Shown in pieces: positions 1 to 64,000 of a stretch of 64,000 nt of DNA (position 1 is its first letter; every line of letters starts with the position of its first letter). This stretch comes from Eubacterium sp. (GTDB lineage: Bacteria; Bacillota; Clostridia; Oscillospirales; Acutalibacteraceae). The stretch covers positions 1 to 64,000 of the forward strand of contig JAFUEH010000037.1 in the NCBI GenBank assembly GCA_017463985.1, written 5' to 3'. The notes beneath the pieces are model-generated. The model worked only from the letters and a program-made list of their open reading frames with translations. It was not told the origin of the DNA and made no database searches. The position numbers were made by a program, and so were the translations under genes.

Positions 1-40
1 AAAAAATTCAAGCCCGTATTGAAAAATACGAGCACCTGAT

Positions 41-229
41 TTAACCGCCGCCATGCAAAATGGGGGTCCCCCCATTTTGCATGGCATCGACATATTCAAC
101 TTTTTCAAAAAACTTACACACTTTTATTGACAAAGCCATTTCTTTTTCAGTTTCTTCCACTTGTTCTACAATTACATCTTGCAATCCGACGAGTTCTTTG
201 ATAATATTCTTTTGAGACATATTCTTCAC
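41..229 (-). pseudogene. Possible N-terminal remnant of an ISL3-type transposase
   Basis: A 62-codon reading frame on the minus strand. Its first 35 residues (reading KELVGLQDVIVEQVEE) resemble from memory the N-termini of ISL3-family transposases, which continue into a CxxC zinc-binding segment. Here the resemblance stops and the frame runs into a perfect palindrome, so no zinc cysteines or DDE catalytic residues are present. If the reading is right, this is a truncated insertion-sequence relic. It could also be an unrelated small ORF, because the family assignment rests on a short low-complexity stretch. Confidence 0.25.
50..85. repeat. Perfect 17-bp palindrome with 2-nt loop
   Basis: Left arm 50-66 is the exact reverse complement of right arm 69-85, leaving only positions 67-68 as loop. 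The arm contains ATGCAAAATGGGGG, so the folded form is GC-capped and very stable. There is no adjacent T-run, so it is not a standard terminator. It sits inside the 3' end of the possible transposase remnant. A REP-like or MITE-like palindromic unit is plausible but is inference. Confidence 0.7.
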
Positions 230-384
230 TCCATTCTATTTGGTTTTCGTCGACTCTATTGTAATGGCTTTTTCGGAATATGTCTCGTTTTTTATTTCTT
301 TTTTTACAAAAAAACAAATGTTGAGGTATTCCTACCCCAACATTTATTATAGAACCTATTTATTCTAAGTTACTGCCTTATGGC

Positions 385-413
385 TTGTATTTTAAAATTA
401 GTTGTGATATTAT
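385..413 (+). promoter_or_regulatory. Candidate promoter of lipase-like gene
   Basis: TTGTAT (385-390), 17-nt spacer, TATTAT (408-413), followed by a ribosome site and ATG at 446. Moderate match to the housekeeping consensus. Confidence 0.4.
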
Positions 414-445
414 ACAAATATATTATCTGTGTGAGGAGTAATTTT

Positions 446-1786
446 ATGGAAAATCTTAAGGTATCTTTTGCATCTGATTTTATCTGTGACGGTGTTGAAG
501 GTAATGCGGAGGTCGCTATCGATTATTCATGGTTTGAAAAGGATTCACTGGAATTCAATTATGACTTAGCTACCTTTTGCGCTAAAATGGCGATCCTTGG
601 CTATGATACACCGGAGATTACGGATGAAGTAACGGCCACCGGCTTTAATAACCGGCAGGTTCACCTCGAGGCGATGCTGCGTGGACTTGGCTTTGCGGAT
701 ATTGAAATTAACGGCTGCGCTGCGCGTGATGAGATGAGCTATTATATTGCAAGAAAAGAAATGGAGCTTGCAACTGGTACTTATAACCTTGTTTTTACTG
801 CTTTCATGGGCTCCTATAAGCGTCAGTGGTTTTCTAATTTTGATCCGAACGGCGTTGATAGAGAAGCGAACGACGGCAAGGGCTATGCTGGTAATGAAGA
901 AAAGGGGATTGTCCATCTTGGATTTGCTGATGCCAGGGATTATATGTACCAGCAGTTAACAGCTTATATGGATAAGTATCCGAGTGAATTCGAAACAAAA
1001 ATGCTGATGATGGGTCATAGCCGCGGCGCTGCGGCAGCGAATTTGTTGGCTGCGAAGCTCTTTAACAAAACCCACGGTTTCGGTACACACCTCATTAAAG
1101 CAGAAAATCTTTATACTTATTGCTTGGCGACACCGAACCCGATTGCAATCAGCGCCATCGATGATAATCCTGATTATGACAGGATCTTCAGTATTCTGAA
1201 TCCCGAGGATTTTGTTACCATGGTCTTCCCCGAAAAGAACGGATTCGGAAAATACGGCAAGAAGTTCTCTCTCCTTGGTACAGATAATCTGAAAGCCTCT
1301 GCTTATGCCGATGTTAAAGCAGATATGCAGCAGTATTTTAAGGAATTTGTTAAGGGTCGTGAGTTCCATCCTTATAAAAAAGGCAATACCACGGCGCAGA
1401 ATGTTACGAGCGTGATGGCTAATACTGTAACGGATTTCGATAGCTTCTATGTTATTAAGATGCGCGAATGCTTTAAAACCGTTACCGTTTATGAATATTT
1501 TAAGGATACGCTTTGTACATTCATTGCCGGCGGCACTACTGAGGAAGAGCTGGCTGCCGTTAATAAGGCAATGTACATGATGCTGTTCAGCGCAGTTGAC
1601 CTGATCGGTACTTCTCCGAAGCTGCGCAAAATATCTGCCTTCTTTGTATTTAAAGAGGGGATTGGCGGCGCTACCGGCAATAAGATCGGCGCTACTTATT
1701 TTGGCGACAGTCACCGTCCGGATACTTACACCGCGTATCTGCTTTCTTTGAATGAGAAAGCGCTGATGGAGAACTCTAATAAATAA
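446..1786 (+). CDS. Lipase-like alpha/beta hydrolase
   Basis: A 446-residue protein with the nucleophile elbow GHSRG (Ser192), followed by an Ala-rich helix as in class 3 lipases and related alpha/beta hydrolases. Candidate Asp and His residues lie further downstream, including DSHRPDTY near the C-terminus. There is no signal peptide, so it is probably cytoplasmic. The substrate is unknown; an ester or acylglycerol is expected from the fold. I chose the ATG at 446 because GAGGAG at 433-438 is well spaced from it. An upstream in-frame ATG at 380 lacks a ribosome site and overlaps the likely promoter. The next gene encodes a YhhN-type lipid enzyme, so a lipid-related role is conceivable. Confidence 0.7.
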   Translation: MENLKVSFASDFICDGVEGNAEVAIDYSWFEKDSLEFNYDLATFCAKMAILGYDTPEITDEVTATGFNNRQVHLEAMLRGLGFADIEINGCAARDEMSYYIARKEMELATGTYNLVFTAFMGSYKRQWFSNFDPNGVDREANDGKGYAGNEEKGIVHLGFADARDYMYQQLTAYMDKYPSEFETKMLMMGHSRGAAAANLLAAKLFNKTHGFGTHLIKAENLYTYCLATPNPIAISAIDDNPDYDRIFSILNPEDFVTMVFPEKNGFGKYGKKFSLLGTDNLKASAYADVKADMQQYFKEFVKGREFHPYKKGNTTAQNVTSVMANTVTDFDSFYVIKMRECFKTVTVYEYFKDTLCTFIAGGTTEEELAAVNKAMYMMLFSAVDLIGTSPKLRKISAFFVFKEGIGGATGNKIGATYFGDSHRPDTYTAYLLSLNEKALMENSNK

Positions 1787-1790
1787 TATC

Positions 1791-1819
1791 TTTACAAATA
1801 CTGTAATGTGTGATATACT
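1791..1819 (+). promoter_or_regulatory. Promoter of YhhN-family gene
   Basis: TTTACA (1791-1796), 17-nt spacer, TATACT (1814-1819), 55 nt upstream of the ATG at 1874. Confidence 0.5.
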
Positions 1820-1873
1820 ATTAATAGACAAATGTTTATTAACAACGTTGATTCTTAATGAAGGGATGATAGT

Positions 1874-2590
1874 ATGTCAACGTTACAGTATTTTGGTATT
1901 CCGTATTTTGTTATTTTAGGCTGCGGCTGTATTGTTACTTTGATCTTCTGCATTAAGCGCGCCAAGGGCTTTAGTATCAGCAATATTATGTTAAAAATCG
2001 CTTCCAGCCTTTGCTTTATTTTGACGGCGGTTGCTGCCCTGATTTGTAATCCCGGGAATTATTTATATGCCGGTTTGATCATTTTTGGTTTAGTTCTCGG
2101 TATGTGCGGTGATATTACGCTGGATCTTAAGGGATTGCATGAGAATCAGAAGGATTCTTATATGCTAAGCGGCTTTATCTTCTTTTTAATCGGGCATATA
2201 TTTTATCAGGCGGCGATCATCTATAAGGCACAGATCAAAGCTTGGATTGTTTTAATTTGCATTGCCGGCTGCATTCTGTTCAGTTTGTTGAATTTGTTAT
2301 CGGTTAAAATCACGAAATACGTATTCGGCAAGTACAAATTCATTGTCTTTTTATACACCGTGTTTTTAGCTTTGACTACGGCATTGAGCGCTGTTGCTAT
2401 GGTCGTAACCGGCTTTGATAAGGCTTATGTTGTTCTCTTTGTCGGTGCAGTACTTTTCATGCTGTCAGATTTAATCCTGAGCGGAACTTATTTTGGAACT
2501 GGACAGGATAAACCGATACATTATTTCACGAATCATCTGACGTACTATGCTGCACAGTACCTGATCGCAGCGACAGTATTGTTAATGTAA
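1874..2590 (+). CDS. YhhN family membrane protein (lysoplasmalogenase-like)
   Basis: A 238-residue, very hydrophobic protein with about eight predicted transmembrane helices. The segment GLVLGMCGDITLDLKG followed by LIGHIFY matches the conserved GD and GH(L/I)FY motifs of the YhhN/TMEM86 family. Characterised members of that family hydrolyse the vinyl-ether bond of lysoplasmalogens. Many anaerobic Clostridia make plasmalogens, so turnover of these lipids is a reasonable role, though not shown here. AGGGATG before the ATG at 1874 serves as the ribosome site. It has its own promoter and stands between a lipase-like gene and tRNA-Met. Confidence 0.75.
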   Translation: MSTLQYFGIPYFVILGCGCIVTLIFCIKRAKGFSISNIMLKIASSLCFILTAVAALICNPGNYLYAGLIIFGLVLGMCGDITLDLKGLHENQKDSYMLSGFIFFLIGHIFYQAAIIYKAQIKAWIVLICIAGCILFSLLNLLSVKITKYVFGKYKFIVFLYTVFLALTTALSAVAMVVTGFDKAYVVLFVGAVLFMLSDLILSGTYFGTGQDKPIHYFTNHLTYYAAQYLIAATVLLM

Positions 2591-2605
2591 ATTCCGTTTC
2601 GACTA

Positions 2606-2634
2606 TTGACTTCAATTTGATTTAGTGGTATGAT
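2606..2634 (+). promoter_or_regulatory. Promoter of tRNA-Met
   Basis: TTGACT (2606-2611), 17-nt spacer, TATGAT (2629-2634), 35 nt before the tRNA 5' end. Confidence 0.65.
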
Positions 2635-2669
2635 AACTAAGTCGCGAATGTGACGTTATTATGCCTTTT

Positions 2670-2746
2670 GGGCCATTAGCTCAGTTGGTCAGAGCCACCG
2701 GCTCATAACCGGTTGGTCCGGGGTTCGAGTCCCTGATGGCCCACCA
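2670..2746 (+). tRNA. tRNA-Met (CAT anticodon)
   Basis: A 77-nt cloverleaf with acceptor strands GGGCCAT and ATGGCCC, discriminator A and encoded CCA. The T-arm contains GGTTCGAGTCC and the D-arm AGCTCAGTTGG. The anticodon stem CCGG(C) encloses the loop with CAT. Three standard 5' G-C pairs indicate it is not the initiator type with an unpaired first base. Elongator Met is most likely. A tRNA-Ile that is lysidine-modified at CAT is the alternative that sequence reading alone does not fully exclude. Confidence 0.9.
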
Positions 2747-2747
2747 A

Positions 2748-2786
2748 AAAATGCAACCATAAGATATATGGTTGCATTTTTATTTT
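2748..2786. terminator. Bidirectional intrinsic terminator
   Basis: A 14-bp perfect stem (2748-2761 with 2767-2780), loop AGATA, and U-rich tracts on both sides. It ends tRNA-Met on the plus strand and the ADP-ribosyl hydrolase fusion gene on the minus strand. Confidence 0.85.
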
Positions 2787-2787
2787 T

Positions 2788-5730
2788 CTATATCAATCCG
2801 TCTCGAAGCATCCGGTTGATATTGTCAAGCGTTGATGAATTGACGATTTCTGACGCTCTCTTTTCGTCAAGTAACGCCTTGTAAATAGCGTAATCTTTCT
2901 CGCTGAAAAGAATAAAATCAATATGCTCGAAGGCATCGGGATTTTGCGTGATGAATTCATCCACAGTGCTGAACGCAATCTTCGACGCCTCTTCAATCGG
3001 ATAGCGGTAAACACCGGTTGATACGGAAGGGAAGGCAACGCTTTTAATGCTATGTTCCTTTGCTAACTTTAAAGAATTGAGATAACAATTTTTCAAAAGC
3101 TGCGCTTCGTTATATTGACCGCCACTCCAGACCGGTCCGACTGTGTGAATGACGTATTGACACGGCAGTCGGTAGGCTTTTGTTATCTTTGCGTTTCCGG
3201 TTTCACAGCCGCCGAGCGTTCTGCATTCCGCTAAAAGCTCTCTACCGGCAGCGCGGTGAATGGCACCGTCCACACCACCGCCACCAAGTAGGCTTGTATT
3301 GGCTGCGTTGACAATGGCTTCCACATCGTATATCTTTGTGATATCGCCCTCGATGATTCGAATTTCTGTTCGCGGGGCAGCGCTAGGTTCTGCTTTTTCC
3401 CATTGCATATCCATATACTTGCTTGCCCAGTCCGGATCGTTGTAATGACTGTATTCATCCATCTGACAGCCGTGACATAAATCGTCTGCCATCTCTAAAA
3501 TCACATCATACAGCTCAAGATCCTTTTTCCATTTATCTTCTATTTGATCAAAGCCGAGCCATGCGCCGAGCATGTTGCCGGTCACAGCACCGGTGGAATC
3601 GCTGTCTCCGTCGTGATTGACGGCTGTAATAACAGCTTTATTGAAATCGTTTTGGTATTTCAGCGAACAGTAAATTGCAATAGCAAGTGTTTCTTCTGCC
3701 ACCCAGCCGGCGCCAAGGCGGTGAATATTGTTCAGGTCGTTGTCGTTATTCTCAGACAGCTCTATGGCATACTTGATCAGGCTTCTGAGCGTTGCTGCGT
3801 TTTCGTCCTCGTGAAAAATATCATAGACGGTATTGTTAGCCTCTTCAATGATTTCCCTTAAAGAAAGATTCTCTCTGAAGTAAACAGCCTTTCTGATGAT
3901 ATGCACCAGCACTGCAGCAGGCAGGTATCCTAATGAATGACTATGTGTAATGGCTGCCAGCTGAGCCGCCTCTTCATCAATCGCTTCAAACGGGGTAGAG
4001 CTGTACGGACTCAGTCCCAAGGGCGCCACACGCATAACACCGCCGCATCCCTTGCTGTTGTTGAACTTTTCTGTTAAATAGTTATAGGGGAGTTGTTTTT
4101 TCTCCTTCATTTGATACAGAGCCGAAAGGCAAGTATTGCCCGGCGCTCTGCGATGATATAATTCCGGTACATCGAGTAACCAGGATTGGCGATCCTTTAT
4201 TTTGTTCCGGTTTTGATAGGTATTGCCTTGTGTGAATAACCAGTCCAGATAGGCTCTTGCCACAAAGTTTCTCGGATTATGTGAAACGCCGCGCATAGCT
4301 TCTCTTGTATCGCGCACCAGAATGCCGTTCGCAGTAAAAAGCGTCATCTGTGTATCGTCAGAAATTAAGGCTTTTCCGGTGCGTTCGTCTAGATTGTATG
4401 CTGTAATGCCGTCTTTTCCGTATTCCGCAAAGATATCCTCCTCTTTGAAAAATTCAACCGGATAACCGAGTGCGTCACCGATCGCGCCGCCGAGGAGACA
4501 GCCGCGAATTTTATCGAGGTTAACCTCGGATTTTTTAATTCTTTCTAATACCTTCTTATCTTGAGCTTCGTCCTCCTCGCGATAAAAATGTTCAAAATTA
4601 CGCTTGAACTGATGATAGTTGTACTGCGATTTGCTTCTGCTGAGCACGGCAAAATCTATGCGGTCAAACAAAAGGTTTTCACGCATACCGTTAAATTGCA
4701 GTTCCTTTAATGCTTTATAAAATAAATCAGAAACTAAGGCTGCGTCGTTGCAAAAAGCACCGCAGCCCCACGCACCGAGCACTAATACCTTGTATTTCAA
4801 GTATGCCGCTACCTTGAGCATGCAAACGATGCGGTTATATAATAGCGTTTCGTATTCCTCCTGCGATAAGCCTTCTAAACCGTTCCTGATATACGGCGCG
4901 GCACAGGTCATGACGGCGACGGTTGCACTATGATCCAGCAGCTTTCCGTTTTCATCCTTGACGATGGCTACCTTAGGAGATATGATGATCGCGTCTGAGC
5001 CGAGATGGGTGTACAGGCTTTTGTTATAATCGTAGTAGCGTTTGGCTTCCTGGCTTTCCAGCGAAAGCAACAACGAGCTTTTGCGGCACAGATCCTCCTC
5101 TTGGGCCAGTGCGCCTCTGCGCACACCGCCGCCTGGGTTGACCGGATTGGCAAAATTCAGCACCAATACCTCGTTTTTGCCGTTATCTTTTTTTGGAAAC
5201 TTTGGCTGCTCAGACAGCATGCGAGCAACGGTAAAGGAATCGGCGTTAAGCACGCTGTAGCCGCATCGTTTTCCAACGGTAATAACGCCTTTTTCGCCGG
5301 TGCCTTCGCTCATCTTCTTTACTTCATCCGGAAGATATACCGTTGCCTTTTTGTATTCCTCGATCGGGAGCTTTGAGTGGCAGTATGCCAGCGTTGTATG
5401 CAGCATGTCGATTTTGTCTTGCGGCTCTAAAAACGGATATTCCTTGTATGTGTATTGATTAAAATCAAAGTTATCTATTGTATATTCGTTTGCGGAATAC
5501 GGAAGCTCGTCGCCATACTGTCCGCCATGAATAAATGATAAAAACGGCGGAAAGGAAAAAATACGATCCTTTGAATTTAACAAAATACTGTAATGATCTC
5601 CGAATTTGGAAACTGCTGCGTATTTTGCGGCATCTAATTGATATCGGTTGATAATCACATTAAATTCATTTTCATCACAGACTGCCATATAGTCATAGCA
5701 GCCTGAACCGTACCATCTGAATATCCTCAT
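2788..5730 (-). CDS. Triple-domain ADP-ribose hydrolase: PARG-type + DraG/ARH + macro domain
   Basis: A 980-residue protein with three recognisable domains. Residues about 115-375 are a TIGR02452 (microbial PARG-type) domain with the signature GGG (200-202), 7 residues, QEE (210-212). Residues about 404-755 are a DraG/ADP-ribosylglycohydrolase domain with metal-site motifs SDDTQMT (457-463) and DGDSD (707-711). Residues about 787-960 are a macro domain with GDIT, NAAN (808-811), [10 protein letters not shown] and STGVYRYP. Residues 1-115 are unassigned. All three folds are known to remove or bind ADP-ribose; a common role in reversing protein, nucleic-acid or free ADP-ribose modification is inference. 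No ADP-ribosyltransferase was recognised in this window. The start at 5730 follows AGGAAGGG; an upstream in-frame codon at 5778 lacks a ribosome site. Cytoplasmic. Confidence 0.85.
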
Positions 5731-5812
5731 AAATATGCCCTTCCTCAATAATAAATCAATTCTATTTAATAATATCATAGTGTGTATGCTATTTCAATTC
5801 TTTTACCATAAT

Positions 5813-5848
5813 AAAACATCCTGTTACCGGAAGGCGACAGGGTGTTTT
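5813..5848 (-). terminator. Terminator of GntR-type regulator gene
   Basis: Arms 5813-5828 and 5833-5848 pair with one internal mismatch region around a GGAA loop. The minus strand continues into a T-rich tract. It lies 3 nt beyond the stop codon of the regulator gene. Confidence 0.7.
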
Positions 5849-5850
5849 AT

Positions 5851-6945
5851 TTATAGTAGCGTTACTTGATTGCCGAACGGTTTTGTTGATTTGCCTTGTA
5901 TGAAGTCGGTGGGAATAACCGTACGCATTTGCACGGCAGAACGGTTCTGCTCCATTAACAGAACTAATTGCTTTACTGCCATGCGGCCGATCTCATTTTC
6001 GTTTTGCCGGATATAGGAAAATCGGCTGGGCGATAACAGCTTTTCTGCACAGTCAAAGCAGATCAGCTCTAAGTCCTCCGGAATCTGTCTGTGCAGCTTT
6101 TCCGCTGCAATCGCACACAGCTCTGCTACAAAGCGTTCGGTGGCAATAATGCCGGTGATGTCACGATTATCCAGTGCCTGCATGACGGTTTGAATATCGC
6201 GCGCAATATCCTCCGGCTTCTTCGTGATCGGGCTCGTCAGCTGCGTGATGATCTGCTCCTGTCTTAATGCAGCGCCTACTTTAATGTGGGCTTCCTTGAA
6301 CCCGTTCTCACGCTCTGTCAGCGTGGAGGTGCTTTGCGGATCGGATGAAGCAAAAAGAATTTGCGCATGATGCCGCTTTAACAGTCGCTCGGTGGCTTGT
6401 ACACAGCTCCCGAAATTATCCGAGGTGACGGAAGGAATCAATAGTCCTTTGGCATAGCGGTCAACGGAAACAACAGGGAAGTCCGTTACCGTTAAGCCAA
6501 TCAGGTTTTTGGTGACGTCGCCGTGACAGTTCTGGATAATGATACCGCTGACCTTAAGCTGCATCAGCTCTCTGAGTGCTTTTTCCTCGTTTTGTGCATT
6601 GTCCAGACTGCGCTTTAGCACTACGCCATAGCCGTGTGCAGCAGCCGCTTCCTCGATCGTCTTGATCAGCTGGTCTCCAAAGGTCGCATTAAAATCACAT
6701 AAGATCAGCCCGATCAACGGACGGCGGCCGCTTTTATAGCTGCGCTTGATGAAGCTTCCTTTGCCGGGAATTCGTTCGACAATCCCTTCTTCGCTTAGCT
6801 TTGCGTAAGCCTGCTTCACGGTGATCCGACTAACGCCGTATTCCTTTTGAAGCGCCATTTCCGTCGGGAGCGGTTTTTCAATATCAAATTCATTATTTAA
6901 GATCTTAGCCTTGAGCTGAAGATAAATTTTTTCATATAATGTCAT
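5851..6945 (-). CDS. GntR-family regulator with LacI-type sugar-binding domain
   Basis: A 364-residue regulator. Residues 1-70 are a GntR winged helix (PLPTEMALQKEYGVSRITVKQ, then EEGIVERIPGKGSF). The rest resembles a periplasmic-binding/LacI-type effector domain (RPLIGLILCDFN at the start, PEDLELICFD later), the AraR-type arrangement. Such proteins usually repress a sugar-use operon and release DNA when a sugar binds. The start at 6945 follows AAAGGAG. It diverges from the GH38 mannosidase gene. Two copies of a 12-bp palindrome, one at its own promoter side and one before the mannosidase, suggest it represses both itself and the glycan operon. The inducer is unknown; mannose or a mannoside is likely from context. 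Confidence 0.85.
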   Translation of the reverse strand: MTLYEKIYLQLKAKILNNEFDIEKPLPTEMALQKEYGVSRITVKQAYAKLSEEGIVERIPGKGSFIKRSYKSGRRPLIGLILCDFNATFGDQLIKTIEEAAAAHGYGVVLKRSLDNAQNEEKALRELMQLKVSGIIIQNCHGDVTKNLIGLTVTDFPVVSVDRYAKGLLIPSVTSDNFGSCVQATERLLKRHHAQILFASSDPQSTSTLTERENGFKEAHIKVGAALRQEQIITQLTSPITKKPEDIARDIQTVMQALDNRDITGIIATERFVAELCAIAAEKLHRQIPEDLELICFDCAEKLLSPSRFSYIRQNENEIGRMAVKQLVLLMEQNRSAVQMRTVIPTDFIQGKSTKPFGNQVTLL

Positions 6946-6964
6946 GTCCTTTTCTCCTTTTAAT

Positions 6965-6980
6965 AAATGATATATCATAT
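6965..6980. promoter_or_regulatory. Candidate GntR operator 1
   Basis: Core palindrome ATGATATATCAT at 6967-6978, 22 nt upstream of the regulator start codon. Identical core to the site at 7083-7094. Confidence 0.6.
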
Positions 6981-7080
6981 CAATGAAAAAGTCAACAAAT
7001 ATTATGGTATATATTTAGCGGATTTACCACTTGAAATGGAATTATATCAAATATTATAATAAAAATGAGAATGGTGTCAT

Positions 7081-7096
7081 AAATGATATATCATTT
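7081..7096. promoter_or_regulatory. Candidate GntR operator 2
   Basis: Perfect 16-bp palindrome AAATGATATATCATTT immediately before the AGGAGGG ribosome site of the alpha-mannosidase gene. Shared core with operator 1; the two centres are 116 bp apart, about eleven helical turns. Confidence 0.65.
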
Positions 7097-7108
7097 AGGA
7101 GGGACGCG

Positions 7109-10100
7109 ATGACACAAAATGACAGAAAATTAATGGGCGGCGCACTGCGCACGTTCAACGAACCGTGGCGTCGTGACATGGAGCATTACTCCGATACGCT
7201 ATTTGATTTATCCTATTCTTGCCTCTGTGATTTAGACGGTATTGCTTATGTGACCAAGGAACCGGTCAGCTTTGAGGACCGCTTTCAGGGAGAAGCTAAG
7301 GAGATCAAAAAGGACAGTAAATGGGCGGAGGAAGTCTTTGACTGTGCATGGTTTCATATAACTGGAGCATTGCCGGATGGTTTCAGCGTTGAGGATTTGG
7401 TACTGATGCTGAACTGCGGCGGTGAAGCGCTCCTTTACGATGTGAACGGGCAAGAGATTCAAAGCGTTACCTGCTTTGCTGCCGGCTTTGGCGCAGGACT
7501 CGGAACACCGGTTAAAAGGATCGTGCCGATCTATGACGAGCTGCAACAGGGAAACCGTATTGATTTTTGGATGGATTGCGGCGCGAATGACCTTTTCGGA
7601 GATATGCACAATGAATCACGAATCGGTGAGCTGTCGATAGGTGTGTGTCATCATCTGATCCGTGCGCTGGCTTATGATGTGCAGGTGCTGCTCAGCGTTT
7701 ATGATTACGGTGCTGATCAGGCCTTTAACCAAGAAATCCGGAAAGCGATGGATACTATCGTCAGCTGCGGCGACATTACTGAGGATAACGCCGCGCTGAT
7801 GCGCGAGGTGCTGAAGCCGCTGCTGGAACGCAAAAATACTGATCCGCATACCTTTACTTATTCCGCCATGGGTCATGCGCATCTTGACCTTGCATGGCTG
7901 TGGCCAATCAGGGAAAGTAAGCGTAAAGGCGCCAGGACCTTTTCCACGCAGATCAAAAATATTGAACGCTATCCGGAATATATTTTCGGCGCTTCGCAGG
8001 CACAGCTATATCAATGGATCAAGGACGGCTATCCCCGTATTTATGATAAAGTCAAGAGGTTGGCGGAAACACCGAATTGGGATTTGCAGGGTGCTACATG
8101 GGTAGAGCCTGATTCTAACCTGATCAGCGGCGAAAGCATGGTCCGTCAATTTTACTACGGAAAGCAATTTTTCAAGCGTGAATTCGGGAAGGATATGCAG
8201 ATCTTTTGGGTGCCGGACAGCTTTGGCTATTCCGGCTGCTTGCCGCAGGTGATGAAGCTGGCAGGCGTAAAATATTTTCTGACGCAAAAGATCAGCTGGA
8301 ATGTTTATAATAAATTTCCTTATCATACGTTCTACTGGCAGGGGATCGACGGTAGCGAGGTGCTGGCGCACATGCTGCCGGAGGACACCTATAACGCGCC
8401 GGTTCGCGGCGATGTTTTGACGGCCGGTGAAAAGAATTATTCCGAGCGGAGTATATCGGATCACGCGATGAGCTTGTTCGGCATCGGTGACGGCGGTGCC
8501 GGTCCTGGCTATGAGCATCTGGAACGAGCAAGACGTTTCCGTGATCTTTATTCTATGCCGCGCGTTCAGTATGAAAAGAGCGACGATTTCTTTGCGCGGC
8601 TGGACGATCCGACCGTTCCGTATCCGACTCACCGCGGCGAGCTGTATCTGGAACGGCATCAAGGTACTTATACGACACGGGCAAAAAATAAATATTTCAA
8701 CAGGAAATGTGAAATAGCGCTCGGTAATTATGAAAAGCTGATGGCGCTTGCGCTGAGCCGCGGTGTTGAGGTACCGCTCAGCCAGGATGCGATCGATGAA
8801 ATCTGGAAGGAAATCCTTTTATATCAGTTCCATGATATTTTACCGGGTTCTTCCATCAACCGTGTTTATGAAGAATGCGAAAAGCGTTATACGGCCATTT
8901 ATCAAACACTGGAGAACGCGATCCGTTTCCTGTCAGAAAAGCTGATCGATAACGATGCTCTCGTCAATTTTAATCCGTTTGAGTATGAAACAAATATTCA
9001 GCTTGACGGAAAATGGTATCACGCAAAGCTGCCGGCGCTTGGATTTACGTCCGTTAGCGCAATGGAGGAAAGAACTTACGGTTTCGTGAATACCTGCGGT
9101 GCTGATTATATCGAAAACGATCAGGTGCGCGTCAGTTTTTCAAAAGGCGTGATCACCTCGCTGTTCAATAAAGCGCTTAATCGTGATTTTGCGCGGGCGT
9201 CGGAACCGATGGGCGTTATCTCGCAGTACACGGATAACGGCGATTGCTGGGATATCGAAAACTGCCGTGCGGACTATATCGCCACCAAGCAGGATGCAAC
9301 TTGTACCGCTTTCAGAACGTATACCGACGGCGCAAAGGCTGCGGCCGAATGTGAATATACCGTCGGTGAATGTCAGATCAAACAAACCTTTTATATCCTT
9401 GACGGCGATGCAACCGTTTATGCCGACTTAAAGCTCTTTGTGAATCAGGAAAGCAAAATGTTGCGTATCGCTTTCCCGACAAGCCTTTCTGCACCGGTTT
9501 GTCATTTCAATGTGCAGTTTGGCCATATCGACAGAAAGACGACGGAAAACGACAGCATTGATACGGCTCAGTTTGAGGTGTCCGGTCAGAAGTTTGTTGA
9601 CCTGTCCGAAGAAGCTTACGGTTTATCGCTGATCAATGACTGTAAATATGGCTTCCGTTGTAAGCACGGCGTGCTGGACATGAATCTTGTGCGCAGTCCG
9701 AAGGGTGGTCCCGGAAAGCAGGTCGATCAGGGCGAGCACAATATTCGTTATGCGCTTTATACCCATTCAGGCGAGCTCAGCAGCGCTACCTATCAAAAGG
9801 CATATTACCTTAACAATCCGCCTTTGTACGTTCGCGGACAGTCCCTTGAGGCAATCAGCAACGGTTTTTATCAAACCGATAACAATGCTGTGATCTTAGA
9901 AACCGTTAAACCTGCCGAGGATGGCAACGGCTTCATCGCAAGACTGTATAACGCGACCGCCGAGGAACAGACGGCTACGGTACAGCTCAAAGGCTTTGTA
10001 CCAGAAGCGATTGTGAATATTTCCGAGGAAGCGCTGACAGCCAAAACAGACGGCAGCTTGAAACTGCATCCGTTTGAACTCATTAATATACGCTTTGTAA

Positions 10101-10129
10101 AACATAATGAAATTGAAAGGAGAAAATGA
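7109..10129 (+). CDS. GH38 alpha-mannosidase
   Basis: A 1006-residue protein. HAHLDLAWLWP (His256, Asp258-260 region) forms the GH38 zinc site, and FWVPDSFGYSG places the catalytic nucleophile at about Asp370. Length and motif order agree with bacterial class II alpha-mannosidases. It is expected to release mannose from alpha-mannosides such as N-glycan fragments. It has no signal peptide, so it probably acts in the cytoplasm on imported oligosaccharides. The start at 7109 is set by AGGAGGG (7097-7103); an upstream in-frame codon at 7031 would place the operator inside the coding region. The stop overlaps the start of the transporter gene (TGATG), so the two are translationally coupled. Confidence 0.9.
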   Translation: MTQNDRKLMGGALRTFNEPWRRDMEHYSDTLFDLSYSCLCDLDGIAYVTKEPVSFEDRFQGEAKEIKKDSKWAEEVFDCAWFHITGALPDGFSVEDLVLMLNCGGEALLYDVNGQEIQSVTCFAAGFGAGLGTPVKRIVPIYDELQQGNRIDFWMDCGANDLFGDMHNESRIGELSIGVCHHLIRALAYDVQVLLSVYDYGADQAFNQEIRKAMDTIVSCGDITEDNAALMREVLKPLLERKNTDPHTFTYSAMGHAHLDLAWLWPIRESKRKGARTFSTQIKNIERYPEYIFGASQAQLYQWIKDGYPRIYDKVKRLAETPNWDLQGATWVEPDSNLISGESMVRQFYYGKQFFKREFGKDMQIFWVPDSFGYSGCLPQVMKLAGVKYFLTQKISWNVYNKFPYHTFYWQGIDGSEVLAHMLPEDTYNAPVRGDVLTAGEKNYSERSISDHAMSLFGIGDGGAGPGYEHLERARRFRDLYSMPRVQYEKSDDFFARLDDPTVPYPTHRGELYLERHQGTYTTRAKNKYFNRKCEIALGNYEKLMALALSRGVEVPLSQDAIDEIWKEILLYQFHDILPGSSINRVYEECEKRYTAIYQTLENAIRFLSEKLIDNDALVNFNPFEYETNIQLDGKWYHAKLPALGFTSVSAMEERTYGFVNTCGADYIENDQVRVSFSKGVITSLFNKALNRDFARASEPMGVISQYTDNGDCWDIENCRADYIATKQDATCTAFRTYTDGAKAAAECEYTVGECQIKQTFYILDGDATVYADLKLFVNQESKMLRIAFPTSLSAPVCHFNVQFGHIDRKTTENDSIDTAQFEVSGQKFVDLSEEAYGLSLINDCKYGFRCKHGVLDMNLVRSPKGGPGKQVDQGEHNIRYALYTHSGELSSATYQKAYYLNNPPLYVRGQSLEAISNGFYQTDNNAVILETVKPAEDGNGFIARLYNATAEEQTATVQLKGFVPEAIVNISEEALTAKTDGSLKLHPFELINIRFVKHNEIERRK

Positions 10130-11667
10130 TGGAAAATGTACTCCCTGTAAAAGATGACAAAAAATATGTAAAGCCCAGTGAATTTGTGCTTTACCTTGTC
10201 GCTGTGTTCTTCTATACGAACATGACCGGCATGGTGGGCTCGTTCAGAGACGCTTATCTTGTGAACGTGCTGCGTATCACGGATGACCAGAACGCACTGT
10301 TCAAGATCGTCACCAGCATCATTCCGTTTATTCTGAATTTCTTTATTGCCATGTATATCGACGGTAGAAAGATGGGCAAGGGCGGCAAATTCCGTCCGCT
10401 TGGCTTAATTGCTGCTGTTCCTGCTGCGATCCTGCTGGTGCTCACCTTTATCACGCCGAAGGGCTTAACCGGTACCTTCCTGATGATCTATATCATCACC
10501 ATTGCTGTTTCATGGGCTATTGCTACCAACTTCGGTAATTCCGTGAACATGGTTGCGGTCGTTATGACGCCGAACATGAGCGAGCGTGATACGGTTATTT
10601 CTTTCAGAGGTATCGTATCCGCGGTCGGTAACTCTGCGCCGCTGGTAATCCTTTTGGTGATCGGTTTAATTCCGCCTTTCAAGGACAACGAAGGGCTGCA
10701 GTATATTATCGGTGCGTCGCTCTGCGGCGTTGTGGGCGTTATCGCGATGCTGCTTGGCATGAAGATGGTACACGAAAGAGTTGCCTATACTGCCGAAAAG
10801 AAAAATCCGCTGGAGGGCTACAAGGACGTTTTGGTTAATAAATATGCCTGGACGATCATTGTTTCCGAGTTTTTAAAGAGCTTCCGCGGCATTGCTACCT
10901 ATATGGGTCCGTTCCTTGCGGCTGCACTGCTTGGCGCTACCAACAAGTTTCTGCTGTTCGGTCTCCCGACCGGTATCGGTACGGCTGTCGGTATGCTGCT
11001 GATCAACTTCCTGCTGAAGAAGTTTAATTCTAAGGTGCTGTATATCGCCAGCGGTATCTATTCGATTATTGCGAACGTCGGTGCCTTCATTATCGGTTAC
11101 ATTTATTTCACTACAGAAAATACTGCCTTAAGAATCGTCTTTATCGTGTTCCTGTTCCTGATCGGTCTGCAGTTCGGCGCTTCCAACCTGCTGCCGTCCA
11201 TGTTCCAGGCTGACGTTTTGGAGGATCTTGAGCTTAAAACCGGCAAGCGCCTGGACGCTTCACTGCCGTTCGTGATCGGAATCGGCACATTCATCAGCGG
11301 CACGATCGCCGGTGCGCTTTCTCCGAAAATCCTCTATGGCGAACATTCGATCATTCAGTATATTCAGCCGACAGATTTAATGCCGAATCCGGATCAGACG
11401 ACTAAAACAAAGATCCTGATGCTGTTCTTCTATACGGTATTCCACGGCTTGATGATGTTCTTGGCTGGCGTTCCGTTCTTCTTCTGGAAGCTGACCGGCA
11501 AGACAAAAGAGGATATCCACAATGCTGTCGTCGAAATGAGAAAGCAGTTTGACGAAGCAGAATCGGAGGCTGCGCCTGCGGACGAAGATACTGTCGTTGA
11601 GATTGAAGAGGAAACTGGCGTCGTTATGGAAGGCAATGTTGAACAGGCAGAAGCCTCTGACGAATAA
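10129..11667 (+). CDS. GPH/MFS-type sugar symporter
   Basis: A 512-residue integral membrane protein with about twelve hydrophobic segments. Features such as FRDAYLVNVL near the N-terminus and GKGGKFRPLG in the first cytoplasmic loop resemble glycoside-pentoside-hexuronide cation symporters. The C-terminal 45 residues are strongly acidic. Its coupling to the alpha-mannosidase (TGATG overlap) suggests it imports mannosides or related oligosaccharides. ATG codons lie at 10126 and 10129. I chose the second because it is better spaced from AGGAG. The exact substrate cannot be read from sequence. Confidence 0.75.
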   Translation: MENVLPVKDDKKYVKPSEFVLYLVAVFFYTNMTGMVGSFRDAYLVNVLRITDDQNALFKIVTSIIPFILNFFIAMYIDGRKMGKGGKFRPLGLIAAVPAAILLVLTFITPKGLTGTFLMIYIITIAVSWAIATNFGNSVNMVAVVMTPNMSERDTVISFRGIVSAVGNSAPLVILLVIGLIPPFKDNEGLQYIIGASLCGVVGVIAMLLGMKMVHERVAYTAEKKNPLEGYKDVLVNKYAWTIIVSEFLKSFRGIATYMGPFLAAALLGATNKFLLFGLPTGIGTAVGMLLINFLLKKFNSKVLYIASGIYSIIANVGAFIIGYIYFTTENTALRIVFIVFLFLIGLQFGASNLLPSMFQADVLEDLELKTGKRLDASLPFVIGIGTFISGTIAGALSPKILYGEHSIIQYIQPTDLMPNPDQTTKTKILMLFFYTVFHGLMMFLAGVPFFFWKLTGKTKEDIHNAVVEMRKQFDEAESEAAPADEDTVVEIEEETGVVMEGNVEQAEASDE

Positions 11668-11695
11668 GAAACGTAGCGAATGACTAACAAAAATA

Positions 11696-11724
11696 GGAGG
11701 GCAATTCATGCGAGTTGCCCTTCC
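11696..11724 (-). terminator. Terminator downstream of acetyltransferase operon
   Basis: GGAGGGCAA pairs with TTGCCCTTCC with one bulged T. On the minus strand it is followed by TATTTTTG, so it serves the minus-strand genes. It also lies just after the plus-strand transporter gene. Confidence 0.55.
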
Positions 11725-11741
11725 GGTAAACAGTTGATCGG

Positions 11742-12365
11742 TTACAGCTTGCCGTATTCGATAGATTTTTCCTTATAGTAGTATTGCTTATCGTTTTCGT
11801 TGATCTCTCTGACGACGCGGCAGGGATTGCCCATGGCCACCACATTGGCTGGTATATCCTTTGTGACAACGGAACCGGCGGCGATCACGCTGTTTTCACC
11901 GATTGTAACACCGGGCAGTACGACGACATTACTGCAAAGCCAAGCGTTGTTATGAATGTTTACCGGCGCGCAGTACATGGCAGCTCCTTTATCACGAAGC
12001 TCCGGATGTACCGGATGGCCGGTTGTAATGACGGTGACATTCGGACCAAAGAGGACGTTATCACCGATATTGATCGGGCCGTCGTCTACGAGGGTCATAT
12101 TAAAGTTGAAATAGCAGCCGGTGCCGATGCTTGTATTTTTGCCGACGCTTACATTAAAGGGCGGTTCAATCCAGGACATACTGAATTTTTTAAATACCAG
12201 CTTTTCAATAATAAAGCGCTTTGGTATATTGATCGCCCACGAGCGGTTAAACCGTCCGACCAGCTGCTTAACCAGCGTTGCTTTTATCAAGCCGCGCGGT
12301 GTATCGGTGAATAGTTTGCCGTCCAGCTTGCGCTGCTCCATCTCTTTATATGAATACTTAGCCAT
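11742..12365 (-). CDS. Maltose/galactoside O-acetyltransferase-like protein
   Basis: A 207-residue left-handed beta-helix acyltransferase. The N-terminal helical maltose-acetyltransferase motif is present (EMEQRKLDGKLFTD). Hexapeptide repeats follow: ISIGTGCYFN, IGDNVLFGPNVTVITTGHPVH with the catalytic His, and IGENSVIAAGSVVTKDIPANVVAMGNPCRVVREI. Family members move acetyl from acetyl-CoA to a sugar hydroxyl. The start at 12365 follows AAAGGAG. It overlaps the upstream GNAT gene by 8 bp, so both belong to one minus-strand operon set inside the glycan locus. Confidence 0.85.
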   Translation of the reverse strand: MAKYSYKEMEQRKLDGKLFTDTPRGLIKATLVKQLVGRFNRSWAINIPKRFIIEKLVFKKFSMSWIEPPFNVSVGKNTSIGTGCYFNFNMTLVDDGPINIGDNVLFGPNVTVITTGHPVHPELRDKGAAMYCAPVNIHNNAWLCSNVVVLPGVTIGENSVIAAGSVVTKDIPANVVAMGNPCRVVREINENDKQYYYKEKSIEYGKL

Positions 12366-12942
12366 TTTTGTTCTCCTTTGACATGATCCCGAGCGTTGCT
12401 CTGCCGCCCATAAGATTGCGGTAGGTAACAAAGCCGTATTTTTTATAAAATTGATAACTGCCGGCGTAACGGTTAACGCCGCAGGCTGCCATATATGCTA
12501 CGCCATTGCGGTATAAATGTGCTCTCAAGGCGTCCAGCAGTGCTGTGCCTAAGCCTTGCCGCTGCGCTTCCGGCAGCAGGTTAATGTGAAAATGAACGCG
12601 TCTCTCCGGCAGCTTGATACCCTTTAACGTTTGCATTAGTCCGATGTGAACAAGGCGGATCGGCGGATACACCTTGACTGCCTTCGGCAGCAATTCATTT
12701 TCTGTCTTATCAACGAACTGACGGTAGTTACTGCTGCAGATCACATAACCGACCGGTTGATCATCGTCGTTCACGGCGACAAAAATGTTTTCCGGTTCAT
12801 ATTGCGTAAAATAATCGTTATACAGGATTGCTACGGCTTCCGCACGCTTTTCTGTTTTTCGATAGCTTTTCCAGGCTGTTTCTTTAGCAATGTAACGAAG
12901 TCGCTCTCTGTCAGACGGCTTGTATTTTCTGATGTGATACAT
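12358..12942 (-). CDS. GNAT-family N-acetyltransferase
   Basis: A 194-residue protein opening with MYHIRKYKPSDRERL, a typical GNAT start. The acetyl-CoA loop is seen in LLPEAQRQGLGTALLDALRAH, followed by the GNAT beta-6/alpha-4 region GSYQFYKKYGFVTYR. The acceptor is unknown. The ATG at 12942 follows AAAGGAGGG. It is divergent from the AraC-type regulator and is first in a two-gene operon with the sugar O-acetyltransferase. Confidence 0.85.
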   Translation of the reverse strand: MYHIRKYKPSDRERLRYIAKETAWKSYRKTEKRAEAVAILYNDYFTQYEPENIFVAVNDDDQPVGYVICSSNYRQFVDKTENELLPKAVKVYPPIRLVHIGLMQTLKGIKLPERRVHFHINLLPEAQRQGLGTALLDALRAHLYRNGVAYMAACGVNRYAGSYQFYKKYGFVTYRNLMGGRATLGIMSKENKNG

Positions 12943-13030
12943 GGTGCTCCCTCCTTTGCAGCCCTATCATATCACATCAATTATCGGTAAAATATCAACA
13001 TTTCACTTAATTGTATTACATTATTACATA

Positions 13031-13912
13031 ATGGAACAGAATTACTTTGATTTTTACAATATTAATGAAAACGGCAGCGAGACGATCAACTATGATCTTC
13101 CTGAAATGCCGGTATATATTCGGGACGGCAATCTGTCGTCTCTGAAAAACTATACCTTCAAAGCGCATTTTCACAGCGACTGGGAGTTCATCACTGTTTT
13201 GGAAGGCAGCATGAATTACAGTATTAACGGCGAGATCATTACCCTGACGGAAGGGGAAAGTCTTTTTGTCAACTGCAACCAAATTCATTTTGGCTTTTCA
13301 GCGGTTAAGGAGGAGTGCCGTTATATCTGTTTGATCGTACATCCGGTGCTGTTTTGTAATAACCCTTATATTGAACGCCACTATATTGCACCGATCTGTA
13401 ACAGCGGCTACACCTATTTAACGGTAGACAGTCAAGCCTTTTCGGAAGTCGTTAGACGTATCTACCGTAAAAAGGAGATGAACGCAGAAAACCTTTATCT
13501 GAATATTCTGCAAGATCTGTTTTCGATGGTCAATCAGCTCTTTTCGTTATTGAAAGCCTTACCGATCAAGCAAAAACGGCGTCAAAGCTTTGTGACGATC
13601 AAAACGATGCTGGATTATATTGCGAACCATTATTACGACCGGGTCACGCTCAACGATTTGGCGGATAGCGCGAATATCTGCAGCAACAGCTGTATCAACC
13701 TGTTCAAACGCTATACGAATATGACGCCGATGGATTACCTGACGAATTATCGGATTGAAAAGGCTTGCGGTTTCCTGAAGTCTACGGATAAGACCGTGTC
13801 GGAGATCGCTTATGACTGCGGTTTTTCAACCAGCAGCTATTTTGCGGTGATCTTTAAACGGCTCGTAGGCATTACACCCAAGGAATACAGGAGCTTATAT
13901 TATGATCGTTAA
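13031..13912 (+). CDS. AraC-family transcriptional regulator with cupin sensor
   Basis: A 293-residue regulator. The N-terminal half is an AraC-type cupin (FHSDWEFITVLEGSMNY, then GEIITLTEGESLFVNCNQIHFG). The C-terminal 100 residues carry two helix-turn-helix motifs (VTLNDLADSANICSNSCINLF and VSEIAYDCGFSTSSYFAVIFKR). It probably activates the two downstream glycosidase genes in response to a sugar. The ATG at 13031 lacks a clear Shine-Dalgarno sequence; in-frame codons further upstream look less likely because they would add a non-cupin leader. The start is therefore uncertain. Its last codons overlap the ATG of the next gene at 13902. Confidence 0.85.
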   Translation: MEQNYFDFYNINENGSETINYDLPEMPVYIRDGNLSSLKNYTFKAHFHSDWEFITVLEGSMNYSINGEIITLTEGESLFVNCNQIHFGFSAVKEECRYICLIVHPVLFCNNPYIERHYIAPICNSGYTYLTVDSQAFSEVVRRIYRKKEMNAENLYLNILQDLFSMVNQLFSLLKALPIKQKRRQSFVTIKTMLDYIANHYYDRVTLNDLADSANICSNSCINLFKRYTNMTPMDYLTNYRIEKACGFLKSTDKTVSEIAYDCGFSTSSYFAVIFKRLVGITPKEYRSLYYDR

Positions 13913-15389
13913 AGTGGACCGATTCGGCTCAGCAGACAATTTTTCACTGGCGCTGCAAAAAGCGCTCAGCACCTTAAAGCGCGGCGATGAGCTGCGCTTT
14001 ACTTAAAAGGAATATCATTTTTATCAGGATTTCAGCCAGGCGCGCACGGTACATTTTTCCAATACAGATTCCTTTGCGAATCCCGTCAAGCATTTCGCCA
14101 TTTTGTTAGAGAGAATGAACGATATTACGCTCGACGGCGGCGGTGCTGTTTTTGTTATTCACGGCGACTTATGCGCTTTAGCTTTGCTGCAGTGCTCCCG
14201 TATCCGTCTGAAAAACTTCACGGTGCGCTATGCGGCGCCAAGCAATGTAGAATTTACCGTGAAGGCAATCAATAATCATTCCGTAACCTATCAGCTGTCA
14301 ACGGCTGCTTACGAATTAAACAGTAACCGTCTGACCTTCTTTGCAGAAAGTCCGTTTTCGCAAGCGCGCTATTTTTCCTTTACGGATAACGATATGACGG
14401 ATTGCTGGGTCTGCCACGATGGGGAAAACGTATTTCGCGTATGGAATGAGAGCAGTCCGCTTTCTCACGTGAAGGAGATTAACCGTTTGTCCGAACGGGA
14501 GCTTCAAATTCAGTACGCTGAACTGCCGCCGGTTAAAGAAGACGCAGTGTATGCCGTTAGTCCCAATCATAACCGCCATACATGCGGCGTTTTTTTCGGT
14601 AACTGCGCGGATATTCGGTGCGAGAATATCACGGTGAATTATTTGACAGGCTTCGGCTGGCTGTCTCAGCTATGTCGTGAGCTGTCCTTTGAACGGCTTC
14701 GTTTTGTACCTGCGCCAGGGTATCATGTTACGTCCTTTGCTGACTGTCTGCATATCTGCTCCTGCAAGGGGAAGGTCTCGGTGCGTGATTGTACTTTTAC
14801 GCACAGCCATGATGACGCGATCAATATTCATGGCGTCTTTTTAAGAACAAAAGAAATCATCAGCGAACGCGAAGCGGTTTTTGAATTTGCACACCGTCAG
14901 CAGGGAGGCTACGCACCGTTATTTCCCGGCGACCGTGTGAAGTTCTACGACCGACGCAATTTGGCGCAGATCGGCACCGTTTATACGGTGAAATCGGTTA
15001 AAAATAATATAACAGCTAAGACGGTTGCCGTAGTGTTCGATGAGCCGTTGCCGGACCTGCAGCCGCTTCTGAGCGTGGCGGACAATATTGATTACCATCC
15101 GGAGGTAGAGATCACGGACTGCGTATTTCGGGCGATCCCGACGCGCGGTATTCTCTGTACGACCGATAAAAAGGCCGTGATTTGCGCCAATACTTTTTCC
15201 TCTGTTGCGATGGCAGATATTTATATTTCCTGTGACTGCAACGAATGGTATGAGTCCGGTCCGTGCGAGAATATGCAGATTTTCGGAAACCGCTTTTCAA
15301 AAGAAAATGCGGTGGTGATTGAGCCGATCTGTTTAGAAGAACCGGTCAAGAATGTCCATAAAAATATTCTTATATATGACAATAGGTAG
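13902..15389 (+). pseudogene. GH110-like parallel beta-helix glycosidase, interrupted by an in-frame stop
   Basis: Translation from the ATG at 13902 reads MIVKVDRFGSADNF and then meets TAA at 14004-14006. The same frame stays open after the stop to 15389. The continued frame reads KEYHFYQDF, NITL-type turns, HSHDDAINIHG and repeated beta-helix strands. This layout is like GH110 alpha-1,3-galactosidases, which remove terminal galactose of blood-group B and linear alpha-Gal structures. The segment at the stop aligns with the LRFPKGEYHF-type region at the start of such proteins, so the stop replaces one sense codon. Either the gene is inactivated, a short product is made, or translation restarts at an internal codon such as TTG 14103. 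Family call is moderate. Confidence 0.65.
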
Positions 15390-15405
15390 AGCAGGAAGTA
15401 AGACG

Positions 15406-16758
15406 ATGAAACTGGAAAGTAATGAGCCGTTATTGGAAGCTATTTTTAACTGGGCTTATAAAAAAATAATGACCTTTACCGTGACGGGCACCAAAAACGG
15501 CGCTATTAACCGCGGTGACGGCGGACGTTGGTACGGACCGGAGGGGATCGTACTGGAGGAGCCACGGGCCGCTTGGGCACAGCCGAAGGATTACCGGCCT
15601 GCTTATTGGGCAGGCTACCGCGACCGCACGGCGTATTATATTCGTGATTTTGTCCATCAGGCAGTCGGCGCGCACTACGCAGGGTTAGACAATGAGAATT
15701 ATAATATGCTCTATACCTTTGTGAGCAACGCCGGTGAGGAAACCGGCTGGTTCGCTCCGTGGGCTTTTAATTTTGACGGCAGTATTTATTATATGGATAC
15801 GCCGAACCTGCAGCACTTTGTGCGTGAACTGACAGCTCAGTTTGAACTCGTGGAAACAGTGTATAAGCTGTATTGCCTGACGGGGGATCAGCGTTACATT
15901 CAGGACGACGCGATCTTTCAGTTTGTGTCACATATTCTGACCGACGCGGTTGATCGGCTGGACGGTGCGGTGCTGCCTGAAAAGAACGGTATTCCGGAAG
16001 GCTTCGGTGATATTTTTGAAATCTCCGCCACCTATAATGAACGCGGCTTTCATGCTGCAGAGGCAGGGGATAGTATTGCTGCGCTTGTCAGCGCCGTTAA
16101 CGCTTACGCCGCTCTGTTAACGCTGCGCGGTCAAAAGGAGGCGGCGCGGCAGCAACGGCAGCGTGCTGAAGAGCTGCGTCATTATTTCAATACCGTTTGG
16201 AGCGTGATGCCCGACAATGACCGTGTTGCTTACGCCATTGACAGTGAAGGTAACAAGCACGCGCATTGGTATAAGAACGGGAAAGAGATATACGGCGGCG
16301 CTACGCTGATTTTTATTCCTTTAAAAAAGCTGCTGTATGCCGGCGAGCGTAATCAAAAACTGCTGGATTATATTGATGAAAAAGAGACCGATCCGGCCAC
16401 TCGTGAGGATAATATTGAAAGTCTGACCTATCTGCCGGATCTATTCTTTGTCCAACATCAACCGGAACGGGCATGGTTTTGGATGAAGTATATCTTCTCA
16501 AAAAAAGATCTGCCGCACGAGAGATCTTCTCAGGGAACGAACGGCGATTATCCGGAGCTTTCCTTTACATTGCTTTCCCAGATCTTAGAGGGAATGCTTG
16601 GTATCAACGTTAACGCTGCGGAAAACAGTATTCTTGTTGCACCGCAGCTGCCGGAGGGTATTCGCTATATCCGCGTCACGGACGTACCTGTCGGTGATAA
16701 GCTTTACGATATTACCGTTGACGGCGACAGCGTTTCCGTTCTTGAAAAGCAGCTTTAA
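15406..16758 (+). CDS. Six-hairpin (alpha/alpha) glycosidase-like protein
   Basis: A 450-residue soluble protein rich in aromatic residues. Motifs such as RDFVHQAVGAHYAGLD, EEFG/EETGWFAPWAFNFDG and YNERGFHAAEAGDSIAALV suggest an alpha-toroid glycoside hydrolase. I cannot assign a GH family. The C-terminal 60 residues look like a small beta domain (ITVDGDSVSVLEK). There is no signal peptide. The ATG at 15406 follows CAGGAAG and comes 16 nt after the GH110-like frame, so they are co-transcribed. A strong terminator closes the unit. Substrate is unknown; a terminal deoxy- or amino-sugar linkage is possible. Confidence 0.6.
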   Translation: MKLESNEPLLEAIFNWAYKKIMTFTVTGTKNGAINRGDGGRWYGPEGIVLEEPRAAWAQPKDYRPAYWAGYRDRTAYYIRDFVHQAVGAHYAGLDNENYNMLYTFVSNAGEETGWFAPWAFNFDGSIYYMDTPNLQHFVRELTAQFELVETVYKLYCLTGDQRYIQDDAIFQFVSHILTDAVDRLDGAVLPEKNGIPEGFGDIFEISATYNERGFHAAEAGDSIAALVSAVNAYAALLTLRGQKEAARQQRQRAEELRHYFNTVWSVMPDNDRVAYAIDSEGNKHAHWYKNGKEIYGGATLIFIPLKKLLYAGERNQKLLDYIDEKETDPATREDNIESLTYLPDLFFVQHQPERAWFWMKYIFSKKDLPHERSSQGTNGDYPELSFTLLSQILEGMLGINVNAAENSILVAPQLPEGIRYIRVTDVPVGDKLYDITVDGDSVSVLEKQL

Positions 16759-16792
16759 GCGAAGCTAAAAACTATTAATATACGCGATTATC

Positions 16793-16822
16793 AAGCAGAA
16801 GCTCTCGGGCTTCTGCTTTTTT
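16793..16822 (+). terminator. Terminator of the glycan locus
   Basis: AAGCAGAAGC (16793-16802) pairs perfectly with GCTTCTGCTT (16809-16818), followed by a T-run to 16822. Confidence 0.85.
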
Positions 16823-16880
16823 GTCATATCCTTTGTCCAATATGCATACCATGTTATAGAAACAGAAAGGAGCATTAACG

Positions 16881-18371
16881 ATGGACATTCAAAAGGACTA
16901 TTCCTGTCTGGAACGGAATACGGCTGTGTCAGAAAGAACCGTAGAGGCAGAGAATGATTACCAGGAATCGTTGCCGGCCTATTGCGATGATATCTATAAG
17001 GTGATCAAATGTGCGGCAACACATAGCATTTCTTCCGCTGACATCAATTATAACGAGGTCGTGATCAACGGGAGGTGTCATATCTGGCTTACTTATCTCA
17101 ACGAAAACGGCAATCTTTGTTTTGCTGATTTTGAAGAAAGCTTTACGAAGACCCTCAGCGTCGATAATTTATCTGATAAAGCTTTTGTCTACGCTGTCAT
17201 CAATGAAAAATATGTGAACTACCGCGTGATTAACCAGCGCAGGATCGATATCCACACGGCCGCCGTGATCGATATCAGGATATTCGATACACTGAAATGT
17301 CCCTGTATTCTCGGTTGTGATGAGGCAAAGCTGAAAACAGAAACGGTTCATTCTGCTGACCTGATAGCCAGTAATATCAGCAGTATTGAATTTGACGAGG
17401 ACTTTATGATTCCGGCGGATTCGCAGCCGATCAAACGGATCGTGAGCTTCAGCGCCTTTGCCAGCGTATCGGATACAAAGGTCATTAAGGATAAAGCGTT
17501 GGTCAAGGGCTTGGTAAACCTGAGTGTTATGTATACCTCCGACACGGCCGAGGAGGAAGTCTTGAAAACAGAATATTCCTTTAATGTATCAAAAATCATC
17601 GATGCTGGCGGGATTGCAGAAAACGATATCGCCGTTTCCGACATCAGCGTCAGCAATGTCTATCTGAAAGCTAAGGTCTCCTCCGGTGATAAAATGAATG
17701 TGATTTCCGCTTTTGGTGAGGTGTCTGTTAACACCGTATTTATCCGTGAAACGGAGCAACAGCTCGTCTGTGACGGCTATGTTCTTGGCAGAAAATCCAG
17801 CTGTAGCTACAGTGATTATAGCTGTATCTCTGATGGCAGCTATGAGACCGATCATCTGACGGAAACCGTTTCGGTCGACCTGTCTGCGGATGCGCAGGAG
17901 GTAAAGGAGGTTAATATCGCCTTGACGACGCCAAAATGCCGCGGAAATAAGCTGATAGCTAAGGTAAATGTACTGACGCTCTGCCGTAACGCGGAGGGAG
18001 AACTCATCACGGTATCCGGCAGTGCGGACTTAACGATGCCGCTCAAGGATCGCGATGAAGCGATCGCCTCACTGTCACTGCTGAGTTATGATTATCGCCT
18101 CGCGCAAAACGGACAGCTGGAGCTGCGGCTGAATATTGCTGCTTTTGTATTTGCTTACCGAACCGTCAATTATAAAGTGCTTGCCGACATTGACGCTGAT
18201 GAAGCAGCGCTGCATTATCCATCGCTGACTGTTTATTTCGCTAAGGAAAAAGAATCCTTGTGGAGCATTGCTAAGCAGTTTTCATCAGACGCCGCACTGA
18301 TTGCGCGCGATAATAATATTTCCGGCGAAACGCTGGATGGCAATAAAGTTATCATCATTCAAAGAGCGTAG
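16881..18371 (+). CDS. sipL: SipL-like spore coat morphogenesis protein (DUF3794 + LysM)
   Basis: A 496-residue protein with repeated DUF3794 (SipL-type) beta-rich segments over residues about 30-420. A C-terminal LysM domain follows (TVYFAKEKESLWSIAKQF, then NNISGETLDGNKVIII). In Clostridioides difficile SipL binds SpoIVA through its LysM domain and anchors the coat basement layer to the forespore. The gene lies 12 nt before spoIVA, which supports the same partnership here. The ATG at 16881 follows AAAGGAG. It lacks a signal peptide and should act on the mother-cell side of the forespore. A sigma-E promoter is expected but I could not place it securely. Confidence 0.85.
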   Translation: MDIQKDYSCLERNTAVSERTVEAENDYQESLPAYCDDIYKVIKCAATHSISSADINYNEVVINGRCHIWLTYLNENGNLCFADFEESFTKTLSVDNLSDKAFVYAVINEKYVNYRVINQRRIDIHTAAVIDIRIFDTLKCPCILGCDEAKLKTETVHSADLIASNISSIEFDEDFMIPADSQPIKRIVSFSAFASVSDTKVIKDKALVKGLVNLSVMYTSDTAEEEVLKTEYSFNVSKIIDAGGIAENDIAVSDISVSNVYLKAKVSSGDKMNVISAFGEVSVNTVFIRETEQQLVCDGYVLGRKSSCSYSDYSCISDGSYETDHLTETVSVDLSADAQEVKEVNIALTTPKCRGNKLIAKVNVLTLCRNAEGELITVSGSADLTMPLKDRDEAIASLSLLSYDYRLAQNGQLELRLNIAAFVFAYRTVNYKVLADIDADEAALHYPSLTVYFAKEKESLWSIAKQFSSDAALIARDNNISGETLDGNKVIIIQRA

Positions 18372-18383
18372 GGAGGTGAATGT

Positions 18384-19859
18384 ATGTCAGATCATATTTA
18401 TGCGGATATTTCAGAAAGAACCGGCGGTGATATTTACATTGGCGTCGTCGGACCGGTCAGAACCGGAAAATCAACCTTTATAAAAAAATTTATGGATACG
18501 CTGGTTATTCCTAATATTGATGATGATTTCAAGAAGGAACGCGCTAAGGATGAGCTGCCGCAATCAGCGGCTGGCAGAACCATCATGACAACGGAGCCGA
18601 AATTCATTCCCGAAAATTCGATTGAGATCACCCTGCCTGAGAATATTCATCTTAAGATTAGAATGATCGATTGCGTCGGTTACATTGTGCCGAGTAGCGA
18701 GGGATATATAGAGGAAAATCAGCCGAGAATGGTCATGACGCCATGGTATGAGGAGGAAATCCCGTTTAACATGGCGGCGGAGCTTGGTACCAAAAAGGTG
18801 ATCGAAGAACATTCGACGATCGGTCTTGTCGTAACCACTGACGGTTCGATCAGCGCGATTCCGAGAGAGGAATATGCAGAAGCTGAGGAACGGGTTGTCC
18901 GTGAGCTGCAAGCGCTTCACAAGCCGTTTATTGTGCTGATGAACTGTGTTGATCCTGAGGCTGCAGAGGTAAAAGCGCTGTGCGCGGCGCTCTCCCAAAG
19001 CTACGGCGTGCCTGTGCTGCCGGTGAACTGTCTGGCGCTGCAAGAGCGCGAAATCAAAAATATATTGGCGCAAATATTGTACGAATTTCCGGTATCTTCA
19101 GTCGGCGTTGAGCTTCCGGGATGGTTTAATGCATTAGATGACGGCGATCCATTACGTGCCGGTATCCTTCATTCCGTCAGAGAAGCAGGCAGTCAGATAG
19201 GCGCGGTGCGTACTGTCAGCGATTTCGCAAGTCATCTGTCAGAGAATGAAAACATAGATGCCGTTCAGGTCGTGGATACTGATCTGTCCGACGGACGCGT
19301 TACCGTCAGAGCAGATATGAGCAACCGCTATTTTTATCAACTGATCAGTGATAAGTGCGGTGTAGAGATTGCTGACGACGAGGCGCTGCTTCGTGAAATT
19401 TCCTCTCTTTCCGGTATGCGCCGGCAATACCAGCGATTTGAGGAAGCATTGTCACAGGTGGAAGAGAACGGTTACGGTATCGTGATGCCGACGATCGATG
19501 AGTTGTCGCTCGAGGAGCCGGAGATTATGAAGCAGGGCGGTAAGTACGGCGTTCGTCTGAAAGCACACGCACCTTCTATTCATCTGATAAAATGTAACAC
19601 CTATACAGAGGTTGCGCCGATCGTGGGAAGTGAATCACAGAGCGAGGAGCTTGTCATGTATTTGCTGAAGGAATTTGAAAATAATCCCTCTGAGATTTGG
19701 GAAACCAATCTGTTCGGTAAATCGCTGCATTCACTTGTTAACGAAGGACTGAATAATAAGCTATACCGTATGCCTGAGGACGCTCGTAACAAGTTCAGGG
19801 AAACGATTGAACGGGTAATCAACGAGGGCTGCAGCGGTTTGATCTGCATTTTGATATAA
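18384..19859 (+). CDS. spoIVA: Stage IV sporulation protein A
   Basis: A 491-residue protein, the standard length for SpoIVA. It has a Walker A motif GPVRTGKST (residues 23-31), a Walker B-like DCVG and the conserved opening HIYADISERTGGDIYIGVVG. SpoIVA is an ATPase that polymerises on the forespore surface to form the coat platform. The C-terminus (EGCSGLICILI) is the amphipathic membrane-facing tail. AGGGAGGTG precedes the ATG. Immediately upstream is the sipL-like gene, its known partner in Clostridia. Confidence 0.97.
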   Translation: MSDHIYADISERTGGDIYIGVVGPVRTGKSTFIKKFMDTLVIPNIDDDFKKERAKDELPQSAAGRTIMTTEPKFIPENSIEITLPENIHLKIRMIDCVGYIVPSSEGYIEENQPRMVMTPWYEEEIPFNMAAELGTKKVIEEHSTIGLVVTTDGSISAIPREEYAEAEERVVRELQALHKPFIVLMNCVDPEAAEVKALCAALSQSYGVPVLPVNCLALQEREIKNILAQILYEFPVSSVGVELPGWFNALDDGDPLRAGILHSVREAGSQIGAVRTVSDFASHLSENENIDAVQVVDTDLSDGRVTVRADMSNRYFYQLISDKCGVEIADDEALLREISSLSGMRRQYQRFEEALSQVEENGYGIVMPTIDELSLEEPEIMKQGGKYGVRLKAHAPSIHLIKCNTYTEVAPIVGSESQSEELVMYLLKEFENNPSEIWETNLFGKSLHSLVNEGLNNKLYRMPEDARNKFRETIERVINEGCSGLICILI

Positions 19860-19865
19860 AAAAGA

Positions 19866-19889
19866 AAGGCGGAGCACTCCGCCTTTTGT
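19866..19889 (+). terminator. spoIVA terminator
   Basis: AAGGCGGAG (19866-19874), two-base loop, CTCCGCCTT (19877-19885), then TT. Confidence 0.75.
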
Positions 19890-19904
19890 TTGGTATGAAG
19901 AACT

Positions 19905-20213
19905 TTATTCGTCGCTTTTTTCGTCGGCTTCAAACGGTGTTAACGGCTTTAAATCAAAATTGCCGATCGCAAGCCTTTCGCCCTTCGCAAAGGTTTTACC
20001 GGCGCGTGTTTCAATTTGGAATACAGCGGCGCAGGCCGGACATACGGCAAAATACACCTTTCCGCTTTGCACGAGCGGAAACGTGGGAATCAGCGTTAGC
20101 TCGCCGTTCGCAAAAACGGAAAGCGCCACCTTGCTTTGACATTTCGGACAGGTGAGCTGCTCTGTTTCACCAAGTGACTTTATTTTTTTTGCGTTACCAA
20201 GCCTGTATTCCAT
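19905..20213 (-). CDS. Small zinc-ribbon protein of unknown function
   Basis: A 102-residue protein with two CxxC pairs (CPKC and CPAC) separated by about 30 residues, the layout of a zinc ribbon. The region between them is beta-rich. I do not recognise a specific family. It is the only minus-strand gene between spoIVA and the lipoprotein gene. The ATG at 20213 is preceded by AAAGAGGGG. Confidence 0.6.
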   Translation of the reverse strand: MEYRLGNAKKIKSLGETEQLTCPKCQSKVALSVFANGELTLIPTFPLVQSGKVYFAVCPACAAVFQIETRAGKTFAKGERLAIGNFDLKPLTPFEADEKSDE

Positions 20214-20270
20214 AATAACCCCTCTTTCTGTTTAAAACCATTATAAACTAATTATGAGAAGTGTTCAAGT

Positions 20271-21485
20271 ATGAAAAAAATAATTCTGACAATTATCTGC
20301 CTGCTTTTGTGCTTACCGCTATCCTCTTGCTCCGCCGCAGCGCCGCAAAGGGAATCTGAAAGCGAAGCAACGGAGGATTTGTCGGTACGTTCCGTTTGGA
20401 TGACCTATTATGAGCTGCAGCAATTTACCGACGGCAAGGATGAACAGACCTTTAGGGAAGCTATGCGCAATGCGCTGCAGGACTTGGCTGCGATGGGCTT
20501 CAATACCGTCACTGTTCACGTCCGTCCGTGCGCCGACGCCTTTTACCGCTCTGCCGTTTTTCCGTCGAGTCAATACTGTTTTGGCAAGCAAGGAAGTGAT
20601 ATGCCTTACGACCCGCTGGCGATTATCTGTAGCCTTGCAAAGGAGGCGTCCTTACGGGTAGAAGCATGGGTAAACCCTTACCGCGTCAGCCAGCAAGCGG
20701 ATATTACCGCGCTTTCTGCGGATCATATTGCCCGTCAGTGGTATGAAGATGAAGCATTGCATGATAATGTTTATATTGCAGAAAACGGTATCTATTTTAA
20801 TCCGGCAGGGGAGGGCGTTGAACAGCTGATCGTCAGCGGCGTTCGGGAAATCGTCGAAAACTATCCGGTGGACGCGATCCATTTTGACGATTATTTTTAT
20901 CCTACGCAGCAAGAAGAAATCGATAGCGCTGCCTATCAAAAATACCGTGATAACGGCGGTGATCTGTCGCTTTCTGATTTTCGGCGTGAAACGGTCAGCC
21001 GGATGGTAAAAAGCGTCTATTCTGCCGTTAAGGAGGCCAATCCGGCGGTTTTGTTCGGCATCAGTCCTGCTGCTGACATCGCTAAGGACTACGGCGAGCT
21101 TTATGCTGACGTAACGACCTGGATGACCGCAGAGGGGTATGTTGACTATATTGTTCCGCAGATCTATTTCGGCTTTTTGAATGAGGTGCAGCCTTTTATG
21201 GCAACCACCAAAAAATGGGCAGCCGTTGCCGGTTGCCCGCTCTATGTCGGTCTGCCGCTCTATAAATGCGGCAATCAGGATGAATATGCTTCCGCCAAAA
21301 ATAACGCAGCGATCAATGAGTTTATCGATAACGATGATATTATCGCGCGCCAAATCCGTTATCTGTCAAAGCTGGAGCAGGTTGACGGATTCTATCTGTT
21401 TTCTTATGGCTGTTTACACAGTGAAAAAACGGCAAAGGCAGTCAGTGAGCTGTTGACAGCGATGCAAGACAGCAGTCGTCCGTAG
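20271..21485 (+). CDS. GHL10-family glycosyl hydrolase-like lipoprotein
   Basis: A 404-residue protein with a lipoprotein signal peptide; the lipobox is LSSC with Cys20. The body begins VRSVWMTYYEL and continues with VTVHVRPCADAFYRSAVFPSS, AWVNPYRVS, IHFDDYFYP and YIVPQIYFGF. These are hallmarks of the GHL10/DUF187 (YngK-like) TIM-barrel family. It is expected to sit on the outer face of the membrane and act on cell-wall or other glycans. The 3' end overlaps the 3' end of the convergent mtaB gene by 44 bp. Confidence 0.85.
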   Translation: MKKIILTIICLLLCLPLSSCSAAAPQRESESEATEDLSVRSVWMTYYELQQFTDGKDEQTFREAMRNALQDLAAMGFNTVTVHVRPCADAFYRSAVFPSSQYCFGKQGSDMPYDPLAIICSLAKEASLRVEAWVNPYRVSQQADITALSADHIARQWYEDEALHDNVYIAENGIYFNPAGEGVEQLIVSGVREIVENYPVDAIHFDDYFYPTQQEEIDSAAYQKYRDNGGDLSLSDFRRETVSRMVKSVYSAVKEANPAVLFGISPAADIAKDYGELYADVTTWMTAEGYVDYIVPQIYFGFLNEVQPFMATTKKWAAVAGCPLYVGLPLYKCGNQDEYASAKNNAAINEFIDNDDIIARQIRYLSKLEQVDGFYLFSYGCLHSEKTAKAVSELLTAMQDSSRP

Positions 21486-22746
21486 CGTCATAACCGGTAA
21501 GGGTAACGTGTTTCTCTGATCCAATCAGGTTAACAGGTGAGTGCAGCCTGACAGGCGTATAATTTTTGGTATAACCTTGGTAAGTATCATTGCCGATACA
21601 GCTTTCAAAGAGAACCGTCACTTGTTCGCCAATCAGGGAATGCATATAACGCGCCCTGATTTCCTGCGCAGCAGCGATCATGACACCGGCACGGCGTTCC
21701 TTTTCCGCTTTCGGTACGCTGTCGCCGCGTCTTGAAGCAGCGGTTCCTTGGCGTTCGGAATAAGGGAAGGTATGCACCTTTTCAAAACCGATTTCCTGTA
21801 CAAAGGCAAGAGATTTTTGAAAATCTGCTTCCGTTTCCTCATGAAAGCCCGTCATGACGTCTGTCGTGAGTGTGCAGTCATGGAAGGCCGCACGCAGCTT
21901 CTGACAAAGCGCACGGTATTCGTCGGCCGTGTAATGACGGTTCATTGACTTTAGGGTTTTGTCGCAGCCGCTTTGCAGTGAGATATGAAACTGAGGGCAC
22001 AGCTTTTCAAAGCCCGACAGCTTTTCAATGATCTCGTCGGTAATGTGATCAGGTTCTAAGGAGCCGAGGCGTACGCGAAGAATATCTGGATTTTCACAGC
22101 AGATTCTCACAGCGTCGGTGAGGTCAAAGCCTTCTCCCTTACCGTAAGCAGAGAGATTGATACCTACTAAAACGATTTCTTTAATACCGCCGGCAGCCAG
22201 CGCAGCGACCTCCTTTTGTAAATCAGCAGGCTGCTTGGAACGGACTCTGCCGCGCGCGGTCGGAATAATACAATAGGAACAAAAACGGTCACATCCGTCC
22301 TCAATCTTAACAAACGCACGGATACGTTCCTCAAAGGCGCTGATGGCGCAGGGGTCAAAAGGGTCGTCCTTATCGTGCGGCTGAATGCTTATGATGCGGT
22401 TTTTGGAGGTAGCGTGCTGATTCATCAAGGTAAGAATATCACTGTCGCTGCGGTTACTGAGAACAATATCCGCTTCGGTCAGTGCTGCTGCCTGGTCAGG
22501 AAACGCCTGCGGCATACAACCTGTCAGGATCACGGTCGACGCGGGGTGTTTCCGTTTAAACTTGCGAACGTTCTGCCTTGTCTTTTGGTCAGCCGTCGCC
22601 GTTACGGTGCAGGAGTTGATGATATAATAATCGGCCTCCTGCTCCGGCGGCACAATTTCAAAGCCTGCATTTTTCAGCAGCTCCGCCATATATTCCGTTT
22701 CGTACTGGTTGACCTTGCATCCAAGGGTATAAAATGCAGCTTTCAT
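21442..22746 (-). CDS. mtaB: tRNA t6A37 methylthiotransferase
   Basis: A 434-residue radical-SAM methylthiotransferase. The UPF0004 N-terminal domain starts with YTLGCKVNQYE. The radical-SAM cluster motif is CDRFCSYCIIP, followed by ARGRVRSK, and a C-terminal TRAM domain ends the protein. The TLGCKVNQYE opening distinguishes MtaB from MiaB and RimO. MtaB adds a methylthio group to t6A at position 37 of ANN-decoding tRNAs. The ATG at 22746 follows AAGGAG. Confidence 0.93.
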   Translation of the reverse strand: MKAAFYTLGCKVNQYETEYMAELLKNAGFEIVPPEQEADYYIINSCTVTATADQKTRQNVRKFKRKHPASTVILTGCMPQAFPDQAAALTEADIVLSNRSDSDILTLMNQHATSKNRIISIQPHDKDDPFDPCAISAFEERIRAFVKIEDGCDRFCSYCIIPTARGRVRSKQPADLQKEVAALAAGGIKEIVLVGINLSAYGKGEGFDLTDAVRICCENPDILRVRLGSLEPDHITDEIIEKLSGFEKLCPQFHISLQSGCDKTLKSMNRHYTADEYRALCQKLRAAFHDCTLTTDVMTGFHEETEADFQKSLAFVQEIGFEKVHTFPYSERQGTAASRRGDSVPKAEKERRAGVMIAAAQEIRARYMHSLIGEQVTVLFESCIGNDTYQGYTKNYTPVRLHSPVNLIGSEKHVTLTGYDATDDCCLASLSTAH

Positions 22747-22827
22747 AATGCGCTCCTTATCAAATATGCTTTATTATATCAAAAATGATTCATGATTACA
22801 ATCATAATTGAATATTATTAATCGGTG

Positions 22828-23985
22828 ATGAACATGAAAAAATTAAGCAGCTTTTTATTAACGCTGGTGCTGATCTTCAGCATGACCGGACCGTTTTCAG
22901 CCTGTGCGGACGAAACGGACGCCATTCCGGAGGAGGCGGTGATGGCTAAGGCGGTCGTGCTGCTGTCACTGGATACTGGCGAGGTGATCTATGCGAAAAA
23001 TGAAAATGAGCATCTTTCGCCGGCTTCTGTCACGAAAATTATGACGATCCTTTTAGTGCTGGAGGCGCTGGAGGAGGAAAGTATTCATCTGACGGATACA
23101 GTAACGGCCTCTGCTGAGGCGGTATCCATGGGCGGATCGCAGATATGGCTGGAGGAAGGGGAGCAGATGACGGTCGACGAGTTATTTAAAGCGATCGTTG
23201 TCGCGAGCGCTAATGACGCTTGTACCGCGCTGGCAGAATACATCGGCGGTTCGACTACCGGCTTTGTCAAAATGATGAACGACAGAGCGTCGGCGCTCGG
23301 TTTAAAGAATACGCATTTTGAAAATTGCAACGGTCTTGACGATACCGTCACAAACCATTATTCCAGTGCTTACGATTTAGCGGTGATTGCACGGGAGGTC
23401 ATGCGGCATGAGCTGATCACTGACTACACACAGATCTGGCTCGATCACCTGCGCGACGGCAAAACAGAGCTGAATAACACGAATAAGCTGGTGAATACTT
23501 ATACCGGTATCACCGGCCTGAAAACAGGAACGACTTCTAACGCCGGCTTCTGTGTGGCAGCAACGGCTGAACGCGACGGTATGTCGCTGGTGGCGGTCGT
23601 GCTGGGAGCAGAGACGAGCGAACAGCGCTTTGATACGGCGGTCAATCTGCTGGATTACGGTTTTGCGACCTATCAGCTGTTTGTGCCGGAGCTTGATGAA
23701 ACGCAGATAACCACTGTGACCGTTAAGCAGGGAAAGGTAAAGACTGTCAAACCGGTGGCAGCCGCTGACGAAAGTATCCTGATCAAAAAGGGTGCAGAGG
23801 AAATCACGTATCAGTATCAGGTGAAGGACACGGTCGACGCACCTGTTAATGCCGGAGATGTTTTGGGAGAAATTGTGATTATGTCAGGCGACCGTGAGAT
23901 AGGGAATATTGACCTGACAGCGCCGGAGTCGGTCGAAAAGGTAGATCTGGCGGATATCCTTTTGCTTATGATTTTAAATATATAA
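22828..23985 (+). CDS. D-alanyl-D-alanine carboxypeptidase (DacF-type PBP)
   Basis: A low-molecular-mass penicillin-binding protein of 385 residues. It has an N-terminal Sec signal, SVTK (Ser67-Lys70), SAN (127-129) and KTG in GLKTGTTSNAGFC. These are the three active-site motifs of the serine D,D-carboxypeptidase family. The C-terminal domain is beta-rich and ends in a hydrophobic stretch (LADILLLMILNI) that could bind the membrane. It trims the terminal D-Ala of peptidoglycan stem peptides. GTG 22825, ATG 22828 and ATG 22834 are possible starts; the ribosome site is weak. Confidence 0.92.
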   Translation: MNMKKLSSFLLTLVLIFSMTGPFSACADETDAIPEEAVMAKAVVLLSLDTGEVIYAKNENEHLSPASVTKIMTILLVLEALEEESIHLTDTVTASAEAVSMGGSQIWLEEGEQMTVDELFKAIVVASANDACTALAEYIGGSTTGFVKMMNDRASALGLKNTHFENCNGLDDTVTNHYSSAYDLAVIAREVMRHELITDYTQIWLDHLRDGKTELNNTNKLVNTYTGITGLKTGTTSNAGFCVAATAERDGMSLVAVVLGAETSEQRFDTAVNLLDYGFATYQLFVPELDETQITTVTVKQGKVKTVKPVAAADESILIKKGAEEITYQYQVKDTVDAPVNAGDVLGEIVIMSGDREIGNIDLTAPESVEKVDLADILLLMILNI

Positions 23986-23992
23986 AAATTAT

Positions 23993-24020
23993 TGATTTTT
24001 TAAAAGAGTTGTAGTATAAT
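23993..24020 (+). promoter_or_regulatory. Promoter of pgi
   Basis: TTGATT (23993-23998), 16-nt spacer, TATAAT (24015-24020). Confidence 0.6.
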
Positions 24021-24082
24021 CATGCAATAATGATGAAAATGCATAATATTTAAAGAAATTTTATCAATATAAGAGGTTGAAT

Positions 24083-25420
24083 ATGTCAGTTTTGTTTAAC
24101 GAAAAATATGCCGATCGCTACTTCACGGCACAGGAGCTCAGTGCGATGGCACCGCGCGCTGTTTCAGCGATGGATACCCTGATGCAGGGCAGCGGTCTCG
24201 GCAATGATAAGCTCGGCTGGGTCACACTGCCGGAATACTGTGAAGAATTTACGGCGATACAAGAGGCAGCCGACTATATCCGTCAAAATGCGGACGTTCT
24301 GATCGTGATCGGTATCGGCGGTTCCTATCTTGGCGCCAGAGCTGTGATCGAGGCGGTAAAGTCTCCGAACTATAACCTAACGGCGAAGGATACGCCGCAG
24401 ATTTTCTATATCGGTAATTCTCTCAGTCCTTCATCGCTTAACGAAACGCTGGCGCTGTGTGAGGGCAAGGATATCTGCGTGAACGTTATCTCAAAAAGCG
24501 GTACGACGACGGAGCCCGCTATCGCTTTCCGTATCTTCCGTGATCTGGTCAATAGCCGGTATTCAAAGGAGGAAGCCGCTAAGCGTATTTTCTGTACGAC
24601 CGATAAGGCAAAGGGCACGCTGAAAGAGCTGGCCGACCGTGAGGGATACAAAACCTTTGTGGTGCCTGACGATGTTGGCGGAAGATTCTCTGTACTGACA
24701 GCTGTCGGTCTGCTGCCGATCGCCGTGGCCGGTATCGATATCGGTGAGCTGCTCAAGGGCGCTGAGACGGCGATGAACGAGCTTTGCAGCGACGAGCTGG
24801 CTAAGAACGAAATGCTGCGCTATGCGGCTGTCAGAAACTGTTTTTATGAAAACGGAAAACAGCTGGAATGCTTTGTGTCTTACGAGCCGCGCATGGCTAT
24901 GTTTAATGAGTGGCTTAAGCAGCTCTTTGGCGAGAGCGAGGGTAAGGACGGCAAGGGCTTGTTCCCGGTTTCCTGCATCTTCTCAACGGATCTGCATTCA
25001 CTCGGTCAGTATATTCAGGAATCCGGCAAAAAGCTGATGTTTGAGACAGTGATCGACTTCAAGCAAACGGACAGTGATTATGAAATTCCGATGCAGGAAG
25101 GGAACCTTGACGGCCTGAATTTCCTGGCAGGGAATAACATGAGCTATGTGAATAACCGCGCACGCCTCGGTACGCTGCTGGCGCACACGGAGGGCGGCGT
25201 CCCGAATTTGGTAATAGAATGCGACAAGCTGGATGAATACCATATCGGTTATCTGATCTACTTTTTTGAAAAGGCTTGCGCTGTTTCCGGCTATATTCTC
25301 GGCGTTAATCCGTTCAACCAGCCCGGCGTAGAAAGCTACAAAAAGAATATGTTCGCCCTGCTCGGTAAGCCGGGATTTGAAGCTGAAAAAGAAAGACTTG
25401 AAAAACAGTTGGGTTTATGA
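24083..25420 (+). CDS. pgi: Glucose-6-phosphate isomerase
   Basis: A 445-residue enzyme that interconverts glucose-6-phosphate and fructose-6-phosphate. VIGIGGSYLGARA and VISKSGTTTEPA are the sugar-phosphate-binding SIS motifs. GQYIQESGKKLMFETV and the C-terminal NPFNQPGVESYKKNMF are the family signatures. The length is that of the shorter Firmicutes form. The ATG at 24083 follows AAGAGG; a TTG two codons earlier is less likely. It has its own promoter and precedes a small P-loop gene. Confidence 0.95.
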   Translation: MSVLFNEKYADRYFTAQELSAMAPRAVSAMDTLMQGSGLGNDKLGWVTLPEYCEEFTAIQEAADYIRQNADVLIVIGIGGSYLGARAVIEAVKSPNYNLTAKDTPQIFYIGNSLSPSSLNETLALCEGKDICVNVISKSGTTTEPAIAFRIFRDLVNSRYSKEEAAKRIFCTTDKAKGTLKELADREGYKTFVVPDDVGGRFSVLTAVGLLPIAVAGIDIGELLKGAETAMNELCSDELAKNEMLRYAAVRNCFYENGKQLECFVSYEPRMAMFNEWLKQLFGESEGKDGKGLFPVSCIFSTDLHSLGQYIQESGKKLMFETVIDFKQTDSDYEIPMQEGNLDGLNFLAGNNMSYVNNRARLGTLLAHTEGGVPNLVIECDKLDEYHIGYLIYFFEKACAVSGYILGVNPFNQPGVESYKKNMFALLGKPGFEAEKERLEKQLGL

Positions 25421-25486
25421 TAGTATAATATTGAAGACAGACCTTGCGTCGCTTCGTTTGCATTAAACCAATGTGGAGGATAAAAC

Positions 25487-25903
25487 ATGATTAAGGTAAT
25501 TATTGGTAATAAAGGTGCAGGAAAAACCAAAAGGCTGATTGAGCTGGTTAATAATTGCACAGAGGCTTCTGACGGCAACGTTGTTTGCATCGAAAAGGAG
25601 CCGAAGCTGATATATAACATTTCACCCAAGGCGAGATTGCTGGAAACAGAAACTTATGCTATCAACGGTCACAAGGCTTTTTACGGCTTTATTTCCGGTA
25701 TCTGTGCCGGTAATTACGACGTAACGGATATCCTGATCGACGCCACCTTCAAGATCGTCGGCAGAGATTATCAGAAGCTGATCCAGTTCTTTGATATGCT
25801 GTCCACCCTCAGCGAGGCTTCGGACGTTAACTTCTATCTGACGCTCAGCTGCGACAAAGAGGATCTGCCTGTTGAGATCTTCGATTATTGCGAAGAGGTT
25901 TAA
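25487..25903 (+). CDS. Small P-loop NTPase of unknown function
   Basis: A 138-residue protein with a clear Walker A motif, GNKGAGKT, at residues 7-14. DILIDATFKIVG may serve as Walker B. There are no transmembrane segments and no second domain, so this is close to a minimal P-loop fold. Related short proteins occur in other Clostridia, often without a function. The ATG follows GGAGGA. It comes 66 nt after pgi and is followed by a terminator. Confidence 0.65.
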   Translation: MIKVIIGNKGAGKTKRLIELVNNCTEASDGNVVCIEKEPKLIYNISPKARLLETETYAINGHKAFYGFISGICAGNYDVTDILIDATFKIVGRDYQKLIQFFDMLSTLSEASDVNFYLTLSCDKEDLPVEIFDYCEEV

Positions 25904-25926
25904 GGGAATCCCCAATCACTGAATGA

Positions 25927-25957
25927 AAACCATCGGCACGCCGGTGGTTTTATTTTG
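25927..25957 (+). terminator. Terminator after P-loop gene
   Basis: 10-bp stem 25927-25936 with 25941-25950 (one G-T pair), loop CACG, then TATTTTG. Confidence 0.7.
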
Positions 25958-26023
25958 TCCTGTTACAGGCGGCCTTCTTAGGATATTTTATAAGAAACCG
26001 CACTTATTTTTTAATTTTATCTA

Positions 26024-26052
26024 TTGACAAAATTAATTCTTATATATATAAT
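26024..26052 (+). promoter_or_regulatory. Promoter of yceD-rpmF
   Basis: TTGACA (26024-26029), 17-nt spacer, TATAAT (26047-26052): a consensus housekeeping promoter. Confidence 0.8.
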
Positions 26053-26090
26053 ACTTAGGTGCTGGTTGAATAGCACCATGAGGTATGACT

Positions 26091-26591
26091 ATGCTTATTG
26101 ACTTTACAGGTTTATTTAATTCAGATAAAGAGATAAAGCAGATCGATTATCAGCTTTCACTCGAGGATTTTGAATACAGCACCTATCAACCACTCAAAAA
26201 CGGTGTTCATGTAAAGGGCAAAGCGTATTCCAAAGCGGATGTAACGCATCTGGAGCTGACCGTCAGCTTTGACTTCTTTGGTGTCTGTGACCGATGTGCA
26301 GACGATTTTGAACGAGCCTATTCCTTCACGGTCAATAAGGTTGTCGTAGCGCACCTTGAAAACGAGGAGGACGACGAGGATTATATCGTCGTAGAAAATA
26401 ATGTGCTCGATTTAGACGAATATGTATATCAGGAAATTCAACTGTTTCTTCCGCAAAAAATGCTTTGTAGTGACGATTGCAAAGGATTGTGTCCGAAGTG
26501 CGGTAAAAATTTAAATTATGAAAAATGCGATTGTCAGCAGGATGTAGACCCGCGAATGGCTGCGCTGCTGCAGTTGCTTGATGAAGAATAA
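26091..26591 (+). CDS. YceD/DUF177 family protein
   Basis: A 166-residue protein with the DUF177 core, including FDFFGVCDRCADDFERAY and the acidic NEEDDEDYIVV loop. The C-terminus carries CSDDCKGLCPKCGKNLN, a likely metal-binding knuckle. YceD proteins sit next to rpmF in most bacteria and are linked to 23S rRNA processing or stability. The same order is kept here. I chose ATG 26091, six nt after GAGGT, over ATG 26085, which would abut that ribosome site. Confidence 0.88.
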   Translation: MLIDFTGLFNSDKEIKQIDYQLSLEDFEYSTYQPLKNGVHVKGKAYSKADVTHLELTVSFDFFGVCDRCADDFERAYSFTVNKVVVAHLENEEDDEDYIVVENNVLDLDEYVYQEIQLFLPQKMLCSDDCKGLCPKCGKNLNYEKCDCQQDVDPRMAALLQLLDEE

Positions 26592-26622
26592 AATGCTTTA
26601 AAATATTAAGGGGGAAATCAAC

Positions 26623-26802
26623 ATGGCAGTACCGGCAAGAAGAACTTCAAAGGCTAAGAAGAATAAGAGACGCTCCAGCGTTTGGAAGCTTGATGCTCCT
26701 ACTCTCGTTAAGTGCCCTAACTGCAGCAGCTACACCGTTCCTCACAGAGTATGCGGAACCTGCGGCTACTACAACGGCAAAGAGGTTGTCAGCAAGGACT
26801 AA
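26623..26802 (+). CDS. rpmF: 50S ribosomal protein L32
   Basis: A 59-residue protein with the invariant start [18 protein letters not shown]. Two cysteine pairs (CPNC and CGTC) form the zinc ribbon of the C+ type of bL32. It lies 31 nt after yceD with AAGGGGG as the ribosome site and is closed by a hairpin terminator. Confidence 0.97.
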
Positions 26803-26814
26803 GATAGCAGTATC

Positions 26815-26838
26815 AGGCGGCTTTGTGCCGCCTTTTAT
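26815..26838 (+). terminator. Terminator after rpmF
   Basis: AGGCGGC (26815-26821), loop TTTGT, GCCGCCT (26827-26833), then TTT. Confidence 0.7.
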
Positions 26839-26867
26839 TCTGTTTTGTAAGAAGGAGGTGTCAGCGT

Positions 26868-28199
26868 ATGGCAAAGCCTGTTGTGGCCATTGTCGGCAGA
26901 CCGAACGTCGGCAAATCGACCCTTTTTAATAAGTTGATTGGCACGCGTCTTTCGATTGTGGACGATACGCCAGGCGTTACCCGTGACAGAATCTACGGTG
27001 ATTGCGAATGGTTGAACCGTAAGTTTCTTTTAATTGATACCGGCGGTATCGAGCCTTACAGTGACGATATTATCTTGTCACAGATGCGCACGCAGGCGCA
27101 GACGGCGATCGATACGGCTGATGTGATCGTTTTTGTCTGTGATATTAAAAGCGGTATTGTGGCCAGCGACGAAGAGGTGGCCGAAATGCTACAAAAAAGC
27201 AATAAGCCAATCGTGCTGTGCGTGAATAAGTGCGATTCTGTCGGCGCGCCGGAGCCGGAGTTTTACGAATTCTATAATCTCGGTCTTGGTGACCCGATCG
27301 CCGTATCGGCAGTACACGGTCACGGTACCGGAGACCTGCTCGACGAGGTCATGCGTTATTTTCCGGAGGCTGCCGAGGAGGAGCAGGATGACGACGAGGT
27401 GATCAGCGTTGCCATTATCGGCAAGCCGAATGTCGGCAAATCCTCGCTCGTGAATAAAATCAGCGGTACTGACCGTGCGATCGTTTCTGACATCGCCGGT
27501 ACGACGCGCGACACGACCGATACCTATATTGAAAACAGCTTCGGTAAATTTAATTTCATTGATACAGCCGGACTGCGGCGGAAAAGCCGCGTCAATGACG
27601 ATATTGAAAAGTACAGTATTATCCGCGCCAGGATGGCTGTGGAGCGTGCAAACGTATGCGTCATCATGATCGACGCAACGGAGGGCTTTACCGAGCAGGA
27701 CAGCAAGGTGGCCGGCATTGCTATGGAACAGGGAAAGGCCTGTATTATCGCTGTTAATAAATGGGACGCAGTCGAAAAGGACAGCAATACGATGAAGGAG
27801 TTCCGTGAAAAGCTGGCAGTCGACTTTTCCTTTATCTCTTATGCGCCGATCCTGTTTATTTCGGCCAAGACTGGACAGCGGCTTGACCGGCTTTATGAAA
27901 TGATCACCACGGTTCATTCTCAGAATTCGCTGCGTATTTCAACCGGTAAGCTCAACGAGGTACTGGCAACCGCAACGGCGCGCGTACAGCCGCCGACGGA
28001 CAAGGGCAGAAGGCTCAAGATCTATTACATGACCCAAGCTTCTACCCGTCCGCCAACCTTTGTATTCTTTGTAAACCGTGCCGATCTTTTCCATTTTTCC
28101 TATCAGCGGTATCTTGAAAATCAGCTGAGGGATATTTTCGGACTGGAGGGAACACCGGTGCGCTTTATCATCCGTGAGCGCGGAGAAGGTAAAAAATAG
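26868..28199 (+). CDS. der: Ribosome assembly GTPase Der (EngA)
   Basis: A 443-residue protein with two tandem GTPase domains. The first has GRPNVGKST (residues 10-18), DTPG and NKCD; the second has GKPNVGKSS, DTAG and NKWD. A C-terminal KH-like domain follows. Der is needed for maturation of the 50S subunit. The ATG at 26868 follows AAGGAGGTG; an upstream in-frame codon at 26823 would run through the rpmF terminator. Confidence 0.97.
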   Translation: MAKPVVAIVGRPNVGKSTLFNKLIGTRLSIVDDTPGVTRDRIYGDCEWLNRKFLLIDTGGIEPYSDDIILSQMRTQAQTAIDTADVIVFVCDIKSGIVASDEEVAEMLQKSNKPIVLCVNKCDSVGAPEPEFYEFYNLGLGDPIAVSAVHGHGTGDLLDEVMRYFPEAAEEEQDDDEVISVAIIGKPNVGKSSLVNKISGTDRAIVSDIAGTTRDTTDTYIENSFGKFNFIDTAGLRRKSRVNDDIEKYSIIRARMAVERANVCVIMIDATEGFTEQDSKVAGIAMEQGKACIIAVNKWDAVEKDSNTMKEFREKLAVDFSFISYAPILFISAKTGQRLDRLYEMITTVHSQNSLRISTGKLNEVLATATARVQPPTDKGRRLKIYYMTQASTRPPTFVFFVNRADLFHFSYQRYLENQLRDIFGLEGTPVRFIIRERGEGKK

Positions 28200-28212
28200 T
28201 GAATAAAAGATA

Positions 28213-28249
28213 ACCGCCGTGCGGCCTGCGAGCTGCGCGGTGTTTTTTT
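28213..28249 (+). terminator. der terminator
   Basis: Outer stem ACCGC/GCGGT and inner stem GCGGC/GCTGC, followed by a run of seven T residues. Confidence 0.75.
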
Positions 28250-28281
28250 GACAAAAAATAAAACCGTCTGAAAGACGGTCT
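28250..28281 (-). terminator. rpmB terminator
   Basis: ACCGTCT (28263-28269), loop GAA, AGACGGT (28273-28279). The minus strand continues TTTTATTTTTT. Confidence 0.75.
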
Positions 28282-28303
28282 ATTTTATCTTACTTTAATA
28301 AGA

Positions 28304-28489
28304 TTATGCTCTTTCTACCTTACCAGAACGAAGGCATCTTGTGCAAACATAAACTCTCTTGGGAGAGCCGTCAACGATAGCCTTAACCTTCTTGATATTC
28401 GGTTTCCAGGTTCTGTTGGATCTTCTGTGTGAGTGGGATACCTTAATACCAAAGGATACGCCCTTGCCACAGTATTCACATTTAGCCAT
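28304..28489 (-). CDS. rpmB: 50S ribosomal protein L28
   Basis: A 61-residue ribosomal protein starting MAKCEYCGKGVSFG, with SHSHRRSNRTWKPN and CTRCLRSGKV. The CxxC pairs are the zinc-binding form of bL28. The start at 28489 follows AAGGAGGTG; the longer in-frame extension upstream is non-coding. It stands alone between der and recA, on the opposite strand. Confidence 0.97.
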   Translation of the reverse strand: MAKCEYCGKGVSFGIKVSHSHRRSNRTWKPNIKKVKAIVDGSPKRVYVCTRCLRSGKVERA

Positions 28490-28611
28490 TTGCGAACACC
28501 TCCTTCTAAAATTACAACGCATAAATATTACCATAAATCTACATAAATTGCAAGCCTTTTTTTAATTAATTTTTTTACTGTGTAAAATAAGGTGCTTTTT
28601 ATGATAATTTC

Positions 28612-28640
28612 TTGATTTTATATACAAGATTTTGTATAAT
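28612..28640 (+). promoter_or_regulatory. Promoter of recA
   Basis: TTGATT (28612-28617), 17-nt spacer, TATAAT (28635-28640), 43 nt before the recA ATG. No clear LexA/SOS box of the GAAC-N4-GTTC type is visible. Confidence 0.7.
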
Positions 28641-28683
28641 AGGCAGGTAAATAAATTACTTATATTTAAAAGGAGACAACATT

Positions 28684-29829
28684 ATGGCAAAGGACACCAA
28701 ACCCGTTAATGACAAGAAAACAGCCTTAGAATCTGCCATGAAGCAAATTGAAAAGCAATTTGGCCCCGGCTCGGTCATGCGCCTCGGCTCTAACAGCCGC
28801 CTGAAGGTTGATGCTATATCAACCGGCTCGCTGACGCTCGACATCGCCAGCGGTATCGGCGGTCTGCCGAAGGGAAGAATTGTAGAGATCTACGGTCCGG
28901 AATCCTCCGGTAAAACGACGCTGGCGCTGCACTGTGTTGCAGAGGCACAGAAGCACGGCGGCGACGCTGCGTTTATTGACGCGGAGCACGCGCTTGATCC
29001 AATCTACGCAGCTAATCTCGGCGTTGATATTGATTCACTGATCGTATCCCAGCCGGATAACGGCGAGCAGGCGCTGGAGATCACGGAACAGCTGGTTCGC
29101 TCTAATGCACTGGATATTATTGTCGTTGACTCTGTTGCGGCGTTAGTACCGAAGTCAGAGATCGACGGCGAAATGGGTGATTCTCATGTCGGTCTGCATG
29201 CCAGATTAATGTCACAGGCGCTCAGAAAGCTGGCCGGCGCGATCAATAAGTCAAATTGCGTGATTATTTTCATCAACCAGCTGCGTGAAAAGGTTGGCGT
29301 GATCTACGGTAATCCGGAGGTTACGACCGGCGGACGTGCGCTGAAATTCTATGCTTCTATGCGTATTGACGTCAGACGTATTGAACAGATCAAAGCACCT
29401 GGCAACGAATTTATCGGTTCCAGAACGAGAGCGAAGATCGTTAAGAATAAGGTTGCGCCGCCGTTCAAGCAGGCTGAATTTGACATTATGTACGGCACCG
29501 GTATTGACCGTGTCGGAGAGATCTGTGATCTTGCTGTTGAGCTTGGTGTTATTAAAAAGAGCGGCTCTTGGTTCTCTTACGGTGAACAGCGCTTCCAAGG
29601 CAGAGATAAGCTCAAAGAGCTGCTGAAAAACGATAAGGATTTTGCTGAGGATGTAGAGGGTCAGGTCATTGCCCTGATCAAGAGCCAAAATGCAAAGGAA
29701 GAGTCTGACGCACCGGCAAAACCGGCTGCACCGGCTGCTTCTGCACCGGTTGACGCTTCTGCGGCGAGAACAAGGGCGGCAGCAAAGGCAAAGCTAGACA
29801 TCGCCATTGACGATGACGACGAAGACTAA
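28684..29829 (+). CDS. recA: Recombinase RecA
   Basis: A 381-residue recombinase. Walker A is GPESSGKTT (71-79). The core motifs [37 protein letters not shown] and the KxxFGxGS-type opening are all intact. The tail is Ala/Pro-rich and ends in an acidic run (IAIDDDDED), as is usual. RecA forms filaments on single-stranded DNA for recombination and the SOS signal. The stop TAA overlaps the recX ATG by one base. Confidence 0.98.
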
Positions 29830-30440
29830 TGATCATCAGCCACCAAAAGGGAAGAGGTAAAAAAATTCATCTGCTCTTGGATGAAACCTATCAGATCACG
29901 ACGGACGTTGATTTTTGGGCGGAGCATTATATCAAGGACGGCACAGAGATCGACGAAGAGGAATGGCAGGCGCTGGTGCATGCAATCAACTACCGCAAGG
30001 CCGTTAATAAGTGCTTCGACCTGCTGTCACGCCGTGACCATTCCGTAAAGGAGCTTAAGACAAAGCTATTGCGATCTGTTGATCCGGAAAGCGCTGACGC
30101 GGCGATCGACCGGATGCTGGAGCTCGGCTATCTGGATGATGAAAAATACGCCAAGGCGCTCTTACACCACCTGACAGAAAATAAAAATATGTCCGCTGCC
30201 TTTATCCGGCAAGAAATGTTCCGCCGCGGCGTTCCGGGTGAAATCGTGACGGCGTTATTGAGTGAAACAGAAATCGATAATGTCGCTGCGATCGAGGAGC
30301 TGATCGTCAAAAAATACAGAACGAAGCTGTTGGCGGAAAACGGCCGTGAAAAGGTCATTGCCGCGCTGATGCGTAAAGGCTTTTCCTATAGCGACATCAG
30401 AGAGGCTTTTCGCAATTTGGAAGAAGAGTATGAGTTATAA
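29829..30440 (+). CDS. recX: RecX-type regulatory protein
   Basis: A 203-residue, helix-rich protein with the repeated RecX three-helix motif (CFDLLSRRDHSVKELKTKLLR and AIDRMLELGYLDDEKYAKALL). RecX binds RecA filaments and limits their growth. It is coupled to recA by a TAATG overlap and overlaps rimO by 11 bp, so recA-recX-rimO form one transcript. Confidence 0.92.
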   Translation: MIISHQKGRGKKIHLLLDETYQITTDVDFWAEHYIKDGTEIDEEEWQALVHAINYRKAVNKCFDLLSRRDHSVKELKTKLLRSVDPESADAAIDRMLELGYLDDEKYAKALLHHLTENKNMSAAFIRQEMFRRGVPGEIVTALLSETEIDNVAAIEELIVKKYRTKLLAENGREKVIAALMRKGFSYSDIREAFRNLEEEYEL

Positions 30441-31758
30441 GGTTGGAATGATTTCGCTCGGCTGCCCGAAAAACCAGGTGGACGGGGAAGCAATGCTGCA
30501 TAAGCTGGCGCACGCCGGATTTGAGATCGTCGAAAATATCGAGGATAGCGACGTCATGGTGATCAACACCTGCGGCTTTATTGAAGCGGCGAAAACGGAA
30601 GCGATCGAAACGATTTTAGAAGTGGCTGAGTATAAGGCGGCCGGTCTGATTTCTGCGATCGTGGTGACCGGTTGCTTGGCGGAGCGCTATCAGCATGAAA
30701 TAAAAAAAGAGCTGCCGGAGGTCGACGCCGTGATCGGTATTGGCGCTGACAACGATATTGTGAAGGTGTGTCAGAAGGCGCTGCTTGGCCTGGAAGCGGA
30801 CTTTTTCCCTGACAAGGGCTGCTTGTCTATTGACGAGGAAAGATTGCTGTCAACACCGTCTCACTGGGCATATTTAAAAATAGCCGAGGGCTGCGATAAC
30901 CGTTGCGCTTATTGCGCGATACCGGCTATCCGCGGCAGATTCCGCAGCCGTACCGTGGAGTCTGTGGTTGCCGAAGCGCAGTCCCTTGCTGACAGAGGCG
31001 TCAAGGAACTGATCCTGATCGCGCAGGATACCACGAAATACGGCGAGGATCTGTACGGAAAGTACAGCCTCGACGTCCTGCTCAAGGAGCTTGTAAAAAT
31101 CGAAGGAATTCACTGGATACGTCTCTTTTACTGCTATCCGCAGCGTATCACCGATTCGCTGATTGACGTGATCGCCTCAGAGGACAAAATCTGTAACTAT
31201 ATCGATATTCCGCTGCAACACGCAGACAAGGATGTATTACGCGCGATGCACCGCGTCGGTGACGGCGACAGCTACCAAGCGCTTTTGACAAAGATGAGAG
31301 CTAAAATAGAAGGCCTGGCGTTGCGCACTACCTTTATGGTCGGCTTCCCAGGCGAAACGGAAGCGCAGTTTGAAACACTTTGCCGCTTTGTGAAGGATAC
31401 GCGCTTTGATAAAATGGGCTGTTTTACGTTTTCGCCGGAGGAGGACACACCCGCCTTTTCGATGCCCGATCAGTTGGAGGAAGCTGTCAAAACGCGCCGC
31501 CAGGAGGTTCTGATGGACATTCAGTACGGCATTACGCTCGACAGCAACCGCGCGAGGGTAGGCAATACATACGAGGTCATTATCGATAGCTTCGACGGCG
31601 AACAGTATATCGGCAGGTCCTATCTCGACGCACCGGAAATCGATAGCGGCATTATTTTCACTGCCGATCAGCCCTTGACGGTTGGCGAATTTGTGAAGGT
31701 GCGTATCACCGATTGCAACGGCTATGATCTGATCGGTGAAGTAATTGAATCAGTTTAA
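30430..31758 (+). CDS. rimO: Ribosomal protein S12 methylthiotransferase
   Basis: A 442-residue radical-SAM protein. The opening MISLGCPKNQVDGE is diagnostic of RimO. The radical-SAM motif is CDNRCAYCAIP, followed by RGRFRSR. The C-terminal TRAM domain is present (VIIDSFDGEQYIGRSYLDAPEID). RimO adds a methylthio group to an aspartate of ribosomal protein S12. This is the second methylthiotransferase in the window, with mtaB. Confidence 0.96.
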   Translation: MSYKVGMISLGCPKNQVDGEAMLHKLAHAGFEIVENIEDSDVMVINTCGFIEAAKTEAIETILEVAEYKAAGLISAIVVTGCLAERYQHEIKKELPEVDAVIGIGADNDIVKVCQKALLGLEADFFPDKGCLSIDEERLLSTPSHWAYLKIAEGCDNRCAYCAIPAIRGRFRSRTVESVVAEAQSLADRGVKELILIAQDTTKYGEDLYGKYSLDVLLKELVKIEGIHWIRLFYCYPQRITDSLIDVIASEDKICNYIDIPLQHADKDVLRAMHRVGDGDSYQALLTKMRAKIEGLALRTTFMVGFPGETEAQFETLCRFVKDTRFDKMGCFTFSPEEDTPAFSMPDQLEEAVKTRRQEVLMDIQYGITLDSNRARVGNTYEVIIDSFDGEQYIGRSYLDAPEIDSGIIFTADQPLTVGEFVKVRITDCNGYDLIGEVIESV

Positions 31759-31776
31759 CATTCTAATATTCTTATG

Positions 31777-31810
31777 AACAGGCTGCTTTACGGTAGCCTG
31801 TTTTTTTTGA
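31777..31810 (+). terminator. rimO terminator
   Basis: 10-bp stem 31777-31786 with 31793-31802, then eight T residues. Confidence 0.85.
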
Positions 31811-31871
31811 TGCGCTTTAGACTGCTTCAAGTAATGCTGATTATTTTTTACAAATGAATGTTTTTTGCTGC

Positions 31872-31900
31872 TTGCATAGTATTTATTTATAATGTATAAT
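31872..31900 (+). promoter_or_regulatory. Promoter of the subtilase gene
   Basis: TTGCAT (31872-31877), 17-nt spacer, TATAAT (31895-31900). Confidence 0.65.
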
Positions 31901-31962
31901 AGTATCGGATTAATGAAAATATTTACACTTTTTAGTTGATTATATATCTGAGGAGCGAGAAC

Positions 31963-34900
31963 ATGAAAAAGCTTTTGACAGTAATCCTTTCGGTGCTTGT
32001 TGCGTTTAGCGGCATTGCGCTGGTGCTGCAATCGATTGAGCGCGAACCGCAAATGACGATCGACGCTTTTTCGGAAGCGGTTGCAACGCTGAATGAAACG
32101 TATCGGGATCAGCCTGCGGCCAATCGGCTGATCGTAACCACCAAAAAGCACGTTGATCTGCTGGATAGTGTCGACAGCGTGGAGGGCTACGGCGACCTGC
32201 ATATCCTGCAGTTCAATAGCGAAAGCGCAGCTGAGGGTGCTAAGAATTATTACACCCGAGAATACGGCGATGAGGCAGTCGACGAGGACGAAATCCTGTA
32301 TGCCGCAGAGGAGACTGACCGGGCTCCTGACGGTGTTTACTTCTTTGATAACGACGATGAGGATGGCGCAGCTTATTATGACGGGCATAACTCGTGGGGC
32401 AGCAGCTTTATCGGCGTTGACGATTATATTGGGCGTATCGAAGATCCGGAATCGCTCGGTGAAGTCGTTGTCGGCGTAATCGATTCCGGCGTGGATTATA
32501 ATCACAAGTTCTTAAAGGACAGAATTATCCGAACGGATTATAATACGAGCGGTACGCAAACAGGCTATGGCGGCGAGGATGACGATTACGGACACGGCAC
32601 GCACGTCGCCGGTATTATTGCGGACAACACGACCGATAACGTCAAGCTCAGAGCCTACAAAGTTCTCAATGACAAAGGCAAGACCTCGAAATCCGTTGTC
32701 GTCTCAGCGATCTATAAAGCCATCTCTGACAACGTGAATGTGATTAACATCAGCATCCAAGGCAATAAGAGCGGCTCTTACACCGCACCGATCAACGCAG
32801 CAGTAAAACACGGTATCGTGGTGTGTGTTGCCGCCGGTAATAAGGCAGCTAACGTGTCGACTGTTGAACCGGCTTGTGTTCCGAATGCGATCACTGTAGC
32901 CTCGGTAGATGAATACAGTAACCTTTCTTCCTGGAGCAACTACGGCAATCTGGTGGATATTCTGGCGCCGGGTAATATGATCTGCAGTACCTATCCTGGC
33001 GGTGGCTACACAACACTCAGCGGTACGTCGATGGCGTCGCCCTTTGTCAGTGCTGCGGCGGCGCTGGTAAAGCTGACGCATCCGCGTTACAGTGCAACGA
33101 ATATTGAAACTTATCTAAAGAACAACGGCCGTCCGTCGAATGATGAATCGGTGAATTATGCGCCGATCTTGTATTTATCCGGTGCTGTCGATAATCCGGA
33201 CGATCCGCCGGAACCGGTGACGCAGCCCAGCACAGAACCGTCAACCGAGCCGAACACAGAACCGTCAACCGAGCCGAGTACAGAACCCTCGACTGAACCG
33301 AGTACAGAGCCCTCAACGGAACCGAGTACAGAGCCTTCGACTGAACCGAGTACAGAGCCCTCAACGGAACCGAGTACAGAACCCTCGACTGAACCGAGTA
33401 CAGAACCCTCGACTGAACCAAGTACAGAACCCTCGACGGAACCGAGTACAGAACCGTCAACCGAGCCGAGTACGGAGCCTTCGACAGTACCGAGTACAGA
33501 GCCTTCAACAGAACCGATCACCGGTCCTGACGGCGAGCCGATCACGAGGAATCATGACGATTATATTGAGGACGGGCTGTATGTACCGATGTTCAGCCTC
33601 GGGAGCGGTATTTATCCTGCCGGTACAGAGGTAACGATCGAGCTGATCGTAGAGGACGAGCCGACAGTGGTCGTCTATACGGTCTACGATTATCAGAAAA
33701 AGAAGATTCTGCAGCCCGAAACACGCTATACTGGTCCGATCACGCTGACAGAGCCGTGCTGTATCGTGGCAACGACCTACGGCTTGACGGCAAAATGCTC
33801 GGACGAGATGTACTATTTTGCCGGTCATGAGGAGGATAATTACTTCCTGATCGACGAGGATACCGGCGTAGTGACCAAATATCTCGGCAATGAGGAGAAC
33901 GTCATCGTACCGGATAAGATCAACGGCGTTACCGTTACCGGCTTCGGCACTGGCGTTTTCAATGACACAAATCGTAAAACGCTGAAAAATATCGCCCTGC
34001 CGGATACGTGTACGACGATCTATGAGAGCGCTTTTGAGGACGCCGTGAACCTGCAGCGTGTAAAGGCGAAGAATATCCAAACGGTTGGGGATTCCGCTTT
34101 TGCGAACGCACAGGTCCTGTCGGAATTTGACTTTTCTAACCTGACGACGATCCCGTACCGTGCGTTTTATAACACCTCTATCCCGTATCTTGTATCTGAT
34201 AAGCTGAAAATAATTGACCAGCAAGGTCTTCGTGCAACGCATATTCAGTACCTGATCACGCCGAACGTGACGACGGTATATCCGTACGGCTTAGCGGATA
34301 ACTACGCCCTGACGGAGGTGGAATTGAATAATATTACCTACCTTTACCAGTATTCGTTTTACTGCTGTGCTAACTTGATTGAAGCCCGTTTTGATAATGT
34401 GACCGGTATGCAGCCGGAGGGGCATCAGTTTATGTACTGCTATGCGCTTGATGCCGACCTGCTTTCTATGGACAGCTACGCCAGCTCCATACCGGAATAT
34501 GCGTTTTACCAGACGGATATGAGGTATTACGATAATCCGAATATCACTGCAGTCAACATGGAGGCGTTCGCTCTTTCACCCATCAAAACCGTCGTTTTGC
34601 GTAACTGCCGAACGTTTGCTAACGCGGCTTTCAGTAACTGCAACGAGCTGGAAAATATCTATGCGCCGCGCGTAACGTCGATGAAACCGGATGCGCTGCA
34701 GGGAACGCTTATCAGGAACCTGTTCCTGCCGTGCTTAGCAGGTCTTTATTACCAGCAGTTTGAGTATATGTATGAGGATTATAAAGCGAATGTCTATGTA
34801 TCCCCGGATGCTTACTTTTATAATTATAACAACGCCACTAAAAATAAAGAGCATATAAGAGAGGCTTGCACCGTGCGTTTTTATGTACCGGCCGGCTCTA

Positions 34901-35499
34901 CGATGGCGGAGGAGTGTGCCGAACTCGGTATTGAAACTGTGGATACTGATTCCATGGTACAGGTGGTGAACAGCTATGCGCAGGATGGAACGCTATATGT
35001 GAATTACCGCTTAAGCGATCCGGACGAATTTGTTGATTTGATTCAGAGTGTCAGCTGCTCCTGTACTTATGCCTACGGCAGTGGCGAAGCGCAGGATGAC
35101 GACGCATGGAATGTTTTGCGGAATAAAAAGATTGCCAAGACCACTTTTACCCAGCAGCATTATATTCCGACGGATCAGCGCGATCAGGAGATCACAACGG
35201 TCGGCACGGTCACAATGGATTGGATGGTATTTCACTCTCCGGCATATACCACCACCTACTATGCTGCTGCCGAAAATGAGCTGGAGCCGGATTGTGACCA
35301 TCATTTCATTGCAGAATACATTATGGACGACAATACGGTACGCCTGATCTGCACGGAATGCGGCAGCGAAACGTCCGTCCTTTTTGACGATTATCTCAAC
35401 AGCAATGAGGCGGCGCTCGATATGAACGGTGACAGTATCGTCAATGCCAAGGATTATGCTATCCTCCTGCGTGACTATTATTACGATCTGGAAGAATAA
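31963..35499 (+). CDS. Secreted S8 subtilisin-like protease with TEPS linker, BspA-type repeats and dockerin-like tail
   Basis: A 1178-residue protein. An N-terminal signal peptide (residues 1-25) and a propeptide region come first. The S8 domain follows with the triad Asp174 (VIDSGVD), His211 (GHGTHVAG) and Ser356 (SGTSMASP). Residues about 420-520 are some two dozen Thr-Glu-Pro-Ser units, a stiff cell-wall-type linker. Residues about 640-990 are BspA-like LRR_5 repeats ([25 protein letters not shown]). Near residue 1153 is one Ca-binding dockerin-like repeat, [17 protein letters not shown]; a full dockerin has two. A short Cys/His segment (CDHHF...CTECG) precedes it. It probably acts outside the cell on host or dietary protein. 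The ATG at 31963 follows GAGGAG; an upstream codon at 31936 gives no signal peptide start. Confidence 0.9.
33226..33516 (+). repeat. 12-bp tandem repeat encoding Thr-Glu-Pro-Ser
   Basis: About 24 units of 12 bp with the pattern ACAGAACCGAGT, varying at third positions (ACA/ACC/ACT/ACG, GAA/GAG). Neighbouring units such as those at 33345-33430 are almost identical. In-frame unit gain or loss would change linker length without breaking the protein. Confidence 0.9.
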
Positions 35500-35514
35500 T
35501 TGTTGAAATAATGC

Positions 35515-35542
35515 TTGCATTTTTATGACAAATGATTATAAT
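35515..35542 (+). promoter_or_regulatory. Promoter of the cysE-cysS operon
   Basis: TTGCAT (35515-35520), 16-nt spacer, TATAAT (35537-35542), just upstream of the T-box leader. Confidence 0.65.
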
Positions 35543-35565
35543 GGTAATAGATAACCAAAAGGCAA

Positions 35566-35785
35566 TGAACAGGAGAAGTAGCCGCGTCTGCTTTTTGCAG
35601 AGAGTAAGCCGCTTGCTGAAAGGCTTATATTAAGCGACCGGTGAAATGCGCCTGTGAGCTTCCTGTAGGAAATGACAGGACGGTCGGCGCCGTTATCCGC
35701 CTGATCTATTGCGTGTAGATGAGTATAAAACGGAGTGGAACCGCAGGTAACTGCCTCTGTCGAGCAATCGGCAGAGGCTTTTTTG
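35566..35785 (+). promoter_or_regulatory. tRNA-Cys T-box riboswitch
   Basis: The leader has the Stem I landmarks AGAGAGTAAG and GCTGAAAGGC, a specifier region GGTGAAATGCGCC, and the T-box sequence GTGGAACCGC (35735-35744). The specifier codon is read as TGC (35647-35649), a cysteine codon. The T-box bulge TGGA should pair with a tRNA ending UCCA, i.e. discriminator U, which is the tRNA-Cys base. A terminator stem (35753-35759 with 35772-35778, then six T) competes with the antiterminator. Uncharged tRNA-Cys should turn on cysE-cysS. Confidence 0.92.
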
Positions 35786-35791
35786 ATAGGA

Positions 35792-36469
35792 GTGATTCAA
35801 ATAGGTTGGTTAAGCGAATATAAGGAAAGTGTACAGGCGTTCATTGATCATGATCCGGCTGCCCATCAACCGCTTGAGATCATATTGCTGTATCCCGGGT
35901 TTAAAGCGCTGCGCAGTCACAAAAAAGCGCAGTGGTTTTTAAAGCATAATATGCCGTTCCTTGCCAGAGCGATCAGCCAGCGCAGCGCCCATAAGACCGG
36001 CATTGAGATCCATCCCGGCGCAACGATCGGCCGCCGCGTGTGTATTGACCACGGTAACGGTATCGTTATCGGTGAAACAACAGAGATCGGTGACGACTGC
36101 ATGATCTATCAGGGCGTGACCCTTGGCGGTACCGGTAAGGATACCGGCAAGCGCCATCCGACGTTAGAGCGCGGTGTAATGGTCGGCTCCGGCGCCAAGG
36201 TGCTCGGTCCGATCGTGATCGGTGAAAACGCAAAGGTCGCTGCCGGTGCCGTTGTTGTTAAGGACGTGGAACCGAACTGTACGGTCGTCGGCGTACCCGG
36301 CAGAGTGGTGAAGGTCGACGGCTCCCGTGTGGATGACCTCGACCAGGTGAACTTCCCTGATCCGGTCATGACTGCCATTACGGCGAACGCACGTCTGATC
36401 GACGAATTAAAGCAAGAAATTAATAAGCTGGAGGCTAAAAAAAGTGAAAATATTGAATACATTATCTAG
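35792..36469 (+). CDS. cysE: Serine O-acetyltransferase
   Basis: A protein of about 225 residues. The N-terminal helical part (YKESVQAFIDHDPAAHQPLEIILLYPGFKALRSHK) and the hexapeptide beta-helix (IEIHPGATIGRRVCIDHGNGIVIGETTEIGDD, then GGTGKDTGKRHPTL) match short Firmicutes CysE. It makes O-acetylserine for cysteine synthesis. The start is uncertain. GTG 35792 overlaps AGGAG (35788-35792). ATA 35801 has ideal spacing and best matches the family N-terminus. TTG 35783 lies in the terminator stem. It overlaps cysS by 26 bp. Confidence 0.92.
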   Translation: MIQIGWLSEYKESVQAFIDHDPAAHQPLEIILLYPGFKALRSHKKAQWFLKHNMPFLARAISQRSAHKTGIEIHPGATIGRRVCIDHGNGIVIGETTEIGDDCMIYQGVTLGGTGKDTGKRHPTLERGVMVGSGAKVLGPIVIGENAKVAAGAVVVKDVEPNCTVVGVPGRVVKVDGSRVDDLDQVNFPDPVMTAITANARLIDELKQEINKLEAKKSENIEYII

Positions 36470-37838
36470 AAGAAAAGAAGAGTTTGTACCGGTTGATCCA
36501 AACGAGGTAAAAATCTATGCCTGCGGCCCGACGGTGTATAACTATATCCATATCGGTAATGCACGGCCGCTCTGCGTGTTCGACGTCCTGCGCCGGTATA
36601 TGGAATACCGCGGCTACAACGTAAAATTTGTGCAGAATTTTACGGACGTAGACGATAAGATCATTAAGCGCGCCAACGAGGAAGGCTTGACCTTTGAACA
36701 GGTTGCAGAAAAATATATCAACGAATTCTGGACAGACGCGCACGGGCTGAATTTTAAGGACGCGACGGTTCACCCGAAGGCTACGGAAAATATCGACGAG
36801 ATCATTGATATTATCAAAACACTGGAGGAAAAGGGCTACGCTTATGCAGTGGATGGCGACGTGTATTACCGTGCGCTGAAATTCGACGGCTACGGCAAGT
36901 TGTCTCATCAGCCGATCGACGACCTGCAGAGCGGCGCGCGTATTGCCGTAGGGGATAAGAAGGAAAATCCGCTTGACTTCGCGCTTTGGAAGGCGGCGAA
37001 GGAGGGCGAGCCTTATTGGGAGTCACCGTGGGGCAAGGGCCGTCCTGGATGGCACATTGAATGTTCTGCCATGAACAGAAAGTATCTCGGCAAAACGATC
37101 GATATTCACTGCGGCGGTCAGGATTTGATCTTCCCACACCACGAAAATGAGATTGCCCAGTCTGAGGCTGCGAACGACGCGCCGTTCTCTAAGTACTGGA
37201 TGCATAACGGCTATATTAACGTGGATAACGTCAAGATGTCTAAATCGCTCGGTAACTTTAAGACAGTGCGTGAAATCGCTGACGTCTACGGTTACGAGGT
37301 CATTCGTTATTTCCTGATTTCCTCCCACTACCGTTCACCGATCAATTACAGCCTGGATATTATTGAGCAGTGCCGCTCAGCGCTGGAGAGGCTGTACACC
37401 TGCCGTGATTCCTTAGATTTTGCTATCAAGAACGCACCGGCTGACGCAGCGGACAGTCAGGAGCTGCTGGATCTGATCGCCTCACGCCGTGAACAGTTTA
37501 TTACGGCAATGGACGACGATCTGAACACGGCCGACGGTTTAGCGGCCATCTTTGATCTGGTGAAGGATATCAATACGAAGATACTGGATAAGAATGTCTC
37601 AAAGAACACAGCACAGGCGGCTGCCGATCTGTTTGATGAGCTTTGCGACGTGCTCGGCCTGCTGTATAACAGAAAGTCTAACGACCTCGACAGCGAGATC
37701 GAAGCAATGATTGCGCAGCGTCAGGAGGCCAGAAAGAATAAAGACTGGGCGACGGCTGACAAAATCCGCGACGACCTCAAAGCCAGAGGCATCATCTTGA
37801 AGGACACGCCGCAGGGCGTTACCTGGACAATCGAATAA
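36444..37838 (+). CDS. cysS: Cysteinyl-tRNA synthetase
   Basis: A 464-residue class I synthetase. The HIGH motif reads HIGN in YNYIHIGNARPLCVFD, and KMSKS is intact in DNVKMSKSLGNF. Zinc ligands are in ACGPTVYN and HIECSAMNRKYLG with the HHENE segment. It charges tRNA-Cys with cysteine. Sharing a T-box leader and a 26-bp overlap with cysE ties cysteine supply to its use in translation. Confidence 0.97.
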   Translation: MKILNTLSRRKEEFVPVDPNEVKIYACGPTVYNYIHIGNARPLCVFDVLRRYMEYRGYNVKFVQNFTDVDDKIIKRANEEGLTFEQVAEKYINEFWTDAHGLNFKDATVHPKATENIDEIIDIIKTLEEKGYAYAVDGDVYYRALKFDGYGKLSHQPIDDLQSGARIAVGDKKENPLDFALWKAAKEGEPYWESPWGKGRPGWHIECSAMNRKYLGKTIDIHCGGQDLIFPHHENEIAQSEAANDAPFSKYWMHNGYINVDNVKMSKSLGNFKTVREIADVYGYEVIRYFLISSHYRSPINYSLDIIEQCRSALERLYTCRDSLDFAIKNAPADAADSQELLDLIASRREQFITAMDDDLNTADGLAAIFDLVKDINTKILDKNVSKNTAQAAADLFDELCDVLGLLYNRKSNDLDSEIEAMIAQRQEARKNKDWATADKIRDDLKARGIILKDTPQGVTWTIE

Positions 37839-37849
37839 TATCTTTTCAG

Positions 37850-37881
37850 GGGCAGACCGACGGTTTGCCCTTGCTATTTTA
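37850..37881 (+). terminator. cysS terminator
   Basis: 9-bp stem 37850-37858 with 37862-37870 (one G-T pair), loop GAC, then a T-rich stretch. Confidence 0.65.
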
Positions 37882-37921
37882 TCGCTGATGTGTCATAATG
37901 AAAACACTGGGAGGGATTAAG

Positions 37922-39055
37922 ATGATTGACAGAGTGAAATTTAAGAATATAGCCGTATCCCGGCTGGGGCTCGGCAATATGCGCCTGCCGGTCAAAACGC
38001 CGATCAAGCGCGAAGCGAACCCGATGATCGATTATAAAAAGGGACAGGAGCTGGTGGACTTAGCTTACGAGAACGGCGTGAATTATTTTGACACCGCCTA
38101 TATGTACCACGCCGGTAAAAGCGAAAAATTCATCGGCACTGCCTTAAAAAAATATCCGCGAAACAGCTACTTTTTGGCCGATAAGCTGCCGATCTGGATG
38201 TGTCCGACGAAAAAGGATATGGAAAAGATCTTCAATAAGCAGCTGGAGCGCTGCGACGTGGCATATTTTGATTTTTATCTGCTGCATTCACTGGACGGTA
38301 AAAACTGGGAAAAGTGCAAAAAATTCGGTGCGTTGGCGTTCCTTGAGCGCAAAAAGCTGGAGGGCAAGATTAAGAACATCGGCTTTTCGTTCCACGGCAC
38401 GATCGCTGATCTGAAAACGATCGTAGCGGCTTACCACTGGGATTTTGCGCAGATTCAGATGAATTATCTCGATTGGAAAAATCAGCGTGCCGACGAGCAG
38501 TACCAAATATTAACGGACGCCGGTATTCCGGTGATCGTCATGGAGCCTGTACGCGGCGGCAAGCTGGCCGATCCGCCGCAAAACGTAAAGGAGCTGTTCC
38601 AAAAAGCAGCGCCTGACAAGAGCTTTGCCGCTTGGGCTATGCGCTTTGTTGCCAGTCACGACAATGTACTGACGATCCTAAGCGGTATGAATACACCGGA
38701 GCAGATGCTGGATAATATCGGAACGCTGACGGATTTTCAGCCGATGTCGGAGGTAGAGCTGGCTGTCTGTCGGAATGCGGCTGCGCTGCTGAATAAAAAT
38801 GATGTCATTCCGTGCACCGGTTGCGATTACTGTGCCGACTGTCCGCAGGGCGTAAAGATCAGCTCGGTCTTTGCGGTCTATAACAAATACAAAAACGGGG
38901 AAGCAACAGGGGATCAGTGCGCCGAGGAATACGCGAAGATCGACACGAAAGCTGACGCGTGCATCGGCTGTGGACACTGCAAGGAGCACTGTCCGCAATC
39001 AATCGATATTCCGCAGCTCATGCAGCACACGATGAAGGATTTCTTCGAGGCATAA
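37922..39055 (+). CDS. Aldo/keto reductase with 2x[4Fe-4S] ferredoxin domain
   Basis: A 377-residue protein. Residues 1-290 form the aldo/keto reductase barrel (GLGNMRLPV, FDTAYMYHAGKSE, catalytic Tyr/Lys region, YFDFYLLHSLD). The C-terminus has two ferredoxin clusters, CTGCDYCADCP and CIGCGHCKEHCP. Proteins of this kind are common in anaerobic Clostridia and probably move electrons between NAD(P)H and iron-sulfur centres; substrates are largely unknown. The ATG at 37922 follows GGGAGGG. Confidence 0.88.
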   Translation: MIDRVKFKNIAVSRLGLGNMRLPVKTPIKREANPMIDYKKGQELVDLAYENGVNYFDTAYMYHAGKSEKFIGTALKKYPRNSYFLADKLPIWMCPTKKDMEKIFNKQLERCDVAYFDFYLLHSLDGKNWEKCKKFGALAFLERKKLEGKIKNIGFSFHGTIADLKTIVAAYHWDFAQIQMNYLDWKNQRADEQYQILTDAGIPVIVMEPVRGGKLADPPQNVKELFQKAAPDKSFAAWAMRFVASHDNVLTILSGMNTPEQMLDNIGTLTDFQPMSEVELAVCRNAAALLNKNDVIPCTGCDYCADCPQGVKISSVFAVYNKYKNGEATGDQCAEEYAKIDTKADACIGCGHCKEHCPQSIDIPQLMQHTMKDFFEA

Positions 39056-39091
39056 AAGTAGGATCGATAGATGAATGATAAAGGAAAAAGC

Positions 39092-39901
39092 ATGAATAAT
39101 TATCTGATTAATAGTAAAGAAACGGTTAAGACCAATCACCAGCAATATCCGATCCGCCTCTTGAGTAACCGTCCGGACGGGCCGATATTCCTATTTTTAC
39201 ACGGAGGACCGGGGATGCCGGACGCGGAGCTGGTTCTGCATTACCAGCAGGAGCTCGCGGAATACGGAACGCTCGTCACCTTTGACCAACGTGGCGCAGG
39301 CGACGCCTATAGCCTTTCCTTTGCGTTTAAGAAAAACTTAATGAAGGAGCGGCTCCTCTCTGACATTGACAATTTAGTAACGTACCTTCTCCGGCGCTTT
39401 CAAAAGGAAAAGGTTGTTCTTTGCGGCCATTCCTTCGGTTCTGTACTCAGCGTTTGGTATGCGCAGCAGCATCCGGAAAAGGTTGCCTGCCTTGTCAACG
39501 CTGCGCAGCTTGCGGAGGCGGAGCGGCCGCACCGATACAGCAGCGAGGAGCTATTCACGGGCGCTAAGACGTTATTGCCGGTCGCTTTACCGGCGATCAG
39601 GAGCAGAGGTTTTAGCGGTTTGGTGAAATTGGCGGTCGGTGCAAAATGGAGCGCCAACTCTCCGCTGGCGAAGGAAGATCCGGATCTTCTCCATACTGCT
39701 GCGGTGCTCGCTATGCCGGTGTATATCGTGATGGGCACAAACGACAGTGTTACACCGCTTGAACCTGCAAAAGCTTGGTTTGACGCCCTGACAGCGCCGG
39801 ATAAGGCCTTTTGCACAGTCGAGGGCGCCGGCCATCCGGTCATGTTTGAAAAACCGGCTGAATATAACGCGCTGATAAAAGAATTCCTGGGACTCCACTG
39901 A
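39092..39901 (+). CDS. Alpha/beta hydrolase (prolyl-aminopeptidase-like)
   Basis: A 269-residue hydrolase. The oxyanion motif LFLHGGPGMPD and TFDQRGAGDAY, followed by the nucleophile elbow GHSFGSV, are typical of the S33 prolyl iminopeptidase and related hydrolases. The catalytic Asp lies in VMGTNDSVTP and the His in GAGHPVMFE. No signal peptide is present. ATG 39092, after AAAGGA, is preferred over ATG 39071. The terminator overlaps the last codons. Confidence 0.8.
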   Translation: MNNYLINSKETVKTNHQQYPIRLLSNRPDGPIFLFLHGGPGMPDAELVLHYQQELAEYGTLVTFDQRGAGDAYSLSFAFKKNLMKERLLSDIDNLVTYLLRRFQKEKVVLCGHSFGSVLSVWYAQQHPEKVACLVNAAQLAEAERPHRYSSEELFTGAKTLLPVALPAIRSRGFSGLVKLAVGAKWSANSPLAKEDPDLLHTAAVLAMPVYIVMGTNDSVTPLEPAKAWFDALTAPDKAFCTVEGAGHPVMFEKPAEYNALIKEFLGLH

Positions 39902-39918
39902 GACCCAGGAATTTTTTT
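39882..39918 (+). terminator. Terminator overlapping the hydrolase 3' end
   Basis: AATTCCTGGG (39882-39891) pairs with CCCAGGAATT (39904-39913), followed by a T-run. The first arm lies inside the coding region. Confidence 0.8.
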
Positions 39919-39924
39919 GTTTCA

Positions 39925-40680
39925 TTATTCATTGATCAGCGCCGCCATGTCGTACATACCGGGCGCTTTACCGTTCATGAACACCGCTGCGTTGACTGCG
40001 CCGACGGCGAATATCTCTTTACTGCGCGCCGAATGTGACAGTGTGATGTTTTCGTCTCTGCCGGCAAACAGGATAGTGTGCTCTCCGACGATCGTACCGC
40101 CGCGGACGGAATGAATGCCGATCTCATCCGCTGTGCGTTTGGCACGTTTTGCGTGACGGTCGTATTCATATTTCATCGGCTTATCAAGCTCCTCGGTGAT
40201 CGCGTCCGCTAACATGAGCGCCGTACCGGACGGAGCGTCCAGCTTTTGGTTATGATGCTGTTCAATAATCTCAATATCAAAACCGTTGCCGAGCACCTGC
40301 ACCGCTTTTTTGGCTAGGCTGGCCAGCAAATTGACGCCAATGCTCATATTATAAGTGAAAAAGATCGGACTGTCCTTTGACGCGTCAGCAATCTTTTTCT
40401 TCTGACAGTCATCAAAGCCTGTTGTGCCGATCACCAGGGCGACGTGACTGCTTTGTGTGTATGCAAGCAGCTCGTCAAGCAGCGCCGGATTTGAAAAGTC
40501 AACGATCACATCTGCTTCTTCCTTTACGTCAGCGATCGTTTCATAAACAGGGAAGGGGGTAGTGCCGTCCTGATATTTGTCAACACCGGCAACAACCGCA
40601 CAGTCATCACGGTTCGCGACGACGCTTTGAATGACCTTACCCATTTTGCCGCAAGCGCCGGTCAATAGTATTCTTGTCAT
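39925..40680 (-). CDS. dapB: 4-hydroxy-tetrahydrodipicolinate reductase
   Basis: A 251-residue enzyme. The N-terminal NAD(P)-binding motif is LLTGACGKMG. The substrate-binding signature EIIEQHHNQKLDAPSGTA is complete, including the catalytic HH. It reduces the DapA product in the diaminopimelate/lysine pathway, which feeds peptidoglycan and dipicolinate for spores. The ATG at 40680 follows GGAGGAG. It is last in the asd-dapA-dapB operon. Confidence 0.97.
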   Translation of the reverse strand: MTRILLTGACGKMGKVIQSVVANRDDCAVVAGVDKYQDGTTPFPVYETIADVKEEADVIVDFSNPALLDELLAYTQSSHVALVIGTTGFDDCQKKKIADASKDSPIFFTYNMSIGVNLLASLAKKAVQVLGNGFDIEIIEQHHNQKLDAPSGTALMLADAITEELDKPMKYEYDRHAKRAKRTADEIGIHSVRGGTIVGEHTILFAGRDENITLSHSARSKEIFAVGAVNAAVFMNGKAPGMYDMAALINE

Positions 40681-40696
40681 TTTATCTCCTCCGCAT

Positions 40697-40736
40697 AATA
40701 ACAGGGGCGGAATGATTCCGCCCTTCCTTTGTTATT
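40697..40736. repeat. Compound hairpin between dapA and dapB
   Basis: Inner stem GGGCGGAA/TTCCGCCC (40705-40712 with 40716-40723) inside an outer AATAACA/TGTTATT pair. No T-run follows on the minus strand, so it looks like an RNA-processing or attenuating stem, not a full terminator. Confidence 0.55.
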
Positions 40737-41622
40737 TTAAAAGACCGTATTTATCCAACACGCCTCTGAGATATTCTGTGTGCTCGTCTGTCATGTCACA
40801 CAGCGGCATTCTCAGCGGACCGGCCTCCATGCCCATCATGTTGCAGGCGACCTTGACCGGAATCGGATTGACTTCTACGAACAGCGCATTGGCAAGCTCC
40901 AGATATTTTGCCATCATGTCCGTACATTTCTGCGGCTCGCCGTTTAGGTAAGCCATGACCATATCGTGCGTTTCCTTCGGACAGATATTCGCCAGTACGG
41001 AAATTACGCCCTTGCCGCCGCAAGCCATGACTGCCGGAATCTGATCGTCGTTACCGCTCCAGATATTCAGCTCATCGCCGCACAGCGCTCTTACCTTCAT
41101 GACCTGTGAAATATTGCCGGAGGCTTCCTTGACGCCGTTGATGCGCGGCAGCTTTGCCAGCTCAGCCAGCGTTTCAGGTAGCAGGTTTACGCCGGTTCTT
41201 GACGGAACATTATAGAGAATGATCGGCTTATCCGTAGCGTCGTGATACATTCTGTAATGGCTGATCAGGCCTTTTTGCGTCGCTTTGTTGTAATACGGCG
41301 TCACGAGCAGCAGACCGTCTACGTCGTAGGAGCAGGCGGAACGCGCCATTTCAATACCGTAGGCTGTATTATTAGAGCCGCAGCCGGCAATGACCGGTAC
41401 GCGGTGGTTCACATATTCTACCGTGAATTTGATGGCGTCACGGTGCTCTCTGGTGTTCAGCGTTGAAGCTTCGCCGGTCGTACCGACGACAACAATCGCG
41501 TCAGTACCGTTTTCGATCTGAAAATCAAGCATCTTTGCAAACGCTTCGTAATTGATCGTTCTGTCTTCATGCATCGGCGTAATGATGGCAACGCCCGATC
41601 CCGTAAAAATAGGTTCCTTCAT
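40732..41622 (-). CDS. dapA: 4-hydroxy-tetrahydrodipicolinate synthase
   Basis: A 296-residue TIM-barrel aldolase. VVVGTTGEASTLN is the pyruvate-binding signature. The catalytic Tyr is in YNVPSRTGVNL and the Schiff-base Lys in INGVKEASG. It condenses pyruvate with aspartate semialdehyde. The ATG at 41622 follows AAAGGAG, 21 nt after asd. Confidence 0.97.
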   Translation of the reverse strand: MKEPIFTGSGVAIITPMHEDRTINYEAFAKMLDFQIENGTDAIVVVGTTGEASTLNTREHRDAIKFTVEYVNHRVPVIAGCGSNNTAYGIEMARSACSYDVDGLLLVTPYYNKATQKGLISHYRMYHDATDKPIILYNVPSRTGVNLLPETLAELAKLPRINGVKEASGNISQVMKVRALCGDELNIWSGNDDQIPAVMACGGKGVISVLANICPKETHDMVMAYLNGEPQKCTDMMAKYLELANALFVEVNPIPVKVACNMMGMEAGPLRMPLCDMTDEHTEYLRGVLDKYGLLK

Positions 41623-41643
41623 ATCGGTTACTCCTTTCAGCAA

Positions 41644-42726
41644 TTAATCCATATAGCCTTCCGCCGCGAGCAGCTCCGCCAGCAATACCGCACCGCCGGC
41701 AGCGCCTCTCAGCGTGTTATGGGAAAGACAAACAAATTTATAATCGTACTGTGTATCCTCTCTCAGACGGCCGATGGATACAGCCATGCCGTTTTCGAGG
41801 TTGCGTTCTGTTTTGATCTGCGGACGGTCGTCCTCTTCAAAATAATGTAAAAACTGCTTCGGAGCGGAGGGGAGCGCCAGCTCCTGTGCTCTGCCGGCAA
41901 AGCCCTGCCAAAGCTGAATGATCTCGTCCTTCGACGGCTTTTGATCAAAGCGAACGAATACAGCGCCGAGATGACCGTTTGACACAGGCACACGAATACA
42001 CTGCGCCGTAAAGTTCGGTCTGTCGGCGGAGACGATCCTGTCGCCCTCAATTTTTCCCCACAGCTTCAGCGGTTCTTTTTCGCTCTTTTCTTCCTCGCCG
42101 CCAATGTACGGAATCACATTATCGATCATATCCGGCCAGGTCTCAAAGGTTTTTCCGGCGCCGCTGATCGCCTGATACGTACATACCAGCACGTCCTTCA
42201 CGCCAAATTTTTCATGCAGGGGAAACAGAGCGGGTACATAAGACTGCAGCGAGCAGTTCGATTTCACCGCAATGAAGCCGCGCTTTGTGCCAAGCCGTTT
42301 GCGCTGGGACGGGATAATATGGATGTGCTCGGCATTCAGCTCCGGTACGACCATCGGAACATCCTCCGTAAAACGGTGAGCGGAGTTATTAGAAACTACC
42401 GGACATTCATGCTTTGCGTACGCTTCTTCGAGCGCCTTGATCTCGTCCTTTTTCATATTCACGGCGCAGAATACAAAGTCAACGAGCGAGGTGATCTCCT
42501 CAATATCCTTTTCTGCGTCCTTTACGATCATATCTTTATACTGATCGGCCAGCGGCGTATCCATGCACCATTTATTGCCTATGGCCTCTCCGTAAGGTTT
42601 ACCGGCACTTCTGGCGGAGGCGGCGAGCACCGTCACCTCAAACCACGGATGCTTTTCCAGCAGCGTCATAAAGCGCTGACCTACCATGCCGGTAGCTCCT
42701 ACAATTCCGACCTTATACCTTTTCAT
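41644..42726 (-). CDS. asd: Aspartate-semialdehyde dehydrogenase (archaeal/fungal-type)
   Basis: A 360-residue enzyme with the NADP motif GIVGATGMVGQRF, the catalytic cysteine in AVKSNCSLQSYVPAL, and AISGAGKTFETW. The longer form with IPSQRKRLGTKRG before the active site resembles the TIGR00978 (archaeal/fungal-like) subgroup found in many Clostridia. It makes aspartate semialdehyde for DAP, lysine, threonine and methionine. The ATG at 42726 follows AAAGGAG. No lysine riboswitch is apparent in the 150 bp upstream. Confidence 0.95.
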   Translation of the reverse strand: MKRYKVGIVGATGMVGQRFMTLLEKHPWFEVTVLAASARSAGKPYGEAIGNKWCMDTPLADQYKDMIVKDAEKDIEEITSLVDFVFCAVNMKKDEIKALEEAYAKHECPVVSNNSAHRFTEDVPMVVPELNAEHIHIIPSQRKRLGTKRGFIAVKSNCSLQSYVPALFPLHEKFGVKDVLVCTYQAISGAGKTFETWPDMIDNVIPYIGGEEEKSEKEPLKLWGKIEGDRIVSADRPNFTAQCIRVPVSNGHLGAVFVRFDQKPSKDEIIQLWQGFAGRAQELALPSAPKQFLHYFEEDDRPQIKTERNLENGMAVSIGRLREDTQYDYKFVCLSHNTLRGAAGGAVLLAELLAAEGYMD

Positions 42727-42877
42727 ACAAAAAATTCTCCTTTTGGCTTGTAATCTGCAATGTTTTGCAATATAATATATGACAATACCGCAACATATAT
42801 TATATATTTATAATATTACACTATATATAATACACACAACGTAAACTGATGTCAATTACCAATTATGGAGAATATTC

Positions 42878-43906
42878 ATGAAAACAAGCGACTTTTTCTA
42901 TGAACTTCCACAAGATCTGATCGCCCAGACGCCGGCGGAACCGCGCGATTCCTCCCGTTTAATGCTGCTGGACAAAAACACCGGTGCTGTCAAGCACACC
43001 GTCTTTCGTCACCTGACGGATTATTTAGCGCCGGGCGACTGCCTGATCCTGAATGACACGCGCGTGATTCCGGCGCGCATCTACGGCGTGAAGGAGGAAA
43101 CCGGTGCTTTCGTCGAGTTTTTATTACTCAAGCAACGAGAAAATAACGCCTGGGAATGTCTTTGTAAGCCCGGCAAGCGCGCCAAGATCGGTACGCGCTT
43201 TACCTTTGGCGACGGACTTGTCAGGTGTGAAGTGACCGATATTACGGAGGACGGCAACCGTATCATCCAGTTTGACTGTGACGCTAAAGAGATCTACACC
43301 GTGTTAGATCGTATCGGTAAGATGCCGCTGCCGCCTTACATCACGCAGGAGCTGCAGGACGGTGAGCGTTATCAGACGGTCTATTCACGTGAGCTTGGCT
43401 CAGCTGCTGCGCCGACTGCCGGACTGCACTTTACGAAGGAAATGCTGCAGGAGATTGAACAAAAGGGCGTAAAGATCGGCTATGTGACGCTGCACGTAGG
43501 CCTCGGTACCTTCCGACCGGTCAAGGTGGAGGACGTCACGCAGCATAAAATGCATACAGAGCACTATCAACTCTCTGCAGAAACGGCAGCGCTGATCAAT
43601 GAAACAAAACAAAACGGCGGACGCGTCATCAGCGTCGGCACTACCTCTACCAGAACGCTGGAATCTGTCGCTTCCAAGCACGGCTGTATCAAAGAGGATG
43701 AGGGCGATACCGGTATCTTTATCTATCCCGGCTACGAATTCAAGTGTGTGGACGCCTTAGTGACGAACTTCCATCTGCCGGAAAGCACGCTGATTATGCT
43801 GGTGTCGGCGCTCGCAGGCTATGAGCATATCATGAATGCATACCGTACCGCTGTGGAGGAGCGCTATCGCTTTTTCAGCTTTGGCGACGCGATGTTCATT
43901 TATTAA
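42878..43906 (+). CDS. queA: S-adenosylmethionine:tRNA ribosyltransferase-isomerase
   Basis: A 342-residue enzyme with the family opening [26 protein letters not shown] and the core [13 protein letters not shown]. QueA transfers the ribosyl part of AdoMet to preQ1 in tRNA to make epoxyqueuosine. In many bacteria it is followed directly by tgt. Here a toxin-antitoxin pair and a small ORF, about 1.1 kb in total, separate them. No preQ1 riboswitch was recognised upstream. Confidence 0.97.
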
Positions 43907-43921
43907 TATGTTTCAATATGA

Positions 43922-43957
43922 TTGACATACGCTATCATATTGCATATAATATGATAG
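43922..43957 (+). promoter_or_regulatory. Autoregulated promoter/operator of the toxin-antitoxin operon
   Basis: TTGACA (43922-43927), 17-nt spacer, TATAAT (43945-43950). A perfect 10-bp inverted repeat (43932-43941 with 43948-43957, 6-nt spacer) covers the -10 box. This is the usual place for the antitoxin to bind its own operator. Confidence 0.75.
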
Positions 43958-43972
43958 AAAGGTGGTGTTAAT

Positions 43973-44245
43973 ATGGCGACAACAAACGTCAATATTAGAA
44001 TGGACGAAGCGACTAAAATTGAATTTAATAATTTTTGCAATGAAATCGGCATTTCTGTGAGTGCTGCATTTAATATGTTTGCAAAAACGGTTGTACGTGA
44101 GCATAGAATTCCTTTTGAAATCACAACAGATGTGCCCAATGCAGAAACAATAAGAGCAATTGAAAATGCGAGAAACGGTATCGATCTCAGCCGCGAGTTT
44201 CACTCTGTTGCGGAATTAATGGAGGATTTGAATGCTGACGATTAG
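43973..44245 (+). CDS. RelB/DinJ-family antitoxin
   Basis: A 90-residue protein. The N-terminal TTNVNIRMDEATKIEFNNFCNEIGISVSAAFNMFAKTVV is the ribbon-helix-helix dimer that binds DNA. The C-terminal half, with SREFHSVAELMEDLNADD, should wrap the toxin. It overlaps the toxin gene by 14 bp. AAGGTGG precedes the ATG. Confidence 0.9.
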   Translation: MATTNVNIRMDEATKIEFNNFCNEIGISVSAAFNMFAKTVVREHRIPFEITTDVPNAETIRAIENARNGIDLSREFHSVAELMEDLNADD

Positions 44246-44504
44246 ATATGAAACCACATTTAAGAAGGATTATAAAAGAATTGTTAAGAGAGGATATGAC
44301 ACTCGACTGCTCGAAAATGTTATCGATATATTAGCTAATGGCAAAGTCTTGCCCGATAAATATAGAGACCATCCGTTACAAGGCAATTATTCTGACTGCA
44401 GAGAGTGTCACATTACACCTGACTGGCTTTTAATTTATCAAATAAATCATGACGCATTAATCCTTTATTTAACCAGAACGGGAACACATAGTGATTTGTT
44501 TTAG
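44232..44504 (+). CDS. YafQ-family mRNA interferase toxin
   Basis: A 90-residue RelE-superfamily toxin. The sequence TFKKDYKRIVKRGYDTRLLENVI, then DHPLQGNYSDCRECHITPDWLLIYQ, matches YafQ. The basic and histidine residues used in ribosome-dependent mRNA cutting are present, with HITPDWLLIY in the usual place. It is translated from within the antitoxin gene end, so toxin output depends on antitoxin translation. The stop codon lies in the first arm of the following hairpin. Confidence 0.9.
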   Translation: MLTIRYETTFKKDYKRIVKRGYDTRLLENVIDILANGKVLPDKYRDHPLQGNYSDCRECHITPDWLLIYQINHDALILYLTRTGTHSDLF

Positions 44505-44543
44505 AATAATAGGTGCAGGAATTTCTTGCACCTATTATTCTAA
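44501..44543 (+). repeat. Hairpin repeat, copy 1
   Basis: Perfect 17-bp stem (44501-44517 with 44527-44543) and 9-nt loop. Positions 44509-44536 are identical to 44947-44974. It covers the toxin stop codon and could act as its terminator or a 3' stabiliser. Confidence 0.85.
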
Positions 44544-44570
44544 GTACCTTGAGTAATAAGGAGAATGTCT

Positions 44571-44777
44571 ATGTTCAAAGATAAAGAAAACCTAACGCTT
44601 GATGAATTTTCAAAAAAAGTGATAGAAGATTTACTTAGCAGTGCTTCCAGTGCAAAAGAAAAAGAAAGATATGAGAAATACCTTGCAAAAGATGAGGCGA
44701 AAAAAGTCATCGAAGTCGGTTACAAGGATGGTACCACTGTTTCTGCTGTTTCATATAATCTTTATATACTGGCGTGA
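44571..44777 (+). CDS. Small protein of unknown function
   Basis: A 68-residue protein, acidic and basic in alternation, with a helical middle (LDEFSKKVIEDLLSSASSAKEKERYEKYLAK). I do not recognise it. AAGGAG (44558-44563) is seven nt before ATG 44571; ATG 44565 is too close. It is framed by two copies of a 28-bp hairpin repeat and lies between the toxin and tgt. It could be an accessory of the toxin-antitoxin cargo. Confidence 0.5.
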   Translation: MFKDKENLTLDEFSKKVIEDLLSSASSAKEKERYEKYLAKDEAKKVIEVGYKDGTTVSAVSYNLYILA

Positions 44778-44941
44778 AGTGCTAAAATTCCGAAAGTGCA
44801 GGCAAGTGTCGCCAAGAAAATAAGTATAAGATTTTACTAAATAAATTTTGTGAGGTTGCTTGAATTTTATTTGTTAATTATATATTAAATTCGGCGCTAC
44901 GGCGCTACCATTTATCGAACTGTTAGCTAGTGATTTATTTT

Positions 44942-44980
44942 AACAGATAGGTGCAGGAATTTCTTGCACCTATTCCTGTT
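44942..44980 (+). repeat. Hairpin repeat, copy 2
   Basis: Positions 44947-44974 repeat copy 1 exactly; the outer stem differs. Its right arm supplies the -35 box of the tgt promoter. Confidence 0.8.
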
Positions 44981-44992
44981 TTATGGTATGAT
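44964..44992 (+). promoter_or_regulatory. Promoter of tgt
   Basis: TTGCAC (44964-44969, inside the hairpin repeat), 17-nt spacer, TATGAT (44987-44992). Confidence 0.55.
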
Positions 44993-45060
44993 GTTGCTGA
45001 TAAAATACGATTACCGGCTGCAATGATATTTTTTAGCGCCGTGCATGATAAGGAATAACC

Positions 45061-46194
45061 ATGAAATTTACAGTAATAAAAAAAGAAGGCTTTGCACGCA
45101 GAGCCGTATTTGAAACCGTACACGGCACTGTCCAGACGCCGTGCTTTATGAACGTAGCTACCGCGGCCGCGATCAAGGGCGGTTTGTCTACACGGGATCT
45201 GGAGGACGTTGGTGCGCAGATTATGCTGTGCAATACTTACCATCTTCACGTGCGACCCGGCGATCAGATTGTTTACGAAATGGGCGGCTTACACCGCTTT
45301 ACGAACTGGGACAGGCCGATCTTAACGGATTCCGGCGGCTTTCAGGTGTTCTCGCTCGCCAAGCTGAACAAAATCAAGGAGGAGGGCGTAACCTTCCATT
45401 CTCATGTAGACGGCAGGGAGATCTTCATGGGACCGGAGGAAAGTATGCAAATTCAGTCACATCTGGCGTCGACGATCGCCATGGCGTTTGACGAGTGTGT
45501 AGAAAATCCGGCTACCTACCGTTATGCCAAGGAATCCTGCGAGCGCACACTGCGCTGGCTGGAACGCTGTAAAGCAAAGATGGAACGGCTCAATGCCTTG
45601 CCGGAGACGATTAACCGCGATCAGCTCTTATTCGGTATCAATCAGGGTTGCACCTTTGACGATCTGCGCATTGAACACTTTAAGGAGATCGCCAAGCTTG
45701 ACCTCGACGGTTATGCGATCGGCGGCCTCGCCGTCGGTGAACCGAAGGAGGATATGTACCGCATCATTAGCGCCGTTGAACCTTATGCGCCTGAAAATAA
45801 GCCACGGTACCTGATGGGTGTTGGTACGCCAGGGAACATATTAGAGGGCGTGAGCAGGGGAGTAGACCTGTTTGATTGCGTGATGCCGTCACGCAACGCG
45901 CGTCACGGCCAGCTTTTCACAAAGCAGGGTATCATCAATATCAATAACGCCAAATATCAGCTCGACGAACACCCGATTGACGACGCCTGCACCTGTTCCA
46001 CCTGCCGGAATTATTCGCGCGGCTATTTGCGCCATCTGTTTAAAGCGAACGAGATGCTGGCAATGCGCTTGGCTGTCATTCATAATCTCCATTTTTATAA
46101 TCATTTAATGGAAGAAATCAGAGAAAATCTTGAAAACGGCAGCTTTACGGATTATAAGAATGAATATGTCGATCGGCTGGATACAAGAATTTAA
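45061..46194 (+). CDS. tgt: Queuine/preQ1 tRNA-ribosyltransferase
   Basis: A 377-residue TIM-barrel enzyme. It has the conserved VQTPCFMNVATAAAIKGG start, LTDSGGFQVFSLA with the substrate Asp, and the nucleophile Asp in DLFDCVMPSRNARHG. The C-terminal zinc site is CTCSTC with a later His. It exchanges guanine-34 for preQ1 in tRNAs with GUN anticodons, the step before QueA. AAGGAATAACC precedes the ATG. Confidence 0.97.
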   Translation: MKFTVIKKEGFARRAVFETVHGTVQTPCFMNVATAAAIKGGLSTRDLEDVGAQIMLCNTYHLHVRPGDQIVYEMGGLHRFTNWDRPILTDSGGFQVFSLAKLNKIKEEGVTFHSHVDGREIFMGPEESMQIQSHLASTIAMAFDECVENPATYRYAKESCERTLRWLERCKAKMERLNALPETINRDQLLFGINQGCTFDDLRIEHFKEIAKLDLDGYAIGGLAVGEPKEDMYRIISAVEPYAPENKPRYLMGVGTPGNILEGVSRGVDLFDCVMPSRNARHGQLFTKQGIININNAKYQLDEHPIDDACTCSTCRNYSRGYLRHLFKANEMLAMRLAVIHNLHFYNHLMEEIRENLENGSFTDYKNEYVDRLDTRI

Positions 46195-46202
46195 AATAAT
46201 TC

Positions 46203-46231
46203 TTGCAAAACGCGCGCTAATCATATATAAT
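46203..46231 (+). promoter_or_regulatory. Promoter of yajC
   Basis: TTGCAA (46203-46208), 17-nt spacer, TATAAT (46226-46231). Confidence 0.65.
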
Positions 46232-46266
46232 CTAATATGTTATTTAATATTTAGGAGGAATTCAAC

Positions 46267-46731
46267 ATGAATGTTCTTGCAATAACGTTATTTCAATCAC
46301 TTACCGGCGGTTCTTCAAGCGCTTCCGGCACCGGCAGCCCGTATTCATCCATTATTTTAATGGTAGCCTTGGTGGCTGTCATGTATTTCCTGATGATCCG
46401 TCCGCAGAGAAAGCGTCAGAAGGAGGAGCAGGAAATGCGTTCTTCCATCGAGATCGGTGACGAGATCATTACGATCGGCGGTATTGTCGGCAAGGTCGTT
46501 AAGATCCGCGAAGAGGATATCGTGATCGAAACCGGTACGGACAGAGTGAAGATGAGATTACAGCGCTGGGCTGTGAATACGAATGTCACGAAGACGGAAC
46601 AGCACCGCAAGGAGGTGGAGGCTGCTCGCGCCGCTGCCAAGGATAAGAAAGAAAAGAAAAACGCAAAAGAGGATAAGATCACTGATAAATCCGATACTGC
46701 TAAGGAAGCAGAGAAGAAAATCGAGGAATAA
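46267..46731 (+). CDS. yajC: Preprotein translocase subunit YajC
   Basis: A 154-residue protein with one transmembrane helix (SIILMVALVAVMYFLMIRPQRKRQKEEQEM) followed by the YajC beta domain (IEIGDEIITIGGIVGKVVKI). The tail is a long Lys/Glu/Ala-rich stretch, longer than in most YajC. YajC binds SecDF beside the Sec channel. AGGAGG precedes the ATG. Its place after tgt is common in bacteria. Confidence 0.93.
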   Translation: MNVLAITLFQSLTGGSSSASGTGSPYSSIILMVALVAVMYFLMIRPQRKRQKEEQEMRSSIEIGDEIITIGGIVGKVVKIREEDIVIETGTDRVKMRLQRWAVNTNVTKTEQHRKEVEAARAAAKDKKEKKNAKEDKITDKSDTAKEAEKKIEE

Positions 46732-46748
46732 TCCGTTCTAAGCAGTCG

Positions 46749-46790
46749 CTCCCTTGAATATTCTTAAATGAATGTTCAAGGGAGTTTTTG
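46749..46790 (+). terminator. yajC terminator, with the next gene's ribosome site in its stem
   Basis: 15-bp stem 46749-46763 with 46770-46784 (one G-T pair), then TTTTTG. The AAGGGAG in the right arm (46778-46784) is correctly spaced from the ATG at 46793. Confidence 0.8.
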
Positions 46791-46792
46791 TT

Positions 46793-47194
46793 ATGAAAAA
46801 AATCGCAACTGAAAAAATCAACCGACTGGTCGCCGTGTCTGTCGTCAAAACACTGTTGATCTCTATTGCGGCCGTACTGCTTTACAGCTTTATCGCCTCA
46901 GAAATCATTTACCGCTTTGATCTGTCGCTCGACAATGCCAATATTTTTTCTTTATTTACGGTGGCACTTTCTGCGCTGACAATCTCCTTTTTTTCTTGCT
47001 ATAAGCTGAAAAACAACGGGCTGCTGCTCGGGCTACTCAGCGAAATACCGTTACTGTTTTACAGCCTGATCAACGTGATCTTCAACGGCTGCGATATCAT
47101 CTATTTTCTGATAAAGCTGGCGATCATGCTGTTTGCCGGCGGACTGGGCGGTCTGCTTGCTGTAAAACGCGGAAAGCGCTTTAAGCTGTCATGA
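46793..47194 (+). CDS. TIGR04086-like membrane protein
   Basis: A 133-residue protein with four predicted transmembrane helices and a glycine-rich last helix (FAGGLGGLLAVKRGKRF). Small four-helix proteins of the TIGR04086 group often follow yajC in Clostridia; function is unknown. Its ribosome site lies in the yajC terminator stem, so read-through transcripts may be translated poorly. It overlaps the next gene by 4 bp. Confidence 0.7.
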   Translation: MKKIATEKINRLVAVSVVKTLLISIAAVLLYSFIASEIIYRFDLSLDNANIFSLFTVALSALTISFFSCYKLKNNGLLLGLLSEIPLLFYSLINVIFNGCDIIYFLIKLAIMLFAGGLGGLLAVKRGKRFKLS

Positions 47195-47805
47195 AGCGTC
47201 CGCCGTTACCGCAGCCGCTTTCAGGTGCGTCGCTGTACCGGCTGCTGACTGAAAACCGTGCGTATGCTTTCTCCGTTTTATGCTATCTTGCCGGACTGCT
47301 GCTCGGGAGCTTTCTGTATGCCGATTCCGCGACGGCCTGCGCCTTATTTCAGCGCTGCTTAGCTGTTGAATACGCCGCCTTTCCGCTCCTGCTCATCAGT
47401 AGGCTGACAGTTTATCTGTTCGCTTTTCTGCTGACGGTGCTGATGGGCTTCTGCTTATTCGGCTTTCCGTTCATGAGCCTGGTGCCGCTATGCCTCGGCG
47501 CAGAAGCCGCTATGACAATGGCATATTATTATATTGAATACGGGTGGCGCGGTTTTGGCTATACCTTGCTGGCCGTTGCGCCGGAGGTCGCTGCGCTTGC
47601 TACAGTGCTGCTTTATACCGCCGTTAACGGTGCCGCGCTCAGTAAAAGTATTTATGACGGGACGTTAAAAAAATCAGATACCGCGTCAGGACTGAACCTG
47701 AAAGGGTATCTGATCAAAAATCTGTTGTACTGTTTTTTAGTAGCGCTGCTAGCGCTCGTCAACACAGGCGTCGACTGTCTTTTGAAGCAGCTTATTCATT
47801 TTTAA
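47191..47805 (+). CDS. SpoIIM-like membrane protein
   Basis: A 204-residue protein with five predicted transmembrane helices, including LCYLAGLLLGSFLYAD at the N-terminus. The size and layout fit the stage II sporulation protein M family, which acts with SpoIID and SpoIIP in engulfment. The location beside a Xer-type recombinase also matches some Bacillus and Clostridia genomes. Sequence match is limited, so the name is tentative. Its 3' end overlaps the convergent recombinase gene by 14 bp. Confidence 0.5.
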   Translation: MKRPPLPQPLSGASLYRLLTENRAYAFSVLCYLAGLLLGSFLYADSATACALFQRCLAVEYAAFPLLLISRLTVYLFAFLLTVLMGFCLFGFPFMSLVPLCLGAEAAMTMAYYYIEYGWRGFGYTLLAVAPEVAALATVLLYTAVNGAALSKSIYDGTLKKSDTASGLNLKGYLIKNLLYCFLVALLALVNTGVDCLLKQLIHF

Positions 47806-48775
47806 AGCTCGATTTTTCAGCGGAAAGCGGATTGGCGTCGATCGCGCGCTTTGTTGCGTCGGAACTGATATGCGTGTATATTTCCGTTGTGCCGAGGTTT
47901 TCGTGGCCTAAAATTTCCTTCAAAAGCAGCACATCGACGTTGCCGTGCTGATACATCAGCGTAGCCGCTGTGTGACGCAGCTTATGTACGGAAAGGCCTC
48001 TGCCACCGAGTCCGGCCTTCTCAAGGTATTTATTAACGGTTATTTCTACCATACGCGGACTGATCCGCTGATTACGTGAGCTTAAAAACAGCGCATGGTC
48101 CTTCACACCGTCGTTTGGGCGTACCTTCATCCAATCTGTCAGCGCGTCAATACACGCCTGATTCAGATAGACAGTGCGCTCCTTATTGCCTTTACCGGTG
48201 ATCACGAGCGTGCCGTCAGAGCGAATATCGTTATAATCGATAGAAACAAGCTCTGACAGTCTCATACCGCAGTTGAGAAACAGCGTGATCATCGCATAAT
48301 CCCGTTCGCGGAACTTGCCGTCGATCACGGACAGGAGCCGCTGTGACTCCTCGAGCGTCAAGTATTTTGGTAATGACTTTTTGATCTTCGGCGTATCGAG
48401 ATTTTTCATCGGATTACTTTCCAAAAGGCCTAAATTATCCGTCAGATAAGCAAAGAAACGCCGAATTGCCACGACCTTACGGGCACGACTCGCCTCGCTG
48501 TTTTTACGCTCATTACGGCAATAGATCAAAAATTGATAGGCATCGTTCAGCGTAATCGAACGAATGATCTGAATATCTATGCCGGTGAGGTCGATGTCAC
48601 TGTCGTCTACATCAGCAGGGGACAAGCCCTTCGCTTTCGCAATATAGCGAAAAAATGTGCGCAGATCGCCGGCATATTCGAGCACCGACAGTTCACTGTG
48701 TCCTTTGATAGCTTCAATATAAATTAAGTAATCCTGCACCAACGGCGGCAGACGGTAAAAATCTTCTCTTTTCAT
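47792..48775 (-). CDS. Xer-type tyrosine recombinase
   Basis: A 327-residue recombinase. The SAM-like N-terminal domain starts LPPLVQDYLIYIEAIKGHSELSVLEYAGDLRTFF, reminiscent of the single-recombinase XerS type. Catalytic residues are Arg in NCGMRLSEL, Lys in GKGNKERTV, HKLRH, the second His in GHENLGTTEIYTH and Tyr in that same segment. Such enzymes resolve chromosome dimers at dif. A 28-bp dif-like site lies 540 bp upstream. ATG 48775 is preferred; a TTG at 48799 overlaps a half-site copy. Confidence 0.9.
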   Translation of the reverse strand: MKREDFYRLPPLVQDYLIYIEAIKGHSELSVLEYAGDLRTFFRYIAKAKGLSPADVDDSDIDLTGIDIQIIRSITLNDAYQFLIYCRNERKNSEASRARKVVAIRRFFAYLTDNLGLLESNPMKNLDTPKIKKSLPKYLTLEESQRLLSVIDGKFRERDYAMITLFLNCGMRLSELVSIDYNDIRSDGTLVITGKGNKERTVYLNQACIDALTDWMKVRPNDGVKDHALFLSSRNQRISPRMVEITVNKYLEKAGLGGRGLSVHKLRHTAATLMYQHGNVDVLLLKEILGHENLGTTEIYTHISSDATKRAIDANPLSAEKSSFKNE

Positions 48776-48790
48776 GAAATCATCCCTGTA

Positions 48791-48801
48791 ATTTCGCAAA
48801 A
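48791..48801. promoter_or_regulatory. Half-site copy upstream of the recombinase gene
   Basis: ATTTCGCAAAA, identical to the left arm of the dif-like site at 49316-49326. It lies 16 bp upstream of the recombinase ATG and may let the recombinase bind its own promoter. Confidence 0.45.
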
Positions 48802-49315
48802 CTTTTGTAATACACTTCTATCATAGCAAAGGGGAGATCAATATGCAAGTAAAATTCACACATTTATCGTAAAAAAACAAATCAGATCAATCAAAAGAGT
48901 ATTAGCGATCGAAAGACAAACAACAGTCAATGATAATAAGAAAACGCTGAAGGATCGTCGCTGATCAGCCGTTCAGCGTAATCAAATAATCCAATAAAAT
49001 ATTGAAGTTACGTACAGTCAGTTCCTAAATAACAGACAATAGCAAATTCAAAATTAAAGAATGGTTCGCTGAAAATGAATAGAAATGATTAATAGATAAC
49101 TATTATTAGTACCGTCAACACAATAGGCTACATTCAGCCAATTGTCAGAAAAGTTATCATAAACAATTTGAAGATAATGATAGAATAATATGCAACGCCA
49201 TAAAATAATTGATCAATAAGCTAAACGGAGACATAACCGTCAATCCCATTATCAACTGTTACTTCGTCCGTTGAATCGCCCTGATCGCCTATTTTACCGA
49301 AAATCACTCCCCTCT

Positions 49316-49343
49316 ATTTCGCAAAATATTAATTTTGCGAAAT
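49316..49343. other. Candidate dif (Xer recombination) site
   Basis: 28 bp made of ATTTCGCAAAA, TATTAA and TTTTGCGAAAT: perfect 11-bp inverted arms with a 6-bp centre, the exact architecture of bacterial dif. The right arm agrees with the Escherichia coli XerD arm at 8 of 11 positions. It is next to a Xer-type gene and at a switch in coding orientation. Confidence 0.6.
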
Positions 49344-49356
49344 TATGGAATTTTTT

Positions 49357-49380
49357 GGAGGTACACAAAATTGTACCTCC
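49357..49380 (-). terminator. Hairpin after the HAD gene
   Basis: GGAGGTACA (49357-49365) pairs perfectly with TGTACCTCC (49372-49380), loop CAAAAT. No T-run on the minus strand, so it is a weak terminator or a 3' stabilising stem. Confidence 0.45.
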
Positions 49381-49383
49381 CCA

Positions 49384-50046
49384 TCAGGAGAGGTACTGAT
49401 CGATTGCATATAAGGAGTCGATTTGACGGTGAAAGTGCCGGATGGATTTATTCCGTCGGTTGATCTGCACAGCCATCAGGCCTGCGCGTTCTGCGGCGAC
49501 ACAGTCGTTTTCGCAGGAATCACCGAGCATGAGAATTTCCTCCGGCAAAGCGTTCAATTCTGCGATAACATAATCGTAAACCGCCCGGTCGGGTTTACCG
49601 ACGCCCAGCTCTGAGGAAATAAATAGCTTTTCAAATAAACTACCGACGGCACAAGCTTCGATCTTTTGGCGTTGAACGGCAGGTCCGTTCGTCAACACAT
49701 ATAGCGGGTATCCTCTCTTTTGCAGGCTCGTCAACACCGGCACAACGTCGTCAAAGAGCTTGGCGCAGCTCACCGTGTCCAGATAGATCTCGTTATAACG
49801 AGCCGCTTCGGTGGTTGTGATACCGTGGTGCGTAAAGCGCATCAGCCGATACTCCGTGACCGTTAACTCACGGTTTACATACCGTGCAAACAGCGGCTCA
49901 AAGATCGCTTCATAATGTTCCCAATAGTCTGCTGTGTCGATCCCTTGCGCCTCTAAATAAGGCGTGATTTTTTCTTTTGCCTGTGCCTTTATCCCCTGAA
50001 AATCAGAAAGTGTGTCGTCAAAATCAAAGATAATATACTTTATCAT
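49384..50046 (-). CDS. HAD-family hydrolase (YjjG-like)
   Basis: A 220-residue HAD phosphatase. Motif I is FDFDDTLSDF, motif II LTNGPAVQRQ, motif III Lys in the KPDRAVYDYV segment and motif IV MLGDSCENDC. The helical cap and length fit the YjjG-type pyrimidine nucleotidase group, although the substrate is not readable. Upstream gene ends 9 nt away, so it is in the radA operon. Confidence 0.85.
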   Translation of the reverse strand: MIKYIIFDFDDTLSDFQGIKAQAKEKITPYLEAQGIDTADYWEHYEAIFEPLFARYVNRELTVTEYRLMRFTHHGITTTEAARYNEIYLDTVSCAKLFDDVVPVLTSLQKRGYPLYVLTNGPAVQRQKIEACAVGSLFEKLFISSELGVGKPDRAVYDYVIAELNALPEEILMLGDSCENDCVAAERAGLMAVQINRRNKSIRHFHRQIDSLYAIDQYLS

Positions 50047-50055
50047 CTGATACGT

Positions 50056-50244
50056 CTAGTTACTTTCGCTATCAACTTCGATATAGTCGTCTACGTCGAT
50101 GCTGTTTTCCTTTTCTTGCCGCAGATACGCCGCCTGTTTTTGCTCCTCAGCAAGGCGTTCTTCCCGTTTCGCATTGATTTTTTGCTGTCTGACCGCAACA
50201 ACAATGATCGCGATCACGAGGACTAAAACAATAATATAAGCCAT
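50056..50244 (-). CDS. Small single-pass membrane protein
   Basis: A 62-residue protein with one N-terminal helix (MAYIIVLVLVIAIIVVAV) and a charged, coiled-coil-prone cytoplasmic tail rich in Lys, Glu and Gln. AAAGGAG precedes the ATG at 50244. It lies between radA and the HAD gene. Family unknown. Confidence 0.6.
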   Translation of the reverse strand: MAYIIVLVLVIAIIVVAVRQQKINAKREERLAEEQKQAAYLRQEKENSIDVDDYIEVDSESN

Positions 50245-50257
50245 AGTTGATCTCCTT

Positions 50258-51634
50258 TCAGCGCGTCTGACTGATCGCTTCAAAGGCAGCGCGGATGGTC
50301 CTGACGGGTACGATATCTACATCCAGCTTGACCGCTTTAGAAAGCGATTTATAATTATGAAACGGAATAATACATTTATCAAAACCAAGGCGTTTTGCTT
50401 CGTTGATGCGTTGCTCACAGTTATTGACGGCGCGGATCTCCCCTGCAAGACCGATCTCACCGAACGCTAGCGTGTGCTCATCCAGCACTGCGTCCTTGAG
50501 CGAGGACACGAGCGCCATCGCCACACTCAGGTCTGCCGCAGGCTCGTCCAGCTTCAAGCCGCCGACGATATTCAAGTAGATGTCCATGCCGTTGAAGAAA
50601 TAACCGGCGCGCTTTTCTAATACCGCTACGATCATATTCATGCGATTGTAATCAAAGCCGTTGCACATTCTGCGCGGTGTGCCAAAGCCGGAGGCGGTCA
50701 CCAAGCCCTGTACCTCGGCTAAGATCGGGCGTGAGCCTTCCATTGTGCACGCCACGCACGTACCGCTGGTGTTTTTAGGACGACCGGAAAGCATCAGCAG
50801 CGACGGGTTCTCCACCTCTTGCAGACCGAGCTGCGTCATTTCAAATACGCCGATCTCGTTCGTTGACCCAAAGCGGTTTTTAGCACTGCGCAGGATGCGG
50901 TAAGAATAGTTGCGCTCGCCTTCAAAATATAGTACGGTATCAACGATATGCTCCAGCACTTTCGGACCGGCAATACCGCCATCCTTGTTTACGTGACCGA
51001 CAATAAAGATCGGAATCCCCATGCTTTTCGCCAGGTGCATAAAGACGTTAGTGCATTCACGCACCTGCGTAATGCTGCCGGCAGTGGATGACAGCTCGTC
51101 GATCACCATGGTCTGGATGGAATCGATGATGACCAGCGCCGGTTTTTCTGCTTTGACAGTTTCAACGATCGTCGCAACATCTGTCTGTGCAAGAATATAA
51201 AGATTTTCCGTATTGACCTGCAGTCTGTCGGCGCGCAGCTTGATCTGCCTGGCCGATTCCTCGCCGCTGATATACAGCAGCTTGCTGTCGCCGCCGAGCT
51301 TTTGACAGATCTGGAGCAGGATCGTGGACTTACCGATACCCGGGTCGCCGCTCAGTAATATCAGGCTCCCCTCCACGATACCGCCGCCGAGTACACGGTC
51401 AAATTCCTTGACGCCGGTATGAATCCGCGCCTCCACCGTGCTATCGATTTCTTTAAGCTGCTGCACCTTCGGCACGCTGATACGGCTGCTGCCGCTCTTT
51501 TTAACAGACGTCGTGACAGGAGCCGTTTCCTCCATGGTGTTCCACTCGCCGCACTGCGGGCATTTTCCGTACCATTTTGCGCTCTCGTAGCCGCACGCAG
51601 CGCATACAAAAACTGTTTTATTTTTTGTCGCCAT
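50258..51634 (-). CDS. radA: DNA repair protein RadA
   Basis: A 458-residue protein. The N-terminal zinc finger is CAACGYESAKWYGKCPQCGEW. Walker A is GDPGIGKST, followed by the RadA KNRFG motif and the C-terminal Lon-like domain (GGLKLDEPAADLSVAMA). RadA is a DnaB-like branch-migration helicase in recombination. The gene starts directly after cwlD. Confidence 0.97.
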   Translation of the reverse strand: MATKNKTVFVCAACGYESAKWYGKCPQCGEWNTMEETAPVTTSVKKSGSSRISVPKVQQLKEIDSTVEARIHTGVKEFDRVLGGGIVEGSLILLSGDPGIGKSTILLQICQKLGGDSKLLYISGEESARQIKLRADRLQVNTENLYILAQTDVATIVETVKAEKPALVIIDSIQTMVIDELSSTAGSITQVRECTNVFMHLAKSMGIPIFIVGHVNKDGGIAGPKVLEHIVDTVLYFEGERNYSYRILRSAKNRFGSTNEIGVFEMTQLGLQEVENPSLLMLSGRPKNTSGTCVACTMEGSRPILAEVQGLVTASGFGTPRRMCNGFDYNRMNMIVAVLEKRAGYFFNGMDIYLNIVGGLKLDEPAADLSVAMALVSSLKDAVLDEHTLAFGEIGLAGEIRAVNNCEQRINEAKRLGFDKCIIPFHNYKSLSKAVKLDVDIVPVRTIRAAFEAISQTR

Positions 51635-52327
51635 TTAAACTTCCTCACAAATACCCAGTAAGATCACATAAGCAAAGGCCTGCTGATACGACGGCTGCTG
51701 CAGCCTTTCGTTTTCCGCACGGTTGCTCATAAAGCCGCATTCAATCATCACAGACGGTACCGACGCGCGATAAAGGATATAATAGCTATCGTCCGACGCC
51801 TTGTTTTCACGTTCATTATCCGGTTGCAAAAACAGCTTTGTCTGTGAAAGAATACTGTCCGCCAGCTGCTTACTTTCCGCTGTATTGGCGGAATACCAGA
51901 TCTGCGTCCCCCACTCTTTTTCCTGTTCAAAATGGTTTTGGTGAATGGAGATCAGCACCGAGGACGGGATACTGTTCACAAAATCCAGCCGGTTATAAAG
52001 ATCGGAACGCGAACGGTCGCTGTCAGGCGGATAATATTCATAATCGCCGTCACGGATCAGCACAGCATGAATTCCGCACACATTCAGAAAGTCGTACAGA
52101 TCCTTCGCAATGGCCAGGTTGATGTCCTTTTCGGGCGTACCGTCTATACCGACCGTTCCTGCGTCACGGCCGCCGTGTCCGGCGTCGATCACGACGGTAT
52201 AACGGGAGCTTACCTGCCGTGCGCTGACCGGCTTTTCCGCCCTGACAAAGGCGTGCAGTCCCAAGGCAGCGGCCACCGTAAATAAAACAGCCGCCAAAAT
52301 ACAATACGTTCGCTTAATGTAAATCAT
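51635..52327 (-). CDS. cwlD: N-acetylmuramoyl-L-alanine amidase (CwlD-like)
   Basis: A 230-residue Amidase_3 enzyme with an N-terminal membrane anchor (residues 7-27). The zinc ligands are in VIDAGHGGRDAG (His51), the PEKDINLAIA glutamate and ISIHQNHF. The short form with no SPOR or SH3 domain is typical of CwlD, which removes side peptides for the muramic-delta-lactam of spore cortex. It is first in a minus-strand run with radA. Confidence 0.85.
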   Translation of the reverse strand: MIYIKRTYCILAAVLFTVAAALGLHAFVRAEKPVSARQVSSRYTVVIDAGHGGRDAGTVGIDGTPEKDINLAIAKDLYDFLNVCGIHAVLIRDGDYEYYPPDSDRSRSDLYNRLDFVNSIPSSVLISIHQNHFEQEKEWGTQIWYSANTAESKQLADSILSQTKLFLQPDNERENKASDDSYYILYRASVPSVMIECGFMSNRAENERLQQPSYQQAFAYVILLGICEEV

Positions 52328-52391
52328 ACTGAATTATATTATTAACCCTGCCAATATTATAACCTATCCTCAAAAAGTAATCAATATTAAG

Positions 52392-52420
52392 TTGATTTTA
52401 TTTCACGAAAGGGATATAAT
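52392..52420 (+). promoter_or_regulatory. Promoter of the hydroxyacid dehydrogenase
   Basis: TTGATT (52392-52397), 17-nt spacer, TATAAT (52415-52420), then GAGGTGACAGT before the ATG. Confidence 0.65.
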
Positions 52421-52449
52421 CAGTACTATAACAATGCAGAGGTGACAGT

Positions 52450-53403
52450 ATGAAAATCGTAAACCTAGAGGGCTATACAACGAACCCGGGCGATCTTTCC
52501 TGGGAGCAGTTCAAGCAATACGGCGAGCTGGTCGTGTATGACCGCACCAAGCCGGAGGAGATCGTAGAGCGCGCCAAGGACGCCGACGTGCTTTTTATCA
52601 ATAAAAGCATCATTACTGCGGAGCTGCTGGATCAGATGCCGAAGCTGAAATATGTCGGCTTGCAGTCTACCGGCTTTAATGTGATCGACTGTGCGGCGGC
52701 ACGGGAGCGCGGTATCACCGTTTCTAACATTCCTGCCTATTCCACGAATGCGGTAGCCCAGCTGGTGTTTGCGTTTATTTTGCAGATCACTAACAAGGTA
52801 ACGCTGCACTCCGATGCCGTCCATCAAGGTGAATGGACGACCTGTCACGACTTCTGTTTCTGGAAAGCGCCGCTGACGGAGCTGGACGGCAAGGTACTTG
52901 GTATCATCGGCTTTGGCTCGATCGGGCAGCGCGTCAGCCGTATTGCGCAGGCCTTTGGCATGAAGGTGCTGGTTTCGACGCCGCATCCGCAGCCGGAACG
53001 CTATCCGGATGTTGACTTTGTGCCGCTGGACGAGCTGTTTCGTATGAGTGACGTCATCACCTGTCACTGTCCGCTGACGCCGCAGACAGAAAATCTGATC
53101 AACGCTGACGCCATCGCGCTGATGAAGCCGAGCGCGATTTTGATCAACACCTCGCGCGGTCCTGTCGTCGATGATTTGGCGCTTGCGGAGGCGCTGAACG
53201 AAGGAAGGCTGCAGGCAGCCGGCGTGGATGTTTTGCGCACGGAACCGCCGCAGGCAAGCAATCCCCTGCTCCACGCGAAAAACTGCTTTATTACGCCGCA
53301 CATCGCCTGGGCCGGCTATGAAACGCGCGCCCGTTTGCAGCGCATTTTAGAGGAAAATTTAAAAGCCTTCCTCGCCGGTCATCCGCAAAACGTTGTTAAT
53401 TAG
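52450..53403 (+). CDS. D-2-hydroxyacid dehydrogenase
   Basis: A 317-residue NAD-dependent dehydrogenase. The nucleotide fold is GIIGFGSIGQRVSRIAQAFG. The catalytic set is Arg in INTSRGPVVDD, Glu in the TEPP segment and His in PHIAWAG. The sequence looks like glycerate/hydroxypyruvate dehydrogenases, but lactate or other acids cannot be excluded. It stands alone on the plus strand, against the local minus bias, with its own promoter and terminator. Confidence 0.85.
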   Translation: MKIVNLEGYTTNPGDLSWEQFKQYGELVVYDRTKPEEIVERAKDADVLFINKSIITAELLDQMPKLKYVGLQSTGFNVIDCAAARERGITVSNIPAYSTNAVAQLVFAFILQITNKVTLHSDAVHQGEWTTCHDFCFWKAPLTELDGKVLGIIGFGSIGQRVSRIAQAFGMKVLVSTPHPQPERYPDVDFVPLDELFRMSDVITCHCPLTPQTENLINADAIALMKPSAILINTSRGPVVDDLALAEALNEGRLQAAGVDVLRTEPPQASNPLLHAKNCFITPHIAWAGYETRARLQRILEENLKAFLAGHPQNVVN

Positions 53404-53430
53404 TATACAAAAGCAATGTGCTTGTATAAA

Positions 53431-53465
53431 AAAGCCATCCGGATGACGGGTGGCTTTCTCTTTTT
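53431..53465 (+). terminator. Terminator of the hydroxyacid dehydrogenase
   Basis: 10-bp stem 53431-53440 with 53448-53457 (one G-T pair), then TCTCTTTTTC. A second small inverted repeat (53404-53427) precedes it. Confidence 0.75.
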
Positions 53466-53468
53466 CGT

Positions 53469-54458
53469 TTATTTGTTATTCTTTTTTCTGATTGCGAACA
53501 CGATTCGCCACCAGATGGCGCCGACGATCGCATAAGTAAGCGTAAAGAAGATCAATCCGGCGATATCGTAGTTGTCCATCACGCCGTCGTCCGCAAAGGT
53601 CAGACCGAGCATGAGCAGCCAACCGGCGCACAGCACCGTGAATATGATAAAACAAATCTTGTTGATCAGTGCGCGCTTACGCTGCTTGGGCGGCTGACGG
53701 AACGGCGACTTGTAGGTCGTTTTCTTTCCGTAAACCTCCTTCATATAGCGGTACAGCGCTGCGCGCGCCCCCTGCTCCTCCGGCTTGTAGTAGGCAAAAT
53801 CGTACGCCTCATAGATCGCGTCGAACATTGCCTTGTCCGGCTCGCGCTCGCGCAAGAATTGCAGCAAATCCTCCATAAAGTATTTGTTCAGCAATAACGC
53901 TTTCACGGACGACGCTCGGAACATCGCCTGATAGTCCGCGGGCTTTGCCCATTTATAATAGTAATCATACAGCGCATGAATCACCGTATTCGGCCTTGCC
54001 GGCACCACCCGCACAGCGGGTTCCTCCGACGTCTGCGCTGCTGTTTTCGGCGTGCTTTCCTGTGGGTTCAGGATCGCTTGAATGACCTGCAGCATACGGT
54101 CAAACGCTCTCTCACGGTTTTCATACGCCGGATAGCGCTGAATGTTGGAAAGGTAAAAGTTAAATTCATCCTTCAGCGCGCAGTTTTCCAGCATAAACGG
54201 CAGTATGGTTTTGCCGTGATTGATCGCCGTGTCCAGCTCCTTCGGCACCCACTGCGACGTTTGTGTGGCAGCTGAGAGCACGAGCACAAATACTTTGCAG
54301 GCGCGGATCGCTGCCGGTATCTCCACCGCATAGCTGGAGCCGCCGGGAATGCTGTCCGGCGCCATCCAACAGGAAATGCCGTTCTCCTCGAGCTGCTGCT
54401 TGACCCAAGACGCCGCCTCGATTTCCTCTGATTTATAGCTGATAAAAATATCCTTCAT
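53469..54458 (-). CDS. TIR-domain protein with two C-terminal transmembrane helices
   Basis: A 329-residue protein. Residues 1-130 are a bacterial TIR domain (KDIFISYKSEE, box-2-like PDSIPGG, and WVPKEL with Glu74 at the NADase position of SARM1). Residues 160-250 are a helical segment of unknown type. Two transmembrane helices follow at about 266-287 and 298-322. Residues 36-66 and 68-81 are identical to the TIR of the upstream TIR-LRR protein, so the two arose by recent duplication or are kept alike by gene conversion. ATGA overlap with the upstream gene couples translation. NAD cleavage is inferred, not shown. Confidence 0.85.
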   Translation of the reverse strand: MKDIFISYKSEEIEAASWVKQQLEENGISCWMAPDSIPGGSSYAVEIPAAIRACKVFVLVLSAATQTSQWVPKELDTAINHGKTILPFMLENCALKDEFNFYLSNIQRYPAYENRERAFDRMLQVIQAILNPQESTPKTAAQTSEEPAVRVVPARPNTVIHALYDYYYKWAKPADYQAMFRASSVKALLLNKYFMEDLLQFLREREPDKAMFDAIYEAYDFAYYKPEEQGARAALYRYMKEVYGKKTTYKSPFRQPPKQRKRALINKICFIIFTVLCAGWLLMLGLTFADDGVMDNYDIAGLIFFTLTYAIVGAIWWRIVFAIRKKNNK

Positions 54459-56533
54459 CTTGTTTCTCCGTCACTATGGCTGCGTTCACTTATCCCTGTA
54501 ATGAGCACTTCTTCCAGCTGACCGCTTGCTGTCTCTAAATCATCAGACAGGACGGTTAAGCGATAGTCCAGTAAGGTCTCCATGGCTTTTTGCTGATCGA
54601 GCGGTATGCTGAAAAGATAAAGATTTACGGCCTTATTTGCAAAGGCGTCATAGTCAACTGCCTCATTGTAATCCGCAACAAGGCTTGAGAAGTCGTAGTC
54701 ACTCAGGAATGAATAATCGATCTGATTACCGTAGATCGCTAGCGTACTGTAAGTCACCTGCGGCAGCGTAAGGTCGGTGATAGCATTATTGCTCAGATCA
54801 AGATAGATTGAATCCGTCGTATTTAAGATGTCAAACAGTGCGTCCGTTTCGCTCAGGCTGTTATCCGAAAGAATCAGCGTACTTAATGCATGACAGGTTT
54901 GCAGCGGTGACAGATCGTCGATCAGATTACCGCTGGCGGATAAAGTCGTTAAACCGATTATGTTTTCTATGCCGTCCAAAGAGTTCAAGCGGTTGTTGTT
55001 AACTGACAGACTCTCCAGCAATGTACAATCCGCAAGCTCCTCCAGACTCTGCAGACCGTTACCGTCCACCGACAAATCAAACAGCGTTCCGGCCGATTTT
55101 GCCAGCTCTGAAAACTTGGTCAGCTGATTTTGGTTGAGCGATACCGTTCTCAGCAGCGTGCAATTGGCAATCCCGTTAAGCGAGCTGATTGCATTACCGT
55201 CCGCATACAGCTCTGTCAGCTCGAGCGCGTATTCCAACCCTTCGAGCGAAGTCAACGCGTTTTGGCTGACGTTGAGCACTGACAGTATCGGTAAGCCGGA
55301 CAGTGGTGCCAGCGAAGTGATATTGTTCTCTGAAAGGTCTAAGGTTTGGAGCGACGACAAGCCGGCAAGGAAGTTAATATCCGTCAGATTATCACCATGC
55401 AGCGACAGCGTACCGAGCGACGTCGCATCGCTCAAAAACGAAAAGTCCGTAATCGCCGTATTGTCCAGCTTGAGCGTATAGATATGATCGAGCAGCGGCA
55501 GCATAAACGTCGGATCGCTGATCGGATTACCGCTGAGATCCAATTCCCCTATCTCGGAAAAGCTCAAGTTGACGTTGCTCAGCCATTCGTCCGTTACGCC
55601 GCAGTTCGTGACCGTTACGCTGTCGATCTGCAGCTGCATCAGTGATGTAAATACCGTCGCACTTAGCTGACAGTCATTGAGGCTCACGCTGCTCAGATGC
55701 TTCATTTTGCCAAGTGTGTTAACGTCCTTCTCTGTCAGCTCGACCTCCTCTAGCGCCACCCAGTGGCTGGAACGCGAGCGTTTCTCGCCTGCGATCGTAA
55801 CGCGGTCGGCAGCATTAACGATCAAAGGGATCGCAATCACCAGCACCAGCAAGCCGATGATCACACCTAGCACAATGCGTAAGCCGCGCTTGCGCTTCTT
55901 TTTCTTATTAAGCGACGCATTGTCTGCCGCCGTGTTTTCATCCTTCTTATTTCTTTTCTCTTTTTTTACCTTTTTCTTCTTGGTCGGCTGCGATCTTTCT
56001 TCTGCCGGTTCTTCTTCGATCGGCTGCGGCTCTTCCTTTGCCGAATACGGATCATCCGATGCCGTGAACGACAGCACGGAGGTTGTCGACGCATCAGCCT
56101 TGGCGGACGGCTCGGTCGCGCGCGGAGTAATCACAACCGGATGTATGAACGCGCTGATGTCCTTTACCATCGCGGCTAACGCCTCTTCCTTGTCCTCATA
56201 CGCCGGATAGCGCTGGATATTGGAGAGGTAAAAGCCGAATTCGTCCTTCAGCTCACAGTTTTCGAGCACAAAGGGCATGATCTTTTTCTTATGATTGATC
56301 GCCGTGTCCAGCTCCTTCGGCACCCACTGTGATTCCTGCGTTGCCGCTGAGAGCACGAGCACAAATACCTTGCAGGCACGGATCGCCGCCGGTATCTCCA
56401 CCGCATAGCTGGAGCCGCCGGGAATGCTGCCCGGTGCCATCCAGCAGGAGAAGCCCTTAGCCTCCAGCTGATGCTTGACCCATTTCGCTTCCGCGATTTC
56501 TTCTGATTTATAGCTGATAAAAATATCCTTCAT
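54455..56533 (-). CDS. TIR-transmembrane-LRR receptor-like protein
   Basis: A 692-residue protein. Residues 1-130 are a TIR domain with KDIFISYKSEE and WVPKEL (Glu74). A Pro/Glu/Ser linker and a strongly basic stretch (about 184-217) lead to one transmembrane helix (219-241). Residues about 255-640 are some fifteen internalin-like 22-residue leucine-rich repeats, such as LQTLDLSENNITSLAPLSGL. The basic patch before the helix predicts TIR inside and LRRs outside. This is the part list of a Toll-like receptor in reverse order. A role as a surface sensor that triggers NAD cleavage is inference. The 4-bp overlaps join it to the VanZ and second TIR genes. Confidence 0.88.
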   Translation of the reverse strand: MKDIFISYKSEEIAEAKWVKHQLEAKGFSCWMAPGSIPGGSSYAVEIPAAIRACKVFVLVLSAATQESQWVPKELDTAINHKKKIMPFVLENCELKDEFGFYLSNIQRYPAYEDKEEALAAMVKDISAFIHPVVITPRATEPSAKADASTTSVLSFTASDDPYSAKEEPQPIEEEPAEERSQPTKKKKVKKEKRNKKDENTAADNASLNKKKKRKRGLRIVLGVIIGLLVLVIAIPLIVNAADRVTIAGEKRSRSSHWVALEEVELTEKDVNTLGKMKHLSSVSLNDCQLSATVFTSLMQLQIDSVTVTNCGVTDEWLSNVNLSFSEIGELDLSGNPISDPTFMLPLLDHIYTLKLDNTAITDFSFLSDATSLGTLSLHGDNLTDINFLAGLSSLQTLDLSENNITSLAPLSGLPILSVLNVSQNALTSLEGLEYALELTELYADGNAISSLNGIANCTLLRTVSLNQNQLTKFSELAKSAGTLFDLSVDGNGLQSLEELADCTLLESLSVNNNRLNSLDGIENIIGLTTLSASGNLIDDLSPLQTCHALSTLILSDNSLSETDALFDILNTTDSIYLDLSNNAITDLTLPQVTYSTLAIYGNQIDYSFLSDYDFSSLVADYNEAVDYDAFANKAVNLYLFSIPLDQQKAMETLLDYRLTVLSDDLETASGQLEEVLITGISERSHSDGETR

Positions 56534-57141
56534 CTTGTTTCTCCGTTGTCCCCTGGTGCAGGCTTCTTAGCCTGTCTCTTCTTCATTATAACACGAATGA
56601 CCCGGTAAAGTAAATAGCCTAATAATACGCCAAAAGTATTTAACATGACGTCGTTGAGGTCGGTTACCCTGTCAAAGAAAAGCTGAGAGGACTCAATGAA
56701 CACCGACAGCAGACAGCCAAACAGCACCGTCAGCTTACCGTACCGACGGAACAACACTGGAAACAGTACGCCGTAAGGGATAAACAGCAGGACGTTGCCG
56801 CCGATATTCCGCACGACCTCCGACAGCTGACCGAGCGCCAGCATCCACTGTATCCATCCGATCGGGAAACCGATATATATGACAGTGTTCTCACGGTTCG
56901 GCAAGCGGTAAGGATTAACGGAAAAATCGAGGTGTAAAATGCTGTCCGGCAGCACCGTCTGTGACAGCACCGCCGCGAGATATACGAAGAAAAGCACGCA
57001 CAGCACTTCCCTTTTCCAGTCAAAGCGCCGCGTCTTGCGGTATACAATGAAGCGTGAAAGCAGGATAAACGGGAGCGCAATAAGACAGGGCAAGCCCATT
57101 GCCCTGAGATAACCGCCGATCATGCGCATCACTTCGCCCAT
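56530..57141 (-). CDS. VanZ-family membrane protein
   Basis: A 203-residue protein with four to five predicted transmembrane helices. VLSQTVLPDS, GGNVLLFIPYGVLFP and ESSQLFFDRVTDLNDVMLNTFGVLLGYLLY match the VanZ fold. VanZ of Enterococcus gives low-level teicoplanin resistance by an unknown route; the family is broad. Its stop overlaps the TIR-LRR start (ATGA). The last residues (NGETR) and the ribosome site match those before the second TIR gene. ATG 57141 is preferred; GTG 57150 and ATG 57129 are alternatives. Confidence 0.8.
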   Translation of the reverse strand: MGEVMRMIGGYLRAMGLPCLIALPFILLSRFIVYRKTRRFDWKREVLCVLFFVYLAAVLSQTVLPDSILHLDFSVNPYRLPNRENTVIYIGFPIGWIQWMLALGQLSEVVRNIGGNVLLFIPYGVLFPVLFRRYGKLTVLFGCLLSVFIESSQLFFDRVTDLNDVMLNTFGVLLGYLLYRVIRVIMKKRQAKKPAPGDNGETR

Positions 57142-57183
57142 CCGTCTCACCTGCCATTTTGAGCGATCCGCCCTTAATGAAGA

Positions 57184-57210
57184 AAAAGCAGGTTACATGA
57201 ACCTGCTTTT
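57184..57210. terminator. Bidirectional terminator after tRNA-Leu(CAA)
   Basis: 11-bp perfect stem 57184-57194 with 57200-57210, loop ACATG, flanked by A and T runs. Confidence 0.8.
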
Positions 57211-57297
57211 TGGTGCCGGCGGCGGGGGTCGAACCCGCACCCTGTTGCCAGGACCGGATTTTGAGTCCGGCACGTCTGCCAATTCCATCACGCCGGC
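57211..57297 (-). tRNA. tRNA-Leu (CAA anticodon)
   Basis: An 87-nt class II tRNA on the minus strand with acceptor GCCGGCG/CGCCGGC, discriminator A and encoded CCA. The anticodon loop reads CTCAAAA, giving CAA for UUG codons. It has a long variable arm and T-arm GGTTCGACCCC. Confidence 0.92.
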
Positions 57298-57362
57298 AAA
57301 GCACCTTACTTAGTATATTGATTTTTTGTCCGTTTGTCAATACAATTGGCGCAAAATTTTAC

Positions 57363-57391
57363 TTGACAAGCACTGAAAAATAGGATATGAT
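57363..57391 (+). promoter_or_regulatory. Promoter of tRNA-Leu(TAA)
   Basis: TTGACA (57363-57368), 17-nt spacer, TATGAT (57386-57391), 12 nt before the tRNA. Confidence 0.8.
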
Positions 57392-57403
57392 AATTACCGA
57401 TGT

Positions 57404-57490
57404 GCTGGTGTGGCGAAATAGGCAGACGCAAGGGACTTAAAATCCCTCGGTAGTAATACCGTACCGGTTCAAGTCCGGTCACCAGCACCA
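57404..57490 (+). tRNA. tRNA-Leu (TAA anticodon)
   Basis: An 87-nt class II tRNA with acceptor GCTGGTG/CACCAGC, discriminator A and encoded CCA. The anticodon loop CTTAAAA gives TAA for UUA codons. It has a long variable arm and T-arm GGTTCAAGTCC. Confidence 0.93.
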
Positions 57491-57491
57491 T

Positions 57492-57525
57492 GCCGTTGCG
57501 ATAATTTGTTCGTGACGGCTTTTTA
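57492..57525 (+). terminator. Terminator after tRNA-Leu(TAA)
   Basis: GCCGT and ACGGC arms around a long loop, followed by TTTTTATTT. Confidence 0.6.
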
Positions 57526-57567
57526 TTTATGTTATTTTCTTATAACGAGGATTGAGCGAATACAGCC

Positions 57568-57622
57568 TTGAAAACGTTGGGCTAATGCGGTATAATAGGC
57601 TTAACAGTTAGCGAACGCTAAC
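57568..57622 (+). promoter_or_regulatory. Promoter and operator of the methyltransferase gene
   Basis: TTGAAA (57568-57573), 17-nt spacer, TATAAT (57591-57596). Ten bases later is the perfect inverted repeat GTTAGCG-AA-CGCTAAC (57607-57622), placed like a repressor operator. Confidence 0.55.
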
Positions 57623-57690
57623 AAGCCGTTCACCCGTGCCGTGACCGGTAAGAAGCACTTGTTTTACATCATTAAAAGGAAGGAAGCGCC

Positions 57691-58383
57691 ATGAGCACCA
57701 GAAAAGATGAGATCAGAAAAGCCTATCACACGCTCGGAAAGCAGGGCAATTTCTATGACGGGATGATCACCTGCTCTTCACCCTCCGGCAAAGCTGTCTG
57801 TAAGCTGGTATGGGATATGAACGAGGAGGAAAATGACCGGTATTTGGAATACGCCCTATCCGGTATTCCCGAGGATTTTTCGGGCAAGCTCCTGGAGGTG
57901 CCCGTCGGTACCGGTATCTTGACGATGCCGCTCTATCGCCTGCTGCCTAAGGCAGAGATCACCTGCCTTGACTACTCTGAGGACATGATGGCGCGCGCCG
58001 CAGCAAGGGCAACGGATATGGGTATTCAGAATGTATCGTTCCAGCAGGGAGACGTCGGCCGTCTGCCGTTTGCGGATAACACCTTTGATGTCGTGCTGTC
58101 ACTCAACGGCTTCCATGCGTTTCCGGACAAGGACGCTGCCTTTGCCGAGACCTGCCGCGTGCTGAAGCCGGGAGGCGTCTTTTGCGGCGCATTTTACATT
58201 CAGGGCGAGGTAAAGCGGACAGATCGCTTTATCCAAACGCTCTACACCAAGGCCGGCTATTTTACGCCGCCTTATGAAACGGCAAGCTCTTTAAAGAAAC
58301 GGCTCGAAAAGCTTTATGCCGAGGTCAACCTGCGCACCGTTAAGGCAGAAGGTACTTTTGTCTGCCGCAAGGCGAACGAATAA
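57691..58383 (+). CDS. Class I SAM-dependent methyltransferase
   Basis: A 230-residue methyltransferase of the UbiE/COQ5-like type. Motif I is LLEVPVGTGILTMPL, motif II CLDYSEDMM, then GDVGRLPFADNTFDVVLSLNGFHAF and CRVLKPGGVFCG. The N-terminal extension (KAYHTLGKQGNFYDGMITCSS) is distinctive. The methyl acceptor is unknown. AAGGAAGG precedes the ATG. Confidence 0.85.
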   Translation: MSTRKDEIRKAYHTLGKQGNFYDGMITCSSPSGKAVCKLVWDMNEEENDRYLEYALSGIPEDFSGKLLEVPVGTGILTMPLYRLLPKAEITCLDYSEDMMARAAARATDMGIQNVSFQQGDVGRLPFADNTFDVVLSLNGFHAFPDKDAAFAETCRVLKPGGVFCGAFYIQGEVKRTDRFIQTLYTKAGYFTPPYETASSLKKRLEKLYAEVNLRTVKAEGTFVCRKANE

Positions 58384-58405
58384 AGCATACCTGCTATACA
58401 AAATC

Positions 58406-58432
58406 AGCCCGACGTTAAGCCGGGCTTTTTTG
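58406..58432 (+). terminator. Terminator of the methyltransferase gene
   Basis: AGCCCG (58406-58411) pairs with CGGGCT (58421-58426), followed by a T-run. Confidence 0.75.
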
Positions 58433-58454
58433 ATGAAACGATCCTCTTTCTTTG

Positions 58455-59045
58455 TTATTCTTGCCCGAAGTGGGACTCGTACCATTCGAGGAACTTGAAT
58501 TTGACAGTGATGTCGCTGTCCTCTATGAACGCCTGCTCCTGCTTTGTGAGCACGCCGTCAAAGCCGTCTGCGCAGGCGGAAAGACACACCGACGGAAACA
58601 TCACGCACCACCAGTTATGCCCTTCCCCTTTGCCTAAGATAATTTTAAGGCAGCGGTACCGTCCGGCCGGCAGCGTATAATTTTCGTAATACCGCGTATC
58701 AAAATATTCCTTGCCGATCACGGCGCGCGCCGTATACGCCAGTCCATTGTCATCAAGGACTGCCTGCGCCGTATCCGTCAGCTCCTGCAGATGCGCTTTG
58801 GTGACAGCGACCGCTTCTGACAAGGAACGGCAGTCGGCATAGAGCGGCGCGGCCTGTAATAGCAGCGCGTCACGAACCATCAGCTTCACCTCCTGATCTT
58901 CTTCCCCGTCGCTGTTGGCTAAGATATGCAGCCGGAATACCTTGTCCGCAATGCGCTCCCCTGTTGCTACGAGCGGTGCGGCGGCACCGTAGAGCAGCAA
59001 GAGGCACAGCAGCACCGGTACAAATATCCTTACGGTTTTCTTCAT
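58455..59045 (-). CDS. spoIIR: Stage II sporulation protein R
   Basis: A 196-residue secreted protein with an N-terminal signal helix (IFVPVLLCLLLLYGAAAP). The core FRLHILANSDGEEDQEVKLMVRDALL is the SpoIIR signature. SpoIIR is made in the forespore and signals SpoIIGA to process pro-sigma-E in the mother cell. It follows ispE in the minus-strand run. Confidence 0.95.
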   Translation of the reverse strand: MKKTVRIFVPVLLCLLLLYGAAAPLVATGERIADKVFRLHILANSDGEEDQEVKLMVRDALLLQAAPLYADCRSLSEAVAVTKAHLQELTDTAQAVLDDNGLAYTARAVIGKEYFDTRYYENYTLPAGRYRCLKIILGKGEGHNWWCVMFPSVCLSACADGFDGVLTKQEQAFIEDSDITVKFKFLEWYESHFGQE

Positions 59046-59048
59046 AAA

Positions 59049-59085
59049 AATAACCTGCCTTTCATTTTCATGATGGACAGGTTTT
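59049..59085 (-). terminator. Possible terminator after ispE
   Basis: AACCTG and CAGGTT arms with a long loop between ispE and spoIIR; the minus strand continues with a short T-run. Confidence 0.4.
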
Positions 59086-59092
59086 TTTGATT

Positions 59093-59980
59093 TTATTCCT
59101 CAATTTTCACAATTTTACAGCCGCTTGGCCGCGGTGTGCAAACAATAATATCCTTCGCGAGCGGTGACAGCGCCGCGGCGGCAGCCTCTGCGTCGGCCTT
59201 ATTTTCAAAAAGCCCGAAAACCGTCGGACCGGAACCGCTCATACAAGCGCCGAGCGCACCGTGCGACCGCATCGTTTCTTTAATATAAATACGTTCCGGC
59301 ACCTCAATAAACTGCTCAAAAACATTTTCCATGCGCGCAGCAATCGCCTGCAGGTCGCGCGCCTGCACGGCGCACAGCATCCCGAGGCAATCAGGCGCGT
59401 GTTCCTTGCCGAATTCGTCAAACTGCGCAAAAGCAGCGCCGGTATTCACGCCCTGATCAGGCTTTGCAAGGACAATATAACAGCGCCTGAGCGGTTTCAC
59501 CGGTGAGAGGATCTCCCCGATCCCCTGCGAAAGCAGCGTACCGCCCGTCAGGCAAAACGGCACATCCGCACCGATCTTTACACCGGTAGCACAAAGCTCC
59601 CGTGCCGTCAGTCCCGTACCGTAGATCTCATTCAGCGCCGTGAGTACCGCTGCGCCGTCAGCACTGCCGCCGGCAAGACCGGCCGCGTGCGGTATCCGCT
59701 TTTGGATCGTGATGCGCAGACCGCGGCTCGTTTTGCGTATCTTATAGTCGCTGAAAAAAGCCTCCGCTGCCTTATAAGCGATATTATGTTCATCGGTGGG
59801 AACATCGCTGTCATCACAGAAAATCGTGATATTCCTGCCCTTGACGCGCTCTACCGTGACGGTATCGTACAGCCCGACGCTTTGCATCAGCATGAACAGG
59901 TCGTGATAGCCGTCCTTGCGCAGTGCGCAGATGTCCAGCAGCAGGTTGATTTTGGCATAAGCCTTAACGGTTACCTTCAT
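59093..59980 (-). CDS. ispE: 4-diphosphocytidyl-2-C-methyl-D-erythritol kinase
   Basis: A 295-residue GHMP kinase. The N-terminal VKAYAKINLLLDI and the ATP loop IPHAAGLAGGSADGAAVL are diagnostic; GACMSGSGPTVFGLF is the third GHMP motif. It phosphorylates CDP-ME in the MEP isoprenoid pathway. It overlaps the aminotransferase gene by 17 bp. Confidence 0.96.
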   Translation of the reverse strand: MKVTVKAYAKINLLLDICALRKDGYHDLFMLMQSVGLYDTVTVERVKGRNITIFCDDSDVPTDEHNIAYKAAEAFFSDYKIRKTSRGLRITIQKRIPHAAGLAGGSADGAAVLTALNEIYGTGLTARELCATGVKIGADVPFCLTGGTLLSQGIGEILSPVKPLRRCYIVLAKPDQGVNTGAAFAQFDEFGKEHAPDCLGMLCAVQARDLQAIAARMENVFEQFIEVPERIYIKETMRSHGALGACMSGSGPTVFGLFENKADAEAAAAALSPLAKDIIVCTPRPSGCKIVKIEE

Positions 59981-61148
59981 GTTGCAGCTCCTCTACGAAT
60001 TCACCGATCCGTCTGATCGCTTCTTTTATATTTTCAATCGAATAGCAATACGAAACGCGGATAAAGCCCTCGCCGCAGTCACCGAAAGCATTCCCGGGCA
60101 CCACGGCAACGCGCTTGCTCTTGATAAGCCGTTCACAAAATTCCTCTGACGACAGGCCGGTGGAACGGATACATGGGAACACATAAAACGCCCCCATCGG
60201 CTCAAAGCAATCCAGCCCGATCTTACGGAAGCCGTCGACGGTGTAACGGCGGCGCATATCGTAATCAAGCTTCATCTTTTTGATATCTTCATCACCGTTA
60301 CGCAGCGCGTCGATCGCGGCGTACTGTGAGTTCGTCGGTGCGGACATGATCGCAAACTGGTGCAGCTTTGTCATCTGCTTGATGATCGGCGCAGGGCCGA
60401 GCGCATAGCCCAGCCGCCAGCCTGTCATGGAATAGGTCTTTGAAAAGCCGTTGATCACGATCGTGCGCTCCTGCATCCCATAGATGGAGGCGATCGAGGT
60501 ATGTCCCTCCTCGGTATAGGTCAGCTCGCTGTAGATCTCGTCAGAAATGACCATAATATCCTGTTCTATGATGATCTGAGCAATGGCCTTCAGCTCCGCC
60601 TCGTTCATCACCGCACCGGTCGGATTGTTCGGGAACGGCAGGATGAGGATCTTTGTTTTGTCCGTGATCGCGGCACGGAGCGCCTCCGGCGTGAGCTTAA
60701 AGCTGTCCTCCTGCTTTGTTACAAGCGGCACAGCCACACCGCCGGAAACCTCTACGATCGGCTTATAGCAGACGAAGGACGGCTCTACGATCAGCACCTC
60801 ATCGCCCGGTTCGGTCATCGCGCGGATCGCCATATCAATACCCTCGCTGCCGCCGACGGTGACAAGCACCTCGCTTTGCGGATCGTATTTCACTAAAAAT
60901 TTTCTGGCGTAATATTTTGAAATCTCGTCACGGAGCTCAATCAGACCGGCGTTAGCGGTATAGCGCGTTTTGCCCTGCTCCAGAAAGTCAATACCGTACT
61001 GACGGATATGCCACGGCGTTTTGAAATCCGGCTCGCCCACGCCAAGAGAGATCACGTTATCCATCTCCTCCGCAATGGCAAAAAAGCGGCGGATACCCGA
61101 CGGCTTCACCGCCACGAGCGAACGGTTTAAGAACTTATCGTAATTCAT
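59964..61148 (-). CDS. Class I/II PLP-dependent aminotransferase
   Basis: A 394-residue fold-type I aminotransferase. The PLP lysine lies in VINGFSKTYSMTGWRLGY, and LPFPNNPTGAVM and SDEIYSELTY are conserved. It resembles the branched-chain/aromatic or MetC-like aminotransferases that Lrp-type regulators often control. The ATG overlaps the stop of the Lrp gene (TGATG). Amino-acid substrate is not readable. Confidence 0.9.
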   Translation of the reverse strand: MNYDKFLNRSLVAVKPSGIRRFFAIAEEMDNVISLGVGEPDFKTPWHIRQYGIDFLEQGKTRYTANAGLIELRDEISKYYARKFLVKYDPQSEVLVTVGGSEGIDMAIRAMTEPGDEVLIVEPSFVCYKPIVEVSGGVAVPLVTKQEDSFKLTPEALRAAITDKTKILILPFPNNPTGAVMNEAELKAIAQIIIEQDIMVISDEIYSELTYTEEGHTSIASIYGMQERTIVINGFSKTYSMTGWRLGYALGPAPIIKQMTKLHQFAIMSAPTNSQYAAIDALRNGDEDIKKMKLDYDMRRRYTVDGFRKIGLDCFEPMGAFYVFPCIRSTGLSSEEFCERLIKSKRVAVVPGNAFGDCGEGFIRVSYCYSIENIKEAIRRIGEFVEELQHEGNR

Positions 61149-61627
61149 CACAGTGAGATAGTCCCCCTGTCGTCTTTTTCAGCGGTGATGAACGGAACGC
61201 CCTGCTCCTTGTAGCGCTTGAGGATAAAATGCGTTGTCGTTGACACGACGTCCTCGAGCGGAGACAGGCGCTTTGCGACGAACATCGCGACCTCCTGGAA
61301 CGATTTGTCGTTCACGAGCACGCAGAGGTCATAGCCGCCGCTCATCAGGTAGATGCTCTCCACCTCATCAAGGCGCGCAATACGCTCAGCGATATTGTCA
61401 AAGCCGTGGCCAAACTTCGGCTGAACCTTAATTTCAATCAGCGCGGTGACGGTCTGCGCCAGCGCCTTATCCTTGTCGATGATTGCACGGTAGCCCTTGA
61501 TGATACCGGTATCCTCGTATAGCTTGATCTGTTCCGCTACCTCCTCCTCGGTGACGCCGAGCAGCACCGCCAGCTCGGCATTGCTGAGCCGCGGATTATT
61601 TTCTAATAAATAAAGTAATCTGTCCAT
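61148..61627 (-). CDS. Lrp/AsnC-family regulator
   Basis: A 159-residue regulator. The N-terminal helix-turn-helix (LSNAELAVLLGVTEEEVAEQIKLYEDTGIIKGYRAIID) is followed by the RAM/ACT-like effector domain (TALIEIKVQP, VESIYLMSGGYDLCVLV). It probably responds to an amino acid and controls the coupled aminotransferase gene. ATG 61630 and 61627 are both possible; 61627 has better ribosome-site spacing. Confidence 0.9.
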   Translation of the reverse strand: MDRLLYLLENNPRLSNAELAVLLGVTEEEVAEQIKLYEDTGIIKGYRAIIDKDKALAQTVTALIEIKVQPKFGHGFDNIAERIARLDEVESIYLMSGGYDLCVLVNDKSFQEVAMFVAKRLSPLEDVVSTTTHFILKRYKEQGVPFITAEKDDRGTISL

Positions 61628-61640
61628 CATTTTTCCTTTC

Positions 61641-62450
61641 TTATCTGATCGGCATCAGCCACGGCTCACGGTGTACAAAAATCGTGAAATGCTCGTAGCC
61701 GCACGCCTGTAACATTTCGTATCCCTTGTCGATATTTAAGCAGACCTTCTCCGCCTGATGCGCGTCCGTGCCGACCGTGACGTACTTGCCGCCGAAGTCG
61801 TGGAAGCGCTGCAGGATCGAAAGCGGCGGCATCGTTTCGTGATGATGCGCCTGCAGCGACGAGAGGTTCAGCTCCAGTGCTTTTTTATTGTATACCAGCG
61901 TTTCCAGTATCGCGTCGATCACTTCGCTGTACTTTGTGAGGTCAACCGGCTTGCGATACTTTCCGACGATGTAGCGCAGCGGATAGGTCAGGTGCGCCAG
62001 TACGTCAAAATAATTCCACTTGGCGAGCGCCAGCTCCGCTTCAAAATAGGTCTGCAGCAGCTTATCCACGTCCAGCTCATTGTAATTCAAAAAATAGAAA
62101 TCCGGCTGATTTTCCAGATTATGGATAGAGCCAAGCACGACGTCATAGTTAAAATTATCCAGGAGCTTTTCGCTCTCCTCCTTGCGGTAGATCGCCTGCC
62201 CCAGCTCGATACCGCCGAGCACGGCTATTTTCCCCTTTACGCCGAGCTTCGCGTCCACAAAGCCGTCAAGCTGCCTGGCGACTAAGCTGTCCACGTCGAG
62301 CTTCGGATCGTCAATATCGCAGTGGTCGGTGATCGCAATCCCGATACCGCCGTGCGCGATCGCGCGCTCACAGAGCGCCAAACAGCTGTCCTCTCCGTCA
62401 AAGGAAACGTCAGAATGGGTATGTAGATCGATGATATTTTCGTATTTCAT
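61641..62450 (-). CDS. PHP-domain phosphoesterase
   Basis: A 269-residue PHP protein. Metal ligands are in DLHTHSDVSFDGEDS, ITDHCDIDD, LGSIHNLEN and VGTDAHQ. It resembles histidinol phosphatase (HisK type), but a general PHP phosphatase is possible since no his genes are nearby. The ATG at 62450 follows GAGGT. Confidence 0.85.
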   Translation of the reverse strand: MKYENIIDLHTHSDVSFDGEDSCLALCERAIAHGGIGIAITDHCDIDDPKLDVDSLVARQLDGFVDAKLGVKGKIAVLGGIELGQAIYRKEESEKLLDNFNYDVVLGSIHNLENQPDFYFLNYNELDVDKLLQTYFEAELALAKWNYFDVLAHLTYPLRYIVGKYRKPVDLTKYSEVIDAILETLVYNKKALELNLSSLQAHHHETMPPLSILQRFHDFGGKYVTVGTDAHQAEKVCLNIDKGYEMLQACGYEHFTIFVHREPWLMPIR

Positions 62451-62545
62451 AGCGTACCTCGCTTCTAAATCACCCTATCATACCATAAATCACAGGAAAA
62501 TAAAATATAATTTTACAGTTTTTAAAAGATAATTTATCTTATTTA

Positions 62546-62574
62546 TTGAAAAAACGCGTGATCTTTGTTATAAT
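62546..62574 (+). promoter_or_regulatory. Promoter of the ACT-PFL operon
   Basis: TTGAAA (62546-62551), 17-nt spacer, TATAAT (62569-62574), followed by GCGGAGG before the ATG at 62640. Confidence 0.7.
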
Positions 62575-62639
62575 TCTAACGAATTTTTGATTTCTTATCA
62601 TTTTCTACTACTATTTTAAAAACTGCGGAGGAAAACACT

Positions 62640-62909
62640 ATGCGCGCAATCATCACCGTTGTCGGCAAGGATATGGTCGGCATTTTGGCTAAGGTATCCG
62701 GTATCTGTGCCGAAAATAACGTCAATATCATCGAGGTCACTCAGTCGATCATGCAGGAGCTGTTCTGTATGATCATGATGGCGGACACGTCCGGCAGCAG
62801 CGTACCGTTTACGGAGCTGGCGGAGCAGCTTGAGCAGCTTGGCAAGGACAACGGCCTTGTTATCCACGCCATGCGCGAGGATCTCTTTAACTCCATGCAC
62901 AGAATATAG
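62640..62909 (+). CDS. ACT-domain protein (UPF0237)
   Basis: An 89-residue single ACT domain: [45 protein letters not shown]. Proteins of this group are almost always followed by a PFL-family (UPF0210) gene, as here. It may sense an amino acid, but no ligand is established. Confidence 0.93.
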
Positions 62910-62920
62910 GAGGCGCTGCT

Positions 62921-64000
62921 TTGATTAACACATTCGATATATTAGAAACGATCCGCATGATTCAGGACGAATGTCTTGACATCCGTACCACGACGATGGG
63001 CATTTCTCTTTTGGACTGCGGCGACACGGATATTGACCGTTCGTGCCAAAAAATTTACGATAAGATCTGCCGCAGGGCGGAGCACCTCGTAGCGGTCGGT
63101 GAAGGCATTGAAAAGGAATACGGTATTCCGATCATCAATAAGCGCGTCAGCGTGACGCCCATCGCGATCATGGCCGGTATCAGCGGCGGTGATCCGGTGA
63201 AATACGCCTTAACGCTCGAAAAAGCGGCGCAGACGATCGGCGTCAACTTTATCGGCGGTTATTCCGCACTGGTGCAAAAGGGCTTTGCAGCCGGTGATCT
63301 GGCGCTGATGGAGTCCATACCGGAGGCGCTGGCGGCGACGGAGCACCTTTGCTCCTCGGTGAATATCGGCTCTACGAAGGCCGGCATCAACATGGACGCC
63401 GTCAAGCTGATGGGTCAGCAGGTGAAAAAAGCCGCTGAGTTAACTGCAGCGCAGAACTGTATCGCCGCCGGTAAGCTCGTCGTTTTCTGTAACGCACCGG
63501 AGGATAATCCGTTCATGGCAGGCGCCTTCCACGGCGTGAGCGAGCCGGACTGCGTGATCAACGTCGGCGTATCCGGTCCCGGCGTTGTCCGCGCCGCCGT
63601 GGCAAAATACCCCGATTATTCGATTAACGAGATCGCTGAGCTGATCAAAAAGACAGCGTTCAAGGTCACGCGCATGGGTCAGCTTGTCGGTACGCTTGCG
63701 AGCGAGCGGCTCGGTGTGCCGTTCGGTATCGTCGATCTTTCCTTAGCGCCGACACCGGCGGTCGGTGACTCCGTGGCGCATATCTTGGAGGAAATCGGTC
63801 TGGAACAGTGCGGCGGCGCCGGTACGACGGCGTGCCTGGCGATGCTCAACGACGCTGTGAAAAAGGGCGGCGTTATGGCTTCCTCCAGCGTCGGCGGCCT
63901 GTCCGGTGCCTTTATTCCGGTTTCGGAGGACGCCGGCATGATCGCGGCAGCGCGCAGCGGCGCACTATCCATTGAAAAGCTGGAAGCGATGACAGCCGTC
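62921..64000 (+). CDS. PFL family protein (UPF0210), 3' end beyond the window
   Basis: 360 codons are visible and the frame is open to the last base. The start [33 protein letters not shown] and the glycine-rich segment near the end match the UPF0210 family (about 450 residues), which shares a fold with pyruvate formate-lyase but whose function is unsettled. The start is TTG 62921, seven nt after AGGAGG. Confidence 0.93.

Follow-up and report, generated by a model that had tools for sequence, protein, structure and literature searches.

We found that the window, the whole 64,000-nucleotide stretch of Eubacterium sp. DNA analyzed here, carries a gene for a protein that almost certainly combines an N-terminal TIR domain, a single membrane helix and an ectodomain of leucine-rich repeats (LRRs), with the TIR domain very likely, by prediction, inside the cell and the LRRs outside. 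An alignment of 12 full-length Clostridia proteins preserves this order, and half of the genes for these receptors have nearby a gene encoding a channel-like membrane protein that carries a ryanodine receptor (RyR) domain, a linkage that hints at an outside-to-inside alarm pathway. To our knowledge, the bacterial TIR defense proteins known so far sense infection within the cell. If our explanation is true, a TIR receptor in the membrane whose outside sensor changes would amount to surface pattern recognition in bacteria, independent of animals, and the link to the channel-like protein, which we call RCK-RyR, would assign bacterial RyR domains a role in the host and open the cADPR/RyR channel question to testing in a simple system.

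The features of the locus are collected in Table 1. A sequence-only reading of this DNA had described a 692-residue protein with an N-terminal TIR domain, a basic stretch, one membrane helix at residues 219 to 241 and about 15 internalin-like LRRs, and all of these were borne out, on the minus strand. The open reading frame and Pfam TIR_2 establish the TIR domain; its TIR_2 score of 77.8 bits (78.4 bits for a second TIR protein encoded downstream) lies far above its score against Pfam TIR PF01582 (20.1 bits, with a cut-off of 21.3; 23.2 bits for the second TIR). The linker is 25% K+R over residues 133 to 219, the helix is placed at residues 218 to 242 by model and hydropathy, and about 15 repeats were recovered by Pfam LRR_4, the model and fold matches. 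Both sequence and fold matches assign the repeats to the internalin LRR type and fold, while the internalin family models stayed below their cut-offs on the receptor (InlA, 62.8 versus 1600 bits; InlH, 78.4 versus 1050 bits). Because LRR chains took up the results of a fold search run with the model of the full receptor, the TIR domain was compared by sequence profile alone. None of the contrary outcomes that the earlier reading had named (a missing LRR or TIR fold in structure prediction, a cytoplasmic LRR half or a glutamate outside the active-site pocket) occurred, the place of the glutamate being judged from sequence alignment.

Table 1. Features of the receptor locus, in window coordinates
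Feature	Position	Strand	Basis or remark
VanZ-like gene	56530..57150	-	Pfam VanZ E 1e-21; overlaps receptor start by 4 bases
Promoter-like pattern before receptor	56614-56585		Consensus match only
TIR-TM-LRR receptor gene, 692 aa	54455..56533	-	ORF, Pfam, structure model, 12-row family alignment
TIR domain, residues 1-132	56138..56533	-	TIR_2 E 1.2e-21; alignment of 20 TIRs
W70-V-P-K-E74, predicted NADase motif	56312..56326	-	Invariance; alignment with AbTir, TIR-1
Disordered basic linker, residues 133-217	55883..56137	-	pLDDT <50; composition
Single membrane helix, residues 218-242	55808..55882	-	Model, hydropathy, flanking charge
Juxtamembrane element, LRR ectodomain and C-terminal cap, residues 243-660	54554..55807	-	LRR_4, model, fold matches, kinase module
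Second TIR gene, 329 aa	53469..54458	-	ORF, Pfam, alignments
300-nt direct repeat, copy 1	54082..54381	-	In TIR coding region; 82% identical to copy 2
300-nt direct repeat, copy 2	56157..56456	-	In TIR coding region
Terminator-like pattern after second TIR	53431-53457		Consensus match only

The earlier reading had also used the positive-inside rule to put the TIR domain in the cytoplasm and the LRRs outside, and as a prediction this holds. One hydrophobic segment stands out in the receptor, and hydropathy revealed no signal-peptide-like helix in its first 45 residues. Across the 12 receptors, the 15-residue flank of the helix contains 86 K+R in total on the TIR side, versus 27 on the LRR side, and the positive charge is larger on the TIR side in every one of the 12. 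The charge bias and the single helix, with no signal peptide, thus predict a TIR domain inside and an LRR ectodomain outside.

The glutamate of the WxxxE motif, which we take to be the catalytic residue of NADase TIRs, is Glu74 in WVPKEL, and its proposed equivalence to the SARM1-type NADase glutamate was upheld by sequence alignment, from which its position in the pocket was also judged. W70 and E74 are invariant in all 12 receptors and in all 20 TIRs of a wider set. A profile search of PDB sequences with the TIR domain returned 44 matches, SARM1 among them, and the motif lines up with the corresponding W and E in AbTir (7uwg, 8g83) and with Caenorhabditis elegans TIR-1 (8p2m), where it reads WVHKE; in this alignment the glutamate sits in the WxxxE of the expected helix, as in NADase TIR domains. 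From these residues we infer that the receptor TIR may cleave NAD+. Of the wider interpretation in the sequence-only reading, a surface sensor that cleaves NAD on binding a ligand, the layout, the predicted topology and the glutamate match stand, with NAD cleavage and a phage, peptide or cell-wall ligand as putative parts. The available part of a TIR survey (PMC7075850) likewise gives the WxxxE glutamate as the catalytic residue; it also reports that the frequency of the glutamate does not necessarily match reported activity and that the residue is frequent in the TLR1/2/6/10 subgroup as well, so the glutamate alone is no proof of NADase activity.

A search in Clostridia for proteins of the same order, suggested by the earlier reading, yielded the 12 aligned proteins. 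Full-length receptors were present in 9 of 300 genomes of the host's family, the host included (G000, G366, G082, G238, G226, G311, G094, G260 and G256), and within the genus a full-length relative was found in 1 of 79 other genomes (G051, 38% identity). The host is a gut-type Clostridia bacterium, and the named carriers are Clostridia metagenome-assembled genomes, three of them of goat or sheep gut origin. In these counts, loci L053, L054 and L004 were treated as duplicates of L024, L026 and L052, given their equal lengths and neighbors, and counted once; L035 of G256, with a divergent TIR, was counted among the nine genomes and left out of the 12-row alignment. A further match in G143 lies at a contig edge and covers query residues 4 to 316 only. 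Mean pairwise identity among the receptors is 63% for the TIR domain and 32% for the LRR part, the pattern expected if the output is conserved and the sensor changes.

Both halves of the protein recur in other combinations. At least 10 other loci (L039, L059, L060, L062 to L067 and L074) showed, in a crude scan, a TIR domain and one helix with no LRR pattern, and appear to represent the receptor plan with different ectodomains. The ectodomain, in turn, follows a Ser/Thr kinase domain and a helix in L032:163-3021 and L034:31-2496, where the juxtamembrane element and the DCPLDKQ cap are kept. An ectodomain profile matched these two proteins at 1.3e-101 and 5.6e-115, spanning both ends, versus 1e-42 and 1.9e-49 for two control secreted LRR proteins, in which both ends were missing. 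The presence of the same helix and ectodomain on two Ser/Thr kinases makes it a shared sensor module, a single outside sensor coupled to two kinds of output. These kinases, the overlapping second TIR gene and the RCK-RyR gene near half of the relatives go beyond what the sequence-only reading had noted.

The RCK-RyR gene lies within 4 kb of the receptor gene in 6 of the 12 aligned receptors. It encodes a predicted RCK-type (GsuK/TrkA-like) membrane channel protein with a C-terminal ryanodine-receptor domain; the RCK fold was recovered by fold matches, and the model has at least four helices before residue 147. In profile comparisons with solved RyR domains, the RyR part matched 6uag, a putative ryanodine receptor chain, at 1.4e-7 and human RyR3 chains at values down to 1.1e-5, with a two-repeat chimera match of 5.2e-16. 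Pfam RyR (PF02026) matched 6 of 10 rows at E values up to 1 (best, 4.3e-6), and the host's own copy scored 16.9 bits against a curated cut-off of 27.4. Residues H, W, H and D occur at the phage RyDEP ligand spacing in 8 of 23 RCK-RyR rows, including that of the host. According to the accessible portion of PMC13232231, these four residues hold TIR-made cADPR-type signals in the phage RyR domain, and phage RyR domains are able to cleave the signal, so that the RCK-RyR neighbor could instead be an off-switch.

RCK-RyR matches were present in 42 of the 300 family genomes, with an E value below 1e-50 in 23. The 42 include all nine receptor genomes and the 23 include eight of them, the match in G256 being weak (8.1e-17). 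Of 25 strong RCK-RyR places, nine have a TIR gene no more than about 8 kb away, versus 0.2 to 0.5 expected with kinship ignored, and three of the nine TIR neighbors are weak matches (2e-9 to 5e-11). The expectation derives from the density of Pfam TIR_2 (88 matches in 100 genomes) and a mean genome size estimated from the list; the neighbors were scored with a custom profile and the background with Pfam TIR_2, some flanks were shorter than 8 kb, and the RCK-RyR matches and TIR neighbors were tallied by hand. Because TIR-adjacent genes supplied most of the RCK-RyR profile (A3), we also give the counts without the four sampled genomes that contributed to it: a TIR then lies near 6 of 21 RCK-RyR places, and the count of receptor genomes becomes 4 of 5. 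The host's RCK-RyR gene is on a different contig (10.5 kb) that carries no TIR, and no effector gene adjoins the receptor in the window. The 16 strong RCK-RyR places with no TIR nearby imply that the protein also works without an adjacent TIR and has other uses. Related TIR genes frequently lack both an LRR part and an RCK-RyR neighbor, which counts against our explanation.

Examples of RCK-RyR genes are L119:7686-9554 and L053:2017-3837, and several are near a small stand-alone RyR-like frame of about 95 to 110 codons. In L056:2797-9000, an RCK-RyR gene is followed by three tandem TIR genes and then by one whose product has an HExxH-like metalloprotease motif (weak M6 match). In L061:15-7596, a gene for an FtsK/EssC-like ATPase (FtsK_SpoIIIE E 2.3e-20) precedes RCK-RyR and TIR genes, a possible link to type VII secretion loci. 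Neither a bacterial TIR-TM-LRR receptor nor an RCK-RyR effector acting with a TIR was found in literature titles and abstract beginnings, a set that covers few subscription papers, and the LRR, leucine-rich and transmembrane passages seen of PMC7075850 (12 of 15 places) and PMC13142454 name no such receptor.

Taken as a whole, the best explanation, which we hold tentatively and rate a little short of probable, is a surface receptor whose TIR cleaves NAD and generates an NAD-derived messenger with a defense-like outcome. The protein would be a single-pass plasma-membrane receptor whose outside LRR ectodomain binds a ligand or reports stress; TIR domains would then gather on the inner membrane face, and the assembled TIR would cleave NAD+. 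An NAD-derived product would probably be the messenger, since half of the aligned receptors adjoin an RCK-RyR gene, a protein type with cADPR-holding residues, and the host has one elsewhere; in relatives, the RCK-RyR protein would read it. The alarmed cell would leak ions, arrest or die, a defense-like result. The complete route from LRR receptor through a TIR-made cADPR-type messenger to gating of an RCK channel with a RyR domain is possible, if on balance doubtful. If true, it would parallel Toll-like receptors and the cADPR control of ryanodine receptors, alongside kinase receptors that share the ectodomain.

The chromosomal site that carries the TIR gene pair is variable, and the pair belongs to its cargo. 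This site, window positions 51635-59045, sits at a tRNA-Leu pair and is flanked by an amidase-like gene (CwlD, judged by eye) and SpoIIR; its content differs across the genus. The amidase and SpoIIR genes lie on one contig, in the same orientation and at most 12 kb apart, in 32 of 80 genus genomes, with gaps of about 1.4 to 11.3 kb (both counted by hand). Among 17 gaps compared, all hold a hydroxyacid dehydrogenase gene and tRNA-Leu (a pair in 16), the remaining cargo differs, and none holds a TIR. The genes adjacent to the receptor encode the second TIR, VanZ and a 2-hydroxyacid dehydrogenase (Pfam), and there is no jump in GC content at the TIR pair. We discarded the idea that VanZ belongs to the system: in the two gaps tested for it (L188 and L189, genomes G047 and G069), it adjoins the same tRNA-Leu pair with no TIR, and it is probably an older neighbor outside the system. 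Elsewhere in the window, positions 35556-35761 hold a T-box leader (Rfam RF00230, 97.9 bits).

A receptor of the same topology could serve purposes other than immunity, sensing peptides, wall state or neighboring cells and adjusting physiology as membrane kinases do. The two kinases with the same ectodomain speak for this, as do the lack of a full-length PADLOC match, a scan of viral contigs in which no TIR relative was found, and one relative (L004) downstream of a gene for a toxin-like LHH nuclease and a small gene. We nevertheless consider it unlikely, given the complete WxxxE motif, the position as variable-site cargo and the linkage with a RyR-domain protein. In L004:91-1433, the nuclease gene (Pfam LHH E 1.7e-19) and the small gene, by eye its immunity gene, directly precede the TIR-TM-LRR gene.

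The start of the second TIR gene overlaps the receptor stop by 4 bases (ATGA). Its TIR domain is 77 to 79% identical to that of the receptor (77% over 138 residues), with W70 to E74 identical, and its tail has two hydrophobic segments (residues 268 to 286 and 299 to 317), which suggest a membrane-anchored protein. The 13 bases ahead of both TIR start codons are also identical. Together with the TIR identity and the 300-nt repeat, this points to a local duplication in which the copied stretch starts within the end of the upstream gene. The 175-residue tail is 47% identical to that of a DnaJ-like membrane protein encoded elsewhere in the host genome (contig C6, L206:1498-2472), whose gene adjoins an Hsp70 gene and whose Pfam DnaJ score is just under the cut-off. 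The second TIR thus looks like a young chimera, a TIR copy grafted onto a membrane tail. This tail was found in the host and in no other of the 300 family genomes, and a role as conserved partner of the receptor was rejected on that ground. The same finding weighs against a scaffold role for the TIR, on the model of animal Toll-like receptors, in which it would recruit partners such as the second TIR without cleaving NAD+. A second membrane TIR whose surface is almost the same, encoded by an overlapping gene, is what such a scaffold might use, and the frequency of the glutamate in TLR1/2/6/10 (PMC7075850, as above) fits it too; the invariance of Glu and Trp in 20 of 20 TIRs does not, and we regard a pure scaffold as quite improbable.

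A PrsW-family membrane protease might instead trim the receptor, freeing the TIR to form active assemblies. PrsW genes adjoin 4 of the 12 receptor genes (L053, L054, L055 and L120; Pfam E 6e-25 to 4e-29), and, in the portion of PMC13142454 available, an amoeba TIR of bacterial origin is toxic and lytic after removal of a predicted helix, its authors speculating on proteolytic release. However, the other eight receptors, some on short contigs, have no PrsW nearby, and none of the host's four PrsW matches is on the window's contig or next to the receptor, leaving this a slim prospect. A cytoplasmic LRR half, which would make the protein an inner sensor tethered to the membrane, is highly improbable in view of the one strong helix and the charge pattern in all 12 receptors, even with 5 to 15 cysteines per ectodomain and a helix-less TIR-LRR_5 protein beside one relative (L121:5185-6834). 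That locus (L121:3355-10091) is a row of an RCK-RyR gene, the helix-less gene and a TIR-TM-LRR gene.

As a surface receptor, the protein shares with animal Toll-like receptors the predicted arrangement of LRRs outside, one helix and TIR inside. Its chain order, however, is reversed, with the TIR N-terminal and no signal peptide, and it has a bacterial TIR_2-type TIR and internalin-like LRRs, so that it looks like an independent assembly and not a member of the TLR family. PASTA-type Ser/Thr kinases (PknB/Stk1) have the same plan of inside enzyme, one helix and outside sensor; the window protein has a TIR instead of the kinase. The kinases of L032 and L034 match the PknB_PASTA kinase model in part, with the LRR ectodomain replacing PASTA, and have the layout of plant LRR receptor kinases in reversed order. 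With Listeria internalins the receptor shares LRR type and fold, whereas internalins are secreted or wall bound and have no TIR or inside domain. Thoeris pairs the TIR protein ThsB with the SIR2-SLOG effector ThsA. The WxxxE TIR is common to both systems, and the receptor's relatives adjoin a protein containing a kind of domain that can hold cADPR signals (Thoeris details partly from the available parts of PMC13232231 and PMC11204291); unlike Thoeris, the receptor is membrane bound with outside LRRs, and the candidate effector is RCK-RyR and not SIR2-SLOG. ThsB/Thoeris models matched only the TIR part and never at full length (PADLOC ThsB best, 2.1e-5; ThcB4, 24.9 bits versus a cut-off of 220), no ThsA-type effector gene adjoins the receptor, and a STALD search of the rest of the genome gave 0 matches with a control that was also silent. 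Phage RyDEP and the animal RyR R12 domain have the same domain and four ligand residues as the RCK-RyR neighbor, in which, unlike in phage RyDEP, the RyR domain is fused to a bacterial RCK channel-like membrane protein.
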